Source: Candidatus Gastranaerophilales bacterium
GTDB taxonomy: Bacteria; Cyanobacteriota; Vampirovibrionia; Gastranaerophilales; Gastranaerophilaceae
Direction of reading: 5' to 3'
Length of the DNA stretch: 64,000 nt
NCBI GenBank assembly: GCA_944324285.1
Contig: CALUVR010000007.1
Span: 1 to 64,000, forward strand
Every line of letters begins with the position of its first letter. Position 1 is the stretch's first letter. Position numbers and translations under genes: made by a program. Below, piece by piece: positions 1-64,000 of the stretch. Under the pieces are notes generated by a model. It was not told the DNA's origin. It made no database searches and worked only from the letters and a program-made list of their open reading frames with translations.

Positions 1-1131
1 CTCTTCCGCTACCTTCTCTTCCCACTCCTTATGCGCTTTCTCCCAGGCTGGAACATCCGGTACCGTCTTTGGCACTTCTTTCTTTAATTTCATGTCCTCC
101 TGGAATGATGCGTACAGGTCTAACATTTCTTGCTCTGATATACCAAGTGCTGTATAATTGTCAAGGATATAATACATATCTACAATTTTATCTTTAAGTA
201 ATTTTTTCTGTTTTTCGCCGTTTGTATCATAATAATAGTCACTCAATAATCTGTCTTTTTCAGATGCCCCAGGCTGCAAATCCGCACCCATTAAACCTGA
301 TGCATAGTATGTATTTGCAGGATCGCTTGTATCAACAACAGCAGCAGACACAGGGATTAGAAGTTCTGTCTTTGAAATTGTAGCATTTGTAATATCTGAC
401 CATAATATATCAACAGGAATTCCTGTTGTAGTCACAGCTTTACCAGGGTAATTATTTCCATCATACGGATTTTCCAAGGTATTCCATTCTTGATCTAAAA
501 GGTGCGCCAGTACATGCGAATAACAGCCCCAATTACCATTTTGTGCACGATTACCACACGCTCCTTGTCCTGTCACAAACTTCTGATAAAGTTCATCATC
601 GGTTTCGTACACGTATTCTATTTTATTAAAATCTTTTTGCTGAGGTTCTTTTGCGATTAAACCGCCTACCGTACCTTTATCTCCGCCGACCCATGTACGC
701 CAGTCTGATCCGTAAATCAACGTTGCCTGATCTATGTAGGCAGGGTTTTCTTTGTCCTCATCTTCTACTGTTGCTACTCCGTATTTCTCCAAAAATTCGC
801 CCATTGTCGCACTGTCCAGATAATTCGTTGCATCTTTTTCCGATACCATTATCTGTCCGTCGGTATTGATTATTCCGTACTGGTTCTTTAATATCCCGTA
901 TTCTGTCAGGCTTGTACCTGTTAATTTCTGGAGAGTTTTGTTGCCGTCTGCATCGTAGGTCGCAAACATTAATTCACTCTCGTTTAACGCATCAAGGTAT
1001 GCGGCGCTTGCTTCGCTTGTCTTATTCGCCAAAGACATCTTAGCTGTAGTGATTGTCTGGGATCTCAACTCGTTATCCGACAACCGCGCCGTTATGCTTA
1101 ATAATCTCGCCTGTGATGCGCTTAAGCCCAT
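1..1131 (-). CDS. Lineage-type hypothetical protein, 3' end cut by window edge
   Basis: An open reading frame runs off the left edge; 377 codons are visible and no stop is reached. The start is ATG at 1131, preceded by AAGGAG with normal spacing. The first 30 residues carry the signature SASQARLLSITARLSDNE followed by an alpha-helical stretch rich in Ala, Lys and Ser. I recall this N-terminus from many otherwise unrelated Gastranaerophilales proteins of unknown function (recollection, not a search). The rest is acidic, with many Asp and Tyr, a GNWGCYSH segment near residue 190 and a charged Lys/Glu tail at the edge. No signal peptide or membrane segment is seen. Function is not recognised. 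Confidence 0.8.
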   Translation of the reverse strand, partial: MGLSASQARLLSITARLSDNELRSQTITTAKMSLANKTSEASAAYLDALNESELMFATYDADGNKTLQKLTGTSLTEYGILKNQYGIINTDGQIMVSEKDATNYLDSATMGEFLEKYGVATVEDEDKENPAYIDQATLIYGSDWRTWVGGDKGTVGGLIAKEPQQKDFNKIEYVYETDDELYQKFVTGQGACGNRAQNGNWGCYSHVLAHLLDQEWNTLENPYDGNNYPGKAVTTTGIPVDILWSDITNATISKTELLIPVSAAVVDTSDPANTYYASGLMGADLQPGASEKDRLLSDYYYDTNGEKQKKLLKDKIVDMYYILDNYTALGISEQEMLDLYASFQEDMKLKKEVPKTVPDVPAWEKAHKEWEEKVAEE

Positions 1132-1249
1132 AGGTACTCCTTGTCCTTTTCCATTAATACTGATAACGGTATTTTGTTGAAGGTTCTTCAATTAAATTAA
1201 CAAAACGTTACATTAAATTGCGACGAAAAACCAGTCAGCATAATTTTTG

Positions 1250-1264
1250 TGTTAGCATGGAAAT
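1250..1264 (+). promoter_or_regulatory. Leaderless-type extended -10 for purB
   Basis: TG-T-TAGCAT occupies 1250-1258 and is followed by exactly six bases before the purB ATG at 1265. There is no Shine-Dalgarno sequence. The arrangement predicts transcription starting at the A of the start codon. No convincing -35 was found. Confidence 0.5.
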
Positions 1265-2557
1265 ATGATTGACAGATATTCACGCGAAGAAATGAAAAAA
1301 ATATGGGATTTGCACTCAAAATTTGAGTACTATCTCAAGGTTGAAATTGCAGTATGCGAAGCTTACGCCCAAACAGGGAAATTTCCGAAAAAAGATATTG
1401 AAGAATTAAAGAAAAAGGCTTCGTTTACAATTGAAAGAATTGATGAAATTGAGGCAGAAGTCCGTCACGATGTGATTGCATTTTTAACCTGCGTGAATGA
1501 GAGTCTGGGAGATTTAGCAAAATACATGCACGTTGGAATGACAAGTTCCGATGTGATTGACACAGCGTTTGCGCTTCAAATTCAAGATAGCGGGAAAATT
1601 ATTGTAACAGATTTAGAAGAAACCATTAAATCATTAAAGGATTTAGCCAATAAACATAAAAACACTGTCTGCATAGGTCGTTCGCACGGAGTTCACGCGG
1701 AAATTATGACCTTCGGCGTCAAAATGTGCTCGTGGATAGATATTTTTGAACGCCAGCTTGATAATTTTAAACACGCGCTGGAAGAAATCCGCGTCGGACA
1801 GATTTCGGGGCCTGTAGGAACTTACAGCAACATATCACCAAAAATAGAAGAAATTACCTGCAAACACCTCGGGCTTAAACCTGCACGGATTTCAACCCAG
1901 ATTATCGCACGTGATTATCATGCATATTTTATGCAGTCGTTAGCGCTTATTGCAAGCGTAATTGAACAGTTTGCAACAGAAATCCGACACCTCCAAAGAA
2001 CGGAAGTTCTTGAAGTTGAAGAAGGTTTCGGCGCAAAACAAAAAGGTTCCTCTGCTATGCCGCATAAGAAAAACCCTGTTTTGAGCGAAAACCTCTGCGG
2101 TCTGGCACGAGTTGTCCGCGCAAATTCTCTTGTGGCACTCGAGAATATTCCGCTCTGGCACGAGAGAGATATTTCACACAGCTCTGCAGAAAGAATTATC
2201 TTCCCTGACAGTCTGACTCTTGTTGATTTTATGCTGCATAGATTTAACAGTGTTGTCCAAAACCTTGTTGTCCATGAAAAAAATATGCTTAAAAATACCG
2301 AAAAATTCGGCGGTATAGTTTTCTCGCAGAAAGTATTGCTGGAACTTGTCGAAAAAGGTTTGACAAGAGAAGAAGCCTATAGAATTGTTCAAAGAAACGC
2401 CCTCGACGCATTTGAAAACGACGGAGATTTTAAAGCAAATCTTTTAAAAGACACTGATGTCACAGGACGTCTGACACCTGATGAAATTGACAAAATCTTT
2501 GACAAAAACGCATTTCTTGAAAATATAAACACTATTTATAAAAGGATTTTAAGATAA
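1265..2557 (+). CDS. purB: Adenylosuccinate lyase
   Basis: This 430-residue protein is a full-length adenylosuccinate lyase, which splits SAICAR and adenylosuccinate, releasing fumarate, in de novo purine synthesis. The family signature GSSAMPHKKNP lies at about residues 261-271, and the substrate-binding SHG segment is near residue 141 (RSHGVHAE). The N-terminus (MIDRYSREEM) fits the short bacterial form used by Firmicutes. The start codon has no Shine-Dalgarno sequence but a -10-like hexamer six bases upstream. It stands alone and converges on the GT9 gene with a gap of only 16 bases, where no terminator is visible. Confidence 0.96.
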   Translation: MIDRYSREEMKKIWDLHSKFEYYLKVEIAVCEAYAQTGKFPKKDIEELKKKASFTIERIDEIEAEVRHDVIAFLTCVNESLGDLAKYMHVGMTSSDVIDTAFALQIQDSGKIIVTDLEETIKSLKDLANKHKNTVCIGRSHGVHAEIMTFGVKMCSWIDIFERQLDNFKHALEEIRVGQISGPVGTYSNISPKIEEITCKHLGLKPARISTQIIARDYHAYFMQSLALIASVIEQFATEIRHLQRTEVLEVEEGFGAKQKGSSAMPHKKNPVLSENLCGLARVVRANSLVALENIPLWHERDISHSSAERIIFPDSLTLVDFMLHRFNSVVQNLVVHEKNMLKNTEKFGGIVFSQKVLLELVEKGLTREEAYRIVQRNALDAFENDGDFKANLLKDTDVTGRLTPDEIDKIFDKNAFLENINTIYKRILR

Positions 2558-2573
2558 ACTCAACAGTTTTTAC

Positions 2574-3614
2574 TTATTGCAAAACCCGCAAGCCAAGAAT
2601 TTGTTCGGCTTTCTGGATAACTTCATCTGCGCTGACACTTTTTGTACAGTCATTTTTACCTGCTTCACGAGGGCAGGTGCGTTTGTTGCATGGCTGGCAG
2701 GAAAGATTTCCACTCAATGCAAAATATTTTTCATCGTTGCCAAAACAGCCGAATAGTTTTGTATCCGTACAGCAATAAATTTCAATAAGCGCAGGTTTTG
2801 CAGACGCCCAGGCAAGGTGCGCACTACCTGAATCCGGTGCTATCACAAGCTGAACCCGTGTAAATAATTCCATTAAATCGTTAAGATTGGTTTTCCCTGC
2901 AAGATTTAAAAACTTATCCCCGCCGATTGCAGAAATCAAATTTCTATCCTGCTCCATGCCTGTAAATATCAGAGTGCATTTATCTTTCAATGCATCAACA
3001 ACTTTCTGCCAGTTTTCAACCGCCCAGTGTTTCGGCTCCCACGTTGTTGCAGGGGCAATCACAACCATAGGCTTTGATGTATCAACACCATTTAAAAGCG
3101 CGTCGACTTTTGATTTTACTGCTTCCGGCTGCTCCGGCAAGGACATTTTTATATCGGAAATATCATACCCGAGATACTTTGCGTAATCCAAATTCCACAT
3201 AACCATGTGAAGCCCGCCGGCACAAGGCGGCAAAATTTCATTTGCCCCTAAAGATGCACCCTCTGATGAATAATTTGAAATCAATCTTCTTTTAGCCCCG
3301 CAAAAACGCATAAAAGGCAGACTCTTTATCCGGCGCTGACAGTCTATTGCGATATCGTATTTTTCTTTACGCAAATCAAATATTAATTTAACCATTTGAA
3401 AAAAGTATTTCAAATTAAACAGATTTTTCCGCCACGTATAAAGCGGGGCAAAAAACACCTTATCCGCGCAAGAATTGCCCTTTACAACATCAATTCCCTT
3501 TTCCGTCGTAAGCCAGTGAACTTCGTAGCCGTTGCTTTTAAGATTATTTGCAAGCGGAACCGTAAAAACAACATCACCCAAAGATGACAATTTTATTATC
3601 AATACCTTTTTCAT
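2574..3614 (-). CDS. Glycosyltransferase family 9 (heptosyltransferase-like)
   Basis: The 346-residue protein starts KKVLIIKLSSLGDVVFTVP, the typical N-terminal Rossmann segment of the GT9 ADP-heptose:LPS heptosyltransferases (RfaF/WaaC type). A C-terminal segment around residues 255-275 (VIAPDSGSAHLAWASAKP) matches the family's nucleotide-sugar site. The C-terminal CxxCNKRTCP cluster is common in GT9 proteins. It is expected to act at the inner face of the membrane on lipopolysaccharide core; the exact sugar donor cannot be told. The start at 3614 lacks a Shine-Dalgarno sequence and sits six bases after an extended -10. Confidence 0.9.
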   Translation of the reverse strand: MKKVLIIKLSSLGDVVFTVPLANNLKSNGYEVHWLTTEKGIDVVKGNSCADKVFFAPLYTWRKNLFNLKYFFQMVKLIFDLRKEKYDIAIDCQRRIKSLPFMRFCGAKRRLISNYSSEGASLGANEILPPCAGGLHMVMWNLDYAKYLGYDISDIKMSLPEQPEAVKSKVDALLNGVDTSKPMVVIAPATTWEPKHWAVENWQKVVDALKDKCTLIFTGMEQDRNLISAIGGDKFLNLAGKTNLNDLMELFTRVQLVIAPDSGSAHLAWASAKPALIEIYCCTDTKLFGCFGNDEKYFALSGNLSCQPCNKRTCPREAGKNDCTKSVSADEVIQKAEQILGLRVLQ

Positions 3615-3629
3615 ATACTGATTATAGCA
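3615..3629 (-). promoter_or_regulatory. Leaderless-type extended -10 for the GT9 gene
   Basis: On the minus strand TG-C-TATAAT (3629-3621) is followed by six bases and then the ATG at 3614. No Shine-Dalgarno sequence lies between. The promoter sits directly downstream of the terminator of the phosphofructokinase gene. Confidence 0.6.
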
Positions 3630-3630
3630 T

Positions 3631-3661
3631 AAAAAAGAACCGCCGGATAATTACCGGCGGT
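3631..3661 (-). terminator. Rho-independent terminator of the phosphofructokinase gene
   Basis: A perfect stem CCGCCGG/CCGGCGG (3640-3646 with 3654-3660) has a 7-base AT loop, extended by A-T pairs. On the minus strand it is followed by a T-rich run (complement of 3631-3636). It lies about 20 bases past the stop at 3681. Confidence 0.85.
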
Positions 3662-3680
3662 TTAAATTTTTAAAAATGAA

Positions 3681-5363
3681 TTACGCGTTGATTAACTCTT
3701 TGCTTCTTTCCAGTTGAAGTGTGCAAGTTGTCACATCGCATACGCAAGACGGTCCAAAGTATTGGATTGCACCAGGGAAGAGGTATCTGTCATTCATTGC
3801 CCAGTCTTCTCTGTGTTCTTCCAATTGTTTGAATACAGGTCCGTCGAGTTTAACGAGGGCTTTTTGAATTACAGGTTTCATTTCGCCGTGGCGTCTTTCC
3901 ATATTCATCATCATTGTAAGAGGAACGCCGCCTGCAATCCATTCTGATGCAGGAGCTGTAAGATTTCTTACAGATGACAAATACCCTGTTAATCCAAAGT
4001 TAATCAATGCAAATGCATTATAACCTAATGAATAGCAGTAATCAGCATCAAAGTTTGACGGGAATGCACATCTGCCTTCATAGCCGAAGAAGTGGGATTG
4101 TGCCGAGAATTTACCGATGTAATCCCCTTGAGATTTTAATTCATCTAATCTTGTTTCAATCATTTCGATTAACAATTTTTCAGTTTCAATTTTTGAAACC
4201 TGAACGTTTCCGTGAGGGTCACGGTCTGCAAGAAGCTGACCTTTGATTAAAACAGGAAGTGAATTGTAAACTTTTGCGTTTGCAGGTTCAAGTCTGTTTT
4301 CTACGATATCAAATTTATCGCGGATTGTTGTTGCGTTAACAAAATCAGGATCGCTTTCAAGAGTTGCCATAATATCGTTAAGGTTTGCAATCATTGATTT
4401 CATTTCAGGAATAAATTCAATCAAACCTTCAGGAATAATAGCAATACCGAAATTTTTACCCTTGTCGGCACGTTTCACGATAATGTCGCACATATAATTG
4501 ATAATGCTTTCGAGGGACATTTTCTTTTCTTCAACTTCTTCTGAAATCAAAGTGATATTAGGCTGGGTCTGCAAAGCTGCTTCAAGTGCAACGTGTGATG
4601 CGCTTCTGCCCATAATCTTGATAAAGTGCCAGTATTTTTTAGCGGAATTTGCGTCACGCTGAATGTTTCCGATTAATTCTGCATAAGTTTTTGTTGCAGT
4701 ATCAAAACCGAAAGAAATTTCAATCTGATCGTTTTTCAAATCGCCGTCGATTGTCTTAGGGCAACCGATAACCTGAATACCTGTGTTATTTTTAACAAAC
4801 CATTCCGCAAGAAGTGCTGCGTTTGTGTTTGAATCATCACCGCCGATAATTACAACAGCAGAAATTCCCAATTTCTTACAAACTGCAAGTGATTTTTGGA
4901 ACTGATCTTCTGTTTCAAGTTTTGTTCTGCCTGAACCGATAATATCAAAACCTCCAGTGTTTCTGTACCGGTCAATAAATTCATCAGTAAATTCAATATA
5001 TTTTCCGTCGATGATACCGGAAGGACCGCCGAGGAAGCCGTATAATTTATTAGATGAATTTGCCTGTTTCAAAGCGTCATAAAGCCCTGCGATAACGTTA
5101 TGCCCGCCAGGAGCCTGACCGCCTGAGAGGATTACGCCGACATTCTTAACATCAGACGCTGTTAATGAAATTGAATTTTTAAAGCTTACGACAGGTTTTC
5201 CGTAAGTATTTTTGAATAATTCTTTAATCTGTTCCTGATCTCTGACTGATTGAGTTGCGGAACCTTCAACCAATTCCAGCGAATTAATGCCTTTTGCAAG
5301 ACATGCCGGAAGTTTCGGCTGATATTTTAATCTTTCGATTTGCAAAGGTGAAAGTGTTTTCAT
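3681..5363 (-). CDS. pfp: Pyrophosphate-dependent 6-phosphofructokinase
   Basis: At 560 residues this is the long PFK clade that includes plant PFP subunits and many bacterial PPi-PFKs. It interconverts fructose 6-phosphate and fructose 1,6-bisphosphate. The donor-site motif is GGDD at residues 174-177 rather than the GGDG of ATP enzymes, and [10 protein letters not shown] near residue 204 supplies the lysine linked to PPi use. The [14 protein letters not shown] segment near residue 250 matches the sugar-phosphate site. The start has a strong AAGGAAGG Shine-Dalgarno sequence. PPi use would make this step reversible; that is family knowledge, not proven here. No other PFK gene is in the window. 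Confidence 0.93.
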
Positions 5364-5403
5364 AAGTTCCCTTCCTTATCTTTAGTAATACGTTTACGGC
5401 AAT

Positions 5404-5412
5404 ATAATAGCA
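5404..5412 (-). promoter_or_regulatory. Extended -10 for the phosphofructokinase gene
   Basis: The minus strand reads TG-C-TATTAT at 5412-5404, about 40 bases before the start codon. No good -35 was found at 17 bp, so an extended -10 promoter is the best guess. Confidence 0.4.
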
Positions 5413-5476
5413 CAAACATGAGAGATATGTTTATTTCTTATAATGTTTGTATAACCTAATATAAATTATATGTTCA

Positions 5477-6052
5477 TTTCTTTCTCTTTTATCATGAATT
5501 AAAAGAGAAAGAAACGAACCAAAGAAAGAGAAAAACGTAATGTTTAGAGCGTCGCTTCGCGCCGCAAGACCGAATGGATAAGATTGTAAAAAATTCTGTC
5601 CTTCATGTCATTCTGAACTTGTTTGACAAAGGGAACAGGCGAGGTACGAGCCTTGTGACCCTGTCCCCTAGAGCAGAATCTTTGTTGAGATCCTGTGGAA
5701 AACCAGACATTTTGCACGAAATCAAAGATTTCGGCAAAAGTAGTCAACTAAATTCAGGATGACAGAATTTTTTACAACCTTTCAGCCTCACTATTGCACT
5801 TCGTGCACGTTCGGCAACCTGCCTCCGACAGGTCTGAATAAAATCCTCCCTACCCCTCTTTAAAATAAGGGTGAATACTATCCCCCTCTCCCTACGGGAG
5901 AGGGCTAGGGTGAGGGGGCGGATAAAAGAATATTGGTACCTATAGAGCTTGAAGGCTCTGCCTTCAACTACTTCCATTTGATTTCGCGGCGCGTAGCGAC
6001 ACTGTAATCTTTTGCCGATTTTTCTTTTCTTTGTTCGTTTCATTTCTTTTTT
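5477..6052. repeat. Composite element with three concentric inverted repeats
   Basis: The 764-base gap between the phosphofructokinase start and the GT4 gene holds no convincing gene. It opens with a perfect 14-bp hairpin (5477-5490 with 5501-5514). Three nested inverted repeats follow: a purine-rich arm of about 37 bases at 5501-5537 matching the complement of 6016-6052; a GC-rich 15-base arm at 5551-5565 matching 5986-6000 with one mismatch; and a perfect 17-base arm at 5584-5600 matching 5761-5777. The core includes smaller hairpins and the phrase GTCATTCTGA seen in other intergenic repeats. No transposase is present. It resembles a non-autonomous mobile or palindromic repeat unit. Confidence 0.75.
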
Positions 6053-6115
6053 CTCACTAAAAAAGGAAACCAAAATACTCTTAAATGTAAATTTAGCCCT
6101 CCTAAGATTTTCATA

Positions 6116-6127
6116 TATAATAAAAAT
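6116..6127 (+). promoter_or_regulatory. Leaderless-type -10 for the GT4 gene
   Basis: TATAAT at 6116-6121 is followed by six A/T bases and then the ATG at 6128. No Shine-Dalgarno sequence is present. Confidence 0.55.
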
Positions 6128-7237
6128 ATGAAAATTCTTTTTATAACAGACTTATATCCGGTAAAAGAAAACGAAAAGACAACCCCGAGGACGCTTTTTG
6201 ATTTTGTTCGGGAGTGGAAGGCGGCAGGCAATGAAGTTGATGTTATAAAACCGAATTTTATCTTAAATTCTTTTTTACGGAGAAAACCTTTTTATAAACA
6301 GGGAAACTATGATGGGGTGCTGAATTTAAATTTTTGGACTCCGTTTTGGGGTAAAATAAAACCGCCTGCAAAGAAATACGATATCGTAATTGCGCACATG
6401 CCATCAGGAATTTTGTATGCGGATAAACTCGGACTTCCTTTTGTTGCGGGAGTACACAATTCGGATTTAGAAATACTCACAAGTCCTCTATATAAATTCC
6501 ATTTTAAAAAGCGTCTGGAAACGGCACTTAAGAATGCAAAAGCCATTGCCTGCCGCTCTTTTGTAATTCAAAAAAAACTACTTGCGCTTTATCCGGAATT
6601 TGAAAACAAAACTTTCGTTGCACACTCAGGCGTGGACGAAAAACTAATTCAACCCCTTAATGCTTCACCAGCGATTGCGGCTCAAGCCTGCAATAACGAA
6701 CAGGTCAAAACTTCCCCACCTCACCCTTCACCCCTCAAAATTTTAACCTGCGCGAATTACAAAAAACGAAAAAATATTGAAAAAGTTCTTGTAGCAGCAA
6801 AGGGACTTGAAGGATTTGAATTAACCGTAATAGGAAAAGGAACTGATTGCAAAAAATTGCGTAAAATCAATCCTGATGCAAATTTCAAAGGTTATCAGCC
6901 GCACGAAAAAGTGATAGAAGAAATGAAAAAATCGGATATTTTTATCCTGCCGAGCGTCGGCGAAACCTTTGGTATTGTTTATTTAGAGGCAATGGCATCC
7001 GGCTGTATTACAATCGGAACAAAAGACGACGGGATTGACGGAATTATACGCGACGGTGAAAACGGTTTTCTTACTCTTCCGATTGCAACGGAGATTAGAA
7101 AAATACTTCTTAATATAAAAAACATGGATGATGACAGGTTAAAAGTATTGTCTTACAATAGTTTCACTACCATTAAACAGTTCACGAAAAAGAAGGTTTG
7201 CGCAGAATATTTGCAACAAATCTTTAAAATAATGTAA
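6128..7237 (+). CDS. Glycosyltransferase family 4 (group 1)
   Basis: The 369-residue protein has the two-Rossmann-domain GT-B layout. The N-terminal half (KILFITDLYPVKENEKTTPR) is the usual GT4 acceptor domain. The C-terminal half contains LTCANYKKRKNIEKVL and the donor-site region SDIFILPSVGETFGIVYLEAMASG with the E-x7-E pattern near residue 285. It probably transfers a sugar from a nucleotide donor in surface polysaccharide or lipid-glycan synthesis; the sugar is unknown. It is monocistronic, flanked by the palindromic element and the symporter promoter. Confidence 0.9.
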   Translation: MKILFITDLYPVKENEKTTPRTLFDFVREWKAAGNEVDVIKPNFILNSFLRRKPFYKQGNYDGVLNLNFWTPFWGKIKPPAKKYDIVIAHMPSGILYADKLGLPFVAGVHNSDLEILTSPLYKFHFKKRLETALKNAKAIACRSFVIQKKLLALYPEFENKTFVAHSGVDEKLIQPLNASPAIAAQACNNEQVKTSPPHPSPLKILTCANYKKRKNIEKVLVAAKGLEGFELTVIGKGTDCKKLRKINPDANFKGYQPHEKVIEEMKKSDIFILPSVGETFGIVYLEAMASGCITIGTKDDGIDGIIRDGENGFLTLPIATEIRKILLNIKNMDDDRLKVLSYNSFTTIKQFTKKKVCAEYLQQIFKIM

Positions 7238-7259
7238 AGATTTGACAAAGATTTTACAC

Positions 7260-7287
7260 TTGTAGTGCATGTTTTTGCTAGTATAAA
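7260..7287 (+). promoter_or_regulatory. Promoter of the symporter-ACT operon
   Basis: TTGTAG (7260-7265), 16 bases, then TATAAA (7282-7287). An overlapping extended -10 reading, TG-C-TAGTAT ending at 7284, is equally possible. The predicted leader of about 55 bases shows no riboswitch I recognise. Confidence 0.45.
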
Positions 7288-7348
7288 TTAGTTGGTTAAT
7301 TTACCCTTTGGATAAACGGCCGAACATTACTCGAAAGGAAGAGAATTA

Positions 7349-8938
7349 ATGAGAAAACTTTTAACCGTACTTTTTACACTTTTATTATCCGTACAACAGG
7401 CAAACGCATTCAGTATTGACGCGTTTATGGACAAAAATATTGCGCCGATTTCCGACAAGATAGCGGACATAATATTTTTCCCGATACATGTGTTCGGGGC
7501 TGATGTGCCGATAATTATTTTCTGGATATTATTTGCGGGATTGTTTTTCACATTCTACCTTAGAGGAATTGCTATATGGGGTTTTGTCCACGCTTTTGAA
7601 AACGTTTTTAAACCGAAAAAAAACGCATCTTCCGATACCGGTGAAGTTTCGGCGTTTCAAGCGCTTATGACTGCTTTATCGGGAACTATCGGACTCGGAA
7701 GTATTGCCGGTGTTGCAATAGCAATCTCAATGGGCGGCCCGGGGGCAGCTTTCTGGATTATAGTCGGCGCAATCCTCGGTATGTCTTTAAAATTTGTGGA
7801 AGCTTCACTTGCTGTTAAATACAGAAGATTTAACCTTGACGGTTCAATATCAGGCGGGCCTATGCATTATATGGCACACGGTTTAACCAGAAAAAAACTC
7901 AGATGGCTCGGTCAGCCGCTTTCTGTTATGTTTGCAATACTCTGTATCTGCGGAGGTATTACGGGCGGAAACATGATTCAGATTAATCAGGCAGCAAACC
8001 AGTTTGTTAATGTCTGCGGCGGCGAAAACGGATTTTTACATAACTTCCACTGGGTAATCGGGCTCGGAATGGCAATCGTTGTCGGGTTAATCGTTATTGG
8101 CGGTATTAAAAATATCGTTAAAGTTACGGAAAAAATCGTTCCGTTAAAAATATTTATCTATTTGTTTGCAGCCGCTGCAGTCATAATCTGCAATATTAAA
8201 TTAGTTCCGCATGCAGCATGGGTTATTGTGAAAGAAGCATTCAAACCTGAATCAATCTACGGCGGAATGTTTGTTGCAATGATTATGGGTCTGCGTCGTT
8301 CTGTTCAATCAAATGAAGCAGGAACAGGGTCTGCACCTATTGTTTATGCAACCGTAAAAACGGATGAGCCGCTTTCACAAGGGTTTGTTGCACTTCTTGA
8401 TCCGTTTTTGACAGGTTTTATGTGTACAATGACAGCTTTTGCAATCGTAATTACAGGGGTTTACAAAACCCATGCCGGGCACACATCAGGTATTGAAATG
8501 ACATCTGATGCTATTTCATCTGTAATGCCGTTTTTCCCGACATTACTTGCAGGTATTGTTTTATTGTATGCATTATCAACGATTATAAGCTGGGCTTATT
8601 ACGGTCAGAAATCTTGGAACTTCTTATTCGGAGAAGGGAAGAAAAGAAGCCTTGCATTCCAATTGATTTATTGTGCATTTATAGTAATCGGCTCTGTTCT
8701 AAACGTTACATCAGTTATTAATATTACGGATGCGATGATGATTGCAATGTCTGTTCCGAACATTATTGCAATGTACATTCTGGCACCTGAAGTTAAAAAA
8801 GATTTGAAAGCATACTGCCAGAAATATAGTTTAGGTAAATTAGTAAACAGAGATTGGCTTGCGGAAGCAAAACCGGTGCCGGTAGCTGTTACAGTTGAAG
8901 AAGAAAGCGGGGAAACACCATGTCCGACCAGCAAATAA
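7349..8938 (+). CDS. Sodium:alanine/glycine symporter, AGCS family
   Basis: This 529-residue membrane protein belongs to the AGCS family, which imports alanine or glycine with Na+. The family motif GxGxIAGVAxA appears as GLGSIAGVAIAISMGGPGAAFW near residue 115, and GLRRSVQSNEAGTGSAPI near residue 310 is the other conserved block. About ten or eleven hydrophobic helices are visible. The first 20 residues look like a signal peptide (LLTVLFTLLLSVQQANA), somewhat unusual for the family. A Shine-Dalgarno AAAGGAAG precedes the ATG. The 3' end overlaps the ACT gene by 19 bases, implying co-translation. Confidence 0.93.
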   Translation: MRKLLTVLFTLLLSVQQANAFSIDAFMDKNIAPISDKIADIIFFPIHVFGADVPIIIFWILFAGLFFTFYLRGIAIWGFVHAFENVFKPKKNASSDTGEVSAFQALMTALSGTIGLGSIAGVAIAISMGGPGAAFWIIVGAILGMSLKFVEASLAVKYRRFNLDGSISGGPMHYMAHGLTRKKLRWLGQPLSVMFAILCICGGITGGNMIQINQAANQFVNVCGGENGFLHNFHWVIGLGMAIVVGLIVIGGIKNIVKVTEKIVPLKIFIYLFAAAAVIICNIKLVPHAAWVIVKEAFKPESIYGGMFVAMIMGLRRSVQSNEAGTGSAPIVYATVKTDEPLSQGFVALLDPFLTGFMCTMTAFAIVITGVYKTHAGHTSGIEMTSDAISSVMPFFPTLLAGIVLLYALSTIISWAYYGQKSWNFLFGEGKKRSLAFQLIYCAFIVIGSVLNVTSVINITDAMMIAMSVPNIIAMYILAPEVKKDLKAYCQKYSLGKLVNRDWLAEAKPVPVAVTVEEESGETPCPTSK

Positions 8939-9198
8939 TCGTTACAGTTTCAGGCGTAGATAAAGTTGGGATTGTCGCAAAAGTTACGGCAGTGCTTGCA
9001 AAATACGAAGTCAATATTGAAGATATTAAACAAACCCTGATGCAGGGACACTTTGTAATGTTTCTTCTCGGGAATATAGAAAAATCAAAATATTCTTTCA
9101 AAGAAATAAAAGAAGCTCTAACCGAAACCGGCAAAGAATTAGGTATGGAAATCTGGGTTCAGCGAAAAGAAATTTTCGATAATATGCACATGGTTTAA
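8920..9198 (+). CDS. ACT domain protein, UPF0237 family
   Basis: The 92-residue protein is a single ACT domain: IIVTVSGVDKVGIVAKVTAVL at the start with the glycine typical of the ligand-binding turn, then NIEDIKQTLMQGHF. UPF0237 proteins are small presumed amino-acid sensors related to GcvR. The start overlaps the symporter gene by 19 bases, so the two are probably coupled and may sense and import the same amino acid (inference). In streptococci the UPF0237 gene is usually next to a UPF0210 gene; here the UPF0210 gene lies at 46890-48257. Confidence 0.9.
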   Translation: MSDQQIIVTVSGVDKVGIVAKVTAVLAKYEVNIEDIKQTLMQGHFVMFLLGNIEKSKYSFKEIKEALTETGKELGMEIWVQRKEIFDNMHMV

Positions 9199-9212
9199 GG
9201 AAAGATACTGCG

Positions 9213-9509
9213 ATTAAGTGAATGGTGAGTAGTGAGTGGTTCAATTAATAATAAGTATTTTCACTCATCACTCTTCACTTTTTCAAAAGCTGGATTCTTT
9301 CGGGCTTCGCCATCAGAATGACCTAAACTTCCCCCCTTTGTAAATGTGGGATAGAGGGTGGATTTTGGGGTTTACAATCACCTGCCTTCTCCCAAAATGA
9401 GAAGTGGGGAGGGAACGAAAACCATCCATCACTAATGCATCACCTCCCTTACAAAAGGAGGTGCTAACTAATCATTGTTGAACTATTCACTACTCACCAT
9501 TCACTTAAT
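9213..9509. repeat. MITE-like repeat with inverted ends
   Basis: This 297-base element fills most of the 338-base gap between two genes. Its ends form an inverted repeat of about 35 bases: ATTAAGTGAATGGTGAGTAG from 9213 and its complement ending at 9509, with three mismatches further in. Inside are the intergenic module beginning AAAAGCTGGATTCTTTCGGG (from 9287), a CTCCCTT/AAGGAGG hairpin near 9445-9470 and GTGA/TCAC-rich arms. There is no open reading frame of interest. Confidence 0.7.
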
Positions 9510-9536
9510 TGCACTTAACGACCTAATACTTTCCAC

Positions 9537-10511
9537 TTAGTACCCTAACTTCTTAGTATATTTTAGTTGCATAATCTTTTCGTAAGACTCTTCAATTTTT
9601 TCAAAAAGCTCAACATCGTCTTTAGCTTTTTTTACAACTTCTTCAATTGCCTCAATCACATCAGGTGTGGAATTTCTGTGAATAAACATATTTAAGCCGG
9701 CTCTGATACCTTTTTCAATCGCCGCCGAAAGCCCGAATTGAGAAACGCCCTTCATCATCATATCATCAGAAATTATAACACCTTTGAAACCTAAAACCTC
9801 ACGTAAATAAGAGATTGCATTCCGGCTTAAACTTGCAGGTATAACCTCTTTATCAAAACAGGTACAGTGAAGATGCGCTGCCATAATCATTTCTATTCCG
9901 TCTTTTATTGTCGCAGCAAACGGAGCGATATGAGATTTTTCCATCTCTTCAAGACTTAAATCAATCCGCGGAAGGGTTAAATGACTATCAGCGTTCGCAT
10001 CGCCGTGTCCGGGGAAATGTTTTACACATGGAATAATCGAATTTTTGCGATAAGTTTCACAGACAATTCTGCTGCCCCTTATCACATCCTCAGTATTATT
10101 TGAAAAAGCTCGCTCACCGATAATCGGATTTGCAGGATTTGTATTTACATCAATACAGGGGGCAAAGTTAAGATTTATCCCGTAACTTTTCAATTCCCGT
10201 GCAATCTCATCCGTCTGCTTACGCAAAAAATCTTCGCCTTTTTCAAAGGCAAATTTTGCTGACAAATACTTTTTACCATGATGAATAGTTTCTGTCCGCT
10301 CAACCCTGCCGCCCTCCTGATCAATAGAAAGAAACGGCGGAACCTTTGCAAGAGATTTTATGCCGAATGTCATCTCGCTGAATTGTTCAGCGGATTTTAT
10401 ATCTTTTGTAAAAAAAATTATACCGCCTAGCCCTTCTTCCAGCGCCTTTTTATACCCGCCGCCTTCAAGCCCCAGAAAAAACATTTGATAAAGTTTTTCT
10501 CTTATCTCCAT
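9537..10511 (-). CDS. nagZ: Beta-N-acetylhexosaminidase, glycoside hydrolase family 3
   Basis: The 324-residue single-domain GH3 enzyme has the NagZ signature KHFPGHGDANADSHLTLP around residues 163-180, with the catalytic His/Asp pair of NagZ, and the nucleophile Asp in IISDDMMMKG near residue 245. It should remove N-acetylglucosamine from peptidoglycan fragments in cell-wall recycling. No signal peptide is seen, so it is probably cytoplasmic. The ATG at 10511 follows the upstream stop without a gap, making it the last gene of a three-gene operon. Confidence 0.9.
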   Translation of the reverse strand: MEIREKLYQMFFLGLEGGGYKKALEEGLGGIIFFTKDIKSAEQFSEMTFGIKSLAKVPPFLSIDQEGGRVERTETIHHGKKYLSAKFAFEKGEDFLRKQTDEIARELKSYGINLNFAPCIDVNTNPANPIIGERAFSNNTEDVIRGSRIVCETYRKNSIIPCVKHFPGHGDANADSHLTLPRIDLSLEEMEKSHIAPFAATIKDGIEMIMAAHLHCTCFDKEVIPASLSRNAISYLREVLGFKGVIISDDMMMKGVSQFGLSAAIEKGIRAGLNMFIHRNSTPDVIEAIEEVVKKAKDDVELFEKIEESYEKIMQLKYTKKLGY

Positions 10512-11090
10512 TTACAAAATCTCACTGTAAAAATCGTATAATGCCGGAAGATTTCCGCTCGCAACAACTTCTTCTATCTCCTTAATTATTGCTTCAGGAT
10601 TTTTTAACTCCTTAAAATTCGCCGGAAGCTTTATGTCATCCGTCATTTTGAGTTCGGTAAAGCCTTTATTTTCAATAAGAAAAACCTTATAATTCCTTAA
10701 AATATCCATCTTTTTTTCATCGGGAATAAAGTCTTTGCCTGTATAATACTTCACATCCCGCGGCAAGTATTCATAGTATGAAGATACAAAATTAACCTCG
10801 GATACGGTTTCTTCCTCATTATATTCAGAGCCGCAGCAGAAATTATTCAAAATAGGTTTGCCTTTGATAGTCTTAACAGCAGCCGCCCAGAGCATACAGC
10901 CTAAGTAAAATGCAATATAGTCATCAAATAATTTTATCAATTTCGGATAAAACATCTTAAAATGATTTTTCTTCTGTCCGAAATTTTTATAACGGTCAAT
11001 CGAGTCATAAAGATATTCAATATTCGGTATGAAAGCAGAAATGTGGGCAACGAATCCCGGATCAAACTGTACTCCTTCTTCAAAATTCAT
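10512..11090 (-). CDS. Hypothetical protein in the nagZ operon
   Basis: I placed the start at ATG 11090 (MNFEEGVQFDPGF, 192 residues), preceded by AAGGAG at good spacing; a longer TTG start at 11126 would lie inside the previous gene. The protein is soluble, acidic and helical, with a short hydrophobic stretch (YIAFYLGCMLWAAAV) near residue 70 too weak to call a membrane segment. The family is not recognised. It abuts nagZ, so a role in the same process is possible but unproven. Confidence 0.75.
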   Translation of the reverse strand: MNFEEGVQFDPGFVAHISAFIPNIEYLYDSIDRYKNFGQKKNHFKMFYPKLIKLFDDYIAFYLGCMLWAAAVKTIKGKPILNNFCCGSEYNEEETVSEVNFVSSYYEYLPRDVKYYTGKDFIPDEKKMDILRNYKVFLIENKGFTELKMTDDIKLPANFKELKNPEAIIKEIEEVVASGNLPALYDFYSEIL

Positions 11091-11106
11091 TTTTCTTATC
11101 TCCTTT

Positions 11107-12273
11107 TTATAAATCTTCTTTTTCAATATCGTTATTTAAAGATTGCTGCATAAATTTATATCCGTCAACAAAGGATTTTGCAACTGCTTTAGAGAAAATT
11201 TTTCTTGCCGACCAGTATGAAGTGTGGGCGAGAAAAAAAGTTCTCATACTCCATACCGTCGAATTATCATATACAAAACCTTTCGGATTAATTATATCAA
11301 TCTTAGCCTTTTGTGCAAGCTCAGACGGTTTGAGATTTCTTGTTGTCGGGAACCCCATAGGATCTTCCTTGAAATTAACCGTCAGCATAAAAAAATCATT
11401 TTCCAACATGTATTTGAGCATAAACCTGTTATAATATGTGAGTTCATAATCAGGATCCGCGATATCCGAATAAAAAAGCACCAGAGGACTTGCAAAATTG
11501 ACAATCCCGCGGACAGCATTTTCAGGGATACATGCGGCATCGGTATATTCATCAAGTTTAAGGTAGGCTTTTTTAAACTTTTCTATATCAGGGATAAATC
11601 TCAAACGTCCGTCAGAGGTTACAGCCCCTATTCCGGCCTTTGAAATTGCGGAAATACAGGAATTTTTCCGCGGATTTTGAAGTATGAAATTCCTGATATC
11701 GTCGTCAACTTTTTCAGATTTCATTAAATCAGGCGCATTAAGATAAGGAAGCTTGTTAAAAAGATATTCGTAAGTAATAAAGCTTCCGGCAGAATACCCG
11801 AAAAGCACAACCTTATTTCCCTGCGCATACTCCTCCATCACAGTTTTATGCAAATCTTCAAGTATAGGCAGCATGTGATGAGATTTTTGAACCCAGATTG
11901 CATCATGCAAACAGCTTGCAAGGAGGGAGCGAACACCATAGGCAATTGTCGGACTGAATGCTTTTGATAAATCAAGCTGCTGTTCAACAAATTCCAAATC
12001 GGCCTTACTCTTGTCCCCCCAGAAAAACATTCTTGCATCAGAGTTTATGGCATATTCACCGTTTTTTAAAAATAATGATGCTGCTTCCTCATTATCCTCA
12101 AAACTCTTTTTCATAACCGGATGAAGTTTGGTAACCCCTTTTTCAAACCAGTTTTTCATCTTTTCGTTGTTGTTATTGGAACCGTTTATGTATATAAAAC
12201 TAATATTCTCCTGTGCAAAAGAAATATTCTGCAAAAACAACAATGCCGTAATTAAAAACAAAATCTTTTTCAT
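11107..12273 (-). CDS. Secreted alpha/beta-hydrolase-like protein
   Basis: The 388-residue protein begins with a clear signal peptide (KKILFLITALLFLQNISFAQ). The segment KVVLFGYSAGSFITYEYL near residue 155-172 contains the GxSxG nucleophile elbow of lipases and esterases. An HTSYW segment near residue 350 could supply the His; FASPLVLFYSDIADPD may hold the acid. Substrate is unknown. It is the first gene of a three-gene operon that ends in nagZ. The start has no Shine-Dalgarno sequence; -10-like TAATAT lies six bases before ATG (a GATAAT at eight bases is an alternative reading). Confidence 0.75.
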   Translation of the reverse strand: MKKILFLITALLFLQNISFAQENISFIYINGSNNNNEKMKNWFEKGVTKLHPVMKKSFEDNEEAASLFLKNGEYAINSDARMFFWGDKSKADLEFVEQQLDLSKAFSPTIAYGVRSLLASCLHDAIWVQKSHHMLPILEDLHKTVMEEYAQGNKVVLFGYSAGSFITYEYLFNKLPYLNAPDLMKSEKVDDDIRNFILQNPRKNSCISAISKAGIGAVTSDGRLRFIPDIEKFKKAYLKLDEYTDAACIPENAVRGIVNFASPLVLFYSDIADPDYELTYYNRFMLKYMLENDFFMLTVNFKEDPMGFPTTRNLKPSELAQKAKIDIINPKGFVYDNSTVWSMRTFFLAHTSYWSARKIFSKAVAKSFVDGYKFMQQSLNNDIEKEDL

Positions 12274-12327
12274 AACAAAATATTATCACAAATAGCAAAA
12301 AAAATATTTTCGCGGTTTAATAGTCTT
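12274..12327. promoter_or_regulatory. Back-to-back leaderless-type promoters
   Basis: The 54 bases between two divergent genes carry, on the plus strand, TTTAAT (12316-12321) six bases before ATG 12328, and on the minus strand TAATAT six bases before ATG 12273. Neither start has a Shine-Dalgarno sequence. Confidence 0.45.
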
Positions 12328-14292
12328 ATGATAACCCCTGTTCAAATATTTAATCTGCACAAAAATATTTACCCTGTTTTTCAACAGCCTAAAGCTCACT
12401 ATTTTGCAAAAAATTTACAAAAAGATGTATTTATACCGTCATTCACAGGTGAAGCGCCTGTTTCGGACTTTGATAACGAATTAAAAAATCTGAATGGCAT
12501 AAGATGCGCCAGATGCAATCAAAGAATGCTTTCAGAAGAAAAGTATGATAACCTCCTTAAAAATATAGCACAGGTTAAAACCGGTACCGAATTAGAAAAA
12601 CTCCTTACTGAAAATAAGCAGTACCTTAATGACAGCAATTCAATTATATTGAAAGATTTAAAAGAAATTAATACAAAATATCCTGATGCAGATATAAAAA
12701 CGGTATTATATAAAATAGACAAGCACGCCCCGAAAATTTACGCTGAGACCTGCCGTAATAACATAGAACTCATAAAGCTCGTGACAGAAAAACTATTTAT
12801 GTCGGAGCATAACAAACAGGAATATTTAAAAGCTGTTGAAAGACTTGAAATACATAAAGATTTCCAGCCTTATGACTTTAATAAATTTGCACAAATAATG
12901 AATGAAACCCTGAGAGAAACCGATTACCCGCGTAAGGAAAAATTATACAAAAAAGTAATGCTTCACCAGGGCAGAGCTTATAACTATTATAAAAATATAA
13001 CTTCAAGACACATTTCAGCCCAATCTGCGCAGTCAGGCTTAAGAAGTCTTGGTAAAGCCCTTTTTAAACGCTCCGTTTCGGAAATTCGACCAATTACCAA
13101 ATATGAAAATATTGAAAATCCGGCAAACAAAATTCTTATCTGCAGAGATTGTGATGTCAAAACCCAAAATTCAACCCGATACTACAAATATTCAGACGAG
13201 TCAGAAATGCTTAAAAATCACCTGACTCAATACGTTCAGGATATTAATAATGCGATAACTAATAATGAACTCCACGTAAATAGCAGCTATATCAATGAAC
13301 TGACCAAAAATATCAGCAAAACCTCCAACCGGAAAATAACGCTCAATGGCAACGACTGGAGTTTCATTGAATATAAAAAGAATTTTACGGATTTGCCTTT
13401 TGAAAATATAGAAGGACTTCCCTGCCCTAAATGCAACGCAATTATGCTGACCCACGTACAGAGAGAAAGAATTTTCAAAAGGATTAATGAAACCTCCTCC
13501 ATAAAAGAATTAAGCGATATCATAAAGGAATACGACAAATATTTTCCCCCTACAACGAAAATCATTTCCGAAAAATTCCGAGATAATTTCATCCGCGACC
13601 CATACATAACTGATACGCTTATGAAAAGAAATATGACAGCTTTTGTCAGAAAATTATGTCACCGCGAAATTACCGACTTTATCAAAGCAGCCTCAAAAAA
13701 ACTAACAGACCCGTCTTATACGGCTGCTGAAAAAAACAAATTAGAAAAACTTGCAAAAAATCTAAACGATTATGACAAACATACAAAAATGTTTTATAAT
13801 TCAGCACACCTGAAAACAATCCTCTTTAATGCTGAAGCACAAAAAGATGAGGACAAATTCAGACTTAAAGAAAAAGGGGATGAACTTCTTGCCAAAATAG
13901 AAATTCTGCAAGGACCGGTTTGCCATTCAACAAACCTGATAGGACAAGAAAACTACAGCTGGAGTAAAGTTTTCACAGAAAGAATTTTTAAAAAATCAGT
14001 TTTCACAAAGGATCATCTTATTGCTCGAAATAACGGCGGTTCTGACGAGTTAAATAACAAAATAGGACTTCATAGAGAATGCAATCAGCTGAAAGGTCAA
14101 AAATCCCCGTCGTCGTGGATAAGAAAAAACCCAGAGATAGAAGATTATATGGCAAATTATCTCAGAAAAATTAACGAATACGCAAGAAACGGAAAAATTA
14201 AAGAATGCGACAATTACGCGAAAGATATCGCGAATAAAATTTTTTATCTTTGCGGCGGCAGCAATAAACTAAAGAAAGAATTCAGCGATTAA
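12328..14292 (+). CDS. HNH endonuclease-like protein with duplicated zinc-ribbon module
   Basis: This 654-residue protein ends in an HNH motif: D562-H563 (KDHLIARNNGGSDELNNKIG), then C585-N586 and QLKG. Three CxxC pairs occur at C60/C63, C272/C275 and C366/C369. The block around residues 58-105 (RCARCNQRML then helices) is repeated at about 364-411 (PCPKCNAIML), so the protein contains an internal duplication. The first 45 residues have no signal peptide but include FIPSFTGEAP, resembling leaders of other proteins here. It may cut nucleic acid; whether in defence, DNA processing or as an exported effector cannot be told. It is monocistronic and divergent from the hydrolase operon. Confidence 0.8.
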   Translation: MITPVQIFNLHKNIYPVFQQPKAHYFAKNLQKDVFIPSFTGEAPVSDFDNELKNLNGIRCARCNQRMLSEEKYDNLLKNIAQVKTGTELEKLLTENKQYLNDSNSIILKDLKEINTKYPDADIKTVLYKIDKHAPKIYAETCRNNIELIKLVTEKLFMSEHNKQEYLKAVERLEIHKDFQPYDFNKFAQIMNETLRETDYPRKEKLYKKVMLHQGRAYNYYKNITSRHISAQSAQSGLRSLGKALFKRSVSEIRPITKYENIENPANKILICRDCDVKTQNSTRYYKYSDESEMLKNHLTQYVQDINNAITNNELHVNSSYINELTKNISKTSNRKITLNGNDWSFIEYKKNFTDLPFENIEGLPCPKCNAIMLTHVQRERIFKRINETSSIKELSDIIKEYDKYFPPTTKIISEKFRDNFIRDPYITDTLMKRNMTAFVRKLCHREITDFIKAASKKLTDPSYTAAEKNKLEKLAKNLNDYDKHTKMFYNSAHLKTILFNAEAQKDEDKFRLKEKGDELLAKIEILQGPVCHSTNLIGQENYSWSKVFTERIFKKSVFTKDHLIARNNGGSDELNNKIGLHRECNQLKGQKSPSSWIRKNPEIEDYMANYLRKINEYARNGKIKECDNYAKDIANKIFYLCGGSNKLKKEFSD

Positions 14293-14348
14293 TAGTGTAA
14301 TATTGGGCAAAAGTTACTAAGCAGCTAAATCACTAACTGGAAGTTTAT

Positions 14349-14450
14349 GTCATTCTGAGGACAAAGCCCGAAAGAATCCAGTAGGGGATAAATGAATAGA
14401 GAGGGGGGCAATAAAAATTAGGCACTTCACTTCTCACCACTCACTATTCA
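14349..14450. repeat. Intergenic palindromic repeat modules
   Basis: Bases 14349-14381 hold the GTCATTCTGAGGACAAAGCC module in the orientation opposite to the copies at 17.5 and 27.2 kb. Bases 14421-14450 hold a TTCACTTCTCACCACTCACT arm as found at the ends of the 9.2 kb element. The arm runs a few bases into the end of the aquaporin gene. Confidence 0.55.
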
Positions 14451-15085
14451 TTATATGTAACAGCCTTAAAAGTCAACCCTGCCGCAATAGCTGCAATAAG
14501 GTTAACAAGAACCGTAATTCCTGCAATTTTCCAAAACGCGGCATGCATAATCCCCAGGGAAATTGCAACGGCAGGGTTAAAAGCGCCGGTACAAAGAGTT
14601 CCGCCGACAGCAAAAGCCCCAACTGTAACCGCAGCACCTATTGCAAATCCGTAGTAAGAATTTCCGCTTACAGGACGCGAAGTTGCAGTCAATAAAACAA
14701 CATAGCATAATGCAAACGTAAATAGGAATTCCCCTATAATAAGCGCCGGAATACTAAATTCAGCACCTTGCTGATAGTTCTGTGGAGAAAGAATATAATT
14801 AACCGTGAAAGCAGCTGCTACCCCGCCGACAATCTGCGCCACAGAATACGGAACCCACTGTGAAAGCGGAAGTGCCCCCCTTATAACTGCAGCAAGCGAT
14901 ACCGCAGGATTGTAATGCCCGCCTGAAATATGTCCTCCCGCATACACCATTATCATCAATGCAAACCCTATTGCAATCGGAGGAATAACTCCGCTCGCCC
15001 CGAATAAAGTTGTACTCCCCACCGTAAATACAAGAAAAAATGTACCTATGAATTCCACAAGATACTTTCTCAAATTTTCTCTCAT
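14444..15085 (-). CDS. Aquaporin / MIP family channel
   Basis: The 213-residue protein has six hydrophobic helices and both half-helix NPA motifs of the aquaporin family, HYNPAVS near residue 58 and AFNPAVA near residue 170. The length fits short AqpZ-type channels for water or small neutral solutes. A clear AAGGAG precedes the ATG at 15085. It is transcribed alone, divergent from pgeF. Confidence 0.92.
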   Translation of the reverse strand: MRENLRKYLVEFIGTFFLVFTVGSTTLFGASGVIPPIAIGFALMIMVYAGGHISGGHYNPAVSLAAVIRGALPLSQWVPYSVAQIVGGVAAAFTVNYILSPQNYQQGAEFSIPALIIGEFLFTFALCYVVLLTATSRPVSGNSYYGFAIGAAVTVGAFAVGGTLCTGAFNPAVAISLGIMHAAFWKIAGITVLVNLIAAIAAGLTFKAVTYNE

Positions 15086-15175
15086 TATTTTCTCCTTATA
15101 AATAATTCTTTTCTATAAAAATACTAAGATTCAATTAAAAAATTTCCATCCGACAACCTTCCAAAATTTTTATAG

Positions 15176-15187
15176 TAAAATAAACGT
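15176..15187 (+). promoter_or_regulatory. Leaderless-type -10 for pgeF
   Basis: TAAAAT at 15176-15181 lies six bases before the ATG at 15188, with no Shine-Dalgarno sequence. TATAGT at 15171-15176 is an alternative -10 that would leave a very short leader. Confidence 0.45.
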
Positions 15188-15916
15188 ATGTTTTATTTTG
15201 ATGAAATCAAAGGCAAAAAAGTCCTCCGCTCGGATATAATAAAAACAGAACATTTCTTTACAACACGGGAAAGTTTCATAAAAACAAAAGAACCGGAATA
15301 TGAAAAAATTGCCGCGGCAAATCTTCGTGAAATTAAAGAATATTTAGGGGAGAAAAACCTCATCACACCGCACCAGACACACACCTCAAACATAGAAATC
15401 GTGGTCGATGGAAAACTCGATTATCCCGACACAGACGGGCTTATCCTAACGGATAAGGAGAACACAATCTATTTGAATTTTGCAGACTGCACCCCTGTTA
15501 TTATCTACGACAAAAAACTGAACATCGGCGCAATCTCTCATGCAGGCTGGCGCGGAACCGCAGGTAGAATTGCAGCAAAAACTGTTGAAAAATTGACCGC
15601 AGATTTCGGTTCAATCCCGCAAAACCTGACAGCTGCCATAGGTCCTGCAATTTCACTGTGCTGCTATAATGTCGGGGATGAAGTTTTTAAACAATTAAAA
15701 TTAACCGTTGAAAATTTCGAGGGTTTGTATGAATTCCGCAGCGGTCAAACATTCGTTGATTTAAAAGGGATAAATGCCCGCCAGCTTGAGGAATGCGGGG
15801 TTAAAGAAATTGATGTATGTCCGTATTGTACGGTCTGCGATAATGATATGTTCTTCTCATATAGGAAAGAAAACGCCACAACAAACCGTCATAGCGCAGT
15901 ATTACAACTACAATAA
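15188..15916 (+). CDS. pgeF: Peptidoglycan editing factor PgeF (laccase-domain, YfiH family)
   Basis: The 242-residue protein matches the YfiH/PgeF family. The metal-site segments are visible: the His in TPHQTHTSNI, the Cys in NFADCTPVIIYD, the His in ISHAGWRGTAGRIA, and the GPAISLCCYNVG block. In E. coli PgeF removes misincorporated L-Ser-containing precursors from peptidoglycan; older annotations call it polyphenol oxidase. It is single and divergent from the aquaporin. Confidence 0.92.
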   Translation: MFYFDEIKGKKVLRSDIIKTEHFFTTRESFIKTKEPEYEKIAAANLREIKEYLGEKNLITPHQTHTSNIEIVVDGKLDYPDTDGLILTDKENTIYLNFADCTPVIIYDKKLNIGAISHAGWRGTAGRIAAKTVEKLTADFGSIPQNLTAAIGPAISLCCYNVGDEVFKQLKLTVENFEGLYEFRSGQTFVDLKGINARQLEECGVKEIDVCPYCTVCDNDMFFSYRKENATTNRHSAVLQLQ

Positions 15917-16009
15917 CAACTTCAGCCGCGAAATCATTAAAATGTAACAATTTGTTGAACGGTCTTTAAGTTTATGTTAAATTATAAACAGAAATACAGG
16001 AGTTGAGTT

Positions 16010-16426
16010 ATGAAAAAATTTTTATTAACAATTTGTATAGTAATGCTGACAGTTCCTGCTTTTGCAGACAATGATGCAAATATTGAATATATGAACCAAT
16101 CCCAAAGTTTTTCTGGATTTAATAAGTCGTTGCCTCAGTCAAGTTCATTTAAAAACCTTGAAAAAAATACAAAATTTACAGCGCCGTCAAATGACGAATA
16201 TTCCGAATATGACAACGACGGATACAAAATAGAAGATGATAAACCTGTGGTAACCGAAAAGAAGGTTATAAAAACCAAAAAAAATTCTGACGGACAGGCA
16301 AAAATAAATACAGAAGATTCAAAAAGCACACCGATGACCTATGACAAATTCCCGCAAAACTACGGTAACGGCGATTCTATGATGATGCAAAACATGATGA
16401 TGCCGATGGGCAATATGATGTTTTAA
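16010..16426 (+). CDS. Small secreted protein with Met-rich C-terminus
   Basis: The 138-residue protein has a signal peptide (KKFLLTICIVMLTVPAFA) and a polar, low-complexity mature part rich in Ser, Asn, Asp and Lys. It ends in a methionine-rich tail (SMMMQNMMMPMGNMMF). Met-rich tails can bind copper, but nothing else supports that. A CAGGAG Shine-Dalgarno sequence precedes ATG. It is the first of three closely spaced genes (gaps 18 and 5 bases). Confidence 0.75.
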   Translation: MKKFLLTICIVMLTVPAFADNDANIEYMNQSQSFSGFNKSLPQSSSFKNLEKNTKFTAPSNDEYSEYDNDGYKIEDDKPVVTEKKVIKTKKNSDGQAKINTEDSKSTPMTYDKFPQNYGNGDSMMMQNMMMPMGNMMF

Positions 16427-16444
16427 AAAATAAAGAGGAGAGTT

Positions 16445-17152
16445 ATGAAAAAGAATTTTATAAATCTTATCCTGCTACTGTCCGCAATAATTTTTTCTGC
16501 ATTGACGGCTAATGCTGCGAATTGGATATCCGGCAACAGCATAGTAGGTAATGTAATCTATTTTGATACCGACAGCATACAAAAAAAAGATAATGCAATA
16601 TTTTATACGGTAAAATATTACGAAAATAATATAAAGGATTACAGTAAAGTTCTCATAATGTCGGAAGGAAATCATCCTTTTGTACTCGGAGATCCTATTG
16701 CTTTTAAAGACCATTATTTTATGGCAAATATTGACATCGTAAACCGCAGAGTAATGGATTACATCAAGGATAAAGAAATTCCTGAAATTTCGCCTGACAA
16801 TGATTTAAATTACCTGCTCACAAATCTTGAACCTTATGCAGAGAGTGTTATCGCAAAAATTAAACAGAATTTAAAATATAGATTCTCATACAGAAACAGT
16901 TATTCAACGGTATTAGTAAAAATAAACAAACAGGGAGAGGTAAAAAAAGTTTATGTACAGAAGTCTTCCGGCAACCAGAAATTAAACAAAGCGTTGCTGC
17001 AAGTTATAGAAAAATCATCACCGTTTGAGCCTCTTCCGGAAGAATATGATAAAACATTTGCAATATTATGGATTAACGTATCTTTTGGACCGGACAAATC
17101 AATCATCCTGATGAATTCAGCAGTTTCATTAGGCAAAATGTTATTGAGATAA
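16445..17152 (+). CDS. Exported protein with TonB C-terminal-like domain
   Basis: The 235-residue protein has a signal peptide (NLILLLSAIIFSALTANA). The region from about residue 140 (YSTVLVKINKQGEVKKVYVQ, then SSGNQKLNKALLQVIEKSSPF) matches the fold signature of TonB C-terminal domains, which contact partner proteins in the periplasm. No TonB box or proline-rich spacer is present, so it is not a classical TonB. Shine-Dalgarno is AGAGGAGAG. It sits between a small secreted protein and an 85-residue protein and is probably co-transcribed. Confidence 0.8.
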   Translation: MKKNFINLILLLSAIIFSALTANAANWISGNSIVGNVIYFDTDSIQKKDNAIFYTVKYYENNIKDYSKVLIMSEGNHPFVLGDPIAFKDHYFMANIDIVNRRVMDYIKDKEIPEISPDNDLNYLLTNLEPYAESVIAKIKQNLKYRFSYRNSYSTVLVKINKQGEVKKVYVQKSSGNQKLNKALLQVIEKSSPFEPLPEEYDKTFAILWINVSFGPDKSIILMNSAVSLGKMLLR

Positions 17153-17157
17153 AGGAA

Positions 17158-17415
17158 ATGGCAGCAGTAACCCCTATACAGACATCAAAACAAAATACTA
17201 AAGAAAACTGGCAGCGGCGGAAAAAATTAGTCAGCTGGTCAGGATATGCAGCACTTGGGTTTGGAACAATATGCGGGGCGACAGGGATAAAAAAGGTGAG
17301 AATTCCGCAGAAGAGAAACATTCACAAAATATCAGCATACCTTGCCGGGATAACATCATTCCTTCACTTCGGCTTTGCGGAAGGTATAGACAGAAAACTG
17401 CTTAGAAAAAACTGA
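17158..17415 (+). CDS. Small hypothetical membrane-associated protein
   Basis: An 85-residue basic protein starts 5 bases after the TonB-like gene, with AAAGGAA before its ATG. Two weakly hydrophobic stretches (SGYAALGFGTICGATGI and ISAYLAGITSFLHFGFAEG) may be short membrane helices. The family is not recognised. Confidence 0.65.
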   Translation: MAAVTPIQTSKQNTKENWQRRKKLVSWSGYAALGFGTICGATGIKKVRIPQKRNIHKISAYLAGITSFLHFGFAEGIDRKLLRKN

Positions 17416-17499
17416 ATTGCCGGAAGGCTTTGCGAGGCGTGAAACGACGAAGCAAGCCAACCTTTGAAAATAATCAACACATTCTCAATTTAATAATTT

Positions 17500-17640
17500 C
17501 ACAAAAGCTGGATTCTTTCGGGCTTCGCCCTCAGAATGACTCAGTTGTAGCTAAAGCAGGTCAGGCTTCAAATGAAACCTGTAAGGAGTAAATCCTCTCG
17601 ACGTCATTGCGAGCGCCAGCGAAGCAATCCAGCCTTTAAA
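17500..17640. repeat. Palindromic repeat modules in a 336-base gap
   Basis: The gap 17416-17751 holds an AAAGCTGGATTCTTTCGGGC module at about 17505-17540 and a GTCATTGCGAGCGCCAGCGA module at about 17603-17632. The rest is AT-rich with no gene. A short hairpin with CTGCAG arms at 17699-17714 lies just before the exporter's -10-like TAAAAT. Confidence 0.65.
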
Positions 17641-17751
17641 ATTGAAAATTTACACAAAAATGTGTGAAGTAATTATTAAATAGCGCATAAAAAAACACTG
17701 CAGTTAGTTGCAGAAATGTAAAATAACATATTAAAACGAGGAAGAGATTAA

Positions 17752-19308
17752 ATGACCGAAAATATAAATACACAGGAAGAATGGCACCCCACGATAAACC
17801 CGTGGCTTATGGTTACACCTGTAATGCTTGCGATATTTATGTTCGTACTGGATGAAACAATATCTAACGTAGCATTAACATACATAGCAGGTTCAATGTC
17901 CGTGAGTTTAAACGAATCCACCTGGGTTCTGACAAGCTACCTGATTGCAAGCGGAATTGCAATCCCTCTTGTATCAGCCGCATCAAAACTTTTCGGGCGA
18001 AAAAATTACTTTATGATATGTACGATAATTTTTACGATATCGTCATTTTTATGTGCAATATCGCATTCAATGATAGAGATTGTACTTGCGAGGTTTTTGC
18101 AGGGACTCGGAGGCGGCGGGCTTTTGCCGCTTGGGCAGTCAATAATGCTTGAAAGCTTCTCGAAAAAAGACCGTCCGAAATCAATGGCAATCTTCGGAAT
18201 TGCGGTAATTTTTGCACCGTTAATCGGACCTGTTCTTGGCGGCTGGATTACGGAAAACTGGTCGTGGCCGTGGATTTATTTAATCAATGTACCGCTTGGG
18301 TTTATTTGTGTTTTTCTCGCGAAAAATTTGCTGCAGGAACCGCCTTACGCAAAAAAACAAAAGGACGTTCATTTTGATTATAAAGGAATGCTGTTTTTAT
18401 CGGGCTGGCTGATTTGTCTGCAGATTGTACTTGATAAAGGTAATGACGCTGATTGGTTCGGAGCAGTATGGGTAAGGTGGCTTACAACATTTGCAGTTAT
18501 TTTTTCCGTGCTATTTTTTATATCACAGGCAAAGGGTAAAGAACCGCTCATTGATTTAAGAGTATTGAAAGACCGGACATACTTTTTCGGAACCCTTGTA
18601 CAGGTAATATTGATGGGAGTATTTCTGTCATCGGCAGCATTGTTACCTTCTATGCTTCAGAATTTACTCGGGTATACCGCATACCTAAGCGGATTATCAA
18701 TGGGTTCCCGCGGGGTCGGGAGCTTTATCGGGGTTGCATTGTATCTTACATTATCAAAAAAACTCGGTGACAGACGTATTGCAATGATTGGCTTAATCCT
18801 TCTCGGATTTGGAAGCGTATTCTTCGGAAACATAAATTTACAGATTAATCTTATAACAATTGCAATACCGAACATTTTATACGGCTCAGGACTTTTCCTG
18901 GCATTCACTCCGTTAATTCCGCTTTCATTTTCAACAATGAAAAACGATCAGATGACAAACGCGACAGGACTCCAGAACCTTGTAAAAAATATAGGCGGGG
19001 CAATAGGCACTTCAATCGGGACAACAATGGTATCAAGGTTTGCGCAGGTACACCAGAACATGCTGATTAACCATCTGCACGACCTGAATAATGTATTTGT
19101 AGACCGTGTAAATGCACTCAGCGGAACTTTTTCATCGCTTACAGACACATTTACGGCACATTCAATGGCGCAGAGCCAAATTTATTCCCAACTTGTACAG
19201 CAAGCGCATCTTTGGGCGTATATTGATACTTTCCGCTGGTTTGCGTTCGCGACATTCCTGCTGATTCCGCTTCTTGTATTTATTAAGAAGCCGAAAACAC
19301 TGCAATAA
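17752..19308 (+). CDS. DHA2-family MFS multidrug exporter (EmrB/QacA type)
   Basis: The 518-residue membrane protein has about fourteen hydrophobic segments. The family start (MFVLDETISNVALTYIAGSM) matches the D-x-T-x-x-N-V-A-L-P motif of DHA2 drug:H+ antiporters, and GLGGGGLLPLGQSIM near residue 120 followed by GPVLGGWI near residue 160 match motifs A-C. It probably exports drugs or bile-like compounds. No EmrA-type membrane-fusion partner or TolC is next to it. GAGG precedes the ATG. Confidence 0.92.
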   Translation: MTENINTQEEWHPTINPWLMVTPVMLAIFMFVLDETISNVALTYIAGSMSVSLNESTWVLTSYLIASGIAIPLVSAASKLFGRKNYFMICTIIFTISSFLCAISHSMIEIVLARFLQGLGGGGLLPLGQSIMLESFSKKDRPKSMAIFGIAVIFAPLIGPVLGGWITENWSWPWIYLINVPLGFICVFLAKNLLQEPPYAKKQKDVHFDYKGMLFLSGWLICLQIVLDKGNDADWFGAVWVRWLTTFAVIFSVLFFISQAKGKEPLIDLRVLKDRTYFFGTLVQVILMGVFLSSAALLPSMLQNLLGYTAYLSGLSMGSRGVGSFIGVALYLTLSKKLGDRRIAMIGLILLGFGSVFFGNINLQINLITIAIPNILYGSGLFLAFTPLIPLSFSTMKNDQMTNATGLQNLVKNIGGAIGTSIGTTMVSRFAQVHQNMLINHLHDLNNVFVDRVNALSGTFSSLTDTFTAHSMAQSQIYSQLVQQAHLWAYIDTFRWFAFATFLLIPLLVFIKKPKTLQ

Positions 19309-19319
19309 AAGATTAAGCC

Positions 19320-19440
19320 GGAAGCCTCCCTTAATAAGGGAGGTGGCGCGAATGCGCCGAAGGGTTTTCTCTAAAACCTCTCCTTTATAAGTGAGGAATA
19401 AACTCTATTGCGAGGCTTCAGCCGAACCAATCCAGCCTTT
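19320..19440. repeat. Palindromic repeat modules
   Basis: CCTCCCTTAATAAGGGAGG forms a hairpin at about 19326-19344, followed by GGCGCGAATGCGCC, a second small hairpin, and by a diverged copy of the TTGCGAGGCTTCAGCCGAA module at about 19411-19440. The first hairpin may serve as the exporter's terminator. Confidence 0.6.
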
Positions 19441-19478
19441 TTCTATGTGAATGGTGAATTGGAAATTTATTATATTTC

Positions 19479-19643
19479 TTACTGTTTCAAATTTTTCAGC
19501 GCGTAATCAATACACTGCACGATAAATTCATTACGGCTAATATCAGTCTGCACAGATAGTTCGTCAATTTTTCTAAGCATATCAATATCCAGTCGTATGC
19601 TTATAACCGTTTTTTCCTGTTTTATTGGTTTAAATTCATTCAT
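19479..19643 (-). CDS. Ribbon-helix-helix (CopG/Arc-type) regulator
   Basis: I chose ATG 19643 (54 residues; MNEFKPIKQEKTVISIRLD); a TTG nine codons earlier is less likely. TVISIRLDIDMLRKIDELSVQ is the beta-strand plus helix A of an RHH fold and TDISRNEFIVQCIDYAL the second helix with the typical S-R-x-E-F/I pattern. It probably binds DNA as a dimer. Three TGTATTT half-sites lie in the gap to the divergent prepilin gene, making that gap its likely operator. No toxin gene is adjacent. Confidence 0.8.
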   Translation of the reverse strand: MNEFKPIKQEKTVISIRLDIDMLRKIDELSVQTDISRNEFIVQCIDYALKNLKQ

Positions 19644-19695
19644 AACATTCCCGTAAATTATTGTATTCAAATTCAGATTAATAAGATATATTCAA

Positions 19696-19731
19696 AAATA
19701 CATTACAAACTGTATTTACTTTTTAAATACA
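19696..19731. promoter_or_regulatory. Candidate operator with three TGTATTT half-sites
   Basis: AAATACA (19696-19702), TGTATTT (19711-19717) and AAATACA (19725-19731) form two overlapping inverted repeats; the second is a perfect 8-bp palindrome with a 5-base centre. It lies between the RHH gene and the prepilin gene. RHH proteins bind such short inverted repeats, so autoregulation or prepilin control is a reasonable guess. Confidence 0.45.
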
Positions 19732-19761
19732 AAAGGTTATTTTACTTATAGAGGAGGAGAA

Positions 19762-20439
19762 ATGGACAAAAAAGCTTTTACACTGGCAGAAGTATTGATA
19801 ACACTTGGAATAATAGGCGTGGTCTCTGCGATGACACTACCGGCACTTGTAAATCAGACACGAGGGAAGGAACTTGAAACAGGACTGAAAAAAGCATATT
19901 CCGTTATACAAAATGCCGTCAATCAAATGAGTTACGACGAAGGGCAGGTTGTTAATGCGGCTAATTACGGCGATACAGGAAATTTTATGGAAGTTTTCAA
20001 AAAATATTTTAAACTATCAAAAGACTGCGGCAAATCATCCTGTGAATCACAGGAAATTTTAGAAAACGAACAATTAGGTTCCATAAACTATAAGTCTTAT
20101 ACTAATATACCGATAGGAACAGGTCTTTTGGATGACGGTCAGACAGTGACAATTGACGGAATGTTTTTTATGATTGAAAACAACCCTCAATCTGACAAAA
20201 ACTGGCTTTTTATTTCTGTTGACGTCAACGGTATACATAAAAAACCTAACCGCTGGGGACACGATTTATTTACATTTCAAATACTTGATAATGGCAAGCT
20301 TGCTCCGATGGGGGCACAAGACACTGTATATCGTGATGATAAATATTGTTCCAACAGAGAAAAATCAAATATTAGCGGTATTGGATGCACATATAAAGCA
20401 CTTACGGAAAAAGATTACTTCAAAAACCTGCCTAAATAA
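19762..20439 (+). CDS. Type IV prepilin-like protein
   Basis: The 225-residue protein has a short leader MDKKA followed by FTLAEVLITLGIIGVVSAMTLPAL, the N-methylated hydrophobic helix of type IV pilins and pseudopilins, with Glu at +5. The residue before the cleavage site is Ala, not the usual Gly. The C-terminal domain has two cysteine pairs (DCGKSSCES, and YCSNREKSN with a later GIGCTYKAL) and resembles a secreted pseudopilin head. A GAGGAGGAG Shine-Dalgarno sequence precedes ATG. No other pilus gene is nearby, so it is probably one of many scattered prepilins. Confidence 0.88.
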   Translation: MDKKAFTLAEVLITLGIIGVVSAMTLPALVNQTRGKELETGLKKAYSVIQNAVNQMSYDEGQVVNAANYGDTGNFMEVFKKYFKLSKDCGKSSCESQEILENEQLGSINYKSYTNIPIGTGLLDDGQTVTIDGMFFMIENNPQSDKNWLFISVDVNGIHKKPNRWGHDLFTFQILDNGKLAPMGAQDTVYRDDKYCSNREKSNISGIGCTYKALTEKDYFKNLPK

Positions 20440-20460
20440 CAATTTCGTGTTATCATAGAT

Positions 20461-20491
20461 AAAAAGGCGCGCCGCCTGAAGGCGGCGCGCC
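20461..20491. terminator. All-GC 11-bp hairpin upstream of ade
   Basis: GGCGCGCCGCC (20466-20476) and GGCGGCGCGCC (20481-20491) form a perfect 11-bp stem with a TGAA loop. The T-run is on the minus strand (five A at 20461-20465), so it reads as a terminator for minus-strand transcription, although no minus-strand gene is nearby. On the plus strand it ends 13 bases before the ade ATG. Confidence 0.6.
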
Positions 20492-20504
20492 GGAAAGCAG
20501 GAAT

Positions 20505-22223
20505 ATGAATAACATCGAAAAAATTATAAAAGTAAGCAAAGGCGAAGAACTTGCGGATTTGGTACTAAAAAATGCGCAGCTTGTAAATGTTTTATCAGAA
20601 GAAATTTACGAAACCGATATTGCAATTATCGGGGATAAAATTGCGGGGATTTCAAAAGGTTACAGAGGCAGAGAAGAAATAGACCTCAATGGGGCTTATG
20701 TCACCCCTTCTTTTATTGACGGTCACGTTCATCTGGAAAGCTCTATGCTTATGCCGTCGGAGTTTGCAAAACTTGTTCTGCCGTCCGGCACCACAACCGT
20801 AATTGCTGATCCGCATGAAATCGCTAATGTTATGGGGCTTCAGGGCATAAGCTTTATGAGAGAAGCCACAAAAAATCTGCCGCTTGATGTTTTTATGATG
20901 CTGCCGTCGTGCGTTCCCGCAACAGATTTGGAAACATCAGGAGTTGATTTAAACAGCTACGATTTAGCGCTTTTGATTGATGCGCCTTGGGTTCTCGGGA
21001 TTGCGGAGATGATGAATTTTCCTGGTGTAGTAAACTGTGACAACAGTGTTTTAAGTAAAATTCAACTTGGACTTGAGAAAAACAAACGTATTGACGGACA
21101 CGCACCGAATTTAGGCGGAAAAGATCTGGATGCTTATATCGCCTCAGGAGTTGCCTCAGACCATGAATGCACGACCCCTGAAGAAGCAATAGAGAAACTC
21201 CGCCTCGGGATGTATTTAATGATACGTGAAGCAACAGGCGCAAGAGATTTGGAGCCGCTCATTCCTGTATTAAAAACATACAATACGCGCAAATGTATGT
21301 TCGTAACAGACGACCGCCACCCGAAACATCTCGGCAAACACATTTCAAGAATGGTAAAGAAAGCCGTCCGCCTCGGAGTTAATCCTATTAAAGCAATCCA
21401 AATGGCAAGCCTCAATACCGCAGAATACTTCAAACTTTATGACAGAGGTGCAATCGCTCCCGGGTATAATGCAGATATTGCAGTTTTTGATGACCTTGAA
21501 AACTTTGAACCGAAAATGGTTTTCAAAAACGGAAAACTCACAGCTAAAGACGGAAAAGTTACAGTTGATATGACAGAACTTAAACCGCCTGCCCTGAGGG
21601 GTTCCGTTAACATAAAATATTTGTACAATGAAGATTTTCAAATAAAAATTCCTGCGGGCAAAAATAAAATAAAGGTTATAAACGTTATCCCGCAGCAGTT
21701 AATAACAAAGCTTTCGATTGAGCCAGCAAAAAACAGCGGCGGCTTGGCAGTTTCAGACATAGAAAATGACATTTTAAAAATTGCCGTCCTTGAACGACAC
21801 AAAGCAACGGGAAATATCGGGCTTGGTTTTGTGAAAGGATTCGGTCTGAAATCAGGCGCAATTGCATCAACAGTAGCCCACGACAGCCATAATATGATAG
21901 TAATCGGAACAAACGATGAAGATATGTTCTATGCGGCAATAGAACTTGAAAAATCACAGGGCGGAAAAATTATTGTAGAAAACGGAAAAACACTTGCACA
22001 CTTACCGCTTCCGATAGCGGGGTTAATGTCGGATAAACCTGCAGAAGAAGTTATGGCAAAAATTTCCGAACTTGAAAATGCAGCCGACAAAATCGGCTGC
22101 AAAATCGCAGATCCTTTTATGAGTATGGCATTTCTGTCCTTATCGGTAATCCCTGAAATAAAGATTACGGATAAAGGGCTTATTGATGTGAATAAGTTTG
22201 AGGTAACGGAATTATTTGCATAA
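20505..22223 (+). CDS. ade: Adenine deaminase
   Basis: The 572-residue protein is a full-length adenine deaminase of the amidohydrolase superfamily, converting adenine to hypoxanthine in purine salvage. The metal-binding HVHLESS motif (DGHVHLESSMLMPSEFA) lies near residue 73, followed by GTTTVIADPHEIANVMG, DGHAPNLGGKDL and SDHECTTPEEA, all family blocks. The C-terminal half has HDSHNMIVIGTNDEDM, typical of Ade. The start is ATG 20505 with AGCAGGA upstream. It is monocistronic. Confidence 0.95.
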   Translation: MNNIEKIIKVSKGEELADLVLKNAQLVNVLSEEIYETDIAIIGDKIAGISKGYRGREEIDLNGAYVTPSFIDGHVHLESSMLMPSEFAKLVLPSGTTTVIADPHEIANVMGLQGISFMREATKNLPLDVFMMLPSCVPATDLETSGVDLNSYDLALLIDAPWVLGIAEMMNFPGVVNCDNSVLSKIQLGLEKNKRIDGHAPNLGGKDLDAYIASGVASDHECTTPEEAIEKLRLGMYLMIREATGARDLEPLIPVLKTYNTRKCMFVTDDRHPKHLGKHISRMVKKAVRLGVNPIKAIQMASLNTAEYFKLYDRGAIAPGYNADIAVFDDLENFEPKMVFKNGKLTAKDGKVTVDMTELKPPALRGSVNIKYLYNEDFQIKIPAGKNKIKVINVIPQQLITKLSIEPAKNSGGLAVSDIENDILKIAVLERHKATGNIGLGFVKGFGLKSGAIASTVAHDSHNMIVIGTNDEDMFYAAIELEKSQGGKIIVENGKTLAHLPLPIAGLMSDKPAEEVMAKISELENAADKIGCKIADPFMSMAFLSLSVIPEIKITDKGLIDVNKFEVTELFA

Positions 22224-22753
22224 TGAAGAATCTTAGTTGGGCAGGTATGCCCAACCGACAGAGTCTGCTTTTTACTCTTCACCCGCCCTGCGGGCACTCT
22301 CTGTACAAGTCATACAGGGTCCCTAGCTTTGCACAGTTCAGCGATTCCCTTTGTATCCCTCAAGGAGCGAGGGAGAGAGTGTCATTGCGAGGCTTTAGCC
22401 GAAGCAATCCAGCTTTTGGATTGTTGTTGGGCAGGTATGCCCAACCGACATTACCCCTCACCCGAATTTGTAAATTCGCTCCCGCTCATAAACAAATTCA
22501 TCCCTCTCCCGCAAGGGGAGAGGGTATTAATTAAAGCCTCCCTTATAAGGGAGGTGGCGCGAAGCGCCGGAGGGTTTCACACCCTCACCCGTCCTGCGCG
22601 GACACCACTTCCAGATGGCGAGGGTAGGAGTGTCATTGCGAGGCTTTAGCCGAAGCAATCCAGTTTTTTTTAATGAAGGGTGAAAGGTGAGTAGTGAAGG
22701 ATTCAATAACTATAAATCTCATCACCCTTTACTTATTTACCGCCCTATTGCCT
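22224..22753. repeat. Cluster of palindromic intergenic repeats
   Basis: This 530-base gap holds two copies of the palindrome GTTGGGCAGGTATGCCCAAC (22236-22255, 22426-22445), two GTCATTGCGAGGCTTTAGCC modules (22381 and about 22633), one CTCCCTTATAAGGGAG hairpin (about 22531) and GTGA/TCAC arms near 22680-22735. Short open frames in it are products of the repeats and I do not count them as genes. Confidence 0.7.
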
Positions 22754-23659
22754 TTACTGCAGCCTGCGTTTTAATTCATACTTAACATCCGACAACGGAC
22801 CGTTGTTCGGGGTTCTCACTGTGTTAAAATAATTCCTTGCATAGACAAACGGATATTTCGGAATCCAGCCGAGTTTAAAGAAAATTGTAACCGTATCCGC
22901 TCCCTGTGACAACATAAGTTCGTCAATTGTTTTTTCATGCGCCGGGGAAATTGACGAGAAAATTTTCAGCAGGTAATCAGTAAACGTTACGCTGTAATAA
23001 CCTGTTGCAGTTCCCGGTTTTGCAATAATTTCCGAAATCCTAAAATTTTCATTACCCTTAATATTTTGAACATCTTTTGGCAGAGTAAGTGTTTCTCCGC
23101 GGGTCTGTTCAATTTCGTACCATTGACCGTTATAGTTTATCCTCATCATATTTGCCTGAGGCATATAAATATCGTCGAATTTATTTTCAAGAATAGTGTT
23201 GCCTTCCATATCAACAATGCCGTATTTAAAATCCTTACAGGTCAAAAGCATTCCGCCGAAAAGTAAATCTATTGAAGAATATTCCCGCGGCAAAATCTCC
23301 TTTCCTTTATCATCGTAAAGTGCATATTTACTGCCGCTTCCGATTTTTAAATATTTGCCGAGAACTCTTTCCGCGTGGCTGTATTTTATAGGGACAAGAA
23401 TATTCCCCTGATTATCCATCATACCGAATTTGCTTTTCTTCTGCACAATAAATGATGAATCCCCGAGAAGTATCATCTTTTTGTATTCAGGTTCAACAAT
23501 AACCGTATCGTCGCAGCTTTTTAACCCGAAAAGTCCTTCTTCAGCATCTTTATAAACTTTGACGCACGCATTTTCCGAAACCGAAGCCGTCTGAGTTTCC
23601 GCTAAAACAAGATTTTGACAAACCAGAATTAAACCTATAACCAGTAAAAACTTCTTCAT
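22754..23659 (-). CDS. Exported WG-repeat protein
   Basis: The 301-residue protein has a signal peptide (KKFLLVIGLILVCQNLVLA). Residues about 40-185 hold repeats of the WG type, with FGLKSCDDTVIVEPEYKKM, FGMMDNQGNILVPIKYSHA, YALYDDKGKEILPREYSSI and YGIVDMEGNTILENKFDDI as four units. Such repeats form beta-propeller-like surfaces and are usually of unknown function. The last 100 residues are a separate domain. The ATG at 23659 has no Shine-Dalgarno sequence and sits six bases after TG-T-TATTAT. Confidence 0.85.
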   Translation of the reverse strand: MKKFLLVIGLILVCQNLVLAETQTASVSENACVKVYKDAEEGLFGLKSCDDTVIVEPEYKKMILLGDSSFIVQKKSKFGMMDNQGNILVPIKYSHAERVLGKYLKIGSGSKYALYDDKGKEILPREYSSIDLLFGGMLLTCKDFKYGIVDMEGNTILENKFDDIYMPQANMMRINYNGQWYEIEQTRGETLTLPKDVQNIKGNENFRISEIIAKPGTATGYYSVTFTDYLLKIFSSISPAHEKTIDELMLSQGADTVTIFFKLGWIPKYPFVYARNYFNTVRTPNNGPLSDVKYELKRRLQ

Positions 23660-23707
23660 AAATATATAATAACATAAAATTAATTTATGGTATAATTTTG
23701 ATTGAGG
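23660..23707. promoter_or_regulatory. Divergent promoters for WG-repeat and AsmA-like genes
   Basis: On the minus strand TG-T-TATTAT lies six bases before ATG 23659 (leaderless type). On the plus strand TATAAT at 23691-23696 precedes a GAGG at 23704-23707 and the ATG at 23713, so that mRNA would have a leader of only about ten bases. Confidence 0.5.
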
Positions 23708-23712
23708 ATAAT

Positions 23713-26496
23713 ATGAAAAAAAGATATAAAGTTTTAGGTGGTGTTATTTGTGCTGCAGCGGTGATTGCAGCTTTAGGTACTGTTACGTATTTGAAGGTTC
23801 TTCCTGCTGTTGTTTCTAACCAAAAAGTTATAAATTTCGTTGAAAAAGAAGTTGCAAAGTTTACAAATCTAGATATTGAAATTAAAAATCCTGTTTTGAA
23901 AACAGAATTATCGCCGCAGCTTGGATTCAAAACAGACAAGATTAAACTTTTAAAAAATGACCTTGAAATTTTTGCCGTAGAAAATCTTGATACGGAAATT
24001 TCGTTTAAAGATATTTTCAAAAAAAGAATTATTTTAAACAAATTCGGACTTGATTACGTTTTTGCGGACGTAAACGAACTGATGTCGCTAGTCCCTCAGC
24101 AAAAAGAACAGAAACCTAAACAAGAAAGCGAGTGGGAAATCGACTTCTTTGATTCGGTTTTGTCTTTGAAAAAGAGTTTAATCTTATACAAACTTGAACC
24201 TGATATCTACGTAAAACTCAACGCGGATAACCTCAAAATCGATAACACGCAAAAGATTGCAAAATACTTAAAATTTGATATTGATACAAAAATAAAGAAG
24301 AAAGATAAAGTTCTCCATTTTGCAATTGCCGATAAAAATAAAGTCGTTATAAAAGATAAAACACTGTGGGTTAACGACTGCGTACTTGATATAAATAAAT
24401 CGCAGGTTCATATTAACGCGGACGCCTCAAGAAAAAACGGGCTTAATGTTAATCTTACGTCGAAAAAATTCAAAGTTCAGGACGTAATTGATATTGTAAA
24501 CTCCAATATCTTAATCAATAACGGAAGCGAAATGCTGGCGTTTTTCAAAGATATGAAAGGCGATTTTGATTTTGATATCAATTTAACAAAAAAAGATTTG
24601 AACGGGAAAATTAATCTAAACAATGGTTCCCTGAAAATTATTCCTGTAAGCGATCTGCCGATTACAGTGAATAAGGGAACGGTTCTTTTAACTTCAAAAG
24701 ATATCATTTTGAAAGATATTGAAGGCTACTACGGGACACATGCAGCAAACAAAGCAACCGTTAACGGGACTATAAAAGATTACGCAAAAACCTGCGACAC
24801 CAATGTAACAATAAAAACCGTCGCAACAAACGATTTTGCAGAAAATTATTTATCAAAACTTGTCGGAATTCCGCTCACAATTATCGGCAACGCAGGAACA
24901 GTTATTAACGTAAAATATCTTGATAATAAAATTGATATTATCTGGGCGTCAAAACTTGCAAAAGGCGAAGATATTCTTGTAGACGGGGCTTCCCTTACTC
25001 CGACCGGATGGGATAGAGCGGTTAAAGCCGATATGCATTTTGAAAATAATATTCTCGATATAAAAGACATCAATTACTATATCGCACAGGAAATCGTAAG
25101 AGGAAGCAAGGTTAAACCTGTTCTTACGTTAAACGGAATTGTAGACCTTTCAAAACCTGTACCATTTGTGCCAAAACTTGGATTTAATATTCCGAACCCG
25201 CTCCCGAGCGAATTTTTGAACGTCCTTGTCGGACAGAGATTATTCAAAGGCGGCAAATTCTCCGGCGAAATTTATATGGTTAATAATGGCACCTACCCGA
25301 AAATTAAAGGGAATATGAAGCTTAACGGAATAAGAATTCCGTCCCAGAGAATAGGGATTAAAAGCGGTGAACTTTTTACGGATAAAGATACAATTCATCT
25401 TGTTGCAGACGGCAGATATAAAAGGATGAATTTTGACTTCACCGGCGATATCGCAAACGGAATTAAATTCCCGATTGTAATTGAAAATGTAAACCTTGGG
25501 CTTGATAAACTTGATATAGATAGAATTCTGCAATCATTCAACATGCAAAATACCGCAGCAATCGAAGAACAGCCAAAAGTATCGGAAGCTGAACTTGAGG
25601 ATGAAAATAGCGTTGCCGCAGATAATGCAGTTGTGTTTGACGTGAATAATCTTATTATAAAAAGATGTATTTTCAGACTCAAAGAAGGCAACTACAAAGA
25701 CATCAATTTCGGTAACCTTGCAGCAAACCTGACGCTGGATAAAAATAATATTCTCCAGCTTCATTCAAACAGATTTGATATTGCAGACGGAATTTCATCT
25801 GTTAAAGTATTCTGCGACCTGAAAAAACACAAATACAATATCAAACTCGGAGCAAAAGATATAAATTCCGATACAATGACCACAACTCTGTTAAATCTTC
25901 CGCGTGAGATTTCCGGTAAAGCAAGCGGAATAATTGATTTATACACAGACGACAGTCTTAAACTCAACGGCGCAATCAAGTTCGTGGTAAATAACGGACA
26001 AATCCAGAAAATCGGGCTTGTGGAATATGTGATGAAGTTTGCGGCATTATTCAGGAACCCGCTCGTTATGATTAGCCCGTCCACTATTTCCGATATGGTT
26101 ACAATTCCTGACGGAACATTTGATAAAATCAACGGCGAACTCTATATTAGAAACAACGTTATAGAATGGATGAAAATAAAATCTTCCTCCCCTGAATTGA
26201 GCAGCTATATTGCAGGGCGCTACGATATGGAAAAGAGCGACGCTTCATTGAGAATTTATACAAAATTCAGCAACACCAAAAAAGGATTTGCAGGAGCACT
26301 GAGAAGCTTCTCCCTCAACAGCCTCGCAAACAGAATACCTCTGAGCAGCCGCAACGACGCTCAATACTATGCGGCAGAACTTGAACAACTGCCGCCGCTC
26401 GAAGTCGGTGAAGAGGACAGCCAGGTATTCTTAACTAAAGTCGACGGCGATGTCGTAAACAACAACTTCCTGTCATCATTAAAGAAACTGAAATAA
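23713..26496 (+). CDS. AsmA-like envelope protein
   Basis: The start is ATG 23713 with GAGG upstream; a TTG five codons earlier is rejected. The 927-residue protein has one N-terminal membrane helix (VLGGVICAAAVIAALGTVTYLK) and a long beta-rich periplasmic part, the AsmA/YhdP layout thought to move lipids between membranes. A C-terminal AsmA-type region (INGELYIRNNVIEWMKIKSS, then AGRYDMEKSDASLRIYTKF) is recognisable. It is followed after two bases by an L,D-transpeptidase gene, so the two are likely one operon for envelope building. Confidence 0.85.
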   Translation: MKKRYKVLGGVICAAAVIAALGTVTYLKVLPAVVSNQKVINFVEKEVAKFTNLDIEIKNPVLKTELSPQLGFKTDKIKLLKNDLEIFAVENLDTEISFKDIFKKRIILNKFGLDYVFADVNELMSLVPQQKEQKPKQESEWEIDFFDSVLSLKKSLILYKLEPDIYVKLNADNLKIDNTQKIAKYLKFDIDTKIKKKDKVLHFAIADKNKVVIKDKTLWVNDCVLDINKSQVHINADASRKNGLNVNLTSKKFKVQDVIDIVNSNILINNGSEMLAFFKDMKGDFDFDINLTKKDLNGKINLNNGSLKIIPVSDLPITVNKGTVLLTSKDIILKDIEGYYGTHAANKATVNGTIKDYAKTCDTNVTIKTVATNDFAENYLSKLVGIPLTIIGNAGTVINVKYLDNKIDIIWASKLAKGEDILVDGASLTPTGWDRAVKADMHFENNILDIKDINYYIAQEIVRGSKVKPVLTLNGIVDLSKPVPFVPKLGFNIPNPLPSEFLNVLVGQRLFKGGKFSGEIYMVNNGTYPKIKGNMKLNGIRIPSQRIGIKSGELFTDKDTIHLVADGRYKRMNFDFTGDIANGIKFPIVIENVNLGLDKLDIDRILQSFNMQNTAAIEEQPKVSEAELEDENSVAADNAVVFDVNNLIIKRCIFRLKEGNYKDINFGNLAANLTLDKNNILQLHSNRFDIADGISSVKVFCDLKKHKYNIKLGAKDINSDTMTTTLLNLPREISGKASGIIDLYTDDSLKLNGAIKFVVNNGQIQKIGLVEYVMKFAALFRNPLVMISPSTISDMVTIPDGTFDKINGELYIRNNVIEWMKIKSSSPELSSYIAGRYDMEKSDASLRIYTKFSNTKKGFAGALRSFSLNSLANRIPLSSRNDAQYYAAELEQLPPLEVGEEDSQVFLTKVDGDVVNNNFLSSLKKLK

Positions 26497-26498
26497 CT

Positions 26499-27137
26499 AT
26501 GATTAGAATAAATCCGAATTTTAATAATAACAATCCTACAGTAAAAACAGGCTCTTATAAGGGTACTGCCGATATGAACACTGTTTTTGCGGCAAAAGAC
26601 ACGCTTCCGACGGCATCCGCTGATACAAAAGGGCTTGTTGTAGAAAAAGAAAAAATTTCACCAAAAGGCAGTACAAACCCTGATCATTTAAAAAATGCCC
26701 CAAGTCCTAAAATTACAATAGCAGGCGAAGAAAAAAATGCTGCAATCGTTGTGGATACTGAAAATAATCTTCTCTACACATACGATGAAGAAGGCAAAGC
26801 CGAAGCTGTTTATTCAGTTGCAACAGGTAAAAAATATACACCGACAAAAAAGGGCATAAAAATGATTACGCGGGTTGAAGATTATCCGTATTCAACAGCC
26901 TACGGGACAAAAAGAAAACGCAACCCAAACGACTACGGACCAAATGTTATAATAATTGAAAATATAGACCCCGAAACCGGCAAAATTGTAGGACGCAACG
27001 GACAGTTTATCCACGGAAATAACAATGAGAAGAGTCTTGGAACCCACGCCTCTTTAGGCTGCGTGAGGATGGATAACGAAGTCATCAAAAAACTATCGCA
27101 GGAAGTCAAAAGAAATACCTACGTATTGATGAAGTAA
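26499..27137 (+). CDS. L,D-transpeptidase (YkuD domain)
   Basis: The 212-residue protein has a C-terminal YkuD domain from about residue 80. The catalytic motif is present: H172 in FIHGNN and C188 in SLGCVRM. Such enzymes form 3-3 peptidoglycan cross-links or attach proteins to peptidoglycan. Unusually no signal peptide is visible; instead the first 30 residues are Asn-rich and include TGSYKGTAD, similar to leaders of other proteins in this window. It starts two bases after the AsmA-like gene with no clear Shine-Dalgarno sequence, so translational coupling is likely. Confidence 0.88.
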   Translation: MIRINPNFNNNNPTVKTGSYKGTADMNTVFAAKDTLPTASADTKGLVVEKEKISPKGSTNPDHLKNAPSPKITIAGEEKNAAIVVDTENNLLYTYDEEGKAEAVYSVATGKKYTPTKKGIKMITRVEDYPYSTAYGTKRKRNPNDYGPNVIIIENIDPETGKIVGRNGQFIHGNNNEKSLGTHASLGCVRMDNEVIKKLSQEVKRNTYVLMK

Positions 27138-28031
27138 AAATTAGGAGTGTGAAAGACCGGATTTCCAGCCTTTTAAAAAAGTGAATGGTGAATGGTGAAT
27201 GGTGAGGAGTTCAACAAAAATTAGATCCTTCACTCTTCACTCATTACGCTTCATATTCCAAAAGCTGGATTCTTTCGGGCTTAGCCCTCAGAATGACGTA
27301 AATTTTCCTTAGTGCCTCAGTTGCGCATGTATGCCCAACCTACTTAGTGCCTCAGTACCTTAGTATCTTCTCTTTGTCCCCTGTCCAGCAAGGGGCAGAG
27401 GGATAGGATTTGCCTCCCTTTATAAGGGAGGTGGCGCGCTAGCGCCGGAGGGTTTTCTCTTTTACCCCCTCACCCCAGCCTTTGTAGATTTTTGTTGGGC
27501 AAGTATGCCCAACCTACTTAGTGCTTTCAAGGGGAATTTTTTTGTCATTGCGAGCGGTAGCGAAGCAATCCAGCCTTTTGAGAAGTGAAGCGGGAAGAGT
27601 GAGGGGTGAAGGGTTCTACAATAATATGTCCTTCTTTATTCGTTCAACCATTCACCGTCCAACTTTTCTAATACATTTCATTTACCTCCTCACCCCAGCC
27701 CCTCTCCCTCAAGGGGAGAGGGGAGGTAGGATTTCCCCCCTTGTAAAGGGGGGATTAAGGGGAGATTTTGCGTCATTGCGAGGCGTTAGCCGAAGCAATC
27801 CAGCCTTTTTGCTTCTCTTTGTAAGGTGGTATGTCTTAATGCACCCCACTTATTGCCCTAGATTTTTGTTGGGCAAGTATGCCCAACCTACTTAGCGCCC
27901 AAGTGCCTTAGTATCTTAGTATCTTCTCTTTTACCTCTCACCCAGCCTTTGTAGATTTTTGTTGGGCAGGTATGCCCAACCTACTCAGTGCCTTAGTATC
28001 TTCTCTTTGTCCCCTCTCCATCCGGTCAAAA
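27138..28031. repeat. Long array of palindromic intergenic repeats
   Basis: This 894-base gap has no convincing gene. It holds four copies of the GTTGGGCA/TGCCCAAC palindrome (27321, 27494, 27868 and 27961, some variant), two GTCATTGCGAG modules (about 27543 and 27773), one AAAGCTGGATTCTTTCGGGC module (about 27261-27297), a CTCCCTTTATAAGGGAG hairpin near 27414 and GTGAATGGTGA arms at 27181-27245. The phrase CTTAGTGCCTCAGTACCTTAG recurs between copies in shortened forms. The region separates the L,D-transpeptidase and HD genes, which converge. Confidence 0.7.
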
Positions 28032-28838
28032 TCACAGATAGCACTTAGGCTCCTGACCGGCAACACCTGCGTACAATTCAACGTATTCTTTTGCAGGACT
28101 TGCGTTAATCTTTGTCAAAAGAACCTCTTCTATCTGGAAAAATCCTACATCACTCGACATTTCAATTTCAATCTTAATAGGCTTTTTCTCCCCGTGATGA
28201 ATACCGATACGATTGATTGCATTGGCAGAATATTTATGAATATCTCCGACTTTTGGGGTTTTATTAATTGAAAGCGGAATTCTTGCGCGACCTTTCGTCA
28301 TATCACAGCCGTCTGCAATCAATAAAATTCCGGCTTCTATTGAATGGATTTTTCTTGACGTCATGTGACCAACTATAGCTTCTGTCGCAAGAGATTTTAT
28401 AATAACTCTTTTGTGAAGATTATCAGGAAAAACATGCATTAATGCTCTTTCAATAAGCGGCTGAGCAAGAATTGCCGACATATCTTCATGACCTTGTCTA
28501 CCTATCATCATACCCAAATCATGCATTAAACCTGCAAGAATAACCGCGCACATACTGTCTTCAAAAGTTCCGATTTCTTCAGCCTCAAGAGAAGTTTTTA
28601 TCCCTGACTCCTGTAAAAGGTTCAGCATTTTTATGGCGTTTCCGACAACCTGCCTCATGTGAACAGGTCCATGGTCATTATACCCCAACCTTTTTATGGA
28701 AACATTATTTGCATATTCCTGCATCTCCTGCAGCTCTTCATCCGCAAATAAATAATTAACAAGCTTTAAACAGTTGGCGTTTTTCTCTAACCTTTTTAAT
28801 ATTTTCGATTCAATTGATACTTCTTTAACTGATTTCAT
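28032..28838 (-). CDS. HD-domain phosphohydrolase
   Basis: The 268-residue protein has the HD-superfamily pattern: H in NDHGPVHMRQVV near residue 57, the HD pair in GLMHDLGMMIGRQGHED near residue 105, and further His and Asp (GHMTSRKIHSIEAG, LIADGCDMTKGRAR) that complete a metal site. It may hydrolyse nucleotides or phosphate esters; the substrate is unknown. It lies divergent from the Mrr-STAND gene. Whether the two are linked is not clear: the HD gene ends in a repeat array and looks like a chromosomal gene. Confidence 0.82.
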   Translation of the reverse strand: MKSVKEVSIESKILKRLEKNANCLKLVNYLFADEELQEMQEYANNVSIKRLGYNDHGPVHMRQVVGNAIKMLNLLQESGIKTSLEAEEIGTFEDSMCAVILAGLMHDLGMMIGRQGHEDMSAILAQPLIERALMHVFPDNLHKRVIIKSLATEAIVGHMTSRKIHSIEAGILLIADGCDMTKGRARIPLSINKTPKVGDIHKYSANAINRIGIHHGEKKPIKIEIEMSSDVGFFQIEEVLLTKINASPAKEYVELYAGVAGQEPKCYL

Positions 28839-29003
28839 AATTACACCAATTTTAAAATATTTCTATCTATATAATAACCCATAATAAAATTAATTTCTAC
28901 AGCAAATTCGAAATTTTAAGCTTTATACTCAGGATAATGCAAAAATTTTAAAAGAGAACTGCAATAAAAATAACCGTTTAAATTTATTCCGCTTTATTGT
29001 ATG

Positions 29004-29020
29004 TATAATAAATACAAGGA
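29004..29020 (+). promoter_or_regulatory. -10 and Shine-Dalgarno of the Mrr-STAND gene
   Basis: TATAAT at 29004-29009 is followed by AAGGAG (29016-29021 region) and ATG at 29028, giving a leader of about 12-15 bases. No good -35 is seen. Confidence 0.45.
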
Positions 29021-29027
29021 GTAAATA

Positions 29028-31256
29028 ATGTACACTTTTGAAACATTATCGCCAAACGATTTTGAAATATTAACGCGCGACCTGCTGCAAAAAGAATTGT
29101 CGCTAACCCTTGAATCCTTCAAATCCGGCAGGGATAACGGCATTGATTTAAGATACTCTCAAAACAAAGAAAATGATATTATTATCCAGTGCAAACATTA
29201 TCAAGGTTCAACCTTCAACGATTTAATCAAGACAATGAAAAGGGAAGTTGAAAAGATTAAAGAATTATCCCCTGAAAGGTATATCCTTGTAACCTCTTTA
29301 CCGCTAACACCAAAGAACAAAGAGAAAATCATTGAAATCTGCGAGCCATATATTACAAGAAATTCCGATATATATTCTCAAAACGATATAAATAACCTGC
29401 TCCAAAAGTTTCCGGAAGTAGAAAAAAATACATTTAAACTCTGGATGACAAGTACAAATGTCCTTGAGAGATTATTTCATTCGGGGACATATAATAAATC
29501 CGAATTCAAACTGGAAAATATTAAAGAAAAAATCAAAATATTTGTCCCTAACCCGAGTTTAGATAAAGCAAATAAGATACTTGAAGAAAATAATTTTGTG
29601 GTTATATCGGGCGCCCCGGGCGTCGGGAAAACGACTCTTGCGGATATGATAATCTGGCAATATGTTTCACAGGGCTATGAATTTATCAACGTCACGGACA
29701 ACATCAATGAAGCTGTCAACGTCTACAAACGCGACGAAAACTGTAAACAAATATTTTATTATGACGACTTTTTGGGAGAAACCAATCTTGCTAAAAACGA
29801 AGATTCAGACCTTATACTGTTTATCAAACAGATAAACAAAGATAAAAATAAAAAACTCGTACTCGCAACAAGAGAATATATTCTCCAGCAGACAAAGTTA
29901 AGTTCCGAGAAAATTGATTATTTTGAATTTAAAAAATGTATAATAGATTTGAAGTCGTATTCAAATTTGATTAAAGCGGAAATTTTATACAATCATCTTT
30001 ATTTTTCAAAACTGCCGGAAGAATATATCCAATCAATTATTTCTAACGGAAACTACGTTTCAATAATAAATCACGACAATTACAATCCGCGTATTATTGA
30101 ATACATGACAAAACCCAAAATTCTTGAATATGTCAAAGCGGAAAATTATTTCAATGAATTTATGAATAATCTGAATAATCCGGAAAATATATGGTCCCAC
30201 GCATTTGAAAATCACCTTAACAATAAATCAAGAAGTATTTTATTTGCATTAACAACCACACAGTATATATCTTCCTACTTCGGTAATACAGACAGAATAA
30301 AAGAAACTGCAAAAAAAATCTGCCGGAAATTATACTCGGAAAATATCACCGATTTAGATTTCAAAAAAAATCTTAAAATATTAAACGGAGATTTTATTGA
30401 TATTAAGGGAAAAAATAAACTTTCCTTCTCCAACCCTTCAGTAATTGATTTTCTGGAGAATTATATTTTAAATAATGATCTGATACCGGATTTTATAGAA
30501 CTTTCAGAACAATATGAACATATAAACTGGTTATACAGAACATATTTTCAGAACAAAAGCGCCTCAGCACAGAATATCAATATTATGTTTGCAAAATTGA
30601 AAGAGCTGAATAATAATCAGTTTAGTACCAGATATATAGATTTACTTCTTCAATTAATTATCAGCAGTAATGACACGACAAAAATTCCGCAAATTAAACC
30701 CGAACTTAATGAACTTATAAAAAGGAATTACAGACCCATAATACTTGAAAATATACTGAAAAATATTTCCCATGATATATTTTCCGAAAGTAAAATTATT
30801 AAAGATTTTGCTTCAACCGTTAAAGAAAAAATCATTGACTATGTAAACCTTAATGATGATGCCGAAGAATATTTGGTTATTTGGGATTTTATTGAGAGTT
30901 TTAAAGAGCTGTGGGAAGAGGAACATATTAATAAAATTTATGATGATGTCAACTTATGTTACGAGGATCTTGTTGATGCTACAATTGAAATTCATAAAGA
31001 AGAAGCTGATGCTGACGGATTGTATTTTGAGATTGAAAAATTCCAGCAGCTGATAGATAAATACAACCTGCCTTATGATACGATTAAAATTGAAGAAGCG
31101 GTTGAAGAATTGGAAATGAAAGAGGAGGAATGTGAATATAGCAGCAATCTGAATTCCGTAAGTACAATAAACTCCGGGCTGCAAAATACAGTTCAGGAAA
31201 GCATAAAAATAATAAACTTATTTGACTCACTGAATGAAAGGTATACCAATTCTTGA
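29028..31256 (+). CDS. Mrr-type nuclease fused to a STAND-like NTPase; candidate phage-defence protein
   Basis: The 742-residue protein joins two domains. Residues 1-115 are a PD-(D/E)xK restriction-endonuclease domain of Mrr type: E13, D40 in GRDNGIDLR and the Q54-x-K56 of IIIQCKHY. Residues about 160-480 are a P-loop NTPase with Walker A GAPGVGKTT (195-203) and a Walker B-like IFYYDDFLGE near 245, closest in pattern to nSTAND3 NTPases. The remaining 250 residues are helical and acidic and have no repeat I recognise; they are the expected sensor part. Nuclease-STAND fusions act as single-gene anti-phage sensors (Avs and relatives), so this is a defence candidate. Base composition is AT-richer than its neighbours (impression only). 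Confidence 0.82.
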   Translation: MYTFETLSPNDFEILTRDLLQKELSLTLESFKSGRDNGIDLRYSQNKENDIIIQCKHYQGSTFNDLIKTMKREVEKIKELSPERYILVTSLPLTPKNKEKIIEICEPYITRNSDIYSQNDINNLLQKFPEVEKNTFKLWMTSTNVLERLFHSGTYNKSEFKLENIKEKIKIFVPNPSLDKANKILEENNFVVISGAPGVGKTTLADMIIWQYVSQGYEFINVTDNINEAVNVYKRDENCKQIFYYDDFLGETNLAKNEDSDLILFIKQINKDKNKKLVLATREYILQQTKLSSEKIDYFEFKKCIIDLKSYSNLIKAEILYNHLYFSKLPEEYIQSIISNGNYVSIINHDNYNPRIIEYMTKPKILEYVKAENYFNEFMNNLNNPENIWSHAFENHLNNKSRSILFALTTTQYISSYFGNTDRIKETAKKICRKLYSENITDLDFKKNLKILNGDFIDIKGKNKLSFSNPSVIDFLENYILNNDLIPDFIELSEQYEHINWLYRTYFQNKSASAQNINIMFAKLKELNNNQFSTRYIDLLLQLIISSNDTTKIPQIKPELNELIKRNYRPIILENILKNISHDIFSESKIIKDFASTVKEKIIDYVNLNDDAEEYLVIWDFIESFKELWEEEHINKIYDDVNLCYEDLVDATIEIHKEEADADGLYFEIEKFQQLIDKYNLPYDTIKIEEAVEELEMKEEECEYSSNLNSVSTINSGLQNTVQESIKIINLFDSLNERYTNS

Positions 31257-31281
31257 CAGAAGATTATTTTTATCCTTAAAT
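31253..31281 (+). promoter_or_regulatory. Promoter of the HAD-kinase gene pair
   Basis: TTGACA (31253-31258), exactly 17 bases, then TTAAAT (31276-31281). The -35 overlaps the stop codon of the Mrr-STAND gene. AAGGGG precedes the GTG start at 31315. Confidence 0.5.
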
Positions 31282-31314
31282 AATTGTATAGATGGTCTTT
31301 AAGGGGTTTTTAGC

Positions 31315-32829
31315 GTGCGAATTTCCGGCATTAGAAATCAAACATCGTTTACTGCAGGCAAGGTCAATTTATACACGGATTTTGACGGTACATATTGTCC
31401 AGCAAAACATTCCACCCTCCACGACCCGAATGCAAACGGGTTTATGAATGAATATTGCAACAGGATAAATAAATTCTGGCAGACAACAAACGGGGATGTT
31501 CATTTTAATATCACAACAGGCAGAACCCTCGGTGAGTATGAATCTATTTCCTGGTTATTAAAAATGCGCAATTTCAGGCTGCCGTTTCCTGAAACCATAA
31601 TTACAAAAGACGGAAGCGATAGGTTTGTCAAAACCGGAACCGATACCGATTTTTATGAACAGGGAAAATTCCCTTTCAACTACAATTCACCGCAAAAAGA
31701 AAAAGAAACCGAGATTAAAAATTTAACCAACTGGGACGGCGATAAAATTCACGCGAAATTAAAGCGTCTGGCAAACAAATATAAAATAAGATTAGTGGAA
31801 GCAGATTCCGAAAACGCAGTTTCTGATTACGGTGAACGGTCTTTATTCAGCAGCGGGAAACTAGATCCTGACGACTGGAAAAAACTTCCATCCCAAAACG
31901 GTCAAATTACAGAACACACACCCCCGGTTGCGGATTATGTACTGGGTTCGAGAAACGACGGTAAATTAAAATTCAATCTTATTTTCCCGCCGGATTACGG
32001 TTTTTGTCCGGAACGAAACTGGATTTATGACAACATAGTTACCGATTTAAAAGGGTATTTAGATTCAAAAAAAATCCGCTACCACATGGAGTGGGAACCT
32101 GCATCCGATTCCAACCATCACAGAATTTCCTGTTCTATTACGCCTCTGTTTGAAAACGGTGCTCTAACAAAATTATACGACACAAAAAAAGCCTTGAAAG
32201 AAGCTGTGAAAAACAGCGATATAGTAATCGCTGCAGGCGACGGCTCAAATGATTTTGATATGCTCAACCCTCTTGGCTATCTGGAGGAAGATTTTATAAA
32301 AGAATGCGAAAAAAACTCCTCTCATAAAGAATTTTACTCAAAAGATATCACTCAAAGACTTGAAGATTTAAAAAGAATTTATAACGGAGAAAACAGCGAA
32401 TACATAAACGGACTGCGCAAAGAATTAACACAAAACGGTTATCTCAAACAACTGGAAGATTTGCCGATTTACAGTATCGTAATCAGGAAACAAAATTCCA
32501 AAATGCAGCCGCTAATCGCTACGTTTTCACGCATTAATAAAGTTATCGTAACGGAAAACGGTTCTCTTGATGAAGGGATAAAAAAAATTGTCAAACTGCA
32601 CGCAGAAAAGAATAAAATATTCAAAACAGAAATGTCAGAAAAATTTAAAACTTTAATCTTCGGAGCAAAAAAAAAATCCGCCAAAACTGTTAACTATTAT
32701 AAGATAGGAGCGGGAATACTGCTCGCGGGATTAATTGGATGCATGGGATTTAAATATCTCAATAAAAAATCAGAGGAAAAAGATAATGAAAATAATACCG
32801 GTAATAAATCATCAAATTCAAAATCATAA
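31315..32829 (+). CDS. HAD-superfamily phosphatase with C-terminal membrane anchor
   Basis: The 504-residue protein starts at GTG 31315 after AAGGGG. HAD motif I is D22-F-D24-G-T in YTDFDGTYCP, and motif IV is GDGSNDFDM around residues 308-316; the Cof/sucrose-phosphatase type cap lies between. Near the end a single hydrophobic helix (IGAGILLAGLIGCMGFKYL, about 463-481) is followed by a charged Lys/Asn/Ser tail. The leader MRISGIRNQTSFTAGKV has no signal peptide but resembles leaders of other proteins here. The next gene, a kinase-like protein, overlaps it by 44 bases, so the two products are probably made together. Confidence 0.82.
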   Translation: MRISGIRNQTSFTAGKVNLYTDFDGTYCPAKHSTLHDPNANGFMNEYCNRINKFWQTTNGDVHFNITTGRTLGEYESISWLLKMRNFRLPFPETIITKDGSDRFVKTGTDTDFYEQGKFPFNYNSPQKEKETEIKNLTNWDGDKIHAKLKRLANKYKIRLVEADSENAVSDYGERSLFSSGKLDPDDWKKLPSQNGQITEHTPPVADYVLGSRNDGKLKFNLIFPPDYGFCPERNWIYDNIVTDLKGYLDSKKIRYHMEWEPASDSNHHRISCSITPLFENGALTKLYDTKKALKEAVKNSDIVIAAGDGSNDFDMLNPLGYLEEDFIKECEKNSSHKEFYSKDITQRLEDLKRIYNGENSEYINGLRKELTQNGYLKQLEDLPIYSIVIRKQNSKMQPLIATFSRINKVIVTENGSLDEGIKKIVKLHAEKNKIFKTEMSEKFKTLIFGAKKKSAKTVNYYKIGAGILLAGLIGCMGFKYLNKKSEEKDNENNTGNKSSNSKS

Positions 32830-34489
32830 ATCTTCTCAAACACATCAGGTAAATTTTCAATCCTCATACTTTGAAGATTTTAATAACAAATACAATCCTA
32901 TTAAAACTCTTTTACGGAAAGAAATAGATGAATTTATTGAAACCGGCGCTAATGCAACAAAACTAGGAGAAGGTATAGGCGGTGAAACTTACCGGTTCAA
33001 TCATCCCCGGCTTGGAAATATAGTTATAAAAAAAAATAAAACCGGATTTTCAGACGACTATCTGAAAGAATACAAAAATCTGACACAAATTCCGACAGAT
33101 ATTATCGGCGGACAGGAAGCTGTCGCAAGAGTAAATTCATCAGGAATGCATTATCTCGTATCAACACTGGTTAGCGGGAAAAGCGTTTCAAAAACTAACC
33201 GATATACGGAAGAACATTTAAAAACTCTTTTTAATAAAATGTTTGAACTTGATAAAGTCGGGATTTACCACGGGGATTTAAACGGAAAAAATATCCTGAT
33301 AGATGATAACGGAGCCGTTAATTTTATAGATTATCAGTGGACGGAAAAGGTAGATAAAATAAATTTTTTTGACAGTAAAAAAAGTCAAAAAATCTTACTT
33401 CCTATTGCAGAATTTCCTGAAAATGCCCAGATGTTTGAAATGGCGTCAATTCCGCATTATATAGATAGTTTTGATACCCTTGCAGAAAAAGAAACTTTCT
33501 TAAAAATATACTTACAAGCTAAATCAAATTACCATGAAAAACGGTATGAATATATCAAAAAAATTACAAAAAATTGGTTCTACACAAGTGAAAAAGAACG
33601 AATAAAACAAGCCCTTGATTCAGAAAAAGCAAAGGCTGCTGTATATAAAAATCCTGACAAAAATATTTTAAAATTAGAAATGAAAAAATTCCAATTTTTA
33701 TCGGACTACCGCGACGCCTATTCCCATGTAGACCCGAATCTTCCGTCGAGAAATATTATTGCATCGCCATCCTCTTACCTTTGCTCAATAAGTTCAATAC
33801 AGGATTACAGAAAAGAAGTTATGCGGCAGTTAAGTTCAAGTTATACAAAATCAAAATCCGACTATCTGAAATCAATGTTAAACTACGGTGATTACTGGTA
33901 TAACAACCTAATCTCATATACCAAAGACACTTACGACTATATAATCAGAATGACCAGAAAAACCAAAAATCGCGGGGAAGATACTCACAAATTTTACATA
34001 AATGAAAGAAATCCCAGAATATTCACCCCCAATTTAGATTTGCTTGAAAGCATGGGAGAAAACTATAAACCTTTATACGAAGCAGGTTTAGATTCGCCTT
34101 ATTTAATGACATATAAATTACAAAGCATGTATGAAGAACCGATAAGAGTATTGGATTCCGCATTGAGCGATTCCAAATCCATTCACCAAATTGAAAAAGT
34201 GAAAAGTTTGTTTAATAAAACGAGAACCACTACATTAAATAAAAGGCTTTTAGACACCCTGAATGCCTCAGAGCTTGCAGTATTGAAGATAAGAGAATTC
34301 AGAGGATATGTAAAACACAATTTTTCATCATATATTGCAAACAGAACCCTCAATGAAATGCTGGAAAATGCCGTAAACTTTTCTCAGGAACTATTTGGAA
34401 GCATTTTTACCGGACTTCAATCATTGAACGCAAAAAACATAACTGTAAAAGGTTATGAAGAAATGCGAAAATTTATTTATAAGATATAG
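32786..34489 (+). CDS. Protein-kinase-fold protein coupled to the HAD phosphatase
   Basis: I chose ATG 32786 with GAGG at 32773 (567 residues). Kinase-fold motifs are visible: a glycine-rich loop LGEGIGGETYRF (60-71), K82 in IVIKKN, the catalytic loop H162-G-D164-L-N-G-K-N169 and a DFG-like IDYQ near 182. HGDLNxxN with IDYQ is typical of atypical or antibiotic-kinase-like folds and of some bacterial effector kinases, rather than canonical Ser/Thr kinases. The C-terminal 350 residues are helical and unrecognised. It overlaps the HAD gene by 44 bases, suggesting a kinase/phosphatase pair. The leader includes HQVNFQSSYF. Confidence 0.8.
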   Translation: MKIIPVINHQIQNHKSSQTHQVNFQSSYFEDFNNKYNPIKTLLRKEIDEFIETGANATKLGEGIGGETYRFNHPRLGNIVIKKNKTGFSDDYLKEYKNLTQIPTDIIGGQEAVARVNSSGMHYLVSTLVSGKSVSKTNRYTEEHLKTLFNKMFELDKVGIYHGDLNGKNILIDDNGAVNFIDYQWTEKVDKINFFDSKKSQKILLPIAEFPENAQMFEMASIPHYIDSFDTLAEKETFLKIYLQAKSNYHEKRYEYIKKITKNWFYTSEKERIKQALDSEKAKAAVYKNPDKNILKLEMKKFQFLSDYRDAYSHVDPNLPSRNIIASPSSYLCSISSIQDYRKEVMRQLSSSYTKSKSDYLKSMLNYGDYWYNNLISYTKDTYDYIIRMTRKTKNRGEDTHKFYINERNPRIFTPNLDLLESMGENYKPLYEAGLDSPYLMTYKLQSMYEEPIRVLDSALSDSKSIHQIEKVKSLFNKTRTTTLNKRLLDTLNASELAVLKIREFRGYVKHNFSSYIANRTLNEMLENAVNFSQELFGSIFTGLQSLNAKNITVKGYEEMRKFIYKI

Positions 34490-34500
34490 CAAACCAAAAA

Positions 34501-34529
34501 TTGCATAAATTTTTTGTTCTTAATATAAT
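34501..34529 (+). promoter_or_regulatory. tpiA promoter
   Basis: TTGCAT (34501-34506), exactly 17 bases, TATAAT (34524-34529). Confidence 0.75.
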
Positions 34530-34564
34530 GTTCTCAAAGGTTGACTAAAAAAAGGAGAGAAATT

Positions 34565-35365
34565 ATGTCAAGAAAACCAATTATTGCAGGAAACTGGAAA
34601 ATGAACCTTCTCAGATCTGAAGCTAAATCTGTTTTTGAAGGGATTAAAGATTTTGTAAAAGATTACACGGCAGTTGAATTGCCGACAGTTGTTATCGCAC
34701 CTGTTTTCACATCAATCTCTGCTGTTGAAGCTGTTAAATGTGACTGCGGCTGCGGCGGAAATAAAATTTCTATTGCAGGTCAAAACTGCCACTGGGAAAA
34801 ATCAGGCGCATACACAGGCGAAATTTCTGTTGAAATGTTGAAAGATGCCGGCTGTGATTACGTTATCATCGGTCACTCAGAAAGAAGACAATACTTCTCT
34901 GAAACTGATGAAATGATTAACAAAAAAGCTAAAGCAATCTTAGCAGGCGGTTTAATCCCGATTATCTGCTGCGGAGAAACTCTTGAACAAAGAGAAGCAG
35001 GTGTTACTGATTCCTGGATTGCAGGTCAGATAAAAGCAGCATTAGACGGAATTTCATCAGAAGATGTTGCAAAATCCGTTATCGCTTATGAACCAATCTG
35101 GGCTATCGGCACAGGCAAAACCTGCGATTCAGATGAAGCTAACAGAGTTATCGCTATGATTAGAAGCGTTGTTAAAGAAGTTGCAGGCGCTGAAGCTGCT
35201 GATTCTATCAGAATTCTCTACGGCGGCTCAGTAAAACCTTCAACGATTGCTGAACAAATGTCTAAATCAGACATTGACGGAGCGCTGGTCGGCGGAGCTT
35301 CATTAAAGGCTGAAAGCTTCAACGAAATCATTGCTAACACAATGAAAGTTGCTTGCAAAGCATAA
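34565..35365 (+). CDS. tpiA: Triosephosphate isomerase
   Basis: The true start is ATG 34565 (266 residues) with AAAGGAGAG upstream; an ATG 24 bases earlier is in a worse context. KPIIAGNWKMN is the family start, with the active-site Asn/Lys; the catalytic His is in IIGHSERRQYF and Glu in AYEPIWAIGTGKT. The enzyme interconverts DHAP and glyceraldehyde 3-phosphate. A short Cys-rich insertion (KCDCGCGGNK, near residue 62) is not usual for the family. It is monocistronic with its own promoter and terminator. Confidence 0.97.
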   Translation: MSRKPIIAGNWKMNLLRSEAKSVFEGIKDFVKDYTAVELPTVVIAPVFTSISAVEAVKCDCGCGGNKISIAGQNCHWEKSGAYTGEISVEMLKDAGCDYVIIGHSERRQYFSETDEMINKKAKAILAGGLIPIICCGETLEQREAGVTDSWIAGQIKAALDGISSEDVAKSVIAYEPIWAIGTGKTCDSDEANRVIAMIRSVVKEVAGAEAADSIRILYGGSVKPSTIAEQMSKSDIDGALVGGASLKAESFNEIIANTMKVACKA

Positions 35366-35392
35366 ATATTAAATAACTAATTGATACATTGT

Positions 35393-35423
35393 AACAACCG
35401 TCAGAAATGGCGGTTGTTTTTTT
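35393..35423 (+). terminator. tpiA terminator
   Basis: AACAACCG (35393-35400) pairs with CGGTTGTT (35411-35418) and is followed by a run of T. Confidence 0.85.
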
Positions 35424-35730
35424 CTTTACCCTCACCCGCCCGCCAGTCCCCGCCATTGGCGGGGCGGGCACCCTCTCACAAAGGAAGCAGACGAGGTGTC
35501 GAGTCTTGCGGTCCTGTATGCCTTGTGCTGAGGATGTCACAAAGTAACGGGTGAGGGGTAATAAGAATGAGAGAAGAGTGAGGTGACTAATTAATATTGA
35601 ACTCTTCACGCCTCACTCTTCACCCTTCACATAGAAAAAGGCTTGATTGCTTCGCTATCGCTCGCAATGACTACTCCACTCGACACTTGGTAGAGGGTGC
35701 CAGCAGGAGGGTGAGGGTAAACTCTTTAAC
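35424..35730. repeat. GC-rich and GTGA/TCAC intergenic repeats
   Basis: The 418-base gap between tpiA and the alcohol dehydrogenase holds a CCGCC-rich hairpin near 35437-35468, a GAGTGAGGTGAC/CCTCACTCTTCACC palindrome near 35575-35630, and a diverged CTTGATTGCTTCGCTATCGC module at about 35641-35671. No gene is seen. Confidence 0.6.
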
Positions 35731-35759
35731 AAAAAAGCACCCCTCTTAGCGGAGTGCTT
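35731..35759 (-). terminator. Terminator of the alcohol dehydrogenase gene
   Basis: AAGCACCCC (35735-35743) pairs with GGAGTGCTT (35751-35759); on the minus strand a T-run follows (complement of the A-run from 35731). Confidence 0.85.
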
Positions 35760-35783
35760 TTCTTTAATTTCAACCTGTTCCAT

Positions 35784-36992
35784 TTACAGCGGTTTTAGAG
35801 AATTTCTGTAAATTTCTTCAACCACATCACGTCCGTTACCTGATGGTCCAATATCAATCAACCCGCCAAGGGACGGTGTTGTATAAACAAGGTCTACAAG
35901 TTTATCAACATCGGCTTCCGTAAAGCCTTCGTCAGTTAACTTTTCAGAAACTCCAACCGACGCAAGCCAGTTTTGAACTTCTTTTGCAGCCTTGTCAGCT
36001 TCAGCAGGTTCACCCTTTAAACCTTGTGCAATAGGAGCAAGAATTTCCGCAAGAACGTGAGGTCTGTCTTTATATATTGTCTTAATAACCGCAGGCAGCA
36101 GGATTGCAAGCCCGAGTCCGTGAGCGAGTTCCGGTTTTACTGCGCTTAGAGGATGTTCAAGCGCGTGTGTATAGTGCAATAAGCCGTTATCAAAGCTTAC
36201 GCCGCCCATCATTGCCGCATAGGCAAGAAAATATCTTGCTTCCAAATCATCCGGATTTTCAATCGCTTTTGGTAAATATTTTGCAACAAGTTCAATAACT
36301 TCTTTTGCAAGCGAAATTGAATAAGGGGATGCAACCGCAGAAGTTGCAGCCTCTACAACGTGGTTAACCGCGTCAATTGAAACGTATCTTGTCTGTTTTG
36401 GCGACAATTTTGTCATCAACTGCGGGTCATCAATTGCAAACATAGGATAAATGCAGTCGTAAGCAATTGCAGGCTTAAAGTTTTTCGCAAGGTTTGTTAC
36501 AACCGCAAATCTGTTAGTTTCAGTACCTGTTCCGTGAGTCAAATTGATTGACACAATCGGAGCGGCTTTATCCGGCGCAAATTCAAAGTCGTAAATATTT
36601 TCAGCGGTTTTATCAGGGTATTCCAGAAGAATTGCAACTGATTTACCTGCGTCGGTAGGTGACCCGCCGCCTATTGCGATAACTGCTTTTGCCCCGAAAT
36701 CTCTTGCGATTTTAGCCGCAGCGTTTACATGATCGGTTGTAGGGTTCGGCGTAACCTGATCGTAATTTACATAACCGATACCGTGGTCTTTCAAAGCTTT
36801 TTCAACGTAATCCCAGGCGCCTGTTGCTTTATAAGCGTTGCGACCAGACATTACGATAACCTTATCAATACCTTTATCCTTCAAAACTTTTGCAATGTCG
36901 TTGATTTTTTTGATTGCCCCTACACCAAAATAAACAGTAGATCTGGTGCGGATTTCTTTAATCTCGTTAATGTTAATATCCTTTTCCCACAT
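35784..36992 (-). CDS. Iron-containing alcohol dehydrogenase
   Basis: The 402-residue protein belongs to the type III (iron-dependent) alcohol dehydrogenases. The NAD site GGGSPTDAGK is near residue 98 and metal-site residues fall in SIDAVNHVVEA, HYTHALEHPL and LAHGLGLAIL. It probably reduces an aldehyde, such as acetaldehyde or butyraldehyde, in fermentation; substrate is uncertain. A strong AAAGGAGAG precedes ATG 36992. The leader is about 108 bases and structured, with a good promoter upstream, so regulation at the RNA level is possible. Confidence 0.93.
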   Translation of the reverse strand: MWEKDININEIKEIRTRSTVYFGVGAIKKINDIAKVLKDKGIDKVIVMSGRNAYKATGAWDYVEKALKDHGIGYVNYDQVTPNPTTDHVNAAAKIARDFGAKAVIAIGGGSPTDAGKSVAILLEYPDKTAENIYDFEFAPDKAAPIVSINLTHGTGTETNRFAVVTNLAKNFKPAIAYDCIYPMFAIDDPQLMTKLSPKQTRYVSIDAVNHVVEAATSAVASPYSISLAKEVIELVAKYLPKAIENPDDLEARYFLAYAAMMGGVSFDNGLLHYTHALEHPLSAVKPELAHGLGLAILLPAVIKTIYKDRPHVLAEILAPIAQGLKGEPAEADKAAKEVQNWLASVGVSEKLTDEGFTEADVDKLVDLVYTTPSLGGLIDIGPSGNGRDVVEEIYRNSLKPL

Positions 36993-37101
36993 AGAAAAAC
37001 TCTCCTTTCTATTCTAATCTAGTGTCGCCTGCCACACCCAGCCGTAGCTGGCAATGCAAGGTTCACCTAATCCGTGAAAGGCATTAAAACCCTTACGGCA
37101 C
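36993..37101 (-). promoter_or_regulatory. Structured 5' leader of the alcohol dehydrogenase
   Basis: The predicted leader holds an imperfect hairpin with CCGT/ACGG ends (37072-37098) and a perfect CCAGC/GCTGG hairpin with a 4-base loop (37038-37051), the latter enclosed by TGCCA/TGGCA. I compared it from memory with common riboswitch classes (cobalamin, THF, ZTP, SAM, TPP, FMN, glycine, c-di-GMP) and found no match. Confidence 0.45.
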
Positions 37102-37107
37102 ATGGGT

Positions 37108-37136
37108 ATTATAGTATTTTTTTGAGAGTTTTGCAA
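37108..37136 (-). promoter_or_regulatory. Alcohol dehydrogenase promoter
   Basis: On the minus strand TTGCAA (37136-37131), exactly 17 bases, TATAAT (37113-37108). Confidence 0.75.
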
Positions 37137-37145
37137 GAAAAATTT

Positions 37146-38075
37146 TTATATAATTTGTGAAAAGTATTCAATCGTCTTTTTCAAGCCGTCGCGGACATGA
37201 ACTGTCGGCTCATAACCAAGCTCTTTACGCGCCAGTGTTAAATCTGGTCTGCGTTTGCAAGGATCATCAGATGGAAGCGGTCTATAGACGATTTTTGAAT
37301 TTGAATTTGTTAGTTCAATTATCATTTCCGCTAATTCTTTAATCGTATATTCGCCGTCATTTCCGACATTTACTGGACCTGTGAAGCCGTCTTTATTCAT
37401 TAGTGCAACCATTCCCCGGACTAAATCATCAACATAACAGAACGAACGCGTTTGGGTTCCATCACCATAAATCGTGATGTCCTGACCTTTCAGAGCCTGA
37501 ACTATAAAATTCGACACAACGCGCCCGTCATTTTCAGCCATACGAGGACCGTAGGTATTAAAAATTCTGATAATCTTTATATCGACATTGTGCTGCCTGT
37601 GGTAATCCATCATAAGAGTTTCCGCAACACGTTTACCTTCATCGTAGCAGCTTCTTATACCGATACAATTTACATTTCCCCAGTAATCCTCTCTTTGCGG
37701 GTGAACAATCGGGTCGCCATAAACTTCTGATGTTGATGCCTGCAATATTTTTGCTCTCGCGCGTTTGGCAAGTCCGAGCATATTTGTAACACCGAGAACA
37801 TTTGTCTTTATGGTTTTAATAGCATTATACTGGTAGTGAACAGGGCTTGCGGGACATGCTAGGTTATAAATCTCCTCGGCTTCGATTAAAATAGGTTCAA
37901 CAATATCATGTCTTATGAGTTCAAATTCTTTATTATCCAGAAGATGCTCTATATTTTTTCTGGAACCCGTAAAGAAATTATCAAGACAAATTACGTGATT
38001 ACCTTCATTCAAAAGCTTTTCGCAAAGATGTGACCCAATAAAACCTGCACCGCCTGTTACTATAATATTTTTCAT
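37146..38075 (-). CDS. UDP-glucuronate decarboxylase (UDP-xylose synthase)
   Basis: The 309-residue short-chain dehydrogenase/reductase has [10 protein letters not shown] at residues 8-17, the Y-x3-K pair in SCYDEGKR near 143, and family-typical [14 protein letters not shown] and [12 protein letters not shown] segments. It should convert UDP-glucuronate to UDP-xylose. It is the last gene of a three-gene run with two GT61 transferases (gaps 55 and 44 bases), so it may supply their donor sugar. AAGGAG precedes ATG 38075. Confidence 0.92.
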
Positions 38076-38119
38076 AATACTCCTTGTTTTTTCTTTAGTT
38101 TAGCACAAAGAAGAAATCC

Positions 38120-39265
38120 TTAAACATTTACCGGTTGTTTAATATATTTGTATATCGTATCTTCCAGCATTAACGGATTTATACGAAAGTTTCCGCTTTT
38201 ATCTGCTCTTGATAAGACGGCTTCCGATATCATGTGATAATAGATTCCGTTTGGCTGGATAGTTTCCAGCATACATGGATTTATATATGTATAACTGAAA
38301 CATTCCACAAAATGAGTATCAGGACGCATATATAATGCATTTGTCGAGCAGCCGCCGTGCGGACAAACGATTATGTCTGCTGCATAAAAATATTTTATCT
38401 GTTCAGTTACAGAATAATCATCAGGGAATATTGCTTCAAATCCGTATTTATTCAGCAGGGTTAGGATTTCCTCTTCGTTTTCAACCTGCCTGTTGTAATC
38501 TCCAATCCTTCTTATGTATAAACGTTTCGGATAATTATTAATATCCGACATGTTAATTTTATTCAATATGCGCTTCCGGATTTCCGGTAAAAGGTCATAA
38601 TCTTCTGCATGATACTTCTCAACAACATGTAATTTTTTTACAAACACACAATCATTCTCTTTTACAAACACTATTTTATCTTCATTTATACCAATCAACT
38701 TCACCAAATCGTGGATAAATGGTTTATCAAAAAGAATATATTTTCCGCCAAAACCGTTTTCTTCAAATACAATAAGCTTACCTAAAACAGAAAAAGTAAA
38801 ATGCCAGTAATTATATTCCCACTTTAATGCCAAATTTACTGCTTCATCAATTATAACTTTAGGGGTTTTTGTTCTAATAGGCATATATTCTTCATCTACA
38901 CAATCCCTGTTAATGCCGTTTCCATAGCGAGGAAAAGCATCTGATAAAGTATTTCCTTTACCGTCATGCATTAGTGCAGCAAGTTTAAAATAATTTATAT
39001 AAAAATCGTTTAGAACAAAAACTTTATAGTTTTTTATATTGTATGAAACTTCGTCGATATGGAATTTTTTACAGTATTCCGGAGCAAAGAAAAAATTATA
39101 TGAATCCGCCATATAATGGTTTTGCATAAGATGGAGCTTGTGTTTCCATTCCTGTTTAGGAGCAATATTTTTTATAACTCTGAGTGAAGCTGCCAAAACA
39201 CTTGCCGTACAGCGCCTTAAAAAAGCACCTCCCCACAAAATTTTTTCTATCATTGTATTTTGCAC
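38120..39265 (-). CDS. Glycosyltransferase family 61, paralogue B
   Basis: The 381-residue protein has the GT61 (DUF563) pattern: YNYWHFTFSVL near residue 150, RLYIRR near 250, then EEEILTLLNKYGFEAIFPDDY and EQIKYFYAADIIVCPHGGCSTN near residue 305. Plant members transfer xylose or arabinose. I chose GTG 39265, preceded by AGAGG, because the protein then aligns with its upstream paralogue from the first residue. The two GT61 genes are tandem duplicates at about half identity by eye. Confidence 0.87.
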   Translation of the reverse strand: MQNTMIEKILWGGAFLRRCTASVLAASLRVIKNIAPKQEWKHKLHLMQNHYMADSYNFFFAPEYCKKFHIDEVSYNIKNYKVFVLNDFYINYFKLAALMHDGKGNTLSDAFPRYGNGINRDCVDEEYMPIRTKTPKVIIDEAVNLALKWEYNYWHFTFSVLGKLIVFEENGFGGKYILFDKPFIHDLVKLIGINEDKIVFVKENDCVFVKKLHVVEKYHAEDYDLLPEIRKRILNKINMSDINNYPKRLYIRRIGDYNRQVENEEEILTLLNKYGFEAIFPDDYSVTEQIKYFYAADIIVCPHGGCSTNALYMRPDTHFVECFSYTYINPCMLETIQPNGIYYHMISEAVLSRADKSGNFRINPLMLEDTIYKYIKQPVNV

Positions 39266-39320
39266 ATTGAACCTCTTTCTTCCATTCTAATATATATTCA
39301 TTAGTTTATCACAAAAATAT

Positions 39321-40478
39321 TTAAGCTTTTGAATAATCCGGCAAGTATTTGTATAAAGTATCATCCAGTAACAACTTATTTATATTATAATCGGAACTTT
39401 GGTCTGAAACTGATAAAACACCACCGTTTTCAACAACCATATTATAAAAAATTCCGCAAAGTTTTATAATATCAAGCATACAAGGATTAATGTAATTAAA
39501 TCCAAAACATTCAATAAAATGTGAATTCGGCTTCATAAACAATGCATTTGTCGAACACCCTACGTGCGGACAAACCACAATATCAGCGGCATGGAAATAT
39601 TTTATTTGTTCAGATACAGAATAATCGTCGGGGAATATTGCGGAAAATTTATATTTTTTTAAAAATTCAATAACTTCCGCCTCATTTTTTACTGCTCTTG
39701 CATAAGGTTTTATACGTCTTATATACAAATGCTTAGGATATTTATCTATATCCGACATATCTATATTTGATAATATTTTGGCTCGCATTTCCAATAACAA
39801 TTTTGGATTTTTAGGGTATGCCCAGCAGTAATTATCAATAATATGAAGCTCCTTGATTTTGTATACCTCATTCTCATTTACTAAAACCAATCTCTCCTGA
39901 TTTATTCCTAATAACATAACCAATTCTTTTATGTAAGATTTATTCCATAAAATATATTTCCCATCGTAACCGTTCTTTTCCATAGCATATATCTGGTCCA
40001 GCACCGTAAAAACAAAATGCCAGTAATTTTGACTGGATCTCAGTGCACAGTACATTGCTTTATCAAGATATTTTATACATTTTTCATCATAAGTAATATA
40101 CTTCTCCTTAAAAAGATCAGACCAGGTATTGTTATATGGAAAACTTTCATTTAATACATTTCCGTTCCAATCATGAATATATGGACACTCCGGGAAAAAT
40201 TGAATGAAAAACTCTTTAACAATGTATATATTACCAGCTTCGGTTGAATAACTGATTTCAGCAAGATTTTTCTTTTTACTATATTCCGGTATATTATAAA
40301 ATTTTAAATTTTGAGAAACATATTTAAAATGATTTTTCTTTACATGGCATATATGTTTTAATGCTGCAGTTGGCATAAGATTTTTTATAACTCTAAAGAA
40401 AACAGCCAAAATGCTTGCTGCACTGCGCTTTAAGTAAGCCCACCTCCCGAAAACCAGCTCTATAACTATATTTTGCAT
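39321..40478 (-). CDS. Glycosyltransferase family 61, paralogue A
   Basis: The 385-residue protein is a tandem paralogue of the next gene, with the same QNYWHFVFTVL, HLYIRRIKPYARAVKNEAEV, FSAIFPDDYSVSEQIKYFHA and VCPHVGCSTNALFM blocks. The Gly in PHGG is Val here (PHVGC), so donor or acceptor use may differ. AGGGAG precedes ATG 40478. Its upstream border is the pgk terminator hairpin. Confidence 0.87.
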   Translation of the reverse strand: MQNIVIELVFGRWAYLKRSAASILAVFFRVIKNLMPTAALKHICHVKKNHFKYVSQNLKFYNIPEYSKKKNLAEISYSTEAGNIYIVKEFFIQFFPECPYIHDWNGNVLNESFPYNNTWSDLFKEKYITYDEKCIKYLDKAMYCALRSSQNYWHFVFTVLDQIYAMEKNGYDGKYILWNKSYIKELVMLLGINQERLVLVNENEVYKIKELHIIDNYCWAYPKNPKLLLEMRAKILSNIDMSDIDKYPKHLYIRRIKPYARAVKNEAEVIEFLKKYKFSAIFPDDYSVSEQIKYFHAADIVVCPHVGCSTNALFMKPNSHFIECFGFNYINPCMLDIIKLCGIFYNMVVENGGVLSVSDQSSDYNINKLLLDDTLYKYLPDYSKA

Positions 40479-40521
40479 ATTCTCCCTTTCTCTATTCCAT
40501 CAATATTATTAGTATACAACA

Positions 40522-40555
40522 AAAAAGACTCCGAAAATAAATCCGGAGTCTTTTT
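40522..40555 (-). terminator. pgk terminator
   Basis: A 12-bp perfect stem (40522-40533 with 40544-40555; AAAAAGACTCCG/CGGAGTCTTTTT) with a T-run on each strand. It lies just past the pgk stop, in the minus orientation. Confidence 0.9.
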
Positions 40556-40572
40556 GTAGTATAAGTTATAAA

Positions 40573-41775
40573 TTACTTATCATCTAACGCAGCAACGCCA
40601 GGGAGAACTTTTCCTTCGATAAATTCCAGAGAAGCTCCGCCGCCTGTTGATACGTGGGTGAAATCTTCTGCTTTACAGAATTTCTTAGCTGCAGAAACAG
40701 AATCACCGCCGCCAATTACAGATACTGCACCGTTTTTGGTTGCGTCAACGATTGCTTCCAGTACAGCTTTTGTACCTTCTGCAAATGCAGGATTTTCAAA
40801 CGCACCTACAGGCCCGTTCATCAAAATTGTTTTTGAAGATTTGATTACGTCTGCAAATGCTTTTCTTGAGTCAGGACCTGCATCTACGCCTTCAAATCCG
40901 TCAGGAATTTCGTCAATTTTAACGAATTTGTTTGTACCGTTGCCGGAGAAATCATCTGTTGCAAGAACATCTGTTGCCATTACTAATTTAACGCCTTTAT
41001 CAGCAGCTTTCTTTTCGATTGCTTTTGCAACGTCAAGTTGGTCATCTTCGCAAATTGAATTACCGATTTTACCGCCGTTAGCTTTTACGAATGTATAAGC
41101 CATACCGCCGCCGATAATCATGTTATCAACTTTATCGAGTAAGTTTTCCAAAACACCGATTTTTGAAGAAACTTTAGCACCGCCGACTACAGCTGTGAAA
41201 GGTCTTGTCGGGTTATCAAGTGCCTGAGAAAGACATCTGATTTCTTTTTCCATCAGCAAGCCTGATACTGCAGGTTTCAAAACTTTTGCCAATTTAGCGG
41301 TTGAAGTGTGGTTTCTGTGAGCTGCGCCAAATGCGTCGTTTACATAGAAATCACCGAGTTTTGCAAGTTCATTTGCAAAAGTCATGTCATCGTCTTTTGC
41401 TTCTTCAGCTTTATAGAAACGGATGTTTTCCAATAAAGCAACCTGACCGTCTTTCAAGGCTTCCAAAGTTTTATCAGCGCCTTCTCCAACAGGTTCTTTT
41501 ACGAATAAAACATCTTCGCCGAGAACTTTAGACAAATATTTTGCAACCGGTTCAAGTGAAAATTCAAGGTTCCATTCGCCTTTCGGTCTGCCAAGGTGTG
41601 CCATCAAAATGATTTTAGCGCCTTTTTCTTTTAAAGCTTTAACAGTCGGGATAATAGCCTGAATTCTTGTATCATCAGTAACGTTTTTGTCAGCGTCCAA
41701 AGGTACGTTTACATCAACTCTGACTAACGCTCTTTTACCTTTAACGTCGCCTAAATCTTTAATTGATTTTTTCAT
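40573..41775 (-). CDS. pgk: Phosphoglycerate kinase
   Basis: The 400-residue protein is a complete phosphoglycerate kinase, making ATP from 1,3-bisphosphoglycerate. The start KRALVRVDVNVPLD, the LMAHLGRPKGE substrate block, the hinge NDAFGAAHRNHTST, VVGGAKVSSK and the C-terminal GGGDSVSAAKKF with THVSTGGGASLE are all family signatures. AAGGAG lies upstream of ATG 41775. It is monocistronic. Confidence 0.97.
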   Translation of the reverse strand: MKKSIKDLGDVKGKRALVRVDVNVPLDADKNVTDDTRIQAIIPTVKALKEKGAKIILMAHLGRPKGEWNLEFSLEPVAKYLSKVLGEDVLFVKEPVGEGADKTLEALKDGQVALLENIRFYKAEEAKDDDMTFANELAKLGDFYVNDAFGAAHRNHTSTAKLAKVLKPAVSGLLMEKEIRCLSQALDNPTRPFTAVVGGAKVSSKIGVLENLLDKVDNMIIGGGMAYTFVKANGGKIGNSICEDDQLDVAKAIEKKAADKGVKLVMATDVLATDDFSGNGTNKFVKIDEIPDGFEGVDAGPDSRKAFADVIKSSKTILMNGPVGAFENPAFAEGTKAVLEAIVDATKNGAVSVIGGGDSVSAAKKFCKAEDFTHVSTGGGASLEFIEGKVLPGVAALDDK

Positions 41776-41839
41776 AATTGCGTCTCCTTCTTAAAATTAC
41801 CGCAATTTCATATTACATAAAACAAATTTTCTTTTCAAG

Positions 41840-42553
41840 ACAGCAGAAAAAGGGAAGTATCTTAGTTGGGCAGGTATGCCCAACTTACAGTACCTCCCTT
41901 GTAAAGGGAGGTGGCGCGAAGCGCCGGAGGGATTGTGTTTTCCTGTCCCTCTCCCCTTGAGAGGATGGCAAGACCGGGTAAGGGATAACAATAAAGGAGT
42001 GAGAACGACTACGTCATTGCGAGCGACAGCGAAGCAATCCAGCCTTTTAAAAAAAGTGAGTGGTGAGTTGTGAGTAGTGAAGGGTTCAACAAGAATTAGT
42101 TCCTTCACGCTTCACTCATTACTCTTAAGCCAAAAGCTGGATTCTTTCGGGCTTCGCCCTCAGAATGACGTAAAAAATTCCCTTAGTACCTTATTAGTTG
42201 GGCAGGTATGCTCAACCGACAGTACTTTTCTGTCATTGCGAGGCTTTAGCCGAAGCAATCCAGCCTTTTAAAAAAAGTGAGTGGTGAGTTGTGAGTAGTG
42301 AAGGGTTCAACAAGAATTAGTTCCTTCACGCTTCACTCATTACTCTTAAGCCAAAAGCTGGATTCTTTCGGGCTTCGCCCTCAGAATGACGTAAAAAATT
42401 CCCTTAGTACCTTATTAGTTGGGCAGGTATGCTCAACCGACAGTAATCTGCCGGCGCCATCCGCTCGCTATCCGGATTTGTTCGCTTCGCTCACTTCATC
42501 CCCTCTCACAAAACAATTCACCGAATTGTTTTGTTCGGCAGAGTGCAAATCCG
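41840..42553. repeat. Palindromic repeat array between pgk and prs
   Basis: The 778-base gap 41776-42553 holds three copies of GTTGGGCAGGTATGCCCAAC (41865-41884, and variants with CTCAAC at 42197-42216 and 42418-42437), two GTCATTGCGAG modules, two AAAGCTGGATTCTTTCGGGC modules, a CTCCCTTGTAAAGGGAG hairpin near 41888 and GTGAGTGGTGA arms. Open frames here come from the repeats and are not genes. Confidence 0.75.
42030..42445. repeat. 195-bp direct duplication
   Basis: Bases 42030-42224 are repeated without visible change at 42251-42445 (period 221). The unit contains one complete set of palindromic modules ending in the GTTGGGCAGG palindrome. Perfect identity points to a recent tandem duplication. 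Confidence 0.85.
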
Positions 42554-43564
42554 CTACACTTGCATTTCTTTTTCAAATCCGAACAATGAACTTACTGATT
42601 CGTCATCGTGGATTCTTGAAATTGCCTGCCCGAGAAGCGGTGCAACTGAAAGCTGTTTAATATTCGAAGGCATTTTCTCCATATCAAGCGGAATTGTGTT
42701 TGTAACTATACACTCTTTGATTGGAGCGTTTGAAATTCTCTCTACTGCAGGACCTGAAAATACAGGGTGAACTGCGCATACGTAAACATCTTTTGCACCT
42801 TCTCTTTTTAAGAGTTTTGCAGCCTCACAGATTGTACCTGCAGTATCAATCATGTCGTCAAACATAACACAAACTTTATCTTTTACATCACCTATAACGT
42901 GAGAAGCAATAGCTTCATTGTGTTTGTCACGGCGTTTGTCAATAATCGCAAGCGAACAGCCCACAGCTTTTGCAAAGTGTCTTGTTCTTTGAACCCCGCC
43001 TGTATCAGGGCTTACTGCGACCATATCATCAGGATTGATATTTAAACTTTTGATGTAATTTACAAGGATTGGTGTTGCAAAAATATGGTCAACAAGAATA
43101 TTAAAGAAACCTTGAATTTGTCCTGTATGTAAATCCATAGCAAGAACTCTGTCTGCACCGGCGGTTGTCAATAAATCTGCAACGAGTTTTGCGGTAATCG
43201 CCTCACGTCCGGAAGTTTTTCTATCCTGTCTTGCATAACCGTAATACGGAATTACTGCAGTAATCGTTTTTGCGCTTGCTCGTTTGAATGCGTCGATAAT
43301 AATCAACAATTCCATTAGATTTTCATTAACAGGATTGCATAACGGCTGGATAATAAAAACATCATCGCCGCGGACGCTTTCTTTAACCTGTACATAAATT
43401 TCGCCGTCAGCAAAATTTTTCACAACCATAGGACCGATAGTAGTTCCTAAATAATCAGCGATTTCCTGTGCAAGTTTAGTATTTGAACGACCGGCAAAAA
43501 GTCTTATATCATGGGTCGGATTAATTGCACGTTCCAGCTGAGGAAAAGCCATTTCTAAAACCAT
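42554..43564 (-). CDS. prs: Ribose-phosphate pyrophosphokinase (PRPP synthase)
   Basis: The 336-residue protein has all Prs blocks: IRLFAGRSNTKLAQEIADYLG, GDDVFIIQPLCNPVNENLMEL, YGYARQDRKTSGREAITAKL (catalytic loop), VSPDTGGVQRTRHFAK and the PRPP site VCVMFDDMIDTAGTICEAA. It makes PRPP for nucleotides, His and Trp. I kept ATG 43564 because AAAGGG lies upstream; ATG 43552 has no ribosome-binding site. The C-terminal end runs into the repeat array. Confidence 0.96.
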   Translation of the reverse strand: MVLEMAFPQLERAINPTHDIRLFAGRSNTKLAQEIADYLGTTIGPMVVKNFADGEIYVQVKESVRGDDVFIIQPLCNPVNENLMELLIIIDAFKRASAKTITAVIPYYGYARQDRKTSGREAITAKLVADLLTTAGADRVLAMDLHTGQIQGFFNILVDHIFATPILVNYIKSLNINPDDMVAVSPDTGGVQRTRHFAKAVGCSLAIIDKRRDKHNEAIASHVIGDVKDKVCVMFDDMIDTAGTICEAAKLLKREGAKDVYVCAVHPVFSGPAVERISNAPIKECIVTNTIPLDMEKMPSNIKQLSVAPLLGQAISRIHDDESVSSLFGFEKEMQV

Positions 43565-43818
43565 TTTTACAATTACCCTTTCAGTTACTCACTGCATGGA
43601 TTATTATAATCCCGCTATATTCAAATTTCAATATTAATTTTAAGTAATATTAAAAATTTGGTACGTATGGAGTAAAACACGCAAAGAAATTTTTTTGCTA
43701 ATTACCGAAACACTAGAAAAACACCCAAGACCATTTGACTAATCTACTGTCACAGCATTCTCAATGCCGCTCAAAATTTCCCTTACTGCCTAATGCGAAA
43801 TTCCCTTGAATAGTTTTT

Positions 43819-44856
43819 CTACTTGAACGGTCTAATATATGTATAATAAACTGCCTTAAAAAATTTCGGACGTAAAAAAAATAACGGTCTGTATTTTAAA
43901 TACGCCTTCATACTTTCAATATCCTCACGTCTTATTTCTTCCGCAGTTTTGTGTTGAGCCCACGGCGTCAGAGCTTCATACTTCCTATAGTACCATTTGA
44001 AGTAATTCCAGCTCTCCGGTTTCCATGGCTTCTGAGGACCGTAATAATGGATAATTTTCGGCTGAACTTCATAGCTCGAACGGGTTGTAAAATTGCTTGT
44101 CTGCACATTCCACGTCGACGGCAAAAGCTTTATTCTACCTTTCAAAACTTCATTTATAATCTGTTGATCACCGGTTTTTATCTCTGTAAAATGTTCATTA
44201 GTCCAATCGGTAAATTCCTTTTCAATATTTTCTTTTCTAATACAATCCAAATCCATAACGAGCATTCCGGCATTAACATAGGTCAAACTCTTTCGAACAT
44301 TACTACGTTTAATATCCGACACTCCGGCAAGCGGCATTCCTTCCATATCATAGCTATAAAGTTCAGAAAGGCTGGAATTAATAACCATATCACAATCAAG
44401 GTAAATTATTTTATCCACATCAGGAAGAAGCGAGGCTGCTTTTAATCTGTAATATGTAGGAAGAGAAATATAGCCGTGCGTTTTTATGTGCGAGAAGTCT
44501 AAAAATAATTCGTTGTCAATTTTAACGAAATTAATATTGCAATCTTTTATAGCTTTTAGCTGTAGAATTTTTTGCTGCGACTCATGATTTATTCCGCCAT
44601 CAAGAATATAAAAATTCAGGTTATCCTCCGGTTTTGCATTTGCTAAAATAGAGGCAATTACAACCGCAGCATACCGGCTGTAGTTTTCGTCAGTAGAAAT
44701 ACAGACATTTATTTCATGATTAGTTTGTCCGATTTCATTACAATTTGCACAAGCCGGTTTTTGAATATATTTCCCAAAATACCTGCCAAGAAGTACAAGC
44801 AAGACAATTACAAATGCGGGAACTGCTATTTTAAATACTTCAAACCAAAAGTTCAT
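43819..44856 (-). CDS. Membrane-anchored glycosyltransferase family 8
   Basis: The 345-residue protein has an N-terminal membrane helix (FKIAVPAFVIVLLVLLGRYF) then a GT8 domain: INVCISTDENYSRYAAVVIAS, the metal-binding DxD in IYLDCDMVINSSL near 152, and the C-terminal HYYGPQKPWKPESW. LPS glucosyl- and galactosyltransferases of the WaaJ type belong here. A Cys pair (CANC) follows the membrane helix. AAGGAAAAGAG precedes ATG. The 254-base gap toward prs shows no gene. Confidence 0.9.
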   Translation of the reverse strand: MNFWFEVFKIAVPAFVIVLLVLLGRYFGKYIQKPACANCNEIGQTNHEINVCISTDENYSRYAAVVIASILANAKPEDNLNFYILDGGINHESQQKILQLKAIKDCNINFVKIDNELFLDFSHIKTHGYISLPTYYRLKAASLLPDVDKIIYLDCDMVINSSLSELYSYDMEGMPLAGVSDIKRSNVRKSLTYVNAGMLVMDLDCIRKENIEKEFTDWTNEHFTEIKTGDQQIINEVLKGRIKLLPSTWNVQTSNFTTRSSYEVQPKIIHYYGPQKPWKPESWNYFKWYYRKYEALTPWAQHKTAEEIRREDIESMKAYLKYRPLFFLRPKFFKAVYYTYIRPFK

Positions 44857-45055
44857 CTCTTTTCCTTTTTTTTAAAATAATAAACAATAAACGTCACAAT
44901 GTAAAGTTTTATTTTCTGTAATTGAGAAACCATTTTAATCCGCTAGCCCAGCTCTCCGGAAAGTTTTTTCGACTTCCGACCGCAAGCCGCTTTTATAAAG
45001 CCGTTCAAAATTTCGTTGTACAGCCAAACTCGAATTTTTCTCAGGCATTTTACGC

Positions 45056-45086
45056 AAAAAAAAGCCGTCTTAGATAAGAACGGCTA
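45056..45086 (-). terminator. Terminator following a small minus-strand gene
   Basis: AGCCGT and CTTA (45063-45072) pair with TAAG and ACGGCT (45075-45085, one bulge). On the minus strand eight T follow. It overlaps the stop codon of the small reading frame at 45084-45182. Confidence 0.8.
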
Positions 45087-45182
45087 CCAGACTTGGGGAG
45101 GTAATACAAGAACAAATGCTCTTGTATTTAATATGTTTTTGTATACGACCGGCAAGAATTTTTCTTTAACACAAACTTTCAA
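45084..45182 (-). CDS. Possible 32-residue small protein
   Basis: On the minus strand GGAGG (45191-45187) stands four bases before TTG 45182, opening a 32-residue frame that starts MKVCVKEKFLPVVYKN and ends RAFVLVLPPQVW. Its stop codon overlaps a strong terminator. The rest of the 424-base gap 44857-45280 has no gene on either strand that I can support. A non-coding RNA with the same terminator is the alternative; the inner TACAAGA/TCTTGTA repeat would form a hairpin in it. No promoter is convincing. Confidence 0.4.
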   Translation of the reverse strand: MKVCVKEKFLPVVYKNILNTRAFVLVLPPQVW

Positions 45183-45227
45183 ATATCCTCCAAACGTATG
45201 AGAAATTCTTTTTTCTATGTAAATATT

Positions 45228-45256
45228 TTGCACTTCAATATAATCTATGCTAGTAT
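45228..45256 (+). promoter_or_regulatory. Promoter of the stator-UPF0210 operon
   Basis: TTGCAC (45228-45233), exactly 17 bases, TAGTAT (45251-45256), the latter preceded by an extended TG. GGAG precedes ATG 45281. Confidence 0.7.
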
Positions 45257-45280
45257 TTTATATAGAATGGAGAAAATAGT

Positions 45281-46186
45281 ATGAATATAGGACATATATT
45301 AAGCGACCCGCCTATTCAGGTTGTAATATTTGCGTTTATATCAGCGATGACATACTGTACTGTGATGTACAATAAAGTAAAAAAGAATCTTAACATACTT
45401 TATCAGTTTACAAGTAACTTTAAAAAAAGCGACCTGAATTACCGGTTTAAAGAAATTGATGAATGGATGTCTTTAAACCCGTATGTTTCCGCAATATGGC
45501 TTGAGTTTAAAAATACTCTCGTATTCTCGGAATCGGTTGCATTAAAAGGTCAAAACAATACCTTAACATATAAAGAAGTATCTTCCACCGTTCAAAACAT
45601 TCAAACAACAGTTGATCCGGCATACTTTTTCAATGAAGAATCTCTTGTAACAGGTAAATTTAATAACAAACTGATGGTATCCTGGCCGACAATTCTGACA
45701 GGTTTAGGACCGTTATTTACATTCTTGAACATTGCAATCGCGTTCGGTAAAATCGACTTTTCAAGCCAGGAAGCAACTATCGCATCCGTTGCAAACCTGA
45801 TGAGTTCCATGCAGATTGCAGCGTTGGTATCAGTATTCGCATTGTGCGCTTCCCTGATATTCATTGTCTATGAAAAATTCGCTTACGCTATCTTATGTCA
45901 CAAACCTTTTGCAAAAGTTATTGATGTTATCGGCAAACTTTTTGATAATATTTCTTCAGAAAAGTTCTTACTTGAACTTTTGAAAGAAACAAAAATTCAA
46001 AACAACGCACTCCAGCATTTAATAACAGAGCTTCCGAACCACTTTAAGGTAGCGTTAAACTCCGGTATTGCCGGAAACCTTGTTCCATATCTTGAAAACC
46101 TTATTTTCGGTATGAACTTAATGAACAAACAGATGAAAGAAATGGCAAAGGCTACCAAGTCTGACGCTGTTGACGATTTATTTTAA
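45281..46186 (+). CDS. MotA/TolQ/ExbB-type channel protein, ZorA-like
   Basis: The 301-residue protein has three hydrophobic helices: PPIQVVIFAFISAMTYCTVMY (residues 10-30), SWPTILTGLGPLFTFLNIAIAF (about 130-152) and MQIAALVSVFALCASLIFIVY (about 172-192), the ExbB/TolQ/MotA layout. The middle GLGPLFTFLNIAIAF block is like the ZorA version. The cytoplasmic tail is only about 100 residues, far shorter than in Zorya ZorA. It would form the pentameric part of a proton- or sodium-driven stator with the next gene. Confidence 0.83.
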   Translation: MNIGHILSDPPIQVVIFAFISAMTYCTVMYNKVKKNLNILYQFTSNFKKSDLNYRFKEIDEWMSLNPYVSAIWLEFKNTLVFSESVALKGQNNTLTYKEVSSTVQNIQTTVDPAYFFNEESLVTGKFNNKLMVSWPTILTGLGPLFTFLNIAIAFGKIDFSSQEATIASVANLMSSMQIAALVSVFALCASLIFIVYEKFAYAILCHKPFAKVIDVIGKLFDNISSEKFLLELLKETKIQNNALQHLITELPNHFKVALNSGIAGNLVPYLENLIFGMNLMNKQMKEMAKATKSDAVDDLF

Positions 46187-46198
46187 CGGAGGAAAGAC

Positions 46199-46903
46199 TT
46201 GGGAATTCTGGCAGGAAAAAGTAAACACGCAGAAGAAGGCGATAATAACGTATTCTGGACGACGATGTCCGACCTTATGTTAGGTCTGGCAATCATCTTC
46301 ATGACACTGTTCGTACTTGCCATGACAGGTTTTACCCAGGAAACAGTTGAACTCCAGCAAAATCAGATTAAAGCCTCCGAACAGATGGCAGAACGGCTCA
46401 AAGAAGCCGATATTGATGCCGAGGTTGATAAACTCACAGGAAACGTAAAAATATCAGACCTCCAGCTTTTTGAAGTCGGCAGCTACACTCTGACCGAAAA
46501 AGGAAAACGTTATCTTGATAAATTTGTTCCTATTTATATAAATACTATTTTCTCAAACCCTGCATTGTATGAAAATGTTGTAAACGTAGTTGTACAGGGA
46601 CATACTGATTCTCAGATGTTTAAAGGTCTGAAATCTCCAAACGATCAGTTTGTAAAAAATATGGAACTGAGTCTTTTACGTGCAAATGCTGTTGAACAAT
46701 ATATGTTTAAAACAGGATACGACAGAAAATACGATGAAACATTAAGAAAAATGATTACAGTAGAGGGGAAGAGTTTTTCTGAACCTGTCCTGACGGCTGA
46801 CGGAAAAGAAGATTTAGCAAAAAGCCGTCGTGTAGAACTAAAATTAAGAGTAAAGGCAAAGAACATATCAAGAATGTTCGGGTTAAACTTTGGCGGTTAT
46901 TAA
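46199..46903 (+). CDS. MotB/OmpA-type stator partner, ZorB-like
   Basis: The 234-residue protein starts at TTG 46199 after GGAGG. A single N-terminal membrane helix carries the expected channel Asp (D25 in [20 protein letters not shown]). The C-terminal OmpA-type peptidoglycan-binding domain has [23 protein letters not shown] and [10 protein letters not shown]. It pairs with the gene 12 bases upstream. There are no flagellar or Ton genes nearby, and neither ZorC/D nor ZorE follows. Confidence 0.85.
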
Positions 46904-48257
46904 CGAAAATTTCATACTTGAAACAATTAATATGATTAAGCTGTACAATCTCGATATCAGGACAGTTACGCTTGCGCTGAGTTTGAGAGATTGTATGGAC
47001 AGTGATGTAAATGTAGTCTGCGATAATATTTATAATAAGATTAAACATTACGCGAAAAACCTTGTGGAATACGCAAACGAACTGGAAAACGATTATTCAA
47101 TTCCTATTATAAATAAAAGGATAGCAGTAACCCCTATTTCACTTGTCGGGGAAGCCTGCAAAAACCCTGATTACGTAAAAATCGCAAAAACTCTGGATAA
47201 AGCCGCCGAAGAAGTTGGTGTAAACTTTATCGGAGGATTTTCGGCGCTTGTGGAAAAGGGTTGCACAAAAGGCGACAAACTTTTAATAGAAAGTATTCCG
47301 GAAGCTTTAGCGCAGACAGAAAGACTCTGTGCTTCCATAAATCTTGCCTCGTCAAAAGCCGGAATTAATATGGATGCTGTTTTAAAGATGGCTGAAATAA
47401 TCAAGAAATCCGCAGAACTCACCAAAGACCGCGATGGGATAGGTGCTGCAAAACTTGTGTGTTTCTGCAACTCTGCAAGTGATAACCCGTTTATGGCAGG
47501 TGCTTTTTGCGGAATTGGGGAACCTGAATGCGCGCTGAATGTCGGAGTTTCAGGACCGGGGGTTGTGAGAGCGGCAATAGCATCAATGCCAAAAGACGCG
47601 GATTTATCGGAACTTGCCAATAAGATTAAACAAATAGCCTATAAAATCACCTCCACAGGCGAACTTGTAGGACGTAAATTAGCAAAAAAACTGGATATTC
47701 CGTTTGGTATTATAGACCTGTCGCTGGCGCCGACACCAGCTGAAGGCGACAGTGTCGCAGGAATATTTCAGGCAATGGGGCTTGAACATGCCGGCGCACA
47801 CGGAACAACCGCTGCACTTGCAATGCTGAATGACGCTGTTAAAAAAGGCGGCATAATGGCAAGTTCACACGTAGGCGGACTTTCAGGGGCATTTATACCT
47901 GTATCCGAGGACGCCGGAATGATAGAAGCAGCAACAAAGGGCTATCTTACATTTGACAAACTTGAAGCCATGACGTGCGTATGTTCTGTAGGGCTTGATA
48001 TGATAGCAATCCCGGGTGATACCCCGTCAAGTACGATTGCAGGAATGATAGCGGATGAAATGGCAATCGGCATGATTAACAAAAAAACAACAGCAGTGAG
48101 GGTAATCCCTGCTTACGACAAGGGTGTAGGCGACAAAGTGAGTTACGGAGGACTTCTCGGAGAAGCTCCTATTATGCCGGTGAATACATTATCTTCAGCA
48201 GGTTTTGTAAACCGCGGCGGAAGAATTCCTGCTCCTATTCACAGTTTAAATAACTAA
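46890..48257 (+). CDS. UPF0210 (DUF711, PFL-like) family protein
   Basis: The protein has up to 455 residues and matches UPF0210: [19 protein letters not shown] near the start, [27 protein letters not shown] and [20 protein letters not shown]. The family is annotated as glycyl-radical-related or simply of unknown function. The start is uncertain: homologues need the [13 protein letters not shown] part, which requires TTG 46890, overlapping the stator gene by 14 bases; ATG 46932 is too late. Overlap suggests coupling to the stator pair. The cognate UPF0237 gene lies at 8920-9198. Confidence 0.88.
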
Positions 48258-48276
48258 GAGATACTAAAGTTATATT

Positions 48277-49203
48277 TTAAACACATGTTACCAGACTTTT
48301 TGCCGCTTCAACGGCTTCTCTAAAAACCCGTTCATTGGTTAAAAAATCGTCACGTTCAATGTACTTTTTTACAATTTTTCTTGCAAAAGTTCCGACAGCT
48401 ATCCCGTGATAATTTATTCCGCAAAGATGCGCAAGTTTAGCCGTTTTGGAATTTGTACCGCCTGAGAGCATTATGTAGACAGGGAGTTTTTCATTCTGCA
48501 CAAGTTCTGCTGTTGCAACCGCCTGCAACGTAGTTTTATAATCATCCTCCCCGCCGCTCATTGGGAACCCGTCCGCCTGAACTATTGTTGTCATTGGGTT
48601 TCTGTCAAATATCATGTCTTTTATTTGTGAAACCATTTTTTCATCGCTTAACTTGCCGCGCGCAGTACATATACTCAACATTCCGTCAAAAATTTCATTT
48701 ATATAAGCCCATTTTTCCATAGTTTCTGCTGCATTATCGTTCATTGCATGAAGTTCTATACAATCAATTCCCTTCTCAATCAAAGGCGGCAGAACTTTCC
48801 TCAAATCAACCTCCTGCGAAACATAAGAAATCGCACCATTCGAACATACTTTCGCGCACTTTCCGCAGCCTATGCAGCGAACCTCCTTAACCTTATGATA
48901 CTTAATTGCTCCCTGCGGACAAATCTCATCACACTTTCCGCAGCCAACGCATTTTTCGTAATCAATCTGCGCTTTATTAACATGCGGATCACCCTTAATC
49001 CCGACACTCACACAAATGTATGCTTCTCTCCCGTTTAATGCGTATTTTGCAGCGTCTACTATTTCCGGTTTGGCTGAAAGGTCAAAAAATCGGCAGCCTG
49101 CTTCATAATACACTTTAACAAGTCTTTCAACCTCCACAGCATCCTCGTTTCCGGCTCCGCATACAAGTTTAAAACATTTCCCGTCTAAAATGTCTGAAAG
49201 CAT
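48277..49203 (-). CDS. LdpA-like iron-sulfur protein
   Basis: The 308-residue protein starts LDGKCFKLVCGAGNEDAVEV and AGCRFFDLSAKPEIVDAAK, matching the N-terminus of cyanobacterial LdpA, an iron-sulfur protein that feeds redox state to the circadian clock. Two 4Fe-4S motifs follow (CVGCGKCDEICP and CIGCGKCAKVCS), then a C-terminal domain (GGEDDYKTTLQAVATAELV, LSGGTNSKTAKLA) also seen in LdpA. Assignment is from memory of the family. No clock genes (kai) are in the window. Its start overlaps the stop of the serine-hydrolase gene by one base (TAATG). Confidence 0.75.
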   Translation of the reverse strand: MLSDILDGKCFKLVCGAGNEDAVEVERLVKVYYEAGCRFFDLSAKPEIVDAAKYALNGREAYICVSVGIKGDPHVNKAQIDYEKCVGCGKCDEICPQGAIKYHKVKEVRCIGCGKCAKVCSNGAISYVSQEVDLRKVLPPLIEKGIDCIELHAMNDNAAETMEKWAYINEIFDGMLSICTARGKLSDEKMVSQIKDMIFDRNPMTTIVQADGFPMSGGEDDYKTTLQAVATAELVQNEKLPVYIMLSGGTNSKTAKLAHLCGINYHGIAVGTFARKIVKKYIERDDFLTNERVFREAVEAAKSLVTCV

Positions 49204-50417
49204 TATTTCACCATATAATTATATATAATTTCAGACGCGCGGACTATAAAATCTTTTCCTGCTACAGAATTATACGGGCGGTTCGCAAGAATTACAACAA
49301 TATACTTCTTCCCGTTCGGAGCGTAAACAATTCCGGCATCCCCGAGCATTTTTCCGATGTCGCCTGTTTTATGGAGAAATGATGCCCCAGGTCCAAGCCC
49401 TGCTTGTATAAGTCTGTTATTTTTAACATGACCCATATAATCAAAAATCTTTTCTCTTGACGACATACTTAAGAATTCAGGGTTCTCAATATTATAAAGC
49501 ATTGTCGCTAAATCTCTTGCAGTCGTATGGTTTGTTCCGCCTAAATCCGGAAGCCAGGTTTTGACATGGGTATGTTTAATCCCCCAATCTCTTATCCCTT
49601 GATTAACGTCCGTCATTGAGCCGAGTTTTGACATAATCATATTGGTTGCCGAATTGTCGGAATCTGTAATCATTACACGTGCAAGTTCATCCAGAGTGTA
49701 TTTGGAATTTTCCGCCTTAAACTGCAATCCGCCTGATCCCTCCGCACGATAATAATCTGTAAGCGTCATTTCATCATATATAGAAACCTGTTTAGCTTCA
49801 ATTGAACGGAAAAGCTGCAACAGTACAGGAAGTTTTATTATACTGGCGGCAGAAAACTGCTCCGACGCATTTATATCCGCAAAATGTCCCGTATCATAAT
49901 CCCAAACAAAAACAGACGGATGAATTGTCGGATACTGCGCCATTAAATTTTTAATACCGTTTTCTATCCCGACAATATGTGCAGTTTCCGTCAACGGAAT
50001 CATCAAAGGCTTTCTCATCTCTACCCCTCTGAATTGTGGGCTATTATTGAATAAATGGTTATTCAAATACCCGATTGTCGGGTAACCTTCATTTTTAAAA
50101 TCTGATTTTATCTCAGGGTAAGGAGATTTAAAAAACATTGATTTTGTCACTTTGTTAAACCCGTAAGGCAATACAGTACAGCCTATTGCAAGCATTACCG
50201 CTATGGAAATGCATCTATGAATAAAATTATATCTGTCAACTTTTTTCTGATTAATTTTAGGTACAGGTTTAACTACACGATAGGGTTTCGCAGGCGGATA
50301 CGGTGCCGCAAAAGGATTATCCGTGCTTCTTAACGGTCTTGCAACTGTCGTATTTGTGTAAATATTACCATAGTAATAACGTTCGCGTTTATTATAATTT
50401 CTTGCTAATTCCGGCAT
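49203..50417 (-). CDS. Membrane-anchored serine hydrolase of beta-lactamase fold
   Basis: The start is ATG 50417 (404 residues) with GGGGAGG upstream; a TTG 21 bases earlier is rejected. A cytoplasmic Pro/Tyr-rich N-terminus is followed by one membrane helix (CISIAVMLAIGCTVLPYGF) and a periplasmic class A-like domain. S192-I-I-K195, the SDN motif in DSDNSATNMI and KTGD are present, but the omega-loop Glu of true class A beta-lactamases is not: the region reads LPDLGGTNHTTARDL. It is therefore more likely a peptidoglycan-active or ancestral serine hydrolase than a resistance enzyme. It is coupled to the LdpA-like gene. Confidence 0.85.
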   Translation of the reverse strand: MPELARNYNKRERYYYGNIYTNTTVARPLRSTDNPFAAPYPPAKPYRVVKPVPKINQKKVDRYNFIHRCISIAVMLAIGCTVLPYGFNKVTKSMFFKSPYPEIKSDFKNEGYPTIGYLNNHLFNNSPQFRGVEMRKPLMIPLTETAHIVGIENGIKNLMAQYPTIHPSVFVWDYDTGHFADINASEQFSAASIIKLPVLLQLFRSIEAKQVSIYDEMTLTDYYRAEGSGGLQFKAENSKYTLDELARVMITDSDNSATNMIMSKLGSMTDVNQGIRDWGIKHTHVKTWLPDLGGTNHTTARDLATMLYNIENPEFLSMSSREKIFDYMGHVKNNRLIQAGLGPGASFLHKTGDIGKMLGDAGIVYAPNGKKYIVVILANRPYNSVAGKDFIVRASEIIYNYMVK

Positions 50418-50616
50418 CGGAATATGCCCCCTCCCCAATCAAGTATATTAATAGTATTTTATACCATTAATAAAATCAAGGCAACAACGTAACAATTTTT
50501 GTAAAACTTTTTCAATATAGTTAAACAGCTAATTTAGTTGAAGAATTGAAAGTGGAAAAATTACCATCCAATCCGGTGACATTTCTCTGCTTGTAAGATA
50601 TATTAGCACTAATGCG

Positions 50617-51000
50617 TTACCATATAACTTTTTCGATTAGTTCAATTTCGTTACCGTCAGGGTCTTTTATAAATGCAATTTTTGTTCCTTTGCCGTTCAA
50701 GTCAAATGGTTCGTACAGATATTCGTATCCCAGAGAGTGCAATTTTTCTGTGAATTCATCAAGTGATTTTACGGAAAATGCAAAATGTCCGAATGCCGAA
50801 CCGTTTTCGTAACCTTCTTCAGGCGTTTCATCATTATAAGTCAATTCAATCTGTGCACAGCCTTCTTCATCATCAAGAAAATAGAGTTCGCAGTCGTCAA
50901 GTCTTTTTTTCTTGTCTAATTTCATATTCAAAAGTTCTGTGTAAAACTTTAAAGACGCCTCAATATCTTTTACTCTAATCATTGTATGTAAAAATTTCAT
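50617..51000 (-). CDS. gloA: Lactoylglutathione lyase / glyoxalase I
   Basis: The 127-residue protein is a VOC-fold glyoxalase I: MKFLHTMIRVKDIEASLKFY, CAQIELTYN, GHFAFSVKSLDEF and IAFIKDPDGNEIELIEK supply the metal ligands His5, Glu, His and Glu. It detoxifies methylglyoxal as its thiol adduct. AGAGGGGGA precedes ATG. It is monocistronic. Confidence 0.92.
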   Translation of the reverse strand: MKFLHTMIRVKDIEASLKFYTELLNMKLDKKKRLDDCELYFLDDEEGCAQIELTYNDETPEEGYENGSAFGHFAFSVKSLDEFTEKLHSLGYEYLYEPFDLNGKGTKIAFIKDPDGNEIELIEKVIW

Positions 51001-51079
51001 TATTCCCCCTCTTGGAACTATATTCCGGTATTTAATACAGGTAAATGCTCACACAAATAGTTTTTATGTAAATAGCATC

Positions 51080-52201
51080 CTACTGTTCGTCTATATGTGA
51101 TACTACACCACCGGAGGCGTTGTTGTCAATTACTATCGTATGACGAATTATTGTATGCGCCATTAATAAAAGATACGGGTTAATTTCGTTCGTCGCAGAC
51201 ATATTTATTTTTGCTTTCGTCTGCTCGCCTTCAGGACGTTCGAGCGGAGTTGATTTTGTTTCAAATGATACAACGGATTGCATAGAATAGTGCTTTTCGT
51301 CGCTTTCAATTCTTGCCATAAGCTCATCTTTCGGAAATTTTTCAGAGCATTCAATATTTACATGGACGGAATTTGAAGTTTCAAGAATCAGTGTTGCAAC
51401 GACATTCCCGAAATTAATCGTTGAAATTGTGACAATAAGAATGGAATCTTTGTCGTCCCCGCTTTCGCCTGCCTGTATTTCTAAGTCAAACCCTGTTCCT
51501 TCTGCAAGCGGAAGCCACGGGAGATACAAAAGTAAAAGAGTTTTTAAGGTCTGCTGAGGATTTTCAGGAGATGCAAGCGCAATACTTGCATTGATAAGTT
51601 TAGCTGTTTCTTTCATCCCTGATAAATCCGCAACCCCCTGTTTTGCCATACCAGCCATACTCTGGATAAGTTTTGTCACTGCATCTTTGCCGTTTGCCTG
51701 TATTAGAGCTGCTATATCCGCAAGGTTAATCATGCCGCTTGCATTTATCTGGAGTGTTTTTAGGGTTGAGGATAATTGAGATGAAAGCTGTGTTTTCAAA
51801 GCTGTTTGAAGTTCCGTTGTCGATAACCCTTGTAATTGTGCGAGGATTTGCGCCTGAGTTTGTGAAAGCGCACGGCGGTTTGCCATCTCGTACATTCTAT
51901 TGAACTGCATCTGGGTAAGGTTTTTTTGCAGCATATATACAAATTCGTTCAGATTTTTGGGTAATTTCATTAAATCTCTGATGTATGCCGCAGCGTCTGA
52001 ACCTCCCATTTGCCCCATTTGCGGACTTGCCTGCGGAACTGTCGGAGTATTTGAAGCTGCAGATTGAGGTGCTGCCTGCTGAGGAGTATACGACTGCGCT
52101 GACTGATTTATATTCGCATTATTCATCGTACCGCCCCTTACCTGAGGCGATTGATAATGCATAAATCGCGAAATCATATTACTCAGATTGAAATTATCCA
52201 C
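51080..52201 (-). CDS. Hypothetical protein with FliK-like C-terminus
   Basis: The 373-residue protein starts at GTG 52201, six bases after TAATAT and without a Shine-Dalgarno sequence. Residues 25-70 are Gln/Ala/Pro/Ser-rich and look disordered; residues about 75-230 are helical and Gln/Leu-rich. From about 235 a beta-rich domain (SILIVTISTINFGNVVATLIL, then VHVNIECSEKF) resembles the C-terminal domain of flagellar hook-length proteins (FliK). The resemblance is weak and no flagellar gene is in the window. Confidence 0.7.
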   Translation of the reverse strand: MDNFNLSNMISRFMHYQSPQVRGGTMNNANINQSAQSYTPQQAAPQSAASNTPTVPQASPQMGQMGGSDAAAYIRDLMKLPKNLNEFVYMLQKNLTQMQFNRMYEMANRRALSQTQAQILAQLQGLSTTELQTALKTQLSSQLSSTLKTLQINASGMINLADIAALIQANGKDAVTKLIQSMAGMAKQGVADLSGMKETAKLINASIALASPENPQQTLKTLLLLYLPWLPLAEGTGFDLEIQAGESGDDKDSILIVTISTINFGNVVATLILETSNSVHVNIECSEKFPKDELMARIESDEKHYSMQSVVSFETKSTPLERPEGEQTKAKINMSATNEINPYLLLMAHTIIRHTIVIDNNASGGVVSHIDEQ

Positions 52202-52278
52202 ATGCTTATATTAAATGATTTTCACGATAAAGTCCAGTTTAATACGCCAATTTAACCTCTCCGATATCGCATGGGGTT

Positions 52279-53256
52279 TTATGCCAGATATGCTTGAGGA
52301 TAGTTGTAATCCTCTTTAAATCCCAGGTGTCTGTATAATTTTAACGCCTGAAAATTGTTTGTTTCGGTTGTTGTATTTAATTCAGTAATAGGACGCTTTT
52401 CTACTTCTTCCATATTTATAAGTTTTTTCAGGGAATGCGCCAGCATAATTTTCGAAAAACCCTTGCCCTGATGTTCTTTCCGCAATCCGAAAATCGGAAT
52501 GTTAGCAATTTGTCCGCCCGTCAAATTCATAAAACAAAATCCTACGGGTTCTCCTTTATAAAGCAGGACGGTCGTGGCTTCCGGTAAAAATTCAGCGTAT
52601 ACGTTTTCAACAATTTTGTGAATAATGTCTTCCGTGCCTTCCGCTGTTTTAAATCTAGGGTCAAACAAGGCGTCAGCACTATTTTCAAACGCTTCGTTTA
52701 CTACTGTTACCGCATAATTGAAATACCTTCTGTCCCATTCCGTCAAACTGTAACCTTCCGGAAGCGGTTCAGGTTCATACATTCTGAATATTTCCTTTGA
52801 ATTTGTGCCGAACATCATAAAACGTAATACTACTATACCGATAAATTTAAATCCGTATTTTGCAACTTCATGGATTAAATTTTTTTGCGCTCCAAGCATA
52901 GGATAGCAGACAACTTTGTCATCCCGCTCGTATTCGGTTTCTTTAAGAAATTCTTTTATCAAATAACTGCTGCGTTCTTCAATATTCTCCATGTTGTAAC
53001 AGTGGATAATATTAAGTTCAACTGCTTCCGATATTGAGGTTGTATAAATCAAAAATGCGGTCGGAATGCTGTTTTCCAAAAGTACAATACAACGGATTAA
53101 GTCTTTTCTTATCGCGTCTATAAAACCTTTGTAATCAAGAGGTTCAAGTTCAAATTTGTATTCCAGTTTAGCCCTGTCATAAAAGTCTTTGTAGACGCTT
53201 TCAAATGATTTGTATTCATCTTCCGTCAGCAATTTCGCCTGAAAATTTGTAGCCAT
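52279..53256 (-). CDS. GNAT-family N-acetyltransferase
   Basis: The 325-residue protein has its clear GNAT domain in the last 150 residues: VGFCFMNLTGGQIANIPIFG, then LRKEHQGKGFSKIML (motif A, acetyl-CoA binding Q/R-x-x-G-x-G/A) and NNFQALKLYRHLGF (motif B). The N-terminal half looks like a degenerate second GNAT repeat. The substrate is unknown. GAGG lies 11 bases before ATG. It is transcribed alone or with the next genes. Confidence 0.85.
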   Translation of the reverse strand: MATNFQAKLLTEDEYKSFESVYKDFYDRAKLEYKFELEPLDYKGFIDAIRKDLIRCIVLLENSIPTAFLIYTTSISEAVELNIIHCYNMENIEERSSYLIKEFLKETEYERDDKVVCYPMLGAQKNLIHEVAKYGFKFIGIVVLRFMMFGTNSKEIFRMYEPEPLPEGYSLTEWDRRYFNYAVTVVNEAFENSADALFDPRFKTAEGTEDIIHKIVENVYAEFLPEATTVLLYKGEPVGFCFMNLTGGQIANIPIFGLRKEHQGKGFSKIMLAHSLKKLINMEEVEKRPITELNTTTETNNFQALKLYRHLGFKEDYNYPQAYLA

Positions 53257-53295
53257 ATTTCTTAATTCCTCAATTTAATGCCATATAATATTATA

Positions 53296-54504
53296 TTATA
53301 GCATGTGCTGCATTTTTTCTTTTTTTGTTTCCATATATCGTTTATTATAGCATGTTATTTCGGATTCGAGCTTAACAATATCATGAATTGTTAAGCCGTA
53401 ACCTTTTAAGCCGACGATTTTTTTAGGGTTATTGGTTATCAGATTAAAGTTATTAAATCCTAAATCAAGAATAATCTGGGCGCCAACGCCATAGTCACGC
53501 AAATCAGGTTTGAAGCCGAGTGATATATTTGCTTCAACCGTATCCTGACCGCATTCCTGCAGGTGGTATGCTTTTATTTTATTAATAAGCCCTATACCGC
53601 GCCCTTCGTGACCTCTTATATAAATAAGCGCACCTTTGCCGTATTCTTCAATTTTTCTCAAGGCTCCATGGAGCTGTGAATTACAGTCGCACTTGAGGCT
53701 GTGGAAAATGTCGCCGGTCAGACATTCACTGTGAACTCTTATAAGCGGAATTTTTTCACTGCCGTCATCTTTTACAAGCGCCACGTGTTCTTGTCCGGTG
53801 AGATTATTTCTGTAGCCGTAAATCTTAAAATGACCGTATTTTGTCGGCAAATCAGCTTCCGCTTCACGGGTTACAAACTTTTCGGATTTCAGGCGGTAGG
53901 CAATAAGTTCCGCAACCGAAATGAATTTAATCCCGTGTTTATCCGCGAATTTTCTCAAATTATCCCGGCGCATCATGTGTCCGTCAGAATCCATAATTTC
54001 ACACATTACACCTGCCGGAATGTGTCCGCAGAGTTTGGCTAAATCAACAACTGCTTCTGTATGACCCGTTCTTGTGAGAACGCCGCCTTCTCTTGCAACG
54101 CACGGGAACATGTGCCCCGGACGGCGTAAGTCTGATGGTAATGCGTCAGGTGCTATTGCAACTTCTATGGTTTTTGCACGATCAAATGCCGAAATCCCTG
54201 TTGTAACCCCGTATTTTTCAGCAGCATCAATGCTTACCGTGAAGGCTGTTTTCATCCCTTCCGAATTCTGCTCAACCATTTGCGGCAAATCAAGCTTTTG
54301 CGCAATCTCTTTTGATATTGCAAGACATATAAGCCCTTTTGCTTCTTCCGCCATAAATTTTATTATTTCAGGCGTCACCATTTGACCGGAGCAGATTAAG
54401 TCACCTTCGTTTTCCCTGTCCTCATCATCTGCTACGATTAGCGGTTTCCCCGCAGCAAAATCTTTTAATGCTTCTTCTATTGAGTCAAATTTGAAATCTT
54501 CCAT
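53296..54504 (-). CDS. ribBA: Bifunctional DHBP synthase / GTP cyclohydrolase II
   Basis: The 402-residue fusion makes both early riboflavin precursors. Residues 1-200 are RibB (IVADDEDRENEGDLICSGQM, RPGHMFPCVAREGGVLTRTGHTEA) and 205-402 are RibA with the zinc site SECLTGDIFHSLKCDCNSQL and EGRGIGLINKIKAY. Its start overlaps the stop of the riboflavin synthase gene by one base (TAATG), after AAAGGAG. ribD and ribH are not in the window. Confidence 0.95.
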   Translation of the reverse strand: MEDFKFDSIEEALKDFAAGKPLIVADDEDRENEGDLICSGQMVTPEIIKFMAEEAKGLICLAISKEIAQKLDLPQMVEQNSEGMKTAFTVSIDAAEKYGVTTGISAFDRAKTIEVAIAPDALPSDLRRPGHMFPCVAREGGVLTRTGHTEAVVDLAKLCGHIPAGVMCEIMDSDGHMMRRDNLRKFADKHGIKFISVAELIAYRLKSEKFVTREAEADLPTKYGHFKIYGYRNNLTGQEHVALVKDDGSEKIPLIRVHSECLTGDIFHSLKCDCNSQLHGALRKIEEYGKGALIYIRGHEGRGIGLINKIKAYHLQECGQDTVEANISLGFKPDLRDYGVGAQIILDLGFNNFNLITNNPKKIVGLKGYGLTIHDIVKLESEITCYNKRYMETKKEKMQHML

Positions 54505-55145
54505 TATATAAATCCGTTCTCCTTTAAAAAATCTTCGTTAAGTCTGCTTCCATTATTATTCACGGACAGAAATTTTTCAATGTATCTGCCTAATATATCT
54601 GTTTCAATATTCACAAAGTCACCGGCTTTAAGAATGTTGAGGGTTGTATTTTGATAGGTATGCGGGATTACGGATATGGTAAAAATATTATCTCTGATAT
54701 CTGCAACCGTCAGACTCACTCCATTTATGGCAATTGACCCTTTGTAAACTACGTACTTGCTTTCTGCGTGCGGAATTTCAAAGGTCAGATTATAAAAATC
54801 CGAAAGTTTTTCAAACCGGAGAAATTTCCCCCTGCAATCCACATGTCCCTGAACGATATGCCCGCCCATTCTGCTTGTCGGGGTAAGCGCACGCTCAAGG
54901 TTAACCTTGTCGCCTGATTTGAAATTTCCAAGCGTTGAAATTTTTAAGGTTTCATCACTCACATTTGCTGTAAATGTACAATCGCCAAGTGCCGCAACGG
55001 TTTGGCAGCATCCGTTTATTGAAATACTGTCGCCGGTAACAGTATCTTTCAGAACCTTTTGGCATTCTACAATGATATCCGCCCCGTGAGTTTTTTTAGT
55101 AAATCCTTTGACTATTCCGATTTCTTCTACAATCCCTGTAAACAT
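54504..55145 (-). CDS. ribE: Riboflavin synthase alpha chain
   Basis: The 213-residue protein has the two lumazine-binding repeats of riboflavin synthase, MFTGIVEEIG at the start and MGGHIVQGHVD near residue 97, each with the expected SINGCCQTV and AINGVSLTV blocks. It forms riboflavin from two lumazine molecules. ATG 55145 has no Shine-Dalgarno sequence and lies six bases after an extended -10, just beyond the fab-operon terminator. It is co-transcribed with ribBA. No FMN riboswitch fits in the short upstream space. Confidence 0.94.
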   Translation of the reverse strand: MFTGIVEEIGIVKGFTKKTHGADIIVECQKVLKDTVTGDSISINGCCQTVAALGDCTFTANVSDETLKISTLGNFKSGDKVNLERALTPTSRMGGHIVQGHVDCRGKFLRFEKLSDFYNLTFEIPHAESKYVVYKGSIAINGVSLTVADIRDNIFTISVIPHTYQNTTLNILKAGDFVNIETDILGRYIEKFLSVNNNGSRLNEDFLKENGFI

Positions 55146-55160
55146 AGTTTTATTTTAGCA
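55146..55160 (-). promoter_or_regulatory. Leaderless-type extended -10 for ribE-ribBA
   Basis: On the minus strand TG-C-TAAAAT (55160-55152) is followed by six bases and the ATG at 55145. Confidence 0.6.
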
Positions 55161-55168
55161 CAAATAAC

Positions 55169-55199
55169 AAAAAACCGTTTCATTTAGAAACGGTTTTTT
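55169..55199 (-). terminator. Terminator at the end of the fatty-acid operon
   Basis: A perfect 13-bp stem (55169-55181 with 55187-55199) has a 5-base loop and T-runs in both directions. It lies 40 bases past the fabF stop. Confidence 0.9.
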
Positions 55200-55237
55200 A
55201 TAACACGAGGAATTCGCTTTATCTTATAAGCGATACA

Positions 55238-56488
55238 CTACACTTCTTTCAATATAATCGTTGCGTTTTGTCCGCCAAATCCGAACGAATTTGAAAGTGC
55301 AGAATGAATTTCTGCTTTTCTTGCTTTATGCGGAACATAGTCCAAATCCGCAACTTTTTCGTCCTGATTATCGAGGTTGATAGTCGGCGGAACAAGGTTT
55401 TCATTGATTGCTTTAACACATGCAATCGCTTCAACAGCACCTGTTGCACCAAGAAGGTGTCCGTGCATGCTCTTAGTTGAACTTACAAGTAAGTGGGAGT
55501 TCTTTTTCTTATCGCCGAATACTCCTGCGATTGCGTGGGATTCAGCAACATCGCCAAGACCTGTACTTGTACCGTGGGCATTGATGTAATCAATATCCTC
55601 AGGTTTCATACCTGCATCTTCCAAAGCAAACATCATAGAATGGCTTGCGCCTTTACCTTCCGGACAAGGTGCTACAACATCATAAGCATCGGCTGTCTGA
55701 CCGTAGCCTGCAACTTCGGCATAAATATGTGCGCCGCGTTTTTTAGCATGCTCATATTCTTCAAGCACCAGAACCCCTGCGCCTTCCGACATTACAAAGC
55801 CATCTCTATCAACATCCCACGGACGGGAAGCTTTTTCAGGTTCATCATTTCGTTTTGAAAGGGTTCTTGCTGATGAAAATGCACCGATACCAACATCACA
55901 AATGGTTGCCTCACACCCGCCAGCAACCATTATATCAGCGTCACCATACTGGATTGAACGGAATGCGTCCCCTATTGAATGGGTGCCTGTTGCACATGCT
56001 GATACTACTACTTTATTTATCCCTTTAAATCCGTATTTCATTGAAATTCTGCCTGATGCCATATTTACAATCATCATAGGGATTGTAAAAGGTGAACATT
56101 TGTTCGGACCTTTTTCCAGAATTCGAACGTGGTTTTCTTCAAATGTTCTGAAACCGCCGGCTGCAGAACTGACCATGACGCCTATTTTGTATGGGTCTAC
56201 GTCTGTTACTTCTTCCAAGTTAGCATCTTTGATTGCTTCATCTGCCGCAATCATCGCAAACTGGATGAATCTATCCATTTTTTTAGCTTCTTTCGGATCC
56301 AGATATTCTTCAGGATTAAAATCTCTAACTTCTCCGGCTATTTTTACAACGTGTTTTGAAACGTCAATAATGTCCGGAACACTTATGCCACTCTTTCCTT
56401 CTACAAGACTGTGCCAGAATTTGTCAACACCGATACCAAATGGTGTAACTGCGCCCAATCCTGTGATTACTACTCTTCTTTTAGTCAT
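55238..56488 (-). CDS. fabF: 3-oxoacyl-ACP synthase II
   Basis: The 416-residue protein is KAS II, which extends acyl-ACP chains with malonyl-ACP. Catalytic Cys is in VVSACATGTHSIGDAF and the two His in INAHGTSTGLGD and TKSMHGHLLGATGAVE. RRVVITGLGAVTPFG is the standard start. AAGGTAAAGAG precedes ATG. It lies 211 bases downstream of acpP; this gap is highly structured as RNA. Confidence 0.96.
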   Translation of the reverse strand: MTKRRVVITGLGAVTPFGIGVDKFWHSLVEGKSGISVPDIIDVSKHVVKIAGEVRDFNPEEYLDPKEAKKMDRFIQFAMIAADEAIKDANLEEVTDVDPYKIGVMVSSAAGGFRTFEENHVRILEKGPNKCSPFTIPMMIVNMASGRISMKYGFKGINKVVVSACATGTHSIGDAFRSIQYGDADIMVAGGCEATICDVGIGAFSSARTLSKRNDEPEKASRPWDVDRDGFVMSEGAGVLVLEEYEHAKKRGAHIYAEVAGYGQTADAYDVVAPCPEGKGASHSMMFALEDAGMKPEDIDYINAHGTSTGLGDVAESHAIAGVFGDKKKNSHLLVSSTKSMHGHLLGATGAVEAIACVKAINENLVPPTINLDNQDEKVADLDYVPHKARKAEIHSALSNSFGFGGQNATIILKEV

Positions 56489-56522
56489 CTCTTTACCTTT
56501 TTAAAATCTAATTTGGCTCACT

Positions 56523-56652
56523 GCCGCTAACATCCCGCTATCCGCTAAACTGCGGGTAATTACCGGTTTGGATAAATTGCGAGGGAGAAAACTTGTATTA
56601 AATTTTTCACCCCCGCATATATCAATCAAAAAATGATTTACACACCGGTAAT
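56523..56652 (-). promoter_or_regulatory. Structured RNA element in the acpP-fabF spacer
   Basis: In the minus-strand RNA, ATTACCGGT (complement of 56644-56652) pairs perfectly with ACCGGTAAT (complement of 56559-56567), closing two inner hairpins: a 5-bp AATCA/TGATT stem (56624-56638) and a long interrupted stem of about 11 pairs (56579-56591 with 56604-56616). This is a three-way junction. Downstream comes a CCCGC/GCGGG hairpin (56534-56556) with three spaced TAGCGG copies. It fits no riboswitch I know. Confidence 0.5.
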
Positions 56653-56665
56653 CTAGTGTCGTATT

Positions 56666-56693
56666 CTCCGGACCGCCTCAGCGGACTGTGGAG
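56666..56693 (-). terminator. Imperfect GC-rich hairpin after acpP
   Basis: CTCCGGACCGC pairs with GCGGACTGTGGAG with a mismatch and bulges; loop CTCA. It sits a few bases past the acpP stop without a T-run, so it may be a processing or partial-termination site rather than a full terminator. Confidence 0.4.
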
Positions 56694-56699
56694 TCTCAA

Positions 56700-56936
56700 T
56701 TAGTTTGAGTGTGAATCAATATAATCTACAGCGTCTTGAACTGTTTGAATTTTTTCAGCTTCTTCATCAGGAATTTCGCAACCGAATTCTTCTTCGAATG
56801 CCATTACTAATTCTACTGTATCTAATGAATCTGCACCAAGATCAGCTGTGAAGCTTGCTTGTGGAGTTACTAAAGATTCATCAACGCTTAATTGATCAAC
56901 TACAACTTTTTTAACTTTTTCTAATGTACTACTCAT
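56700..56936 (-). CDS. acpP: Acyl carrier protein
   Basis: The 78-residue acidic protein is acyl carrier protein; phosphopantetheine would attach to S37 in [19 protein letters not shown]. The length and helical pattern are standard. GAGG precedes ATG. A promoter of its own lies in the 116-base gap after fabG, so acpP is probably expressed more strongly than the rest of the operon. Confidence 0.97.
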
Positions 56937-56986
56937 TCTTCTTTACCTCATTTAATTAATTGTATTACGAATATATTTTCTTTAAT

Positions 56987-57015
56987 ATTATATCTTCCAC
57001 AAAAATTTTTTGCAA
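56987..57015 (-). promoter_or_regulatory. acpP promoter
   Basis: On the minus strand TTGCAA (57015-57010), exactly 17 bases, TATAAT (56992-56987). Confidence 0.75.
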
Positions 57016-57052
57016 GGAATTTACACTTGCGCCATATTTTTGTTAAAAATCT

Positions 57053-57778
57053 TTATATTATTAAACCGCCGTCAACTTCCAGCACCTGACCGGTTACATA
57101 TTCAGCGTCAACTGCTAAGAATTTAACAGCTTTTGCAATATCTTCCGGTTCGCCGAGACGTCTAAGCGGAATAAAGTCTGTAAATTTAGACGTATCCAAA
57201 TCTTTTGTCATATCGGTATTGATAAATCCCGGAGCGATTGCGTTTACTCTGATACCGCGTGAACCGAGTTCTTTTGCAAGAGTTTTGGTTAAACCTATAA
57301 GACCTGCTTTTGCGGCTGAATAGTTTGCCTGACCTGCGTTTCCGGAAACTCCTACAACACTTGACATATTAACTATTGCACCGCTTCTCTGTTTCATCAT
57401 AACTTTCACTACAGGCTGAGAAACATAGAATGCGCTTGAAAGGTTTGTATTGATAACAGCGTCCCAGTTTTCGGCACTCATTCTCATAAATAATCCGTCT
57501 CTTGTAATACCGGCATTATTTACAAGAATATCAATCCTTCCGAATTTTGCAATAATTTCTTCAACACCTTTTGCAGCTTCTTCCTTGTTTGATACATCAA
57601 ACTTAAATGCAGCAGCGTCAACGCCTAATGCTTTCAATTCTTCAACTGTTTTATTTGCGGCTTCTTCATTTCCTGCAAAGTTTACCGCAATATCGTATCC
57701 TGCTTTTGCAAGTTCAATTGCGCAAGCTTTTCCTATTCCGCGGGACGCACCCGTTACTAATGCTAATTTTTCAGACAT
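57053..57778 (-). CDS. fabG: 3-oxoacyl-ACP reductase
   Basis: The 241-residue SDR has TGASRGIGKACA (NADPH site), VNNAGIT, catalytic Ser in MSSVVG and Y-x3-K in YSAAKAGLIGL. It reduces 3-oxoacyl-ACP. AAGGAG lies upstream. It follows a 77-residue protein by 15 bases in the fatty-acid operon. Confidence 0.96.
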   Translation of the reverse strand: MSEKLALVTGASRGIGKACAIELAKAGYDIAVNFAGNEEAANKTVEELKALGVDAAAFKFDVSNKEEAAKGVEEIIAKFGRIDILVNNAGITRDGLFMRMSAENWDAVINTNLSSAFYVSQPVVKVMMKQRSGAIVNMSSVVGVSGNAGQANYSAAKAGLIGLTKTLAKELGSRGIRVNAIAPGFINTDMTKDLDTSKFTDFIPLRRLGEPEDIAKAVKFLAVDAEYVTGQVLEVDGGLII

Positions 57779-57793
57779 TTATTTTCTCCTTAA

Positions 57794-58027
57794 TTATTTG
57801 TCAGACTTAAACCAACTTTTAATTTTATTGATAAACTCTCCGGCTCTTTCGGAAAATGTTTTTCGGGTAATTTTTGCAAAATATTTGTCAACTTCGTTTT
57901 TGGTTATAACTCTGCCCTCGCGCAAATATACATTCTTCGGGGCAAGATCAGGACGTCTTTTGTAAAAATCCTTGCTGTTATAATAATTATTTGCAGATTT
58001 TCTTCCGAATAAGCCGAAGATTGTCAT
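57794..58027 (-). CDS. Small conserved-looking basic protein in the fab operon
   Basis: The 77-residue basic protein (MTIFGLFGRKSANNYYNSKD start) begins one base after the fabD stop, so it is coupled to fabD. It has no membrane segment or motif I know, and a Lys/Phe-rich amphipathic C-terminus (FINKIKSWFKSDK). It may be a lineage-specific partner of fatty-acid synthesis; this is a guess from position only. Confidence 0.7.
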   Translation of the reverse strand: MTIFGLFGRKSANNYYNSKDFYKRRPDLAPKNVYLREGRVITKNEVDKYFAKITRKTFSERAGEFINKIKSWFKSDK

Positions 58028-58978
58028 CTACACTCCGCACATAAGTTCAGTTTTTAAACTTTCAACAGTCGCGTCAAGTGATGCTTTATCAAATATATTA
58101 AATACTTTTGCCTCAGGCGCAATCTTTTTATTCAACCCTGCTAAAACTTTTCCGGGACCGATTTCTATAAAGATTTCAACGCCGTCTGATACCATCTTTT
58201 GAATTGTTTGAGTCCAGTGAACAGATGAATAAATCTGTTTCGGCATTTTTACTCTGAAATCAGCCGAAGAAGTTGTAGCTTCTGCGTCAACATTTGTAAT
58301 TACAGGAATTGATGCGTCATTTAGTTCCAGACCTGATACAAATGATTCAAATTCCTTGCCGGCAGGTTCCATAAATTTAGAATGGAACGCCCCTGATACT
58401 GCAAGCGGAACAACTCTTCTTGCGCCTTTTGCAAGCAATAATTCACCGGCTTTTGCAACAGCAGCTTCATCGCCTGTTATAACAACCTGTGCAGGAGAAT
58501 TGTAGTTTGCAACATCAACGTAACCGACGCTTGAGGCTTCTTGTAATGATTCTTTCAAGGCTTCTTCTGTTGAGTTTAAAACTGCAGCCATAGCGCCGCC
58601 TTTAGTTGCACCCATTAAGTCCGCTCTTTTTTGAATAGCTTTTAAAGTCGTATCTAAAGACATTACGCCTGCTGCGTACATTGCGCAGTATTCACCGAGT
58701 GAGTGACCTGCAACGTAGGATGGTGTGATATCGCATTCAGATTTTAAAGCTTCCATTGCTGCAATTGACATTGTAACAATACAAGGCTGGGTATTCACTG
58801 TCTGCTTCAAAGAATCTTCCGGTCCGTCAAAACAAAGTGTTGTAATACTTTTACCTAAAACGCTATCAGCAGTATCGAAAACTTTTTTTGCACTTTCAGA
58901 ACTTTCATACAAATCTTTTCCCATTCCGACAGACTGAGACCCCTGTCCCGGAAATAAAAACGCAACTTTTTTTGTCAT
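58028..58978 (-). CDS. fabD: Malonyl-CoA:ACP transacylase
   Basis: The 316-residue protein has FLFPGQGSQSVGMGKDLY at the start and the nucleophile Ser in VAGHSLGEYCAMYAAG near residue 90, with the catalytic His in AVSGAFHSKFM. It loads malonyl groups on ACP. ATG 58978 has AGAGAGG at better spacing than ATG 58984, which is in frame two codons earlier; either is possible. A TATAAT at 59017-59012 in the gap after the MNT gene may give it its own promoter. Confidence 0.95.
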   Translation of the reverse strand: MTKKVAFLFPGQGSQSVGMGKDLYESSESAKKVFDTADSVLGKSITTLCFDGPEDSLKQTVNTQPCIVTMSIAAMEALKSECDITPSYVAGHSLGEYCAMYAAGVMSLDTTLKAIQKRADLMGATKGGAMAAVLNSTEEALKESLQEASSVGYVDVANYNSPAQVVITGDEAAVAKAGELLLAKGARRVVPLAVSGAFHSKFMEPAGKEFESFVSGLELNDASIPVITNVDAEATTSSADFRVKMPKQIYSSVHWTQTIQKMVSDGVEIFIEIGPGKVLAGLNKKIAPEAKVFNIFDKASLDATVESLKTELMCGV

Positions 58979-59062
58979 ATTCATATCCCTCTCTTAATTT
59001 CCTATGGGTAAATTATACTATAAAAACGGCAAATGTAAATGTTTAAATTATAAGCATATTCT

Positions 59063-59371
59063 TTAATTAATTTTCTTCAAATCTTTTTCTATTATATGCA
59101 GAAAATTTTCATTCAAGCTCTGCAGGTCAACAATGTCCACCTCATAAGGAAAAGTAGAATCTTCAAAAACTGATTTAATTTTTGCAAGCACTGAAATATC
59201 CAGCGGTTTTTCTCCCAAATCTACAGCAATATCAACGTCTGAATATTTTTTATAAGTTCCTTTAGCTCTTGAACCAAAAATGTAAAAGGCTGCCCCCGCT
59301 TCCGGAATGTTTTTTTTTAAAACATCAATAATAAATTTTAAATGGCGTTCTTCTAATCCGAATTCAGACAT
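59063..59371 (-). CDS. MNT-type nucleotidyltransferase antitoxin
   Basis: The 102-residue protein is a minimal nucleotidyltransferase: G33-S34-R-A-K-G in YIFGSRAKGTYKKYSDVDI, Asp45 and Asp47, and a third acid in PYEVDIVD near 79, so the active site looks complete. In HEPN/MNT modules this protein neutralises the toxin, in some cases by AMPylating it. Its ATG overlaps the HEPN stop by one base (TAATG). It lies between fabH and fabD. Confidence 0.9.
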   Translation of the reverse strand: MSEFGLEERHLKFIIDVLKKNIPEAGAAFYIFGSRAKGTYKKYSDVDIAVDLGEKPLDISVLAKIKSVFEDSTFPYEVDIVDLQSLNENFLHIIEKDLKKIN

Positions 59372-59778
59372 TACGACTGACTCTCTTTCAATCTTGCAAG
59401 CAAAAATTCAACTTCTTTGGCAAAATTTTCAATAACCTCGACGACTTCAAGTGCAGTTTCTTCATTATAAGTATGTGATGTAGCATTGCGTTTTTGTCTA
59501 AATACATCCCATATTTCAAGATTGGACTCTAAAAGCCCCATACGGTTTGCAACTCTAATCATTTCGTTAAATGACATGCCGTCAATATTTTCAGCACTGA
59601 AAGCGCTTGCGGAAAAATATCTTTTTATCATCTTTAAAGATAATGAATACGTGTATTCAAATCTTTGTATCAATGAATCTCTTACAATCAGATTGTTCTT
59701 ATCAGAGTTATAAATACTTATAACCTCAATTAATCTCTTGTAAGCATTTTCCAATGCTGTAAAATCTATTTTTTCCAT
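59371..59778 (-). CDS. HEPN-domain toxin, HI0074 family
   Basis: I chose ATG 59778 (135 residues; MEKIDFTALENAYKRL) rather than the TTG two codons earlier. The four-helix HEPN fold contains the RNase motif R-x4-H as R97-N-A-T-S-H102 (RQKRNATSHTYNE). Family members are ribonuclease toxins held by the MNT partner. The start has no Shine-Dalgarno sequence and sits six bases after a -10. Placement in the fab operon is unusual. Confidence 0.88.
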   Translation of the reverse strand: MEKIDFTALENAYKRLIEVISIYNSDKNNLIVRDSLIQRFEYTYSLSLKMIKRYFSASAFSAENIDGMSFNEMIRVANRMGLLESNLEIWDVFRQKRNATSHTYNEETALEVVEVIENFAKEVEFLLARLKESQS

Positions 59779-59784
59779 ATTCAA

Positions 59785-59813
59785 ATATTAGCAAATATCA
59801 ATAACAATTGCAA
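59785..59813 (-). promoter_or_regulatory. Promoter of the HEPN/MNT pair
   Basis: On the minus strand TTGCAA (59813-59808), exactly 17 bases, TAATAT (59790-59785, with TG-C before it), then six bases to ATG 59778. It begins within four bases of the fabH stop. Confidence 0.65.
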
Positions 59814-59816
59814 CTT

Positions 59817-60827
59817 TTAGCAAATACCTTCACGGAGTCTGACGATAGCGCCGCCCCAGGTCATACCTGCTCCAAATCCGCATAAAACTGCTGTTGTTCC
59901 GAGTTTAACTTTGCCTTTTTCAACGCTTTCTGCAAGCGCAATCGGAATTGATGCTGCTGATGTGTTGCCGTAGTATTTGATATTCGTTACAACTTTTTCG
60001 TCACTGTAGCCGAGTCTTTCTTGAACCGCCTGTATAATTCTTATATTTGCCTGATGCGGAATTAAATAATCTATGTCCTCAGCTTTCAAGCCGGCATTTG
60101 TAATAAGGTTTTCCACATAGTGAGGAAGAATTTTCGCAACAAACGTATAAACTCCGCGGCCGTTCATTCTGATACCTTTAGGTTTTTCTTCATACTGCTC
60201 AACCAGCGGACAGTTTTTACCGTCAAATGAAAGTTCAATCAGGTTTCCGTAATTGCCGTCGGCTTTAATATCAATTGCAATGACGTCATCTATTCCGTCC
60301 TCGGAAGCAGTAACTACCATTGCACCTGCGCCGTCACCAAAAAGAATAGATGTGCTTCTGTCAGTCCAGTCAACAAGTCGTGAATTGTTATCTGTTGCAA
60401 CTATCAGAATTTTTTTGTACATTCCTGACCCGATGTAGGCTTTTGCAATGCTTAAGCCGTAGATAAGTCCCGAGCATGCAGCAGTTATATCAAAAGCAGG
60501 AATTTGCTCTTTTATTCCGAGTCTCTGGTGAATATGGCATGCTATAGCAGGATATAAATCCGGAGGTGCTGATGATGCGGCAATTATCAATTCAATCTCA
60601 TCAGGCTCCATCTTTGCACGTTCTAGAGCTTTTTGTGCAGCCTCAAAACCTAAATCAATAGCATTCTGTTCTCCTGAAACTACACGTCTTTCCTTAATTC
60701 CGGTTCTTGTATAAATCCATTCATCAGATGTTTCATATAATTTTGTGAGGTCATCATTTGTGATAACCGTTTCGGGTAAACTGTATCCAACACCTGCAAT
60801 TCTTAACGGAATAATCTTATCTGCCAT
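59817..60827 (-). CDS. fabH: 3-oxoacyl-ACP synthase III
   Basis: The 336-residue KAS III starts each fatty acid from acetyl-CoA. Catalytic Cys is in FDITAACSGLIYGL, His in LIPHQANIRIIQAVQ and Asn in YYGNTSAASIPIAL. DEWIYTRTGIKERRV is a family block. AGGAC precedes ATG, five bases after plsX. Confidence 0.96.
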   Translation of the reverse strand: MADKIIPLRIAGVGYSLPETVITNDDLTKLYETSDEWIYTRTGIKERRVVSGEQNAIDLGFEAAQKALERAKMEPDEIELIIAASSAPPDLYPAIACHIHQRLGIKEQIPAFDITAACSGLIYGLSIAKAYIGSGMYKKILIVATDNNSRLVDWTDRSTSILFGDGAGAMVVTASEDGIDDVIAIDIKADGNYGNLIELSFDGKNCPLVEQYEEKPKGIRMNGRGVYTFVAKILPHYVENLITNAGLKAEDIDYLIPHQANIRIIQAVQERLGYSDEKVVTNIKYYGNTSAASIPIALAESVEKGKVKLGTTAVLCGFGAGMTWGGAIVRLREGIC

Positions 60828-60832
60828 TTATT

Positions 60833-61888
60833 TTAGTCCTCATTAAATCTGGAAATCTTTTCGTTTACACCTGTTTCAACCGCATCTTTTGCAACACGGA
60901 TGGCGTTTTTGATTGCGTAAGCTTTGCTTCTTCCGTGAGAAATTACCGTAATACCTTTCACACCGAGCAATAAAGCACCGCCGAATTCTTCATAGTTAAT
61001 TTTCTTACCGATACGTTTCATGAAAGGTTTTGCAAGAAGTCCGACGATTTTACCTAACAAATCAGCTTTAAATTCAGCTTTTATCATACGGAAGAGCATT
61101 GAAGATGTACCTTCGGTAATTTTCAGGGCAACGTTTCCGACAAAACCGTCACACACAACAACATCACATACACTTAGGAAAATTTCTTTACCCTCAATGT
61201 TACCTACAAAGTTAATTTTATCCTGATGTTCTTCAAGAAGTTTATAAGTATTCTGGGCAAGTTCGTTACCTTTGCCGGCTTCTTCTCCAATATTCAAAAC
61301 GCCGACACGCGGATTTTCGATACCGAGAACGTTTCTGGAGAAAGTAACACCCATTATCGCAAACTGGTGAAGCATTTCAGGGGTACAATTGCTATTAGCA
61401 CCGCCGTCGATTAAAACAATAGGTTTTTTCATTGTAGGAAGTGTAACCGCGATAGCAGGTCTTTCAATTCCCGGCAAACGCCCGAGTCCGAAAAGGCTTG
61501 ATGCCATAGCAGCACCGGTAGAACCTGCCGCAACAACTGCGTCCGAACTTCCGTTTGCAACCGCATCAACAGCAAGAACTATTGATGACTTTTTCTTTTT
61601 ACGAATAGCCTGACCGGGAGCCTCACCCATTTCAATAACTTCCGAGGCATGGGTAACCTTAATATCGAGTTTACTTAAATCAATTTTAATACGTCTTTTT
61701 TTACCGCCGGTGCCGCAATCGGAATAAATACCTTCCTGAGCAATTCTGTCGAGTTCCTGTTCAATTCTGTCTTGTTTTCCGACCAGTTCGATTGCTACAC
61801 CGTAATCCTGTGCACCCCAAACAGCACCCGCTACGATTTCGTGCGGAGCATGGTCACCACCCATTGCGTCTATTGCTATTCTTGTCAT
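60833..61888 (-). CDS. plsX: Phosphate acyltransferase
   Basis: The 351-residue protein makes acyl-phosphate from acyl-ACP for phospholipid synthesis. RIAIDAMGGDHAPHEIVAGA is the family start, with AAGSTGAAMASSLFGLGRLPG, DGGANSNCTPEMLHQFA and CDGFVGNVALKITEGTS. A short charged insertion (CGTGGKKRRIKIDLSKL) is visible near residue 60. AGAGGGAAAG precedes ATG. Confidence 0.96.
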   Translation of the reverse strand: MTRIAIDAMGGDHAPHEIVAGAVWGAQDYGVAIELVGKQDRIEQELDRIAQEGIYSDCGTGGKKRRIKIDLSKLDIKVTHASEVIEMGEAPGQAIRKKKKSSIVLAVDAVANGSSDAVVAAGSTGAAMASSLFGLGRLPGIERPAIAVTLPTMKKPIVLIDGGANSNCTPEMLHQFAIMGVTFSRNVLGIENPRVGVLNIGEEAGKGNELAQNTYKLLEEHQDKINFVGNIEGKEIFLSVCDVVVCDGFVGNVALKITEGTSSMLFRMIKAEFKADLLGKIVGLLAKPFMKRIGKKINYEEFGGALLLGVKGITVISHGRSKAYAIKNAIRVAKDAVETGVNEKISRFNED

Positions 61889-61924
61889 CTTTCCCTCTCA
61901 AATCTAGTTTAACGGTTGAATAGG

Positions 61925-61956
61925 TGAACGGCTGAAAGACTGCCCTCAGCCGTTCA
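61925..61956. other. Perfect 11-bp hairpin between rpmF and plsX
   Basis: TGAACGGCTGA (61925-61935) pairs with TCAGCCGTTCA (61946-61956) around a 10-base loop. There is no T-run on the transcribed strand, so it is more likely an RNA-processing or attenuation site that separates ribosomal-protein from lipid-gene expression than a terminator. Confidence 0.6.
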
Positions 61957-61967
61957 TTAGAATTTTA

Positions 61968-62348
61968 CTATTTTTCTTCAGTTTCTGAAGTTTCTTCTGC
62001 CGCAGCTTCTTCTTTTACTTCAACTGCTTCAGATTTAACTTCTTCAACTTTTGTTTCTTCAGCCGGAGCGCTTGTTTCAGAAACTTTTTCTTCAACTTTA
62101 GCTTCTTCTTTTACTTCAGCTTTTTTAGAAGATTTTTTAGCAGGTTTAGCTTCTGCAACTGCTTCTTCTTTTCTGTCTTTTAAGCTTACCGGTTGTCCTT
62201 TGTATGTTCCGCATGCTGTACATACAGTATGAGTCAACACTGCTGCACCGCAGTTAGGGCATTTGGTTAATTCAGGTTTTGTTGCCTTCCAATTGCTTCT
62301 TCTGTGTCCTTGTGCGGAATGTCCTGTTCTTTTCTTTGGTACTGCCAT
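61968..62348 (-). CDS. rpmF: Ribosomal protein bL32 with long acidic extension
   Basis: The first 60 residues are a normal bL32 of zinc type (AVPKKRTGHSAQGHRRSNWK, C30xxC33 and C43xxC46). They are followed by about 65 residues rich in Glu, Lys, Ala and Val (KEEAKVEEKVSETSAPAEE), doubling the usual length. The gene is in its usual place between the DUF177 gene and plsX. AAGGAAAAAG lies before ATG. Confidence 0.95.
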   Translation of the reverse strand: MAVPKKRTGHSAQGHRRSNWKATKPELTKCPNCGAAVLTHTVCTACGTYKGQPVSLKDRKEEAVAEAKPAKKSSKKAEVKEEAKVEEKVSETSAPAEETKVEEVKSEAVEVKEEAAAEETSETEEK

Positions 62349-62421
62349 TTTTCTTTTTCCTTTTTTATTTTTCTACTACTTATATTTCTTTTATTACCCT
62401 TTTTAAAAGGCTTTTGGAAGG

Positions 62422-62937
62422 TTACTGTTTCTTTTCCTCCAGTCCTTCCTGCCCCTCCAGCCTGATATTTTTGAAAATTTCAAGCCTTGGGTCGGTCAAG
62501 TCTTCCTCTTTTGGAAATTCTTTCCCATTACAATTTATACCACAAACTTTTTTATTTGGTAAATCTAATATTACAGATTGATACAATAAGTCATAAATAT
62601 CAATTTCTTGTGCACCGTTGAGGTCTGTTATAAATTGCCCTTCTTTGAGTTCTGTTTCCTGAGCGTAATCCTCTGCGAGCGCCTTTTTTGCGTACATTTC
62701 ATCTATATCTACATTCAGGTTGTACTTAAATTCATTAAGACAGACATCGCAGGTAAGATTTAAAATACCTTTCAAATTTCCGCGGACTTCTATAAACTCG
62801 CCGAGCGACTGCAGGGTTAAATCAGCTTCAAGAGGTTCGTCAGAATTTATATCTTTAATCTTACCGGAAAAATGATACTGTAAAGTTTTATCTTTCGCGT
62901 TTTCTATTTGCTCTAAAGAAACGACGTAATTAGACAT
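62422..62937 (-). CDS. DUF177 (YceD) family protein
   Basis: The start is ATG 62937 (171 residues; MSNYVVSLEQ) with CAGGAAG upstream; a TTG seven codons earlier is rejected. The family pattern is seen: GKIKDINSDEPLEADLTLQ, then a Cys pair in LNLTCDVCLNEFKYNL and a further Cys near the C-terminus (KKVCGINCNGKEF). YceD genes nearly always precede rpmF, and in E. coli and plants the family is linked to 23S rRNA processing. Its first 8 bases overlap the preceding gene. Confidence 0.9.
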   Translation of the reverse strand: MSNYVVSLEQIENAKDKTLQYHFSGKIKDINSDEPLEADLTLQSLGEFIEVRGNLKGILNLTCDVCLNEFKYNLNVDIDEMYAKKALAEDYAQETELKEGQFITDLNGAQEIDIYDLLYQSVILDLPNKKVCGINCNGKEFPKEEDLTDPRLEIFKNIRLEGQEGLEEKKQ

Positions 62938-63193
62938 ACTGTTCTTCCTGCATAGCAACAGCGGCTACCTGATTTGAGATGAAACAAACTTTTTTCAAAG
63001 GTCCCTGGGTTTCTTTTTCCAGAAGCACTGCTGACGGAGATTTCATCAGTTGAGTAACTTCCGCGTATAATTCCTGCGGGTTATCAACATACAAAACCAA
63101 CGGCGCTGTTGAACCTTTCAAAAACACAAGAACTGACGTTCTTTTTTTGATGTTTTGAGCGTTCAAGTTTTGCGGATTAAATTGTTGTGCCAT
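62930..63193 (-). CDS. Hypothetical protein at the head of the fab operon
   Basis: The start is ATG 63193 with AAAGGAG (87 residues; MAQQFNPQNLNAQNIKKRTS). It is a small alpha/beta protein without signal peptide or membrane segment; the family is not recognised. Eight bases of overlap with the DUF177 gene imply coupling. It is the first gene of the operon that ends with fabF. Confidence 0.75.
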   Translation of the reverse strand: MAQQFNPQNLNAQNIKKRTSVLVFLKGSTAPLVLYVDNPQELYAEVTQLMKSPSAVLLEKETQGPLKKVCFISNQVAAVAMQEEQYV

Positions 63194-63221
63194 AATTTTC
63201 TCCTTTATTTCAAGTGTTACT

Positions 63222-63250
63222 ATTTTAAAATAAAAACGAATTTTATGCAA
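63222..63250 (-). promoter_or_regulatory. Main promoter of the duf177-rpmF-plsX-fab operon
   Basis: On the minus strand TTGCAT (63250-63245), exactly 17 bases, TAAAAT (63227-63222). Confidence 0.7.
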
Positions 63251-63259
63251 ATTGTAAAA

Positions 63260-63600
63260 AAGAGGATAGGACAAAGTGAGGTGTGAGAAGTGAGGGGTGA
63301 ATGGTCAATTTAGTTGAAAGGGGGAATGGCTGAAGAGTTGTCTTTTCTTTATCCCATGCAAAGGGGGAGGAAATGTGACGTCATTGCGAGCGGTAGCGAA
63401 GCAATACAGCCTTTGGATTATTGTTGGGCAGGTATGCCCAACCGACAGCCCCCTTCCGGCACTGGCGTGCCACCGCCCTTTACAAGGGAGGCTTTACTAA
63501 TAATAATTTGCGTTGGTCTATTCACAACTCACTTTTCGCCCTTCACTCAAACAATCTTTCCCCGACTGTCGGATATAAATTTTTATTCACCGGCGTAAAC
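63260..63600. repeat. Palindromic intergenic repeats
   Basis: The gap of about 430 bases between the fab-operon head and the OmpH-like gene holds GTGAGGTGTGAGAAGTGAGG-type arms, a GTCATTGCGAGCGGTAGCGA module at 63380-63400, the palindrome GTTGGGCAGGTATGCCCAAC (63423-63442) and TCACTTTTCGCCCTTCACTC at about 63530. No gene is supported. Confidence 0.65.
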
Positions 63601-63625
63601 TGCATTTGTAAGAGAAAGGATTTAT

Positions 63626-64000
63626 ATGAGAAAACACTTCTATATTGCGGTAATCGCAGCACTGGCATTCGCACTCGGATATTCTGTCAATAATATTGCA
63701 ATCTCCGACACAACAGCAAAAGTTGCTGTTATTGACGCTGCCAAAATCGCGGCAAACTCATCTGCGGTAAAAAATCTTAAGGCAGAACAGGAAAAGAAAG
63801 TAAAAGAAATTCAGGCTACACTGGATAAGGCTAAGGCTGAACTTGCAAAGGAAAAGGATCCGGCAAAAATTGCCGCCATAGAAGAAAAATACAGAAATCA
63901 GGTTAATGCACAAAAAATCGCACTTGATACAGAATACAACAAAAAATTAACACAAATTGACAGTGAAATACGCGCAACAATTGTGGAAAAAGCAAGAGGC
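63626..64000 (+). CDS. OmpH/Skp-like periplasmic chaperone, 3' end cut by window edge
   Basis: 125 codons are visible from ATG 63626, with GAAAGGA upstream. A signal peptide or anchor (FYIAVIAALAFALGYSVN) is followed by KVAVIDAAKIAANSSAVKNL, the usual first strand of OmpH/Skp proteins, then a long Lys/Glu/Ala-rich coiled coil. Skp-like proteins hold outer-membrane proteins in the periplasm, which would fit an envelope with an outer membrane (GT9 and AsmA-like genes agree). Confidence 0.85.
   Translation, partial: MRKHFYIAVIAALAFALGYSVNNIAISDTTAKVAVIDAAKIAANSSAVKNLKAEQEKKVKEIQATLDKAKAELAKEKDPAKIAAIEEKYRNQVNAQKIALDTEYNKKLTQIDSEIRATIVEKARG

Follow-up and report, generated by a model that had tools for sequence, protein, structure and literature searches.

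A compact nuclease–STAND NTPase protein of the PDC-S73 family as a candidate Avs-like phage sensor

A single gene coding for a nuclease joined to a STAND NTPase

The locus described here raises the question of whether one gene may serve as a complete phage defence system, and if so, what kind of sensor its product would be. The 742-codon gene comes from a Gastranaerophilales-like genome of 2.03 Mb in 55 contigs, that of a gut relative of the cyanobacteria, and was found in a window of 64,000 nucleotides, by which we mean the whole stretch of DNA that was analysed. A preliminary description, made from the sequence alone, had proposed a single-gene defence candidate in which a PD-(D/E)xK nuclease domain is followed by a P-loop NTPase and a helical C-terminus of 250 residues. 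The parts of the gene, as we now see them, are given in Table 1.

Table 1. Parts of the gene and of its start signal, with positions in the window; invariance refers to an alignment of 71 non-redundant homologues
Feature	Position	Strand	Remarks
Whole gene	29028..31256	+	742 aa, ATG start; Mrr nuclease, nSTAND3 NTPase, helical arm, C-terminal tail; PADLOC PDC-S73
Ribosome-binding site AAGGAG	29016..29021	+	Read from the sequence, 6 bases 5' of the ATG
Mrr-type PD-(D/E)xK nuclease, residues 1-105	29028..29342	+	PF04471; E13, D36, D40, Q54, K56 invariant
Conserved helical linker, residues 106-171	29343..29540	+	K137, L138, W139 invariant; nuclease and linker resemble the Aga N-terminal module
nSTAND3 NTPase, residues 172-326	29541..30005	+	PF20720; Walker A 195-203, Walker B D246/D247, R282
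Helical and winged-helix-like STAND end, residues 327-480	30006..30467	+	H349..NPR(I/V) and NPS..DF conserved; P354, R355, P470, S471 invariant
All-helical, fast-diverging arm, presumed sensor, residues 481-705	30468..31142	+	0.75 bits over 481-720; pLDDT about 92
Low-confidence linker and conserved tail helix, residues 706-742	31143..31253	+	Motif residues I728, L731, F732, L735

Both enzymatic domains were recognised by Pfam. Mrr_cat (PF04471) covers residues 5-99 with an E-value of 1.4e-8 and 35.3 bits against a curated cut-off of 21, while nSTAND3 (PF20720) covers residues 172-326 with an E-value of 1.9e-51 and 174.2 bits against a cut-off of 27.2. In the alignment of 71 homologues, the catalytic set E13, D36, D40, Q54 and K56 shows no variation, nor do G195, G198, G200, K201, D246, D247 and R282 of the NTPase part, and beyond the NTPase core P354, R355, P470 and S471 are likewise invariant. 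Such invariance indicates that the residues picked out earlier (E13, D40 and Q54-x-K56 in the nuclease, and the P-loop GAPGVGKTT at 195-203, with its glycines and lysine) were the right ones and that their presence is far from chance; D36, missing from the earlier list, belongs with them. Both the Walker A motif GAPGVGKTT and the Walker B motif FYYDD, as required of an nSTAND3 member, are present and conserved, and the nuclease part combines a profile score above cut-off with the E/D...QxK set of Mrr-type PD-(D/E)xK enzymes, cleavage itself being predicted. In an AlphaFold2 model, the N-terminal elements come in the order helix-strand-strand-helix-strand-helix, which is the one expected of this nuclease fold. 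The N-terminus, which could have turned out to lie outside the PD-(D/E)xK folds, is thus placed inside them by Pfam, by the invariant residues and by the predicted order of elements.

The protein matches an already listed candidate family

Judged by its profile match, the protein belongs to PDC-S73, a candidate family that PADLOC already lists, and is not an unrecognised system. In PADLOC-DB 2.0.0, residues 2-732 align with positions 4-749 of the 752 positions of the PDC-S73 profile (E 3.2e-165), and ten homologues from several phyla all have PDC-S73 as their best match. PDC stands for 'phage defence candidate' (PMC11514479). With this full-length match, we see no structural difference between the protein and the family, which is itself a bioinformatic single-gene candidate only and which was present in PADLOC-DB 2023. 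The proposal of a single-gene defence candidate of the Avs/STAND type holds as far as the nuclease, the STAND NTPase, the divergent arm, the closest folds (Avs4, Avs5 and Avs3) and the defence-island, prophage and plasmid contexts are concerned, but the gene cannot be called unlisted. A literature search returned no paper naming PDC-S73 and no test of the family. The family is widespread, and as the protein combines a compact nuclease-switch-sensor chain of 742 residues with a strong fold match to Avs4 and Avs5, we regard it as a tractable case for studying what NLR-like bacterial receptors sense outside model bacteria.

Another PADLOC profile, Aga_TIR-PNTD1-PNTD2, matches residues 2-184, that is the nuclease and the linker, with an E-value of 3.8e-47. 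This stretch corresponds to the N-terminal part of the profiles of argonaute-associated Aga proteins with REase/TIR-PNTD modules, whereas the match stops ahead of the NTPase and the sensor arm. The extent of the match suggests that nuclease plus linker is a portable module common to this protein and the Aga proteins.

The closest folds are those of Avs proteins

The full-length AlphaFold2 model was built from the 71-row alignment and reached a mean pLDDT of 90.2 and a pTM of 0.79. When it was compared with the PDB by Foldseek, a check that the preliminary description had called for, the best match was the Avs4-portal structure 8dgf (E 4.2e-9, 754 columns), followed by EfAvs5 (9jap, 6.0e-9), the AVAST5 filament (9nc9, 1.5e-7) and Avs3 (8dgc, 2.1e-7), with human SAMD9 and plant NLRs lower in the list. 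TM-scores of the whole chain to the Avs structures are low (0.22-0.38), and the similarity therefore lies in the order of folds and in local structure and does not extend to a single rigid shape. In VIA-align comparisons, the model region of about 150-510 lies near the STAND modules of CED-4 and plant NLRs and near EfAvs5, with Z values of 13-17. A phmmer search of the PDB sequences gave nothing but P-loop noise, and a profile search of the PDB gave P-loops and designed helical repeats.

As far as the predicted fold goes, an Avs-like reading is well supported. The architecture of Avs proteins (effector, STAND NTPase, C-terminal sensor) was found both in the Pfam domains and in the whole-length Foldseek matches to Avs4, Avs5 and Avs3, while none of the profiles of named Avs families was matched, as none of the ten PADLOC families matched by the protein is an Avs model at E <= 1. 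We thus call the protein Avs-like and not Avs, and make no claim of descent from a tested Avs lineage.

Avs4 (8dgf, portal-bound) has the same succession of nuclease, STAND NTPase and C-terminal sensor, but identity to it is 13%, and the Avs4 chain of 1534 aa, with its far larger sensor, compares with 742 aa here; given this difference in size, the ligand need not be portal or terminase. Avs5 (9jap, 9nc9; SIR2-nSTAND3-repeats) shares the nSTAND3 (PF20720) NTPase and a similar length and is the second-best fold match, but its effector is a SIR2 NADase instead of an Mrr nuclease, and it has been solved as a filament.

The C-terminal arm diverges fast

The C-terminal 250 residues, earlier described as unrecognised and helical, indeed match no Pfam family, and two confident models predict them as helical throughout (mean pLDDT 90 in the full model and 91 when the C-terminus was modelled alone). 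It had also been stated that no TPR-like repeat is present there. This is correct at the level of sequence, where Pfam finds nothing, but less so in the model, in which the arm is a stack of about 11 helices with a non-specific likeness to helical-repeat proteins. The C-terminus alone had no match in the PDB at E < 0.001. In VIA-align, Z values reached 10.8 with mitoribosomal helical-repeat proteins, less than the roughly 13 needed for helical repeats; the arm thus appears to be a generic helical one with no specific relative.

Mean conservation is 2.3 bits in residues 1-105, 2.0 in 106-185, 2.1 in 186-330 and 1.7 in 331-480; it falls to 0.75 bits in residues 481-720 and climbs again at the extreme end. 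In comparison with the closest relative (L002), the core is 63% identical and residues 481-720 are 27% identical, and in homologue pairs with 55-65% identity in the core the arm averages 28%. Since arm identity declines smoothly with core identity, fast divergence fits better than swapping of C-terminal domains. Fast divergence is what one would expect of a ligand sensor, which is the role we presume for the arm, and it fits a ligand that varies between phages. The ligand might, as suggested earlier, be a new one.

Homologues are patchy and lie near defence genes

The family is patchy, and it differs from a matched control in its setting, which is that of defence islands, prophages and plasmids. 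The protein occurs in 4 of 191 family genomes and in 7 of 386 phylum genomes. Within the genus, a close copy is present only in the genome from which the window comes, and one genus bin (G445, 8% contamination) holds a divergent copy and a fragment. Eight of 192 order genomes have the nSTAND3 domain, which was not detected in any of 14 control genomes. This distribution speaks against core housekeeping genes, an outcome that would have undermined the defence proposal. A pattern scan of genome contigs found no relatives with the single protein as query; with an alignment query built with close relatives, it found 322 relatives in many phyla, 80 of which were fetched. Homologues were also seen on 16 viral contigs and in 52 plasmid records. 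In a core tree, at least five label changes are needed for Pseudomonadota, which suggests some transfer.

The defence-neighbourhood check, also called for earlier, took in the two nearest ORFs on each side of every homologue. At 1e-20, the 135 ORFs flanking 34 homologues hit 178 PADLOC models, among them Gabija, PARIS AriA, Old, Septu PtuA, DRT, pAgo, Aga, Shedu, type I R-M and PDC-S06. As a control, an identical procedure was applied to 108 ORFs around the EamA transporter genes of 29 of these genomes, which hit 8 models; as many models may describe one protein, 178 against 8 should be read as a contrast in order of magnitude and not as a precise ratio. In the close relative L053, the homologue adjoins a DpnII R-M system and a HamB (Hachiman)-like helicase, and in L056 a nearly identical homologue adjoins related methylases together with Gabija A and B.

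Three observations on individual records may be added. Split or shortened homologues were seen in L018:9001-11338 (a Priestia plasmid), L079, L084 and L111, several being in two frames or cut, and decayed copies are thus not rare; they are usual for costly defence genes. L020 (MT836015.1, 'Bacteriophage sp.') is filed as phage, but the ends of its homologue match those of a homologue found on a plasmid of Pseudomonas fluorescens and in contigs of P. gessardii and P. mandelii; the record may thus not be a phage. On a Prosthecochloris plasmid (L010:5553-8485), the homologue directly follows a diversity-generating retroelement (avd, reverse transcriptase, formylglycine-type proteins).

The gene stands alone, probably at a variable junction

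Ten other ORFs of the window, mostly near neighbours, gave no PADLOC match at 1e-6, and hence the gene stands alone in this genome. In relatives, homology on the left ends at 28850-28908 and homology on the right begins at 31249-31283, with the gene filling the gap. A simple empty site, or a clean insertion, is not supported, as the left and right flanking blocks lie apart in relatives. Given the breaks in flank homology and the lack of defence neighbours among the ten ORFs, it is most likely that the gene was acquired and sits by itself where the sequence forms a variable junction.

Several other features of the surroundings were noted. Interspersed repeat-rich non-coding DNA, e.g. 'cattgcgag...gaagcaatccagcc' and 'ttgggcaagtatgcccaacctact', occupies 27160-28030 and 42010-42444 and recurs in relatives; ORF 27521-27895 is probably a spurious reading of such repeats. 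Downstream, a HAD-like gene (31315-32829) overlaps a kinase-like gene (32735-34489), and the pair occurs together, at different sites, in 3 of 13 genus genomes. Both proteins, like several others of these genomes, have an early 'FTAG/NFQSS'-like stretch, possibly a signal for sorting. The gene at 22754-23659, 5 kb upstream, codes for a protein with beta repeats of the WG type (PF14903, E 2e-12).

A phage sensor is the likely role, and three alternatives are less so

Avs1-4 proteins with nuclease effectors cut phage and host genomes on sensing terminase, portal or another phage protein, and in Avs5 the same nSTAND3 domain works with a SIR2 effector (PMC12931631). We consider it likely that the PDC-S73 protein is a single-gene Avs-like intracellular phage sensor. 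In this scenario the resting protein would be kept inactive, and during infection its divergent helical arm would capture a phage-made protein, allowing the nSTAND3 NTPase to bind ATP and an oligomer to assemble. The oligomer would bring the N-terminal Mrr domains together, and the assembled nucleases might then cleave both cell and phage DNA, so that the infection would be halted and the cell sacrificed. We infer this course of events, from the phage-protein trigger through oligomerisation, DNA cutting and cell death to phage defence, on the basis of what was observed: the domain make-up, the invariant catalytic and NTPase residues, the Avs4/Avs5/Avs3-like fold, fast divergence confined to the arm, patchiness, and the island and mobile context.

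The gene might instead be carried by prophages and plasmids to exclude competitors; it would ward off plasmids or other mobile elements that compete with its carrier, and the arm would sense a replication or transfer protein of theirs. Homologues on 52 plasmid records (30 typed conjugative) and on 16 viral contigs agree with this idea, as do a homologue starting just 3' of repC on a repABC plasmid (L011) and two relatives, L054 and L057, lying beside Mu-like transposition genes and rhuM. However, most fetched homologues are in bacterial genome contigs, often near antiphage systems, and phage-defence genes are as a rule also carried by mobile elements; we thus find a mobile-element guard unlikely. 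Still less probable, in our opinion, is a type IV restriction enzyme, in which Mrr would cut modified DNA directly, with the NTPase powering or licensing the cut and the arm reading DNA or its modification. The Mrr_cat domain would suit such an enzyme, Mrr itself being one, but the NTPase is of the STAND class, nearest to CED-4, plant NLRs, Avs4 and Avs5, and is not a translocase; moreover, a modification reader should be conserved, yet the arm is the part that changes fastest. A non-defence STAND protein, e.g. a switch by which stress would set off DNA cleavage or programmed death in the host, is very improbable, for although STAND proteins have many roles and none of the neighbours tested here is a defence gene, the family is patchy, mobile and island-associated.

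A conserved tail closes the chain

Behind the fast-diverging arm, the protein ends in a near-invariant motif, (D/E)-I-x-x-(L/M)-F-x-(S/T)-L, some form of which occurs in 81 of 82 non-redundant homologues; the loose form is (I/V/L)xx(L/M/I)F, with x(S/T/P)L as the usual continuation. The strict motif is found in 69 of the 82; when the same tails were shuffled 200 times, it turned up in 1.0 of them on average and in no more than 3. Conservation reaches 4.1 bits at F732, 2.9 at L731 and 2.4 at I728. The F sits 3-15 residues from the C-terminal end, and the 40 residues before it are 30% D/E. A sliding-clamp-binding box was considered for this tail and dropped, as Q is rare at the corresponding positions. 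When the whole protein is modelled, the tail helix stands for the most part at a pLDDT of about 90, behind a linker below 50, whereas its pLDDT is about 59-84 when the C-terminus is modelled alone; this hints that the tail packs onto the core.

We tentatively propose that the tail, an acidic stretch followed by (I/V/L)xx(L/M/I)Fx(S/T/P)L, may be a docking peptide that controls the receptor. It could clip onto the protein's own NTPase-nuclease core and keep it off, or else, upon activation, deliver the protein to a host partner that is conserved, with the arm left free to follow phage ligands. If this were true, the PDC-S73 family would share a control element over more than ten phyla, and to our knowledge such an element has not been described for Avs proteins. 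We found no earlier description of the conserved tail; whatever its presumed role, it offers a specific handle on how receptors of this kind are kept inactive or tethered. The motif is missing from two shorter members, L004 and L007, and also from a distant relative, the Spirosoma plasmid protein WP_232563758 (25% identity), in which the order of regions is the same over residues 2-485; the tail is thus characteristic of the PDC-S73 clade but is not shared by every relative.
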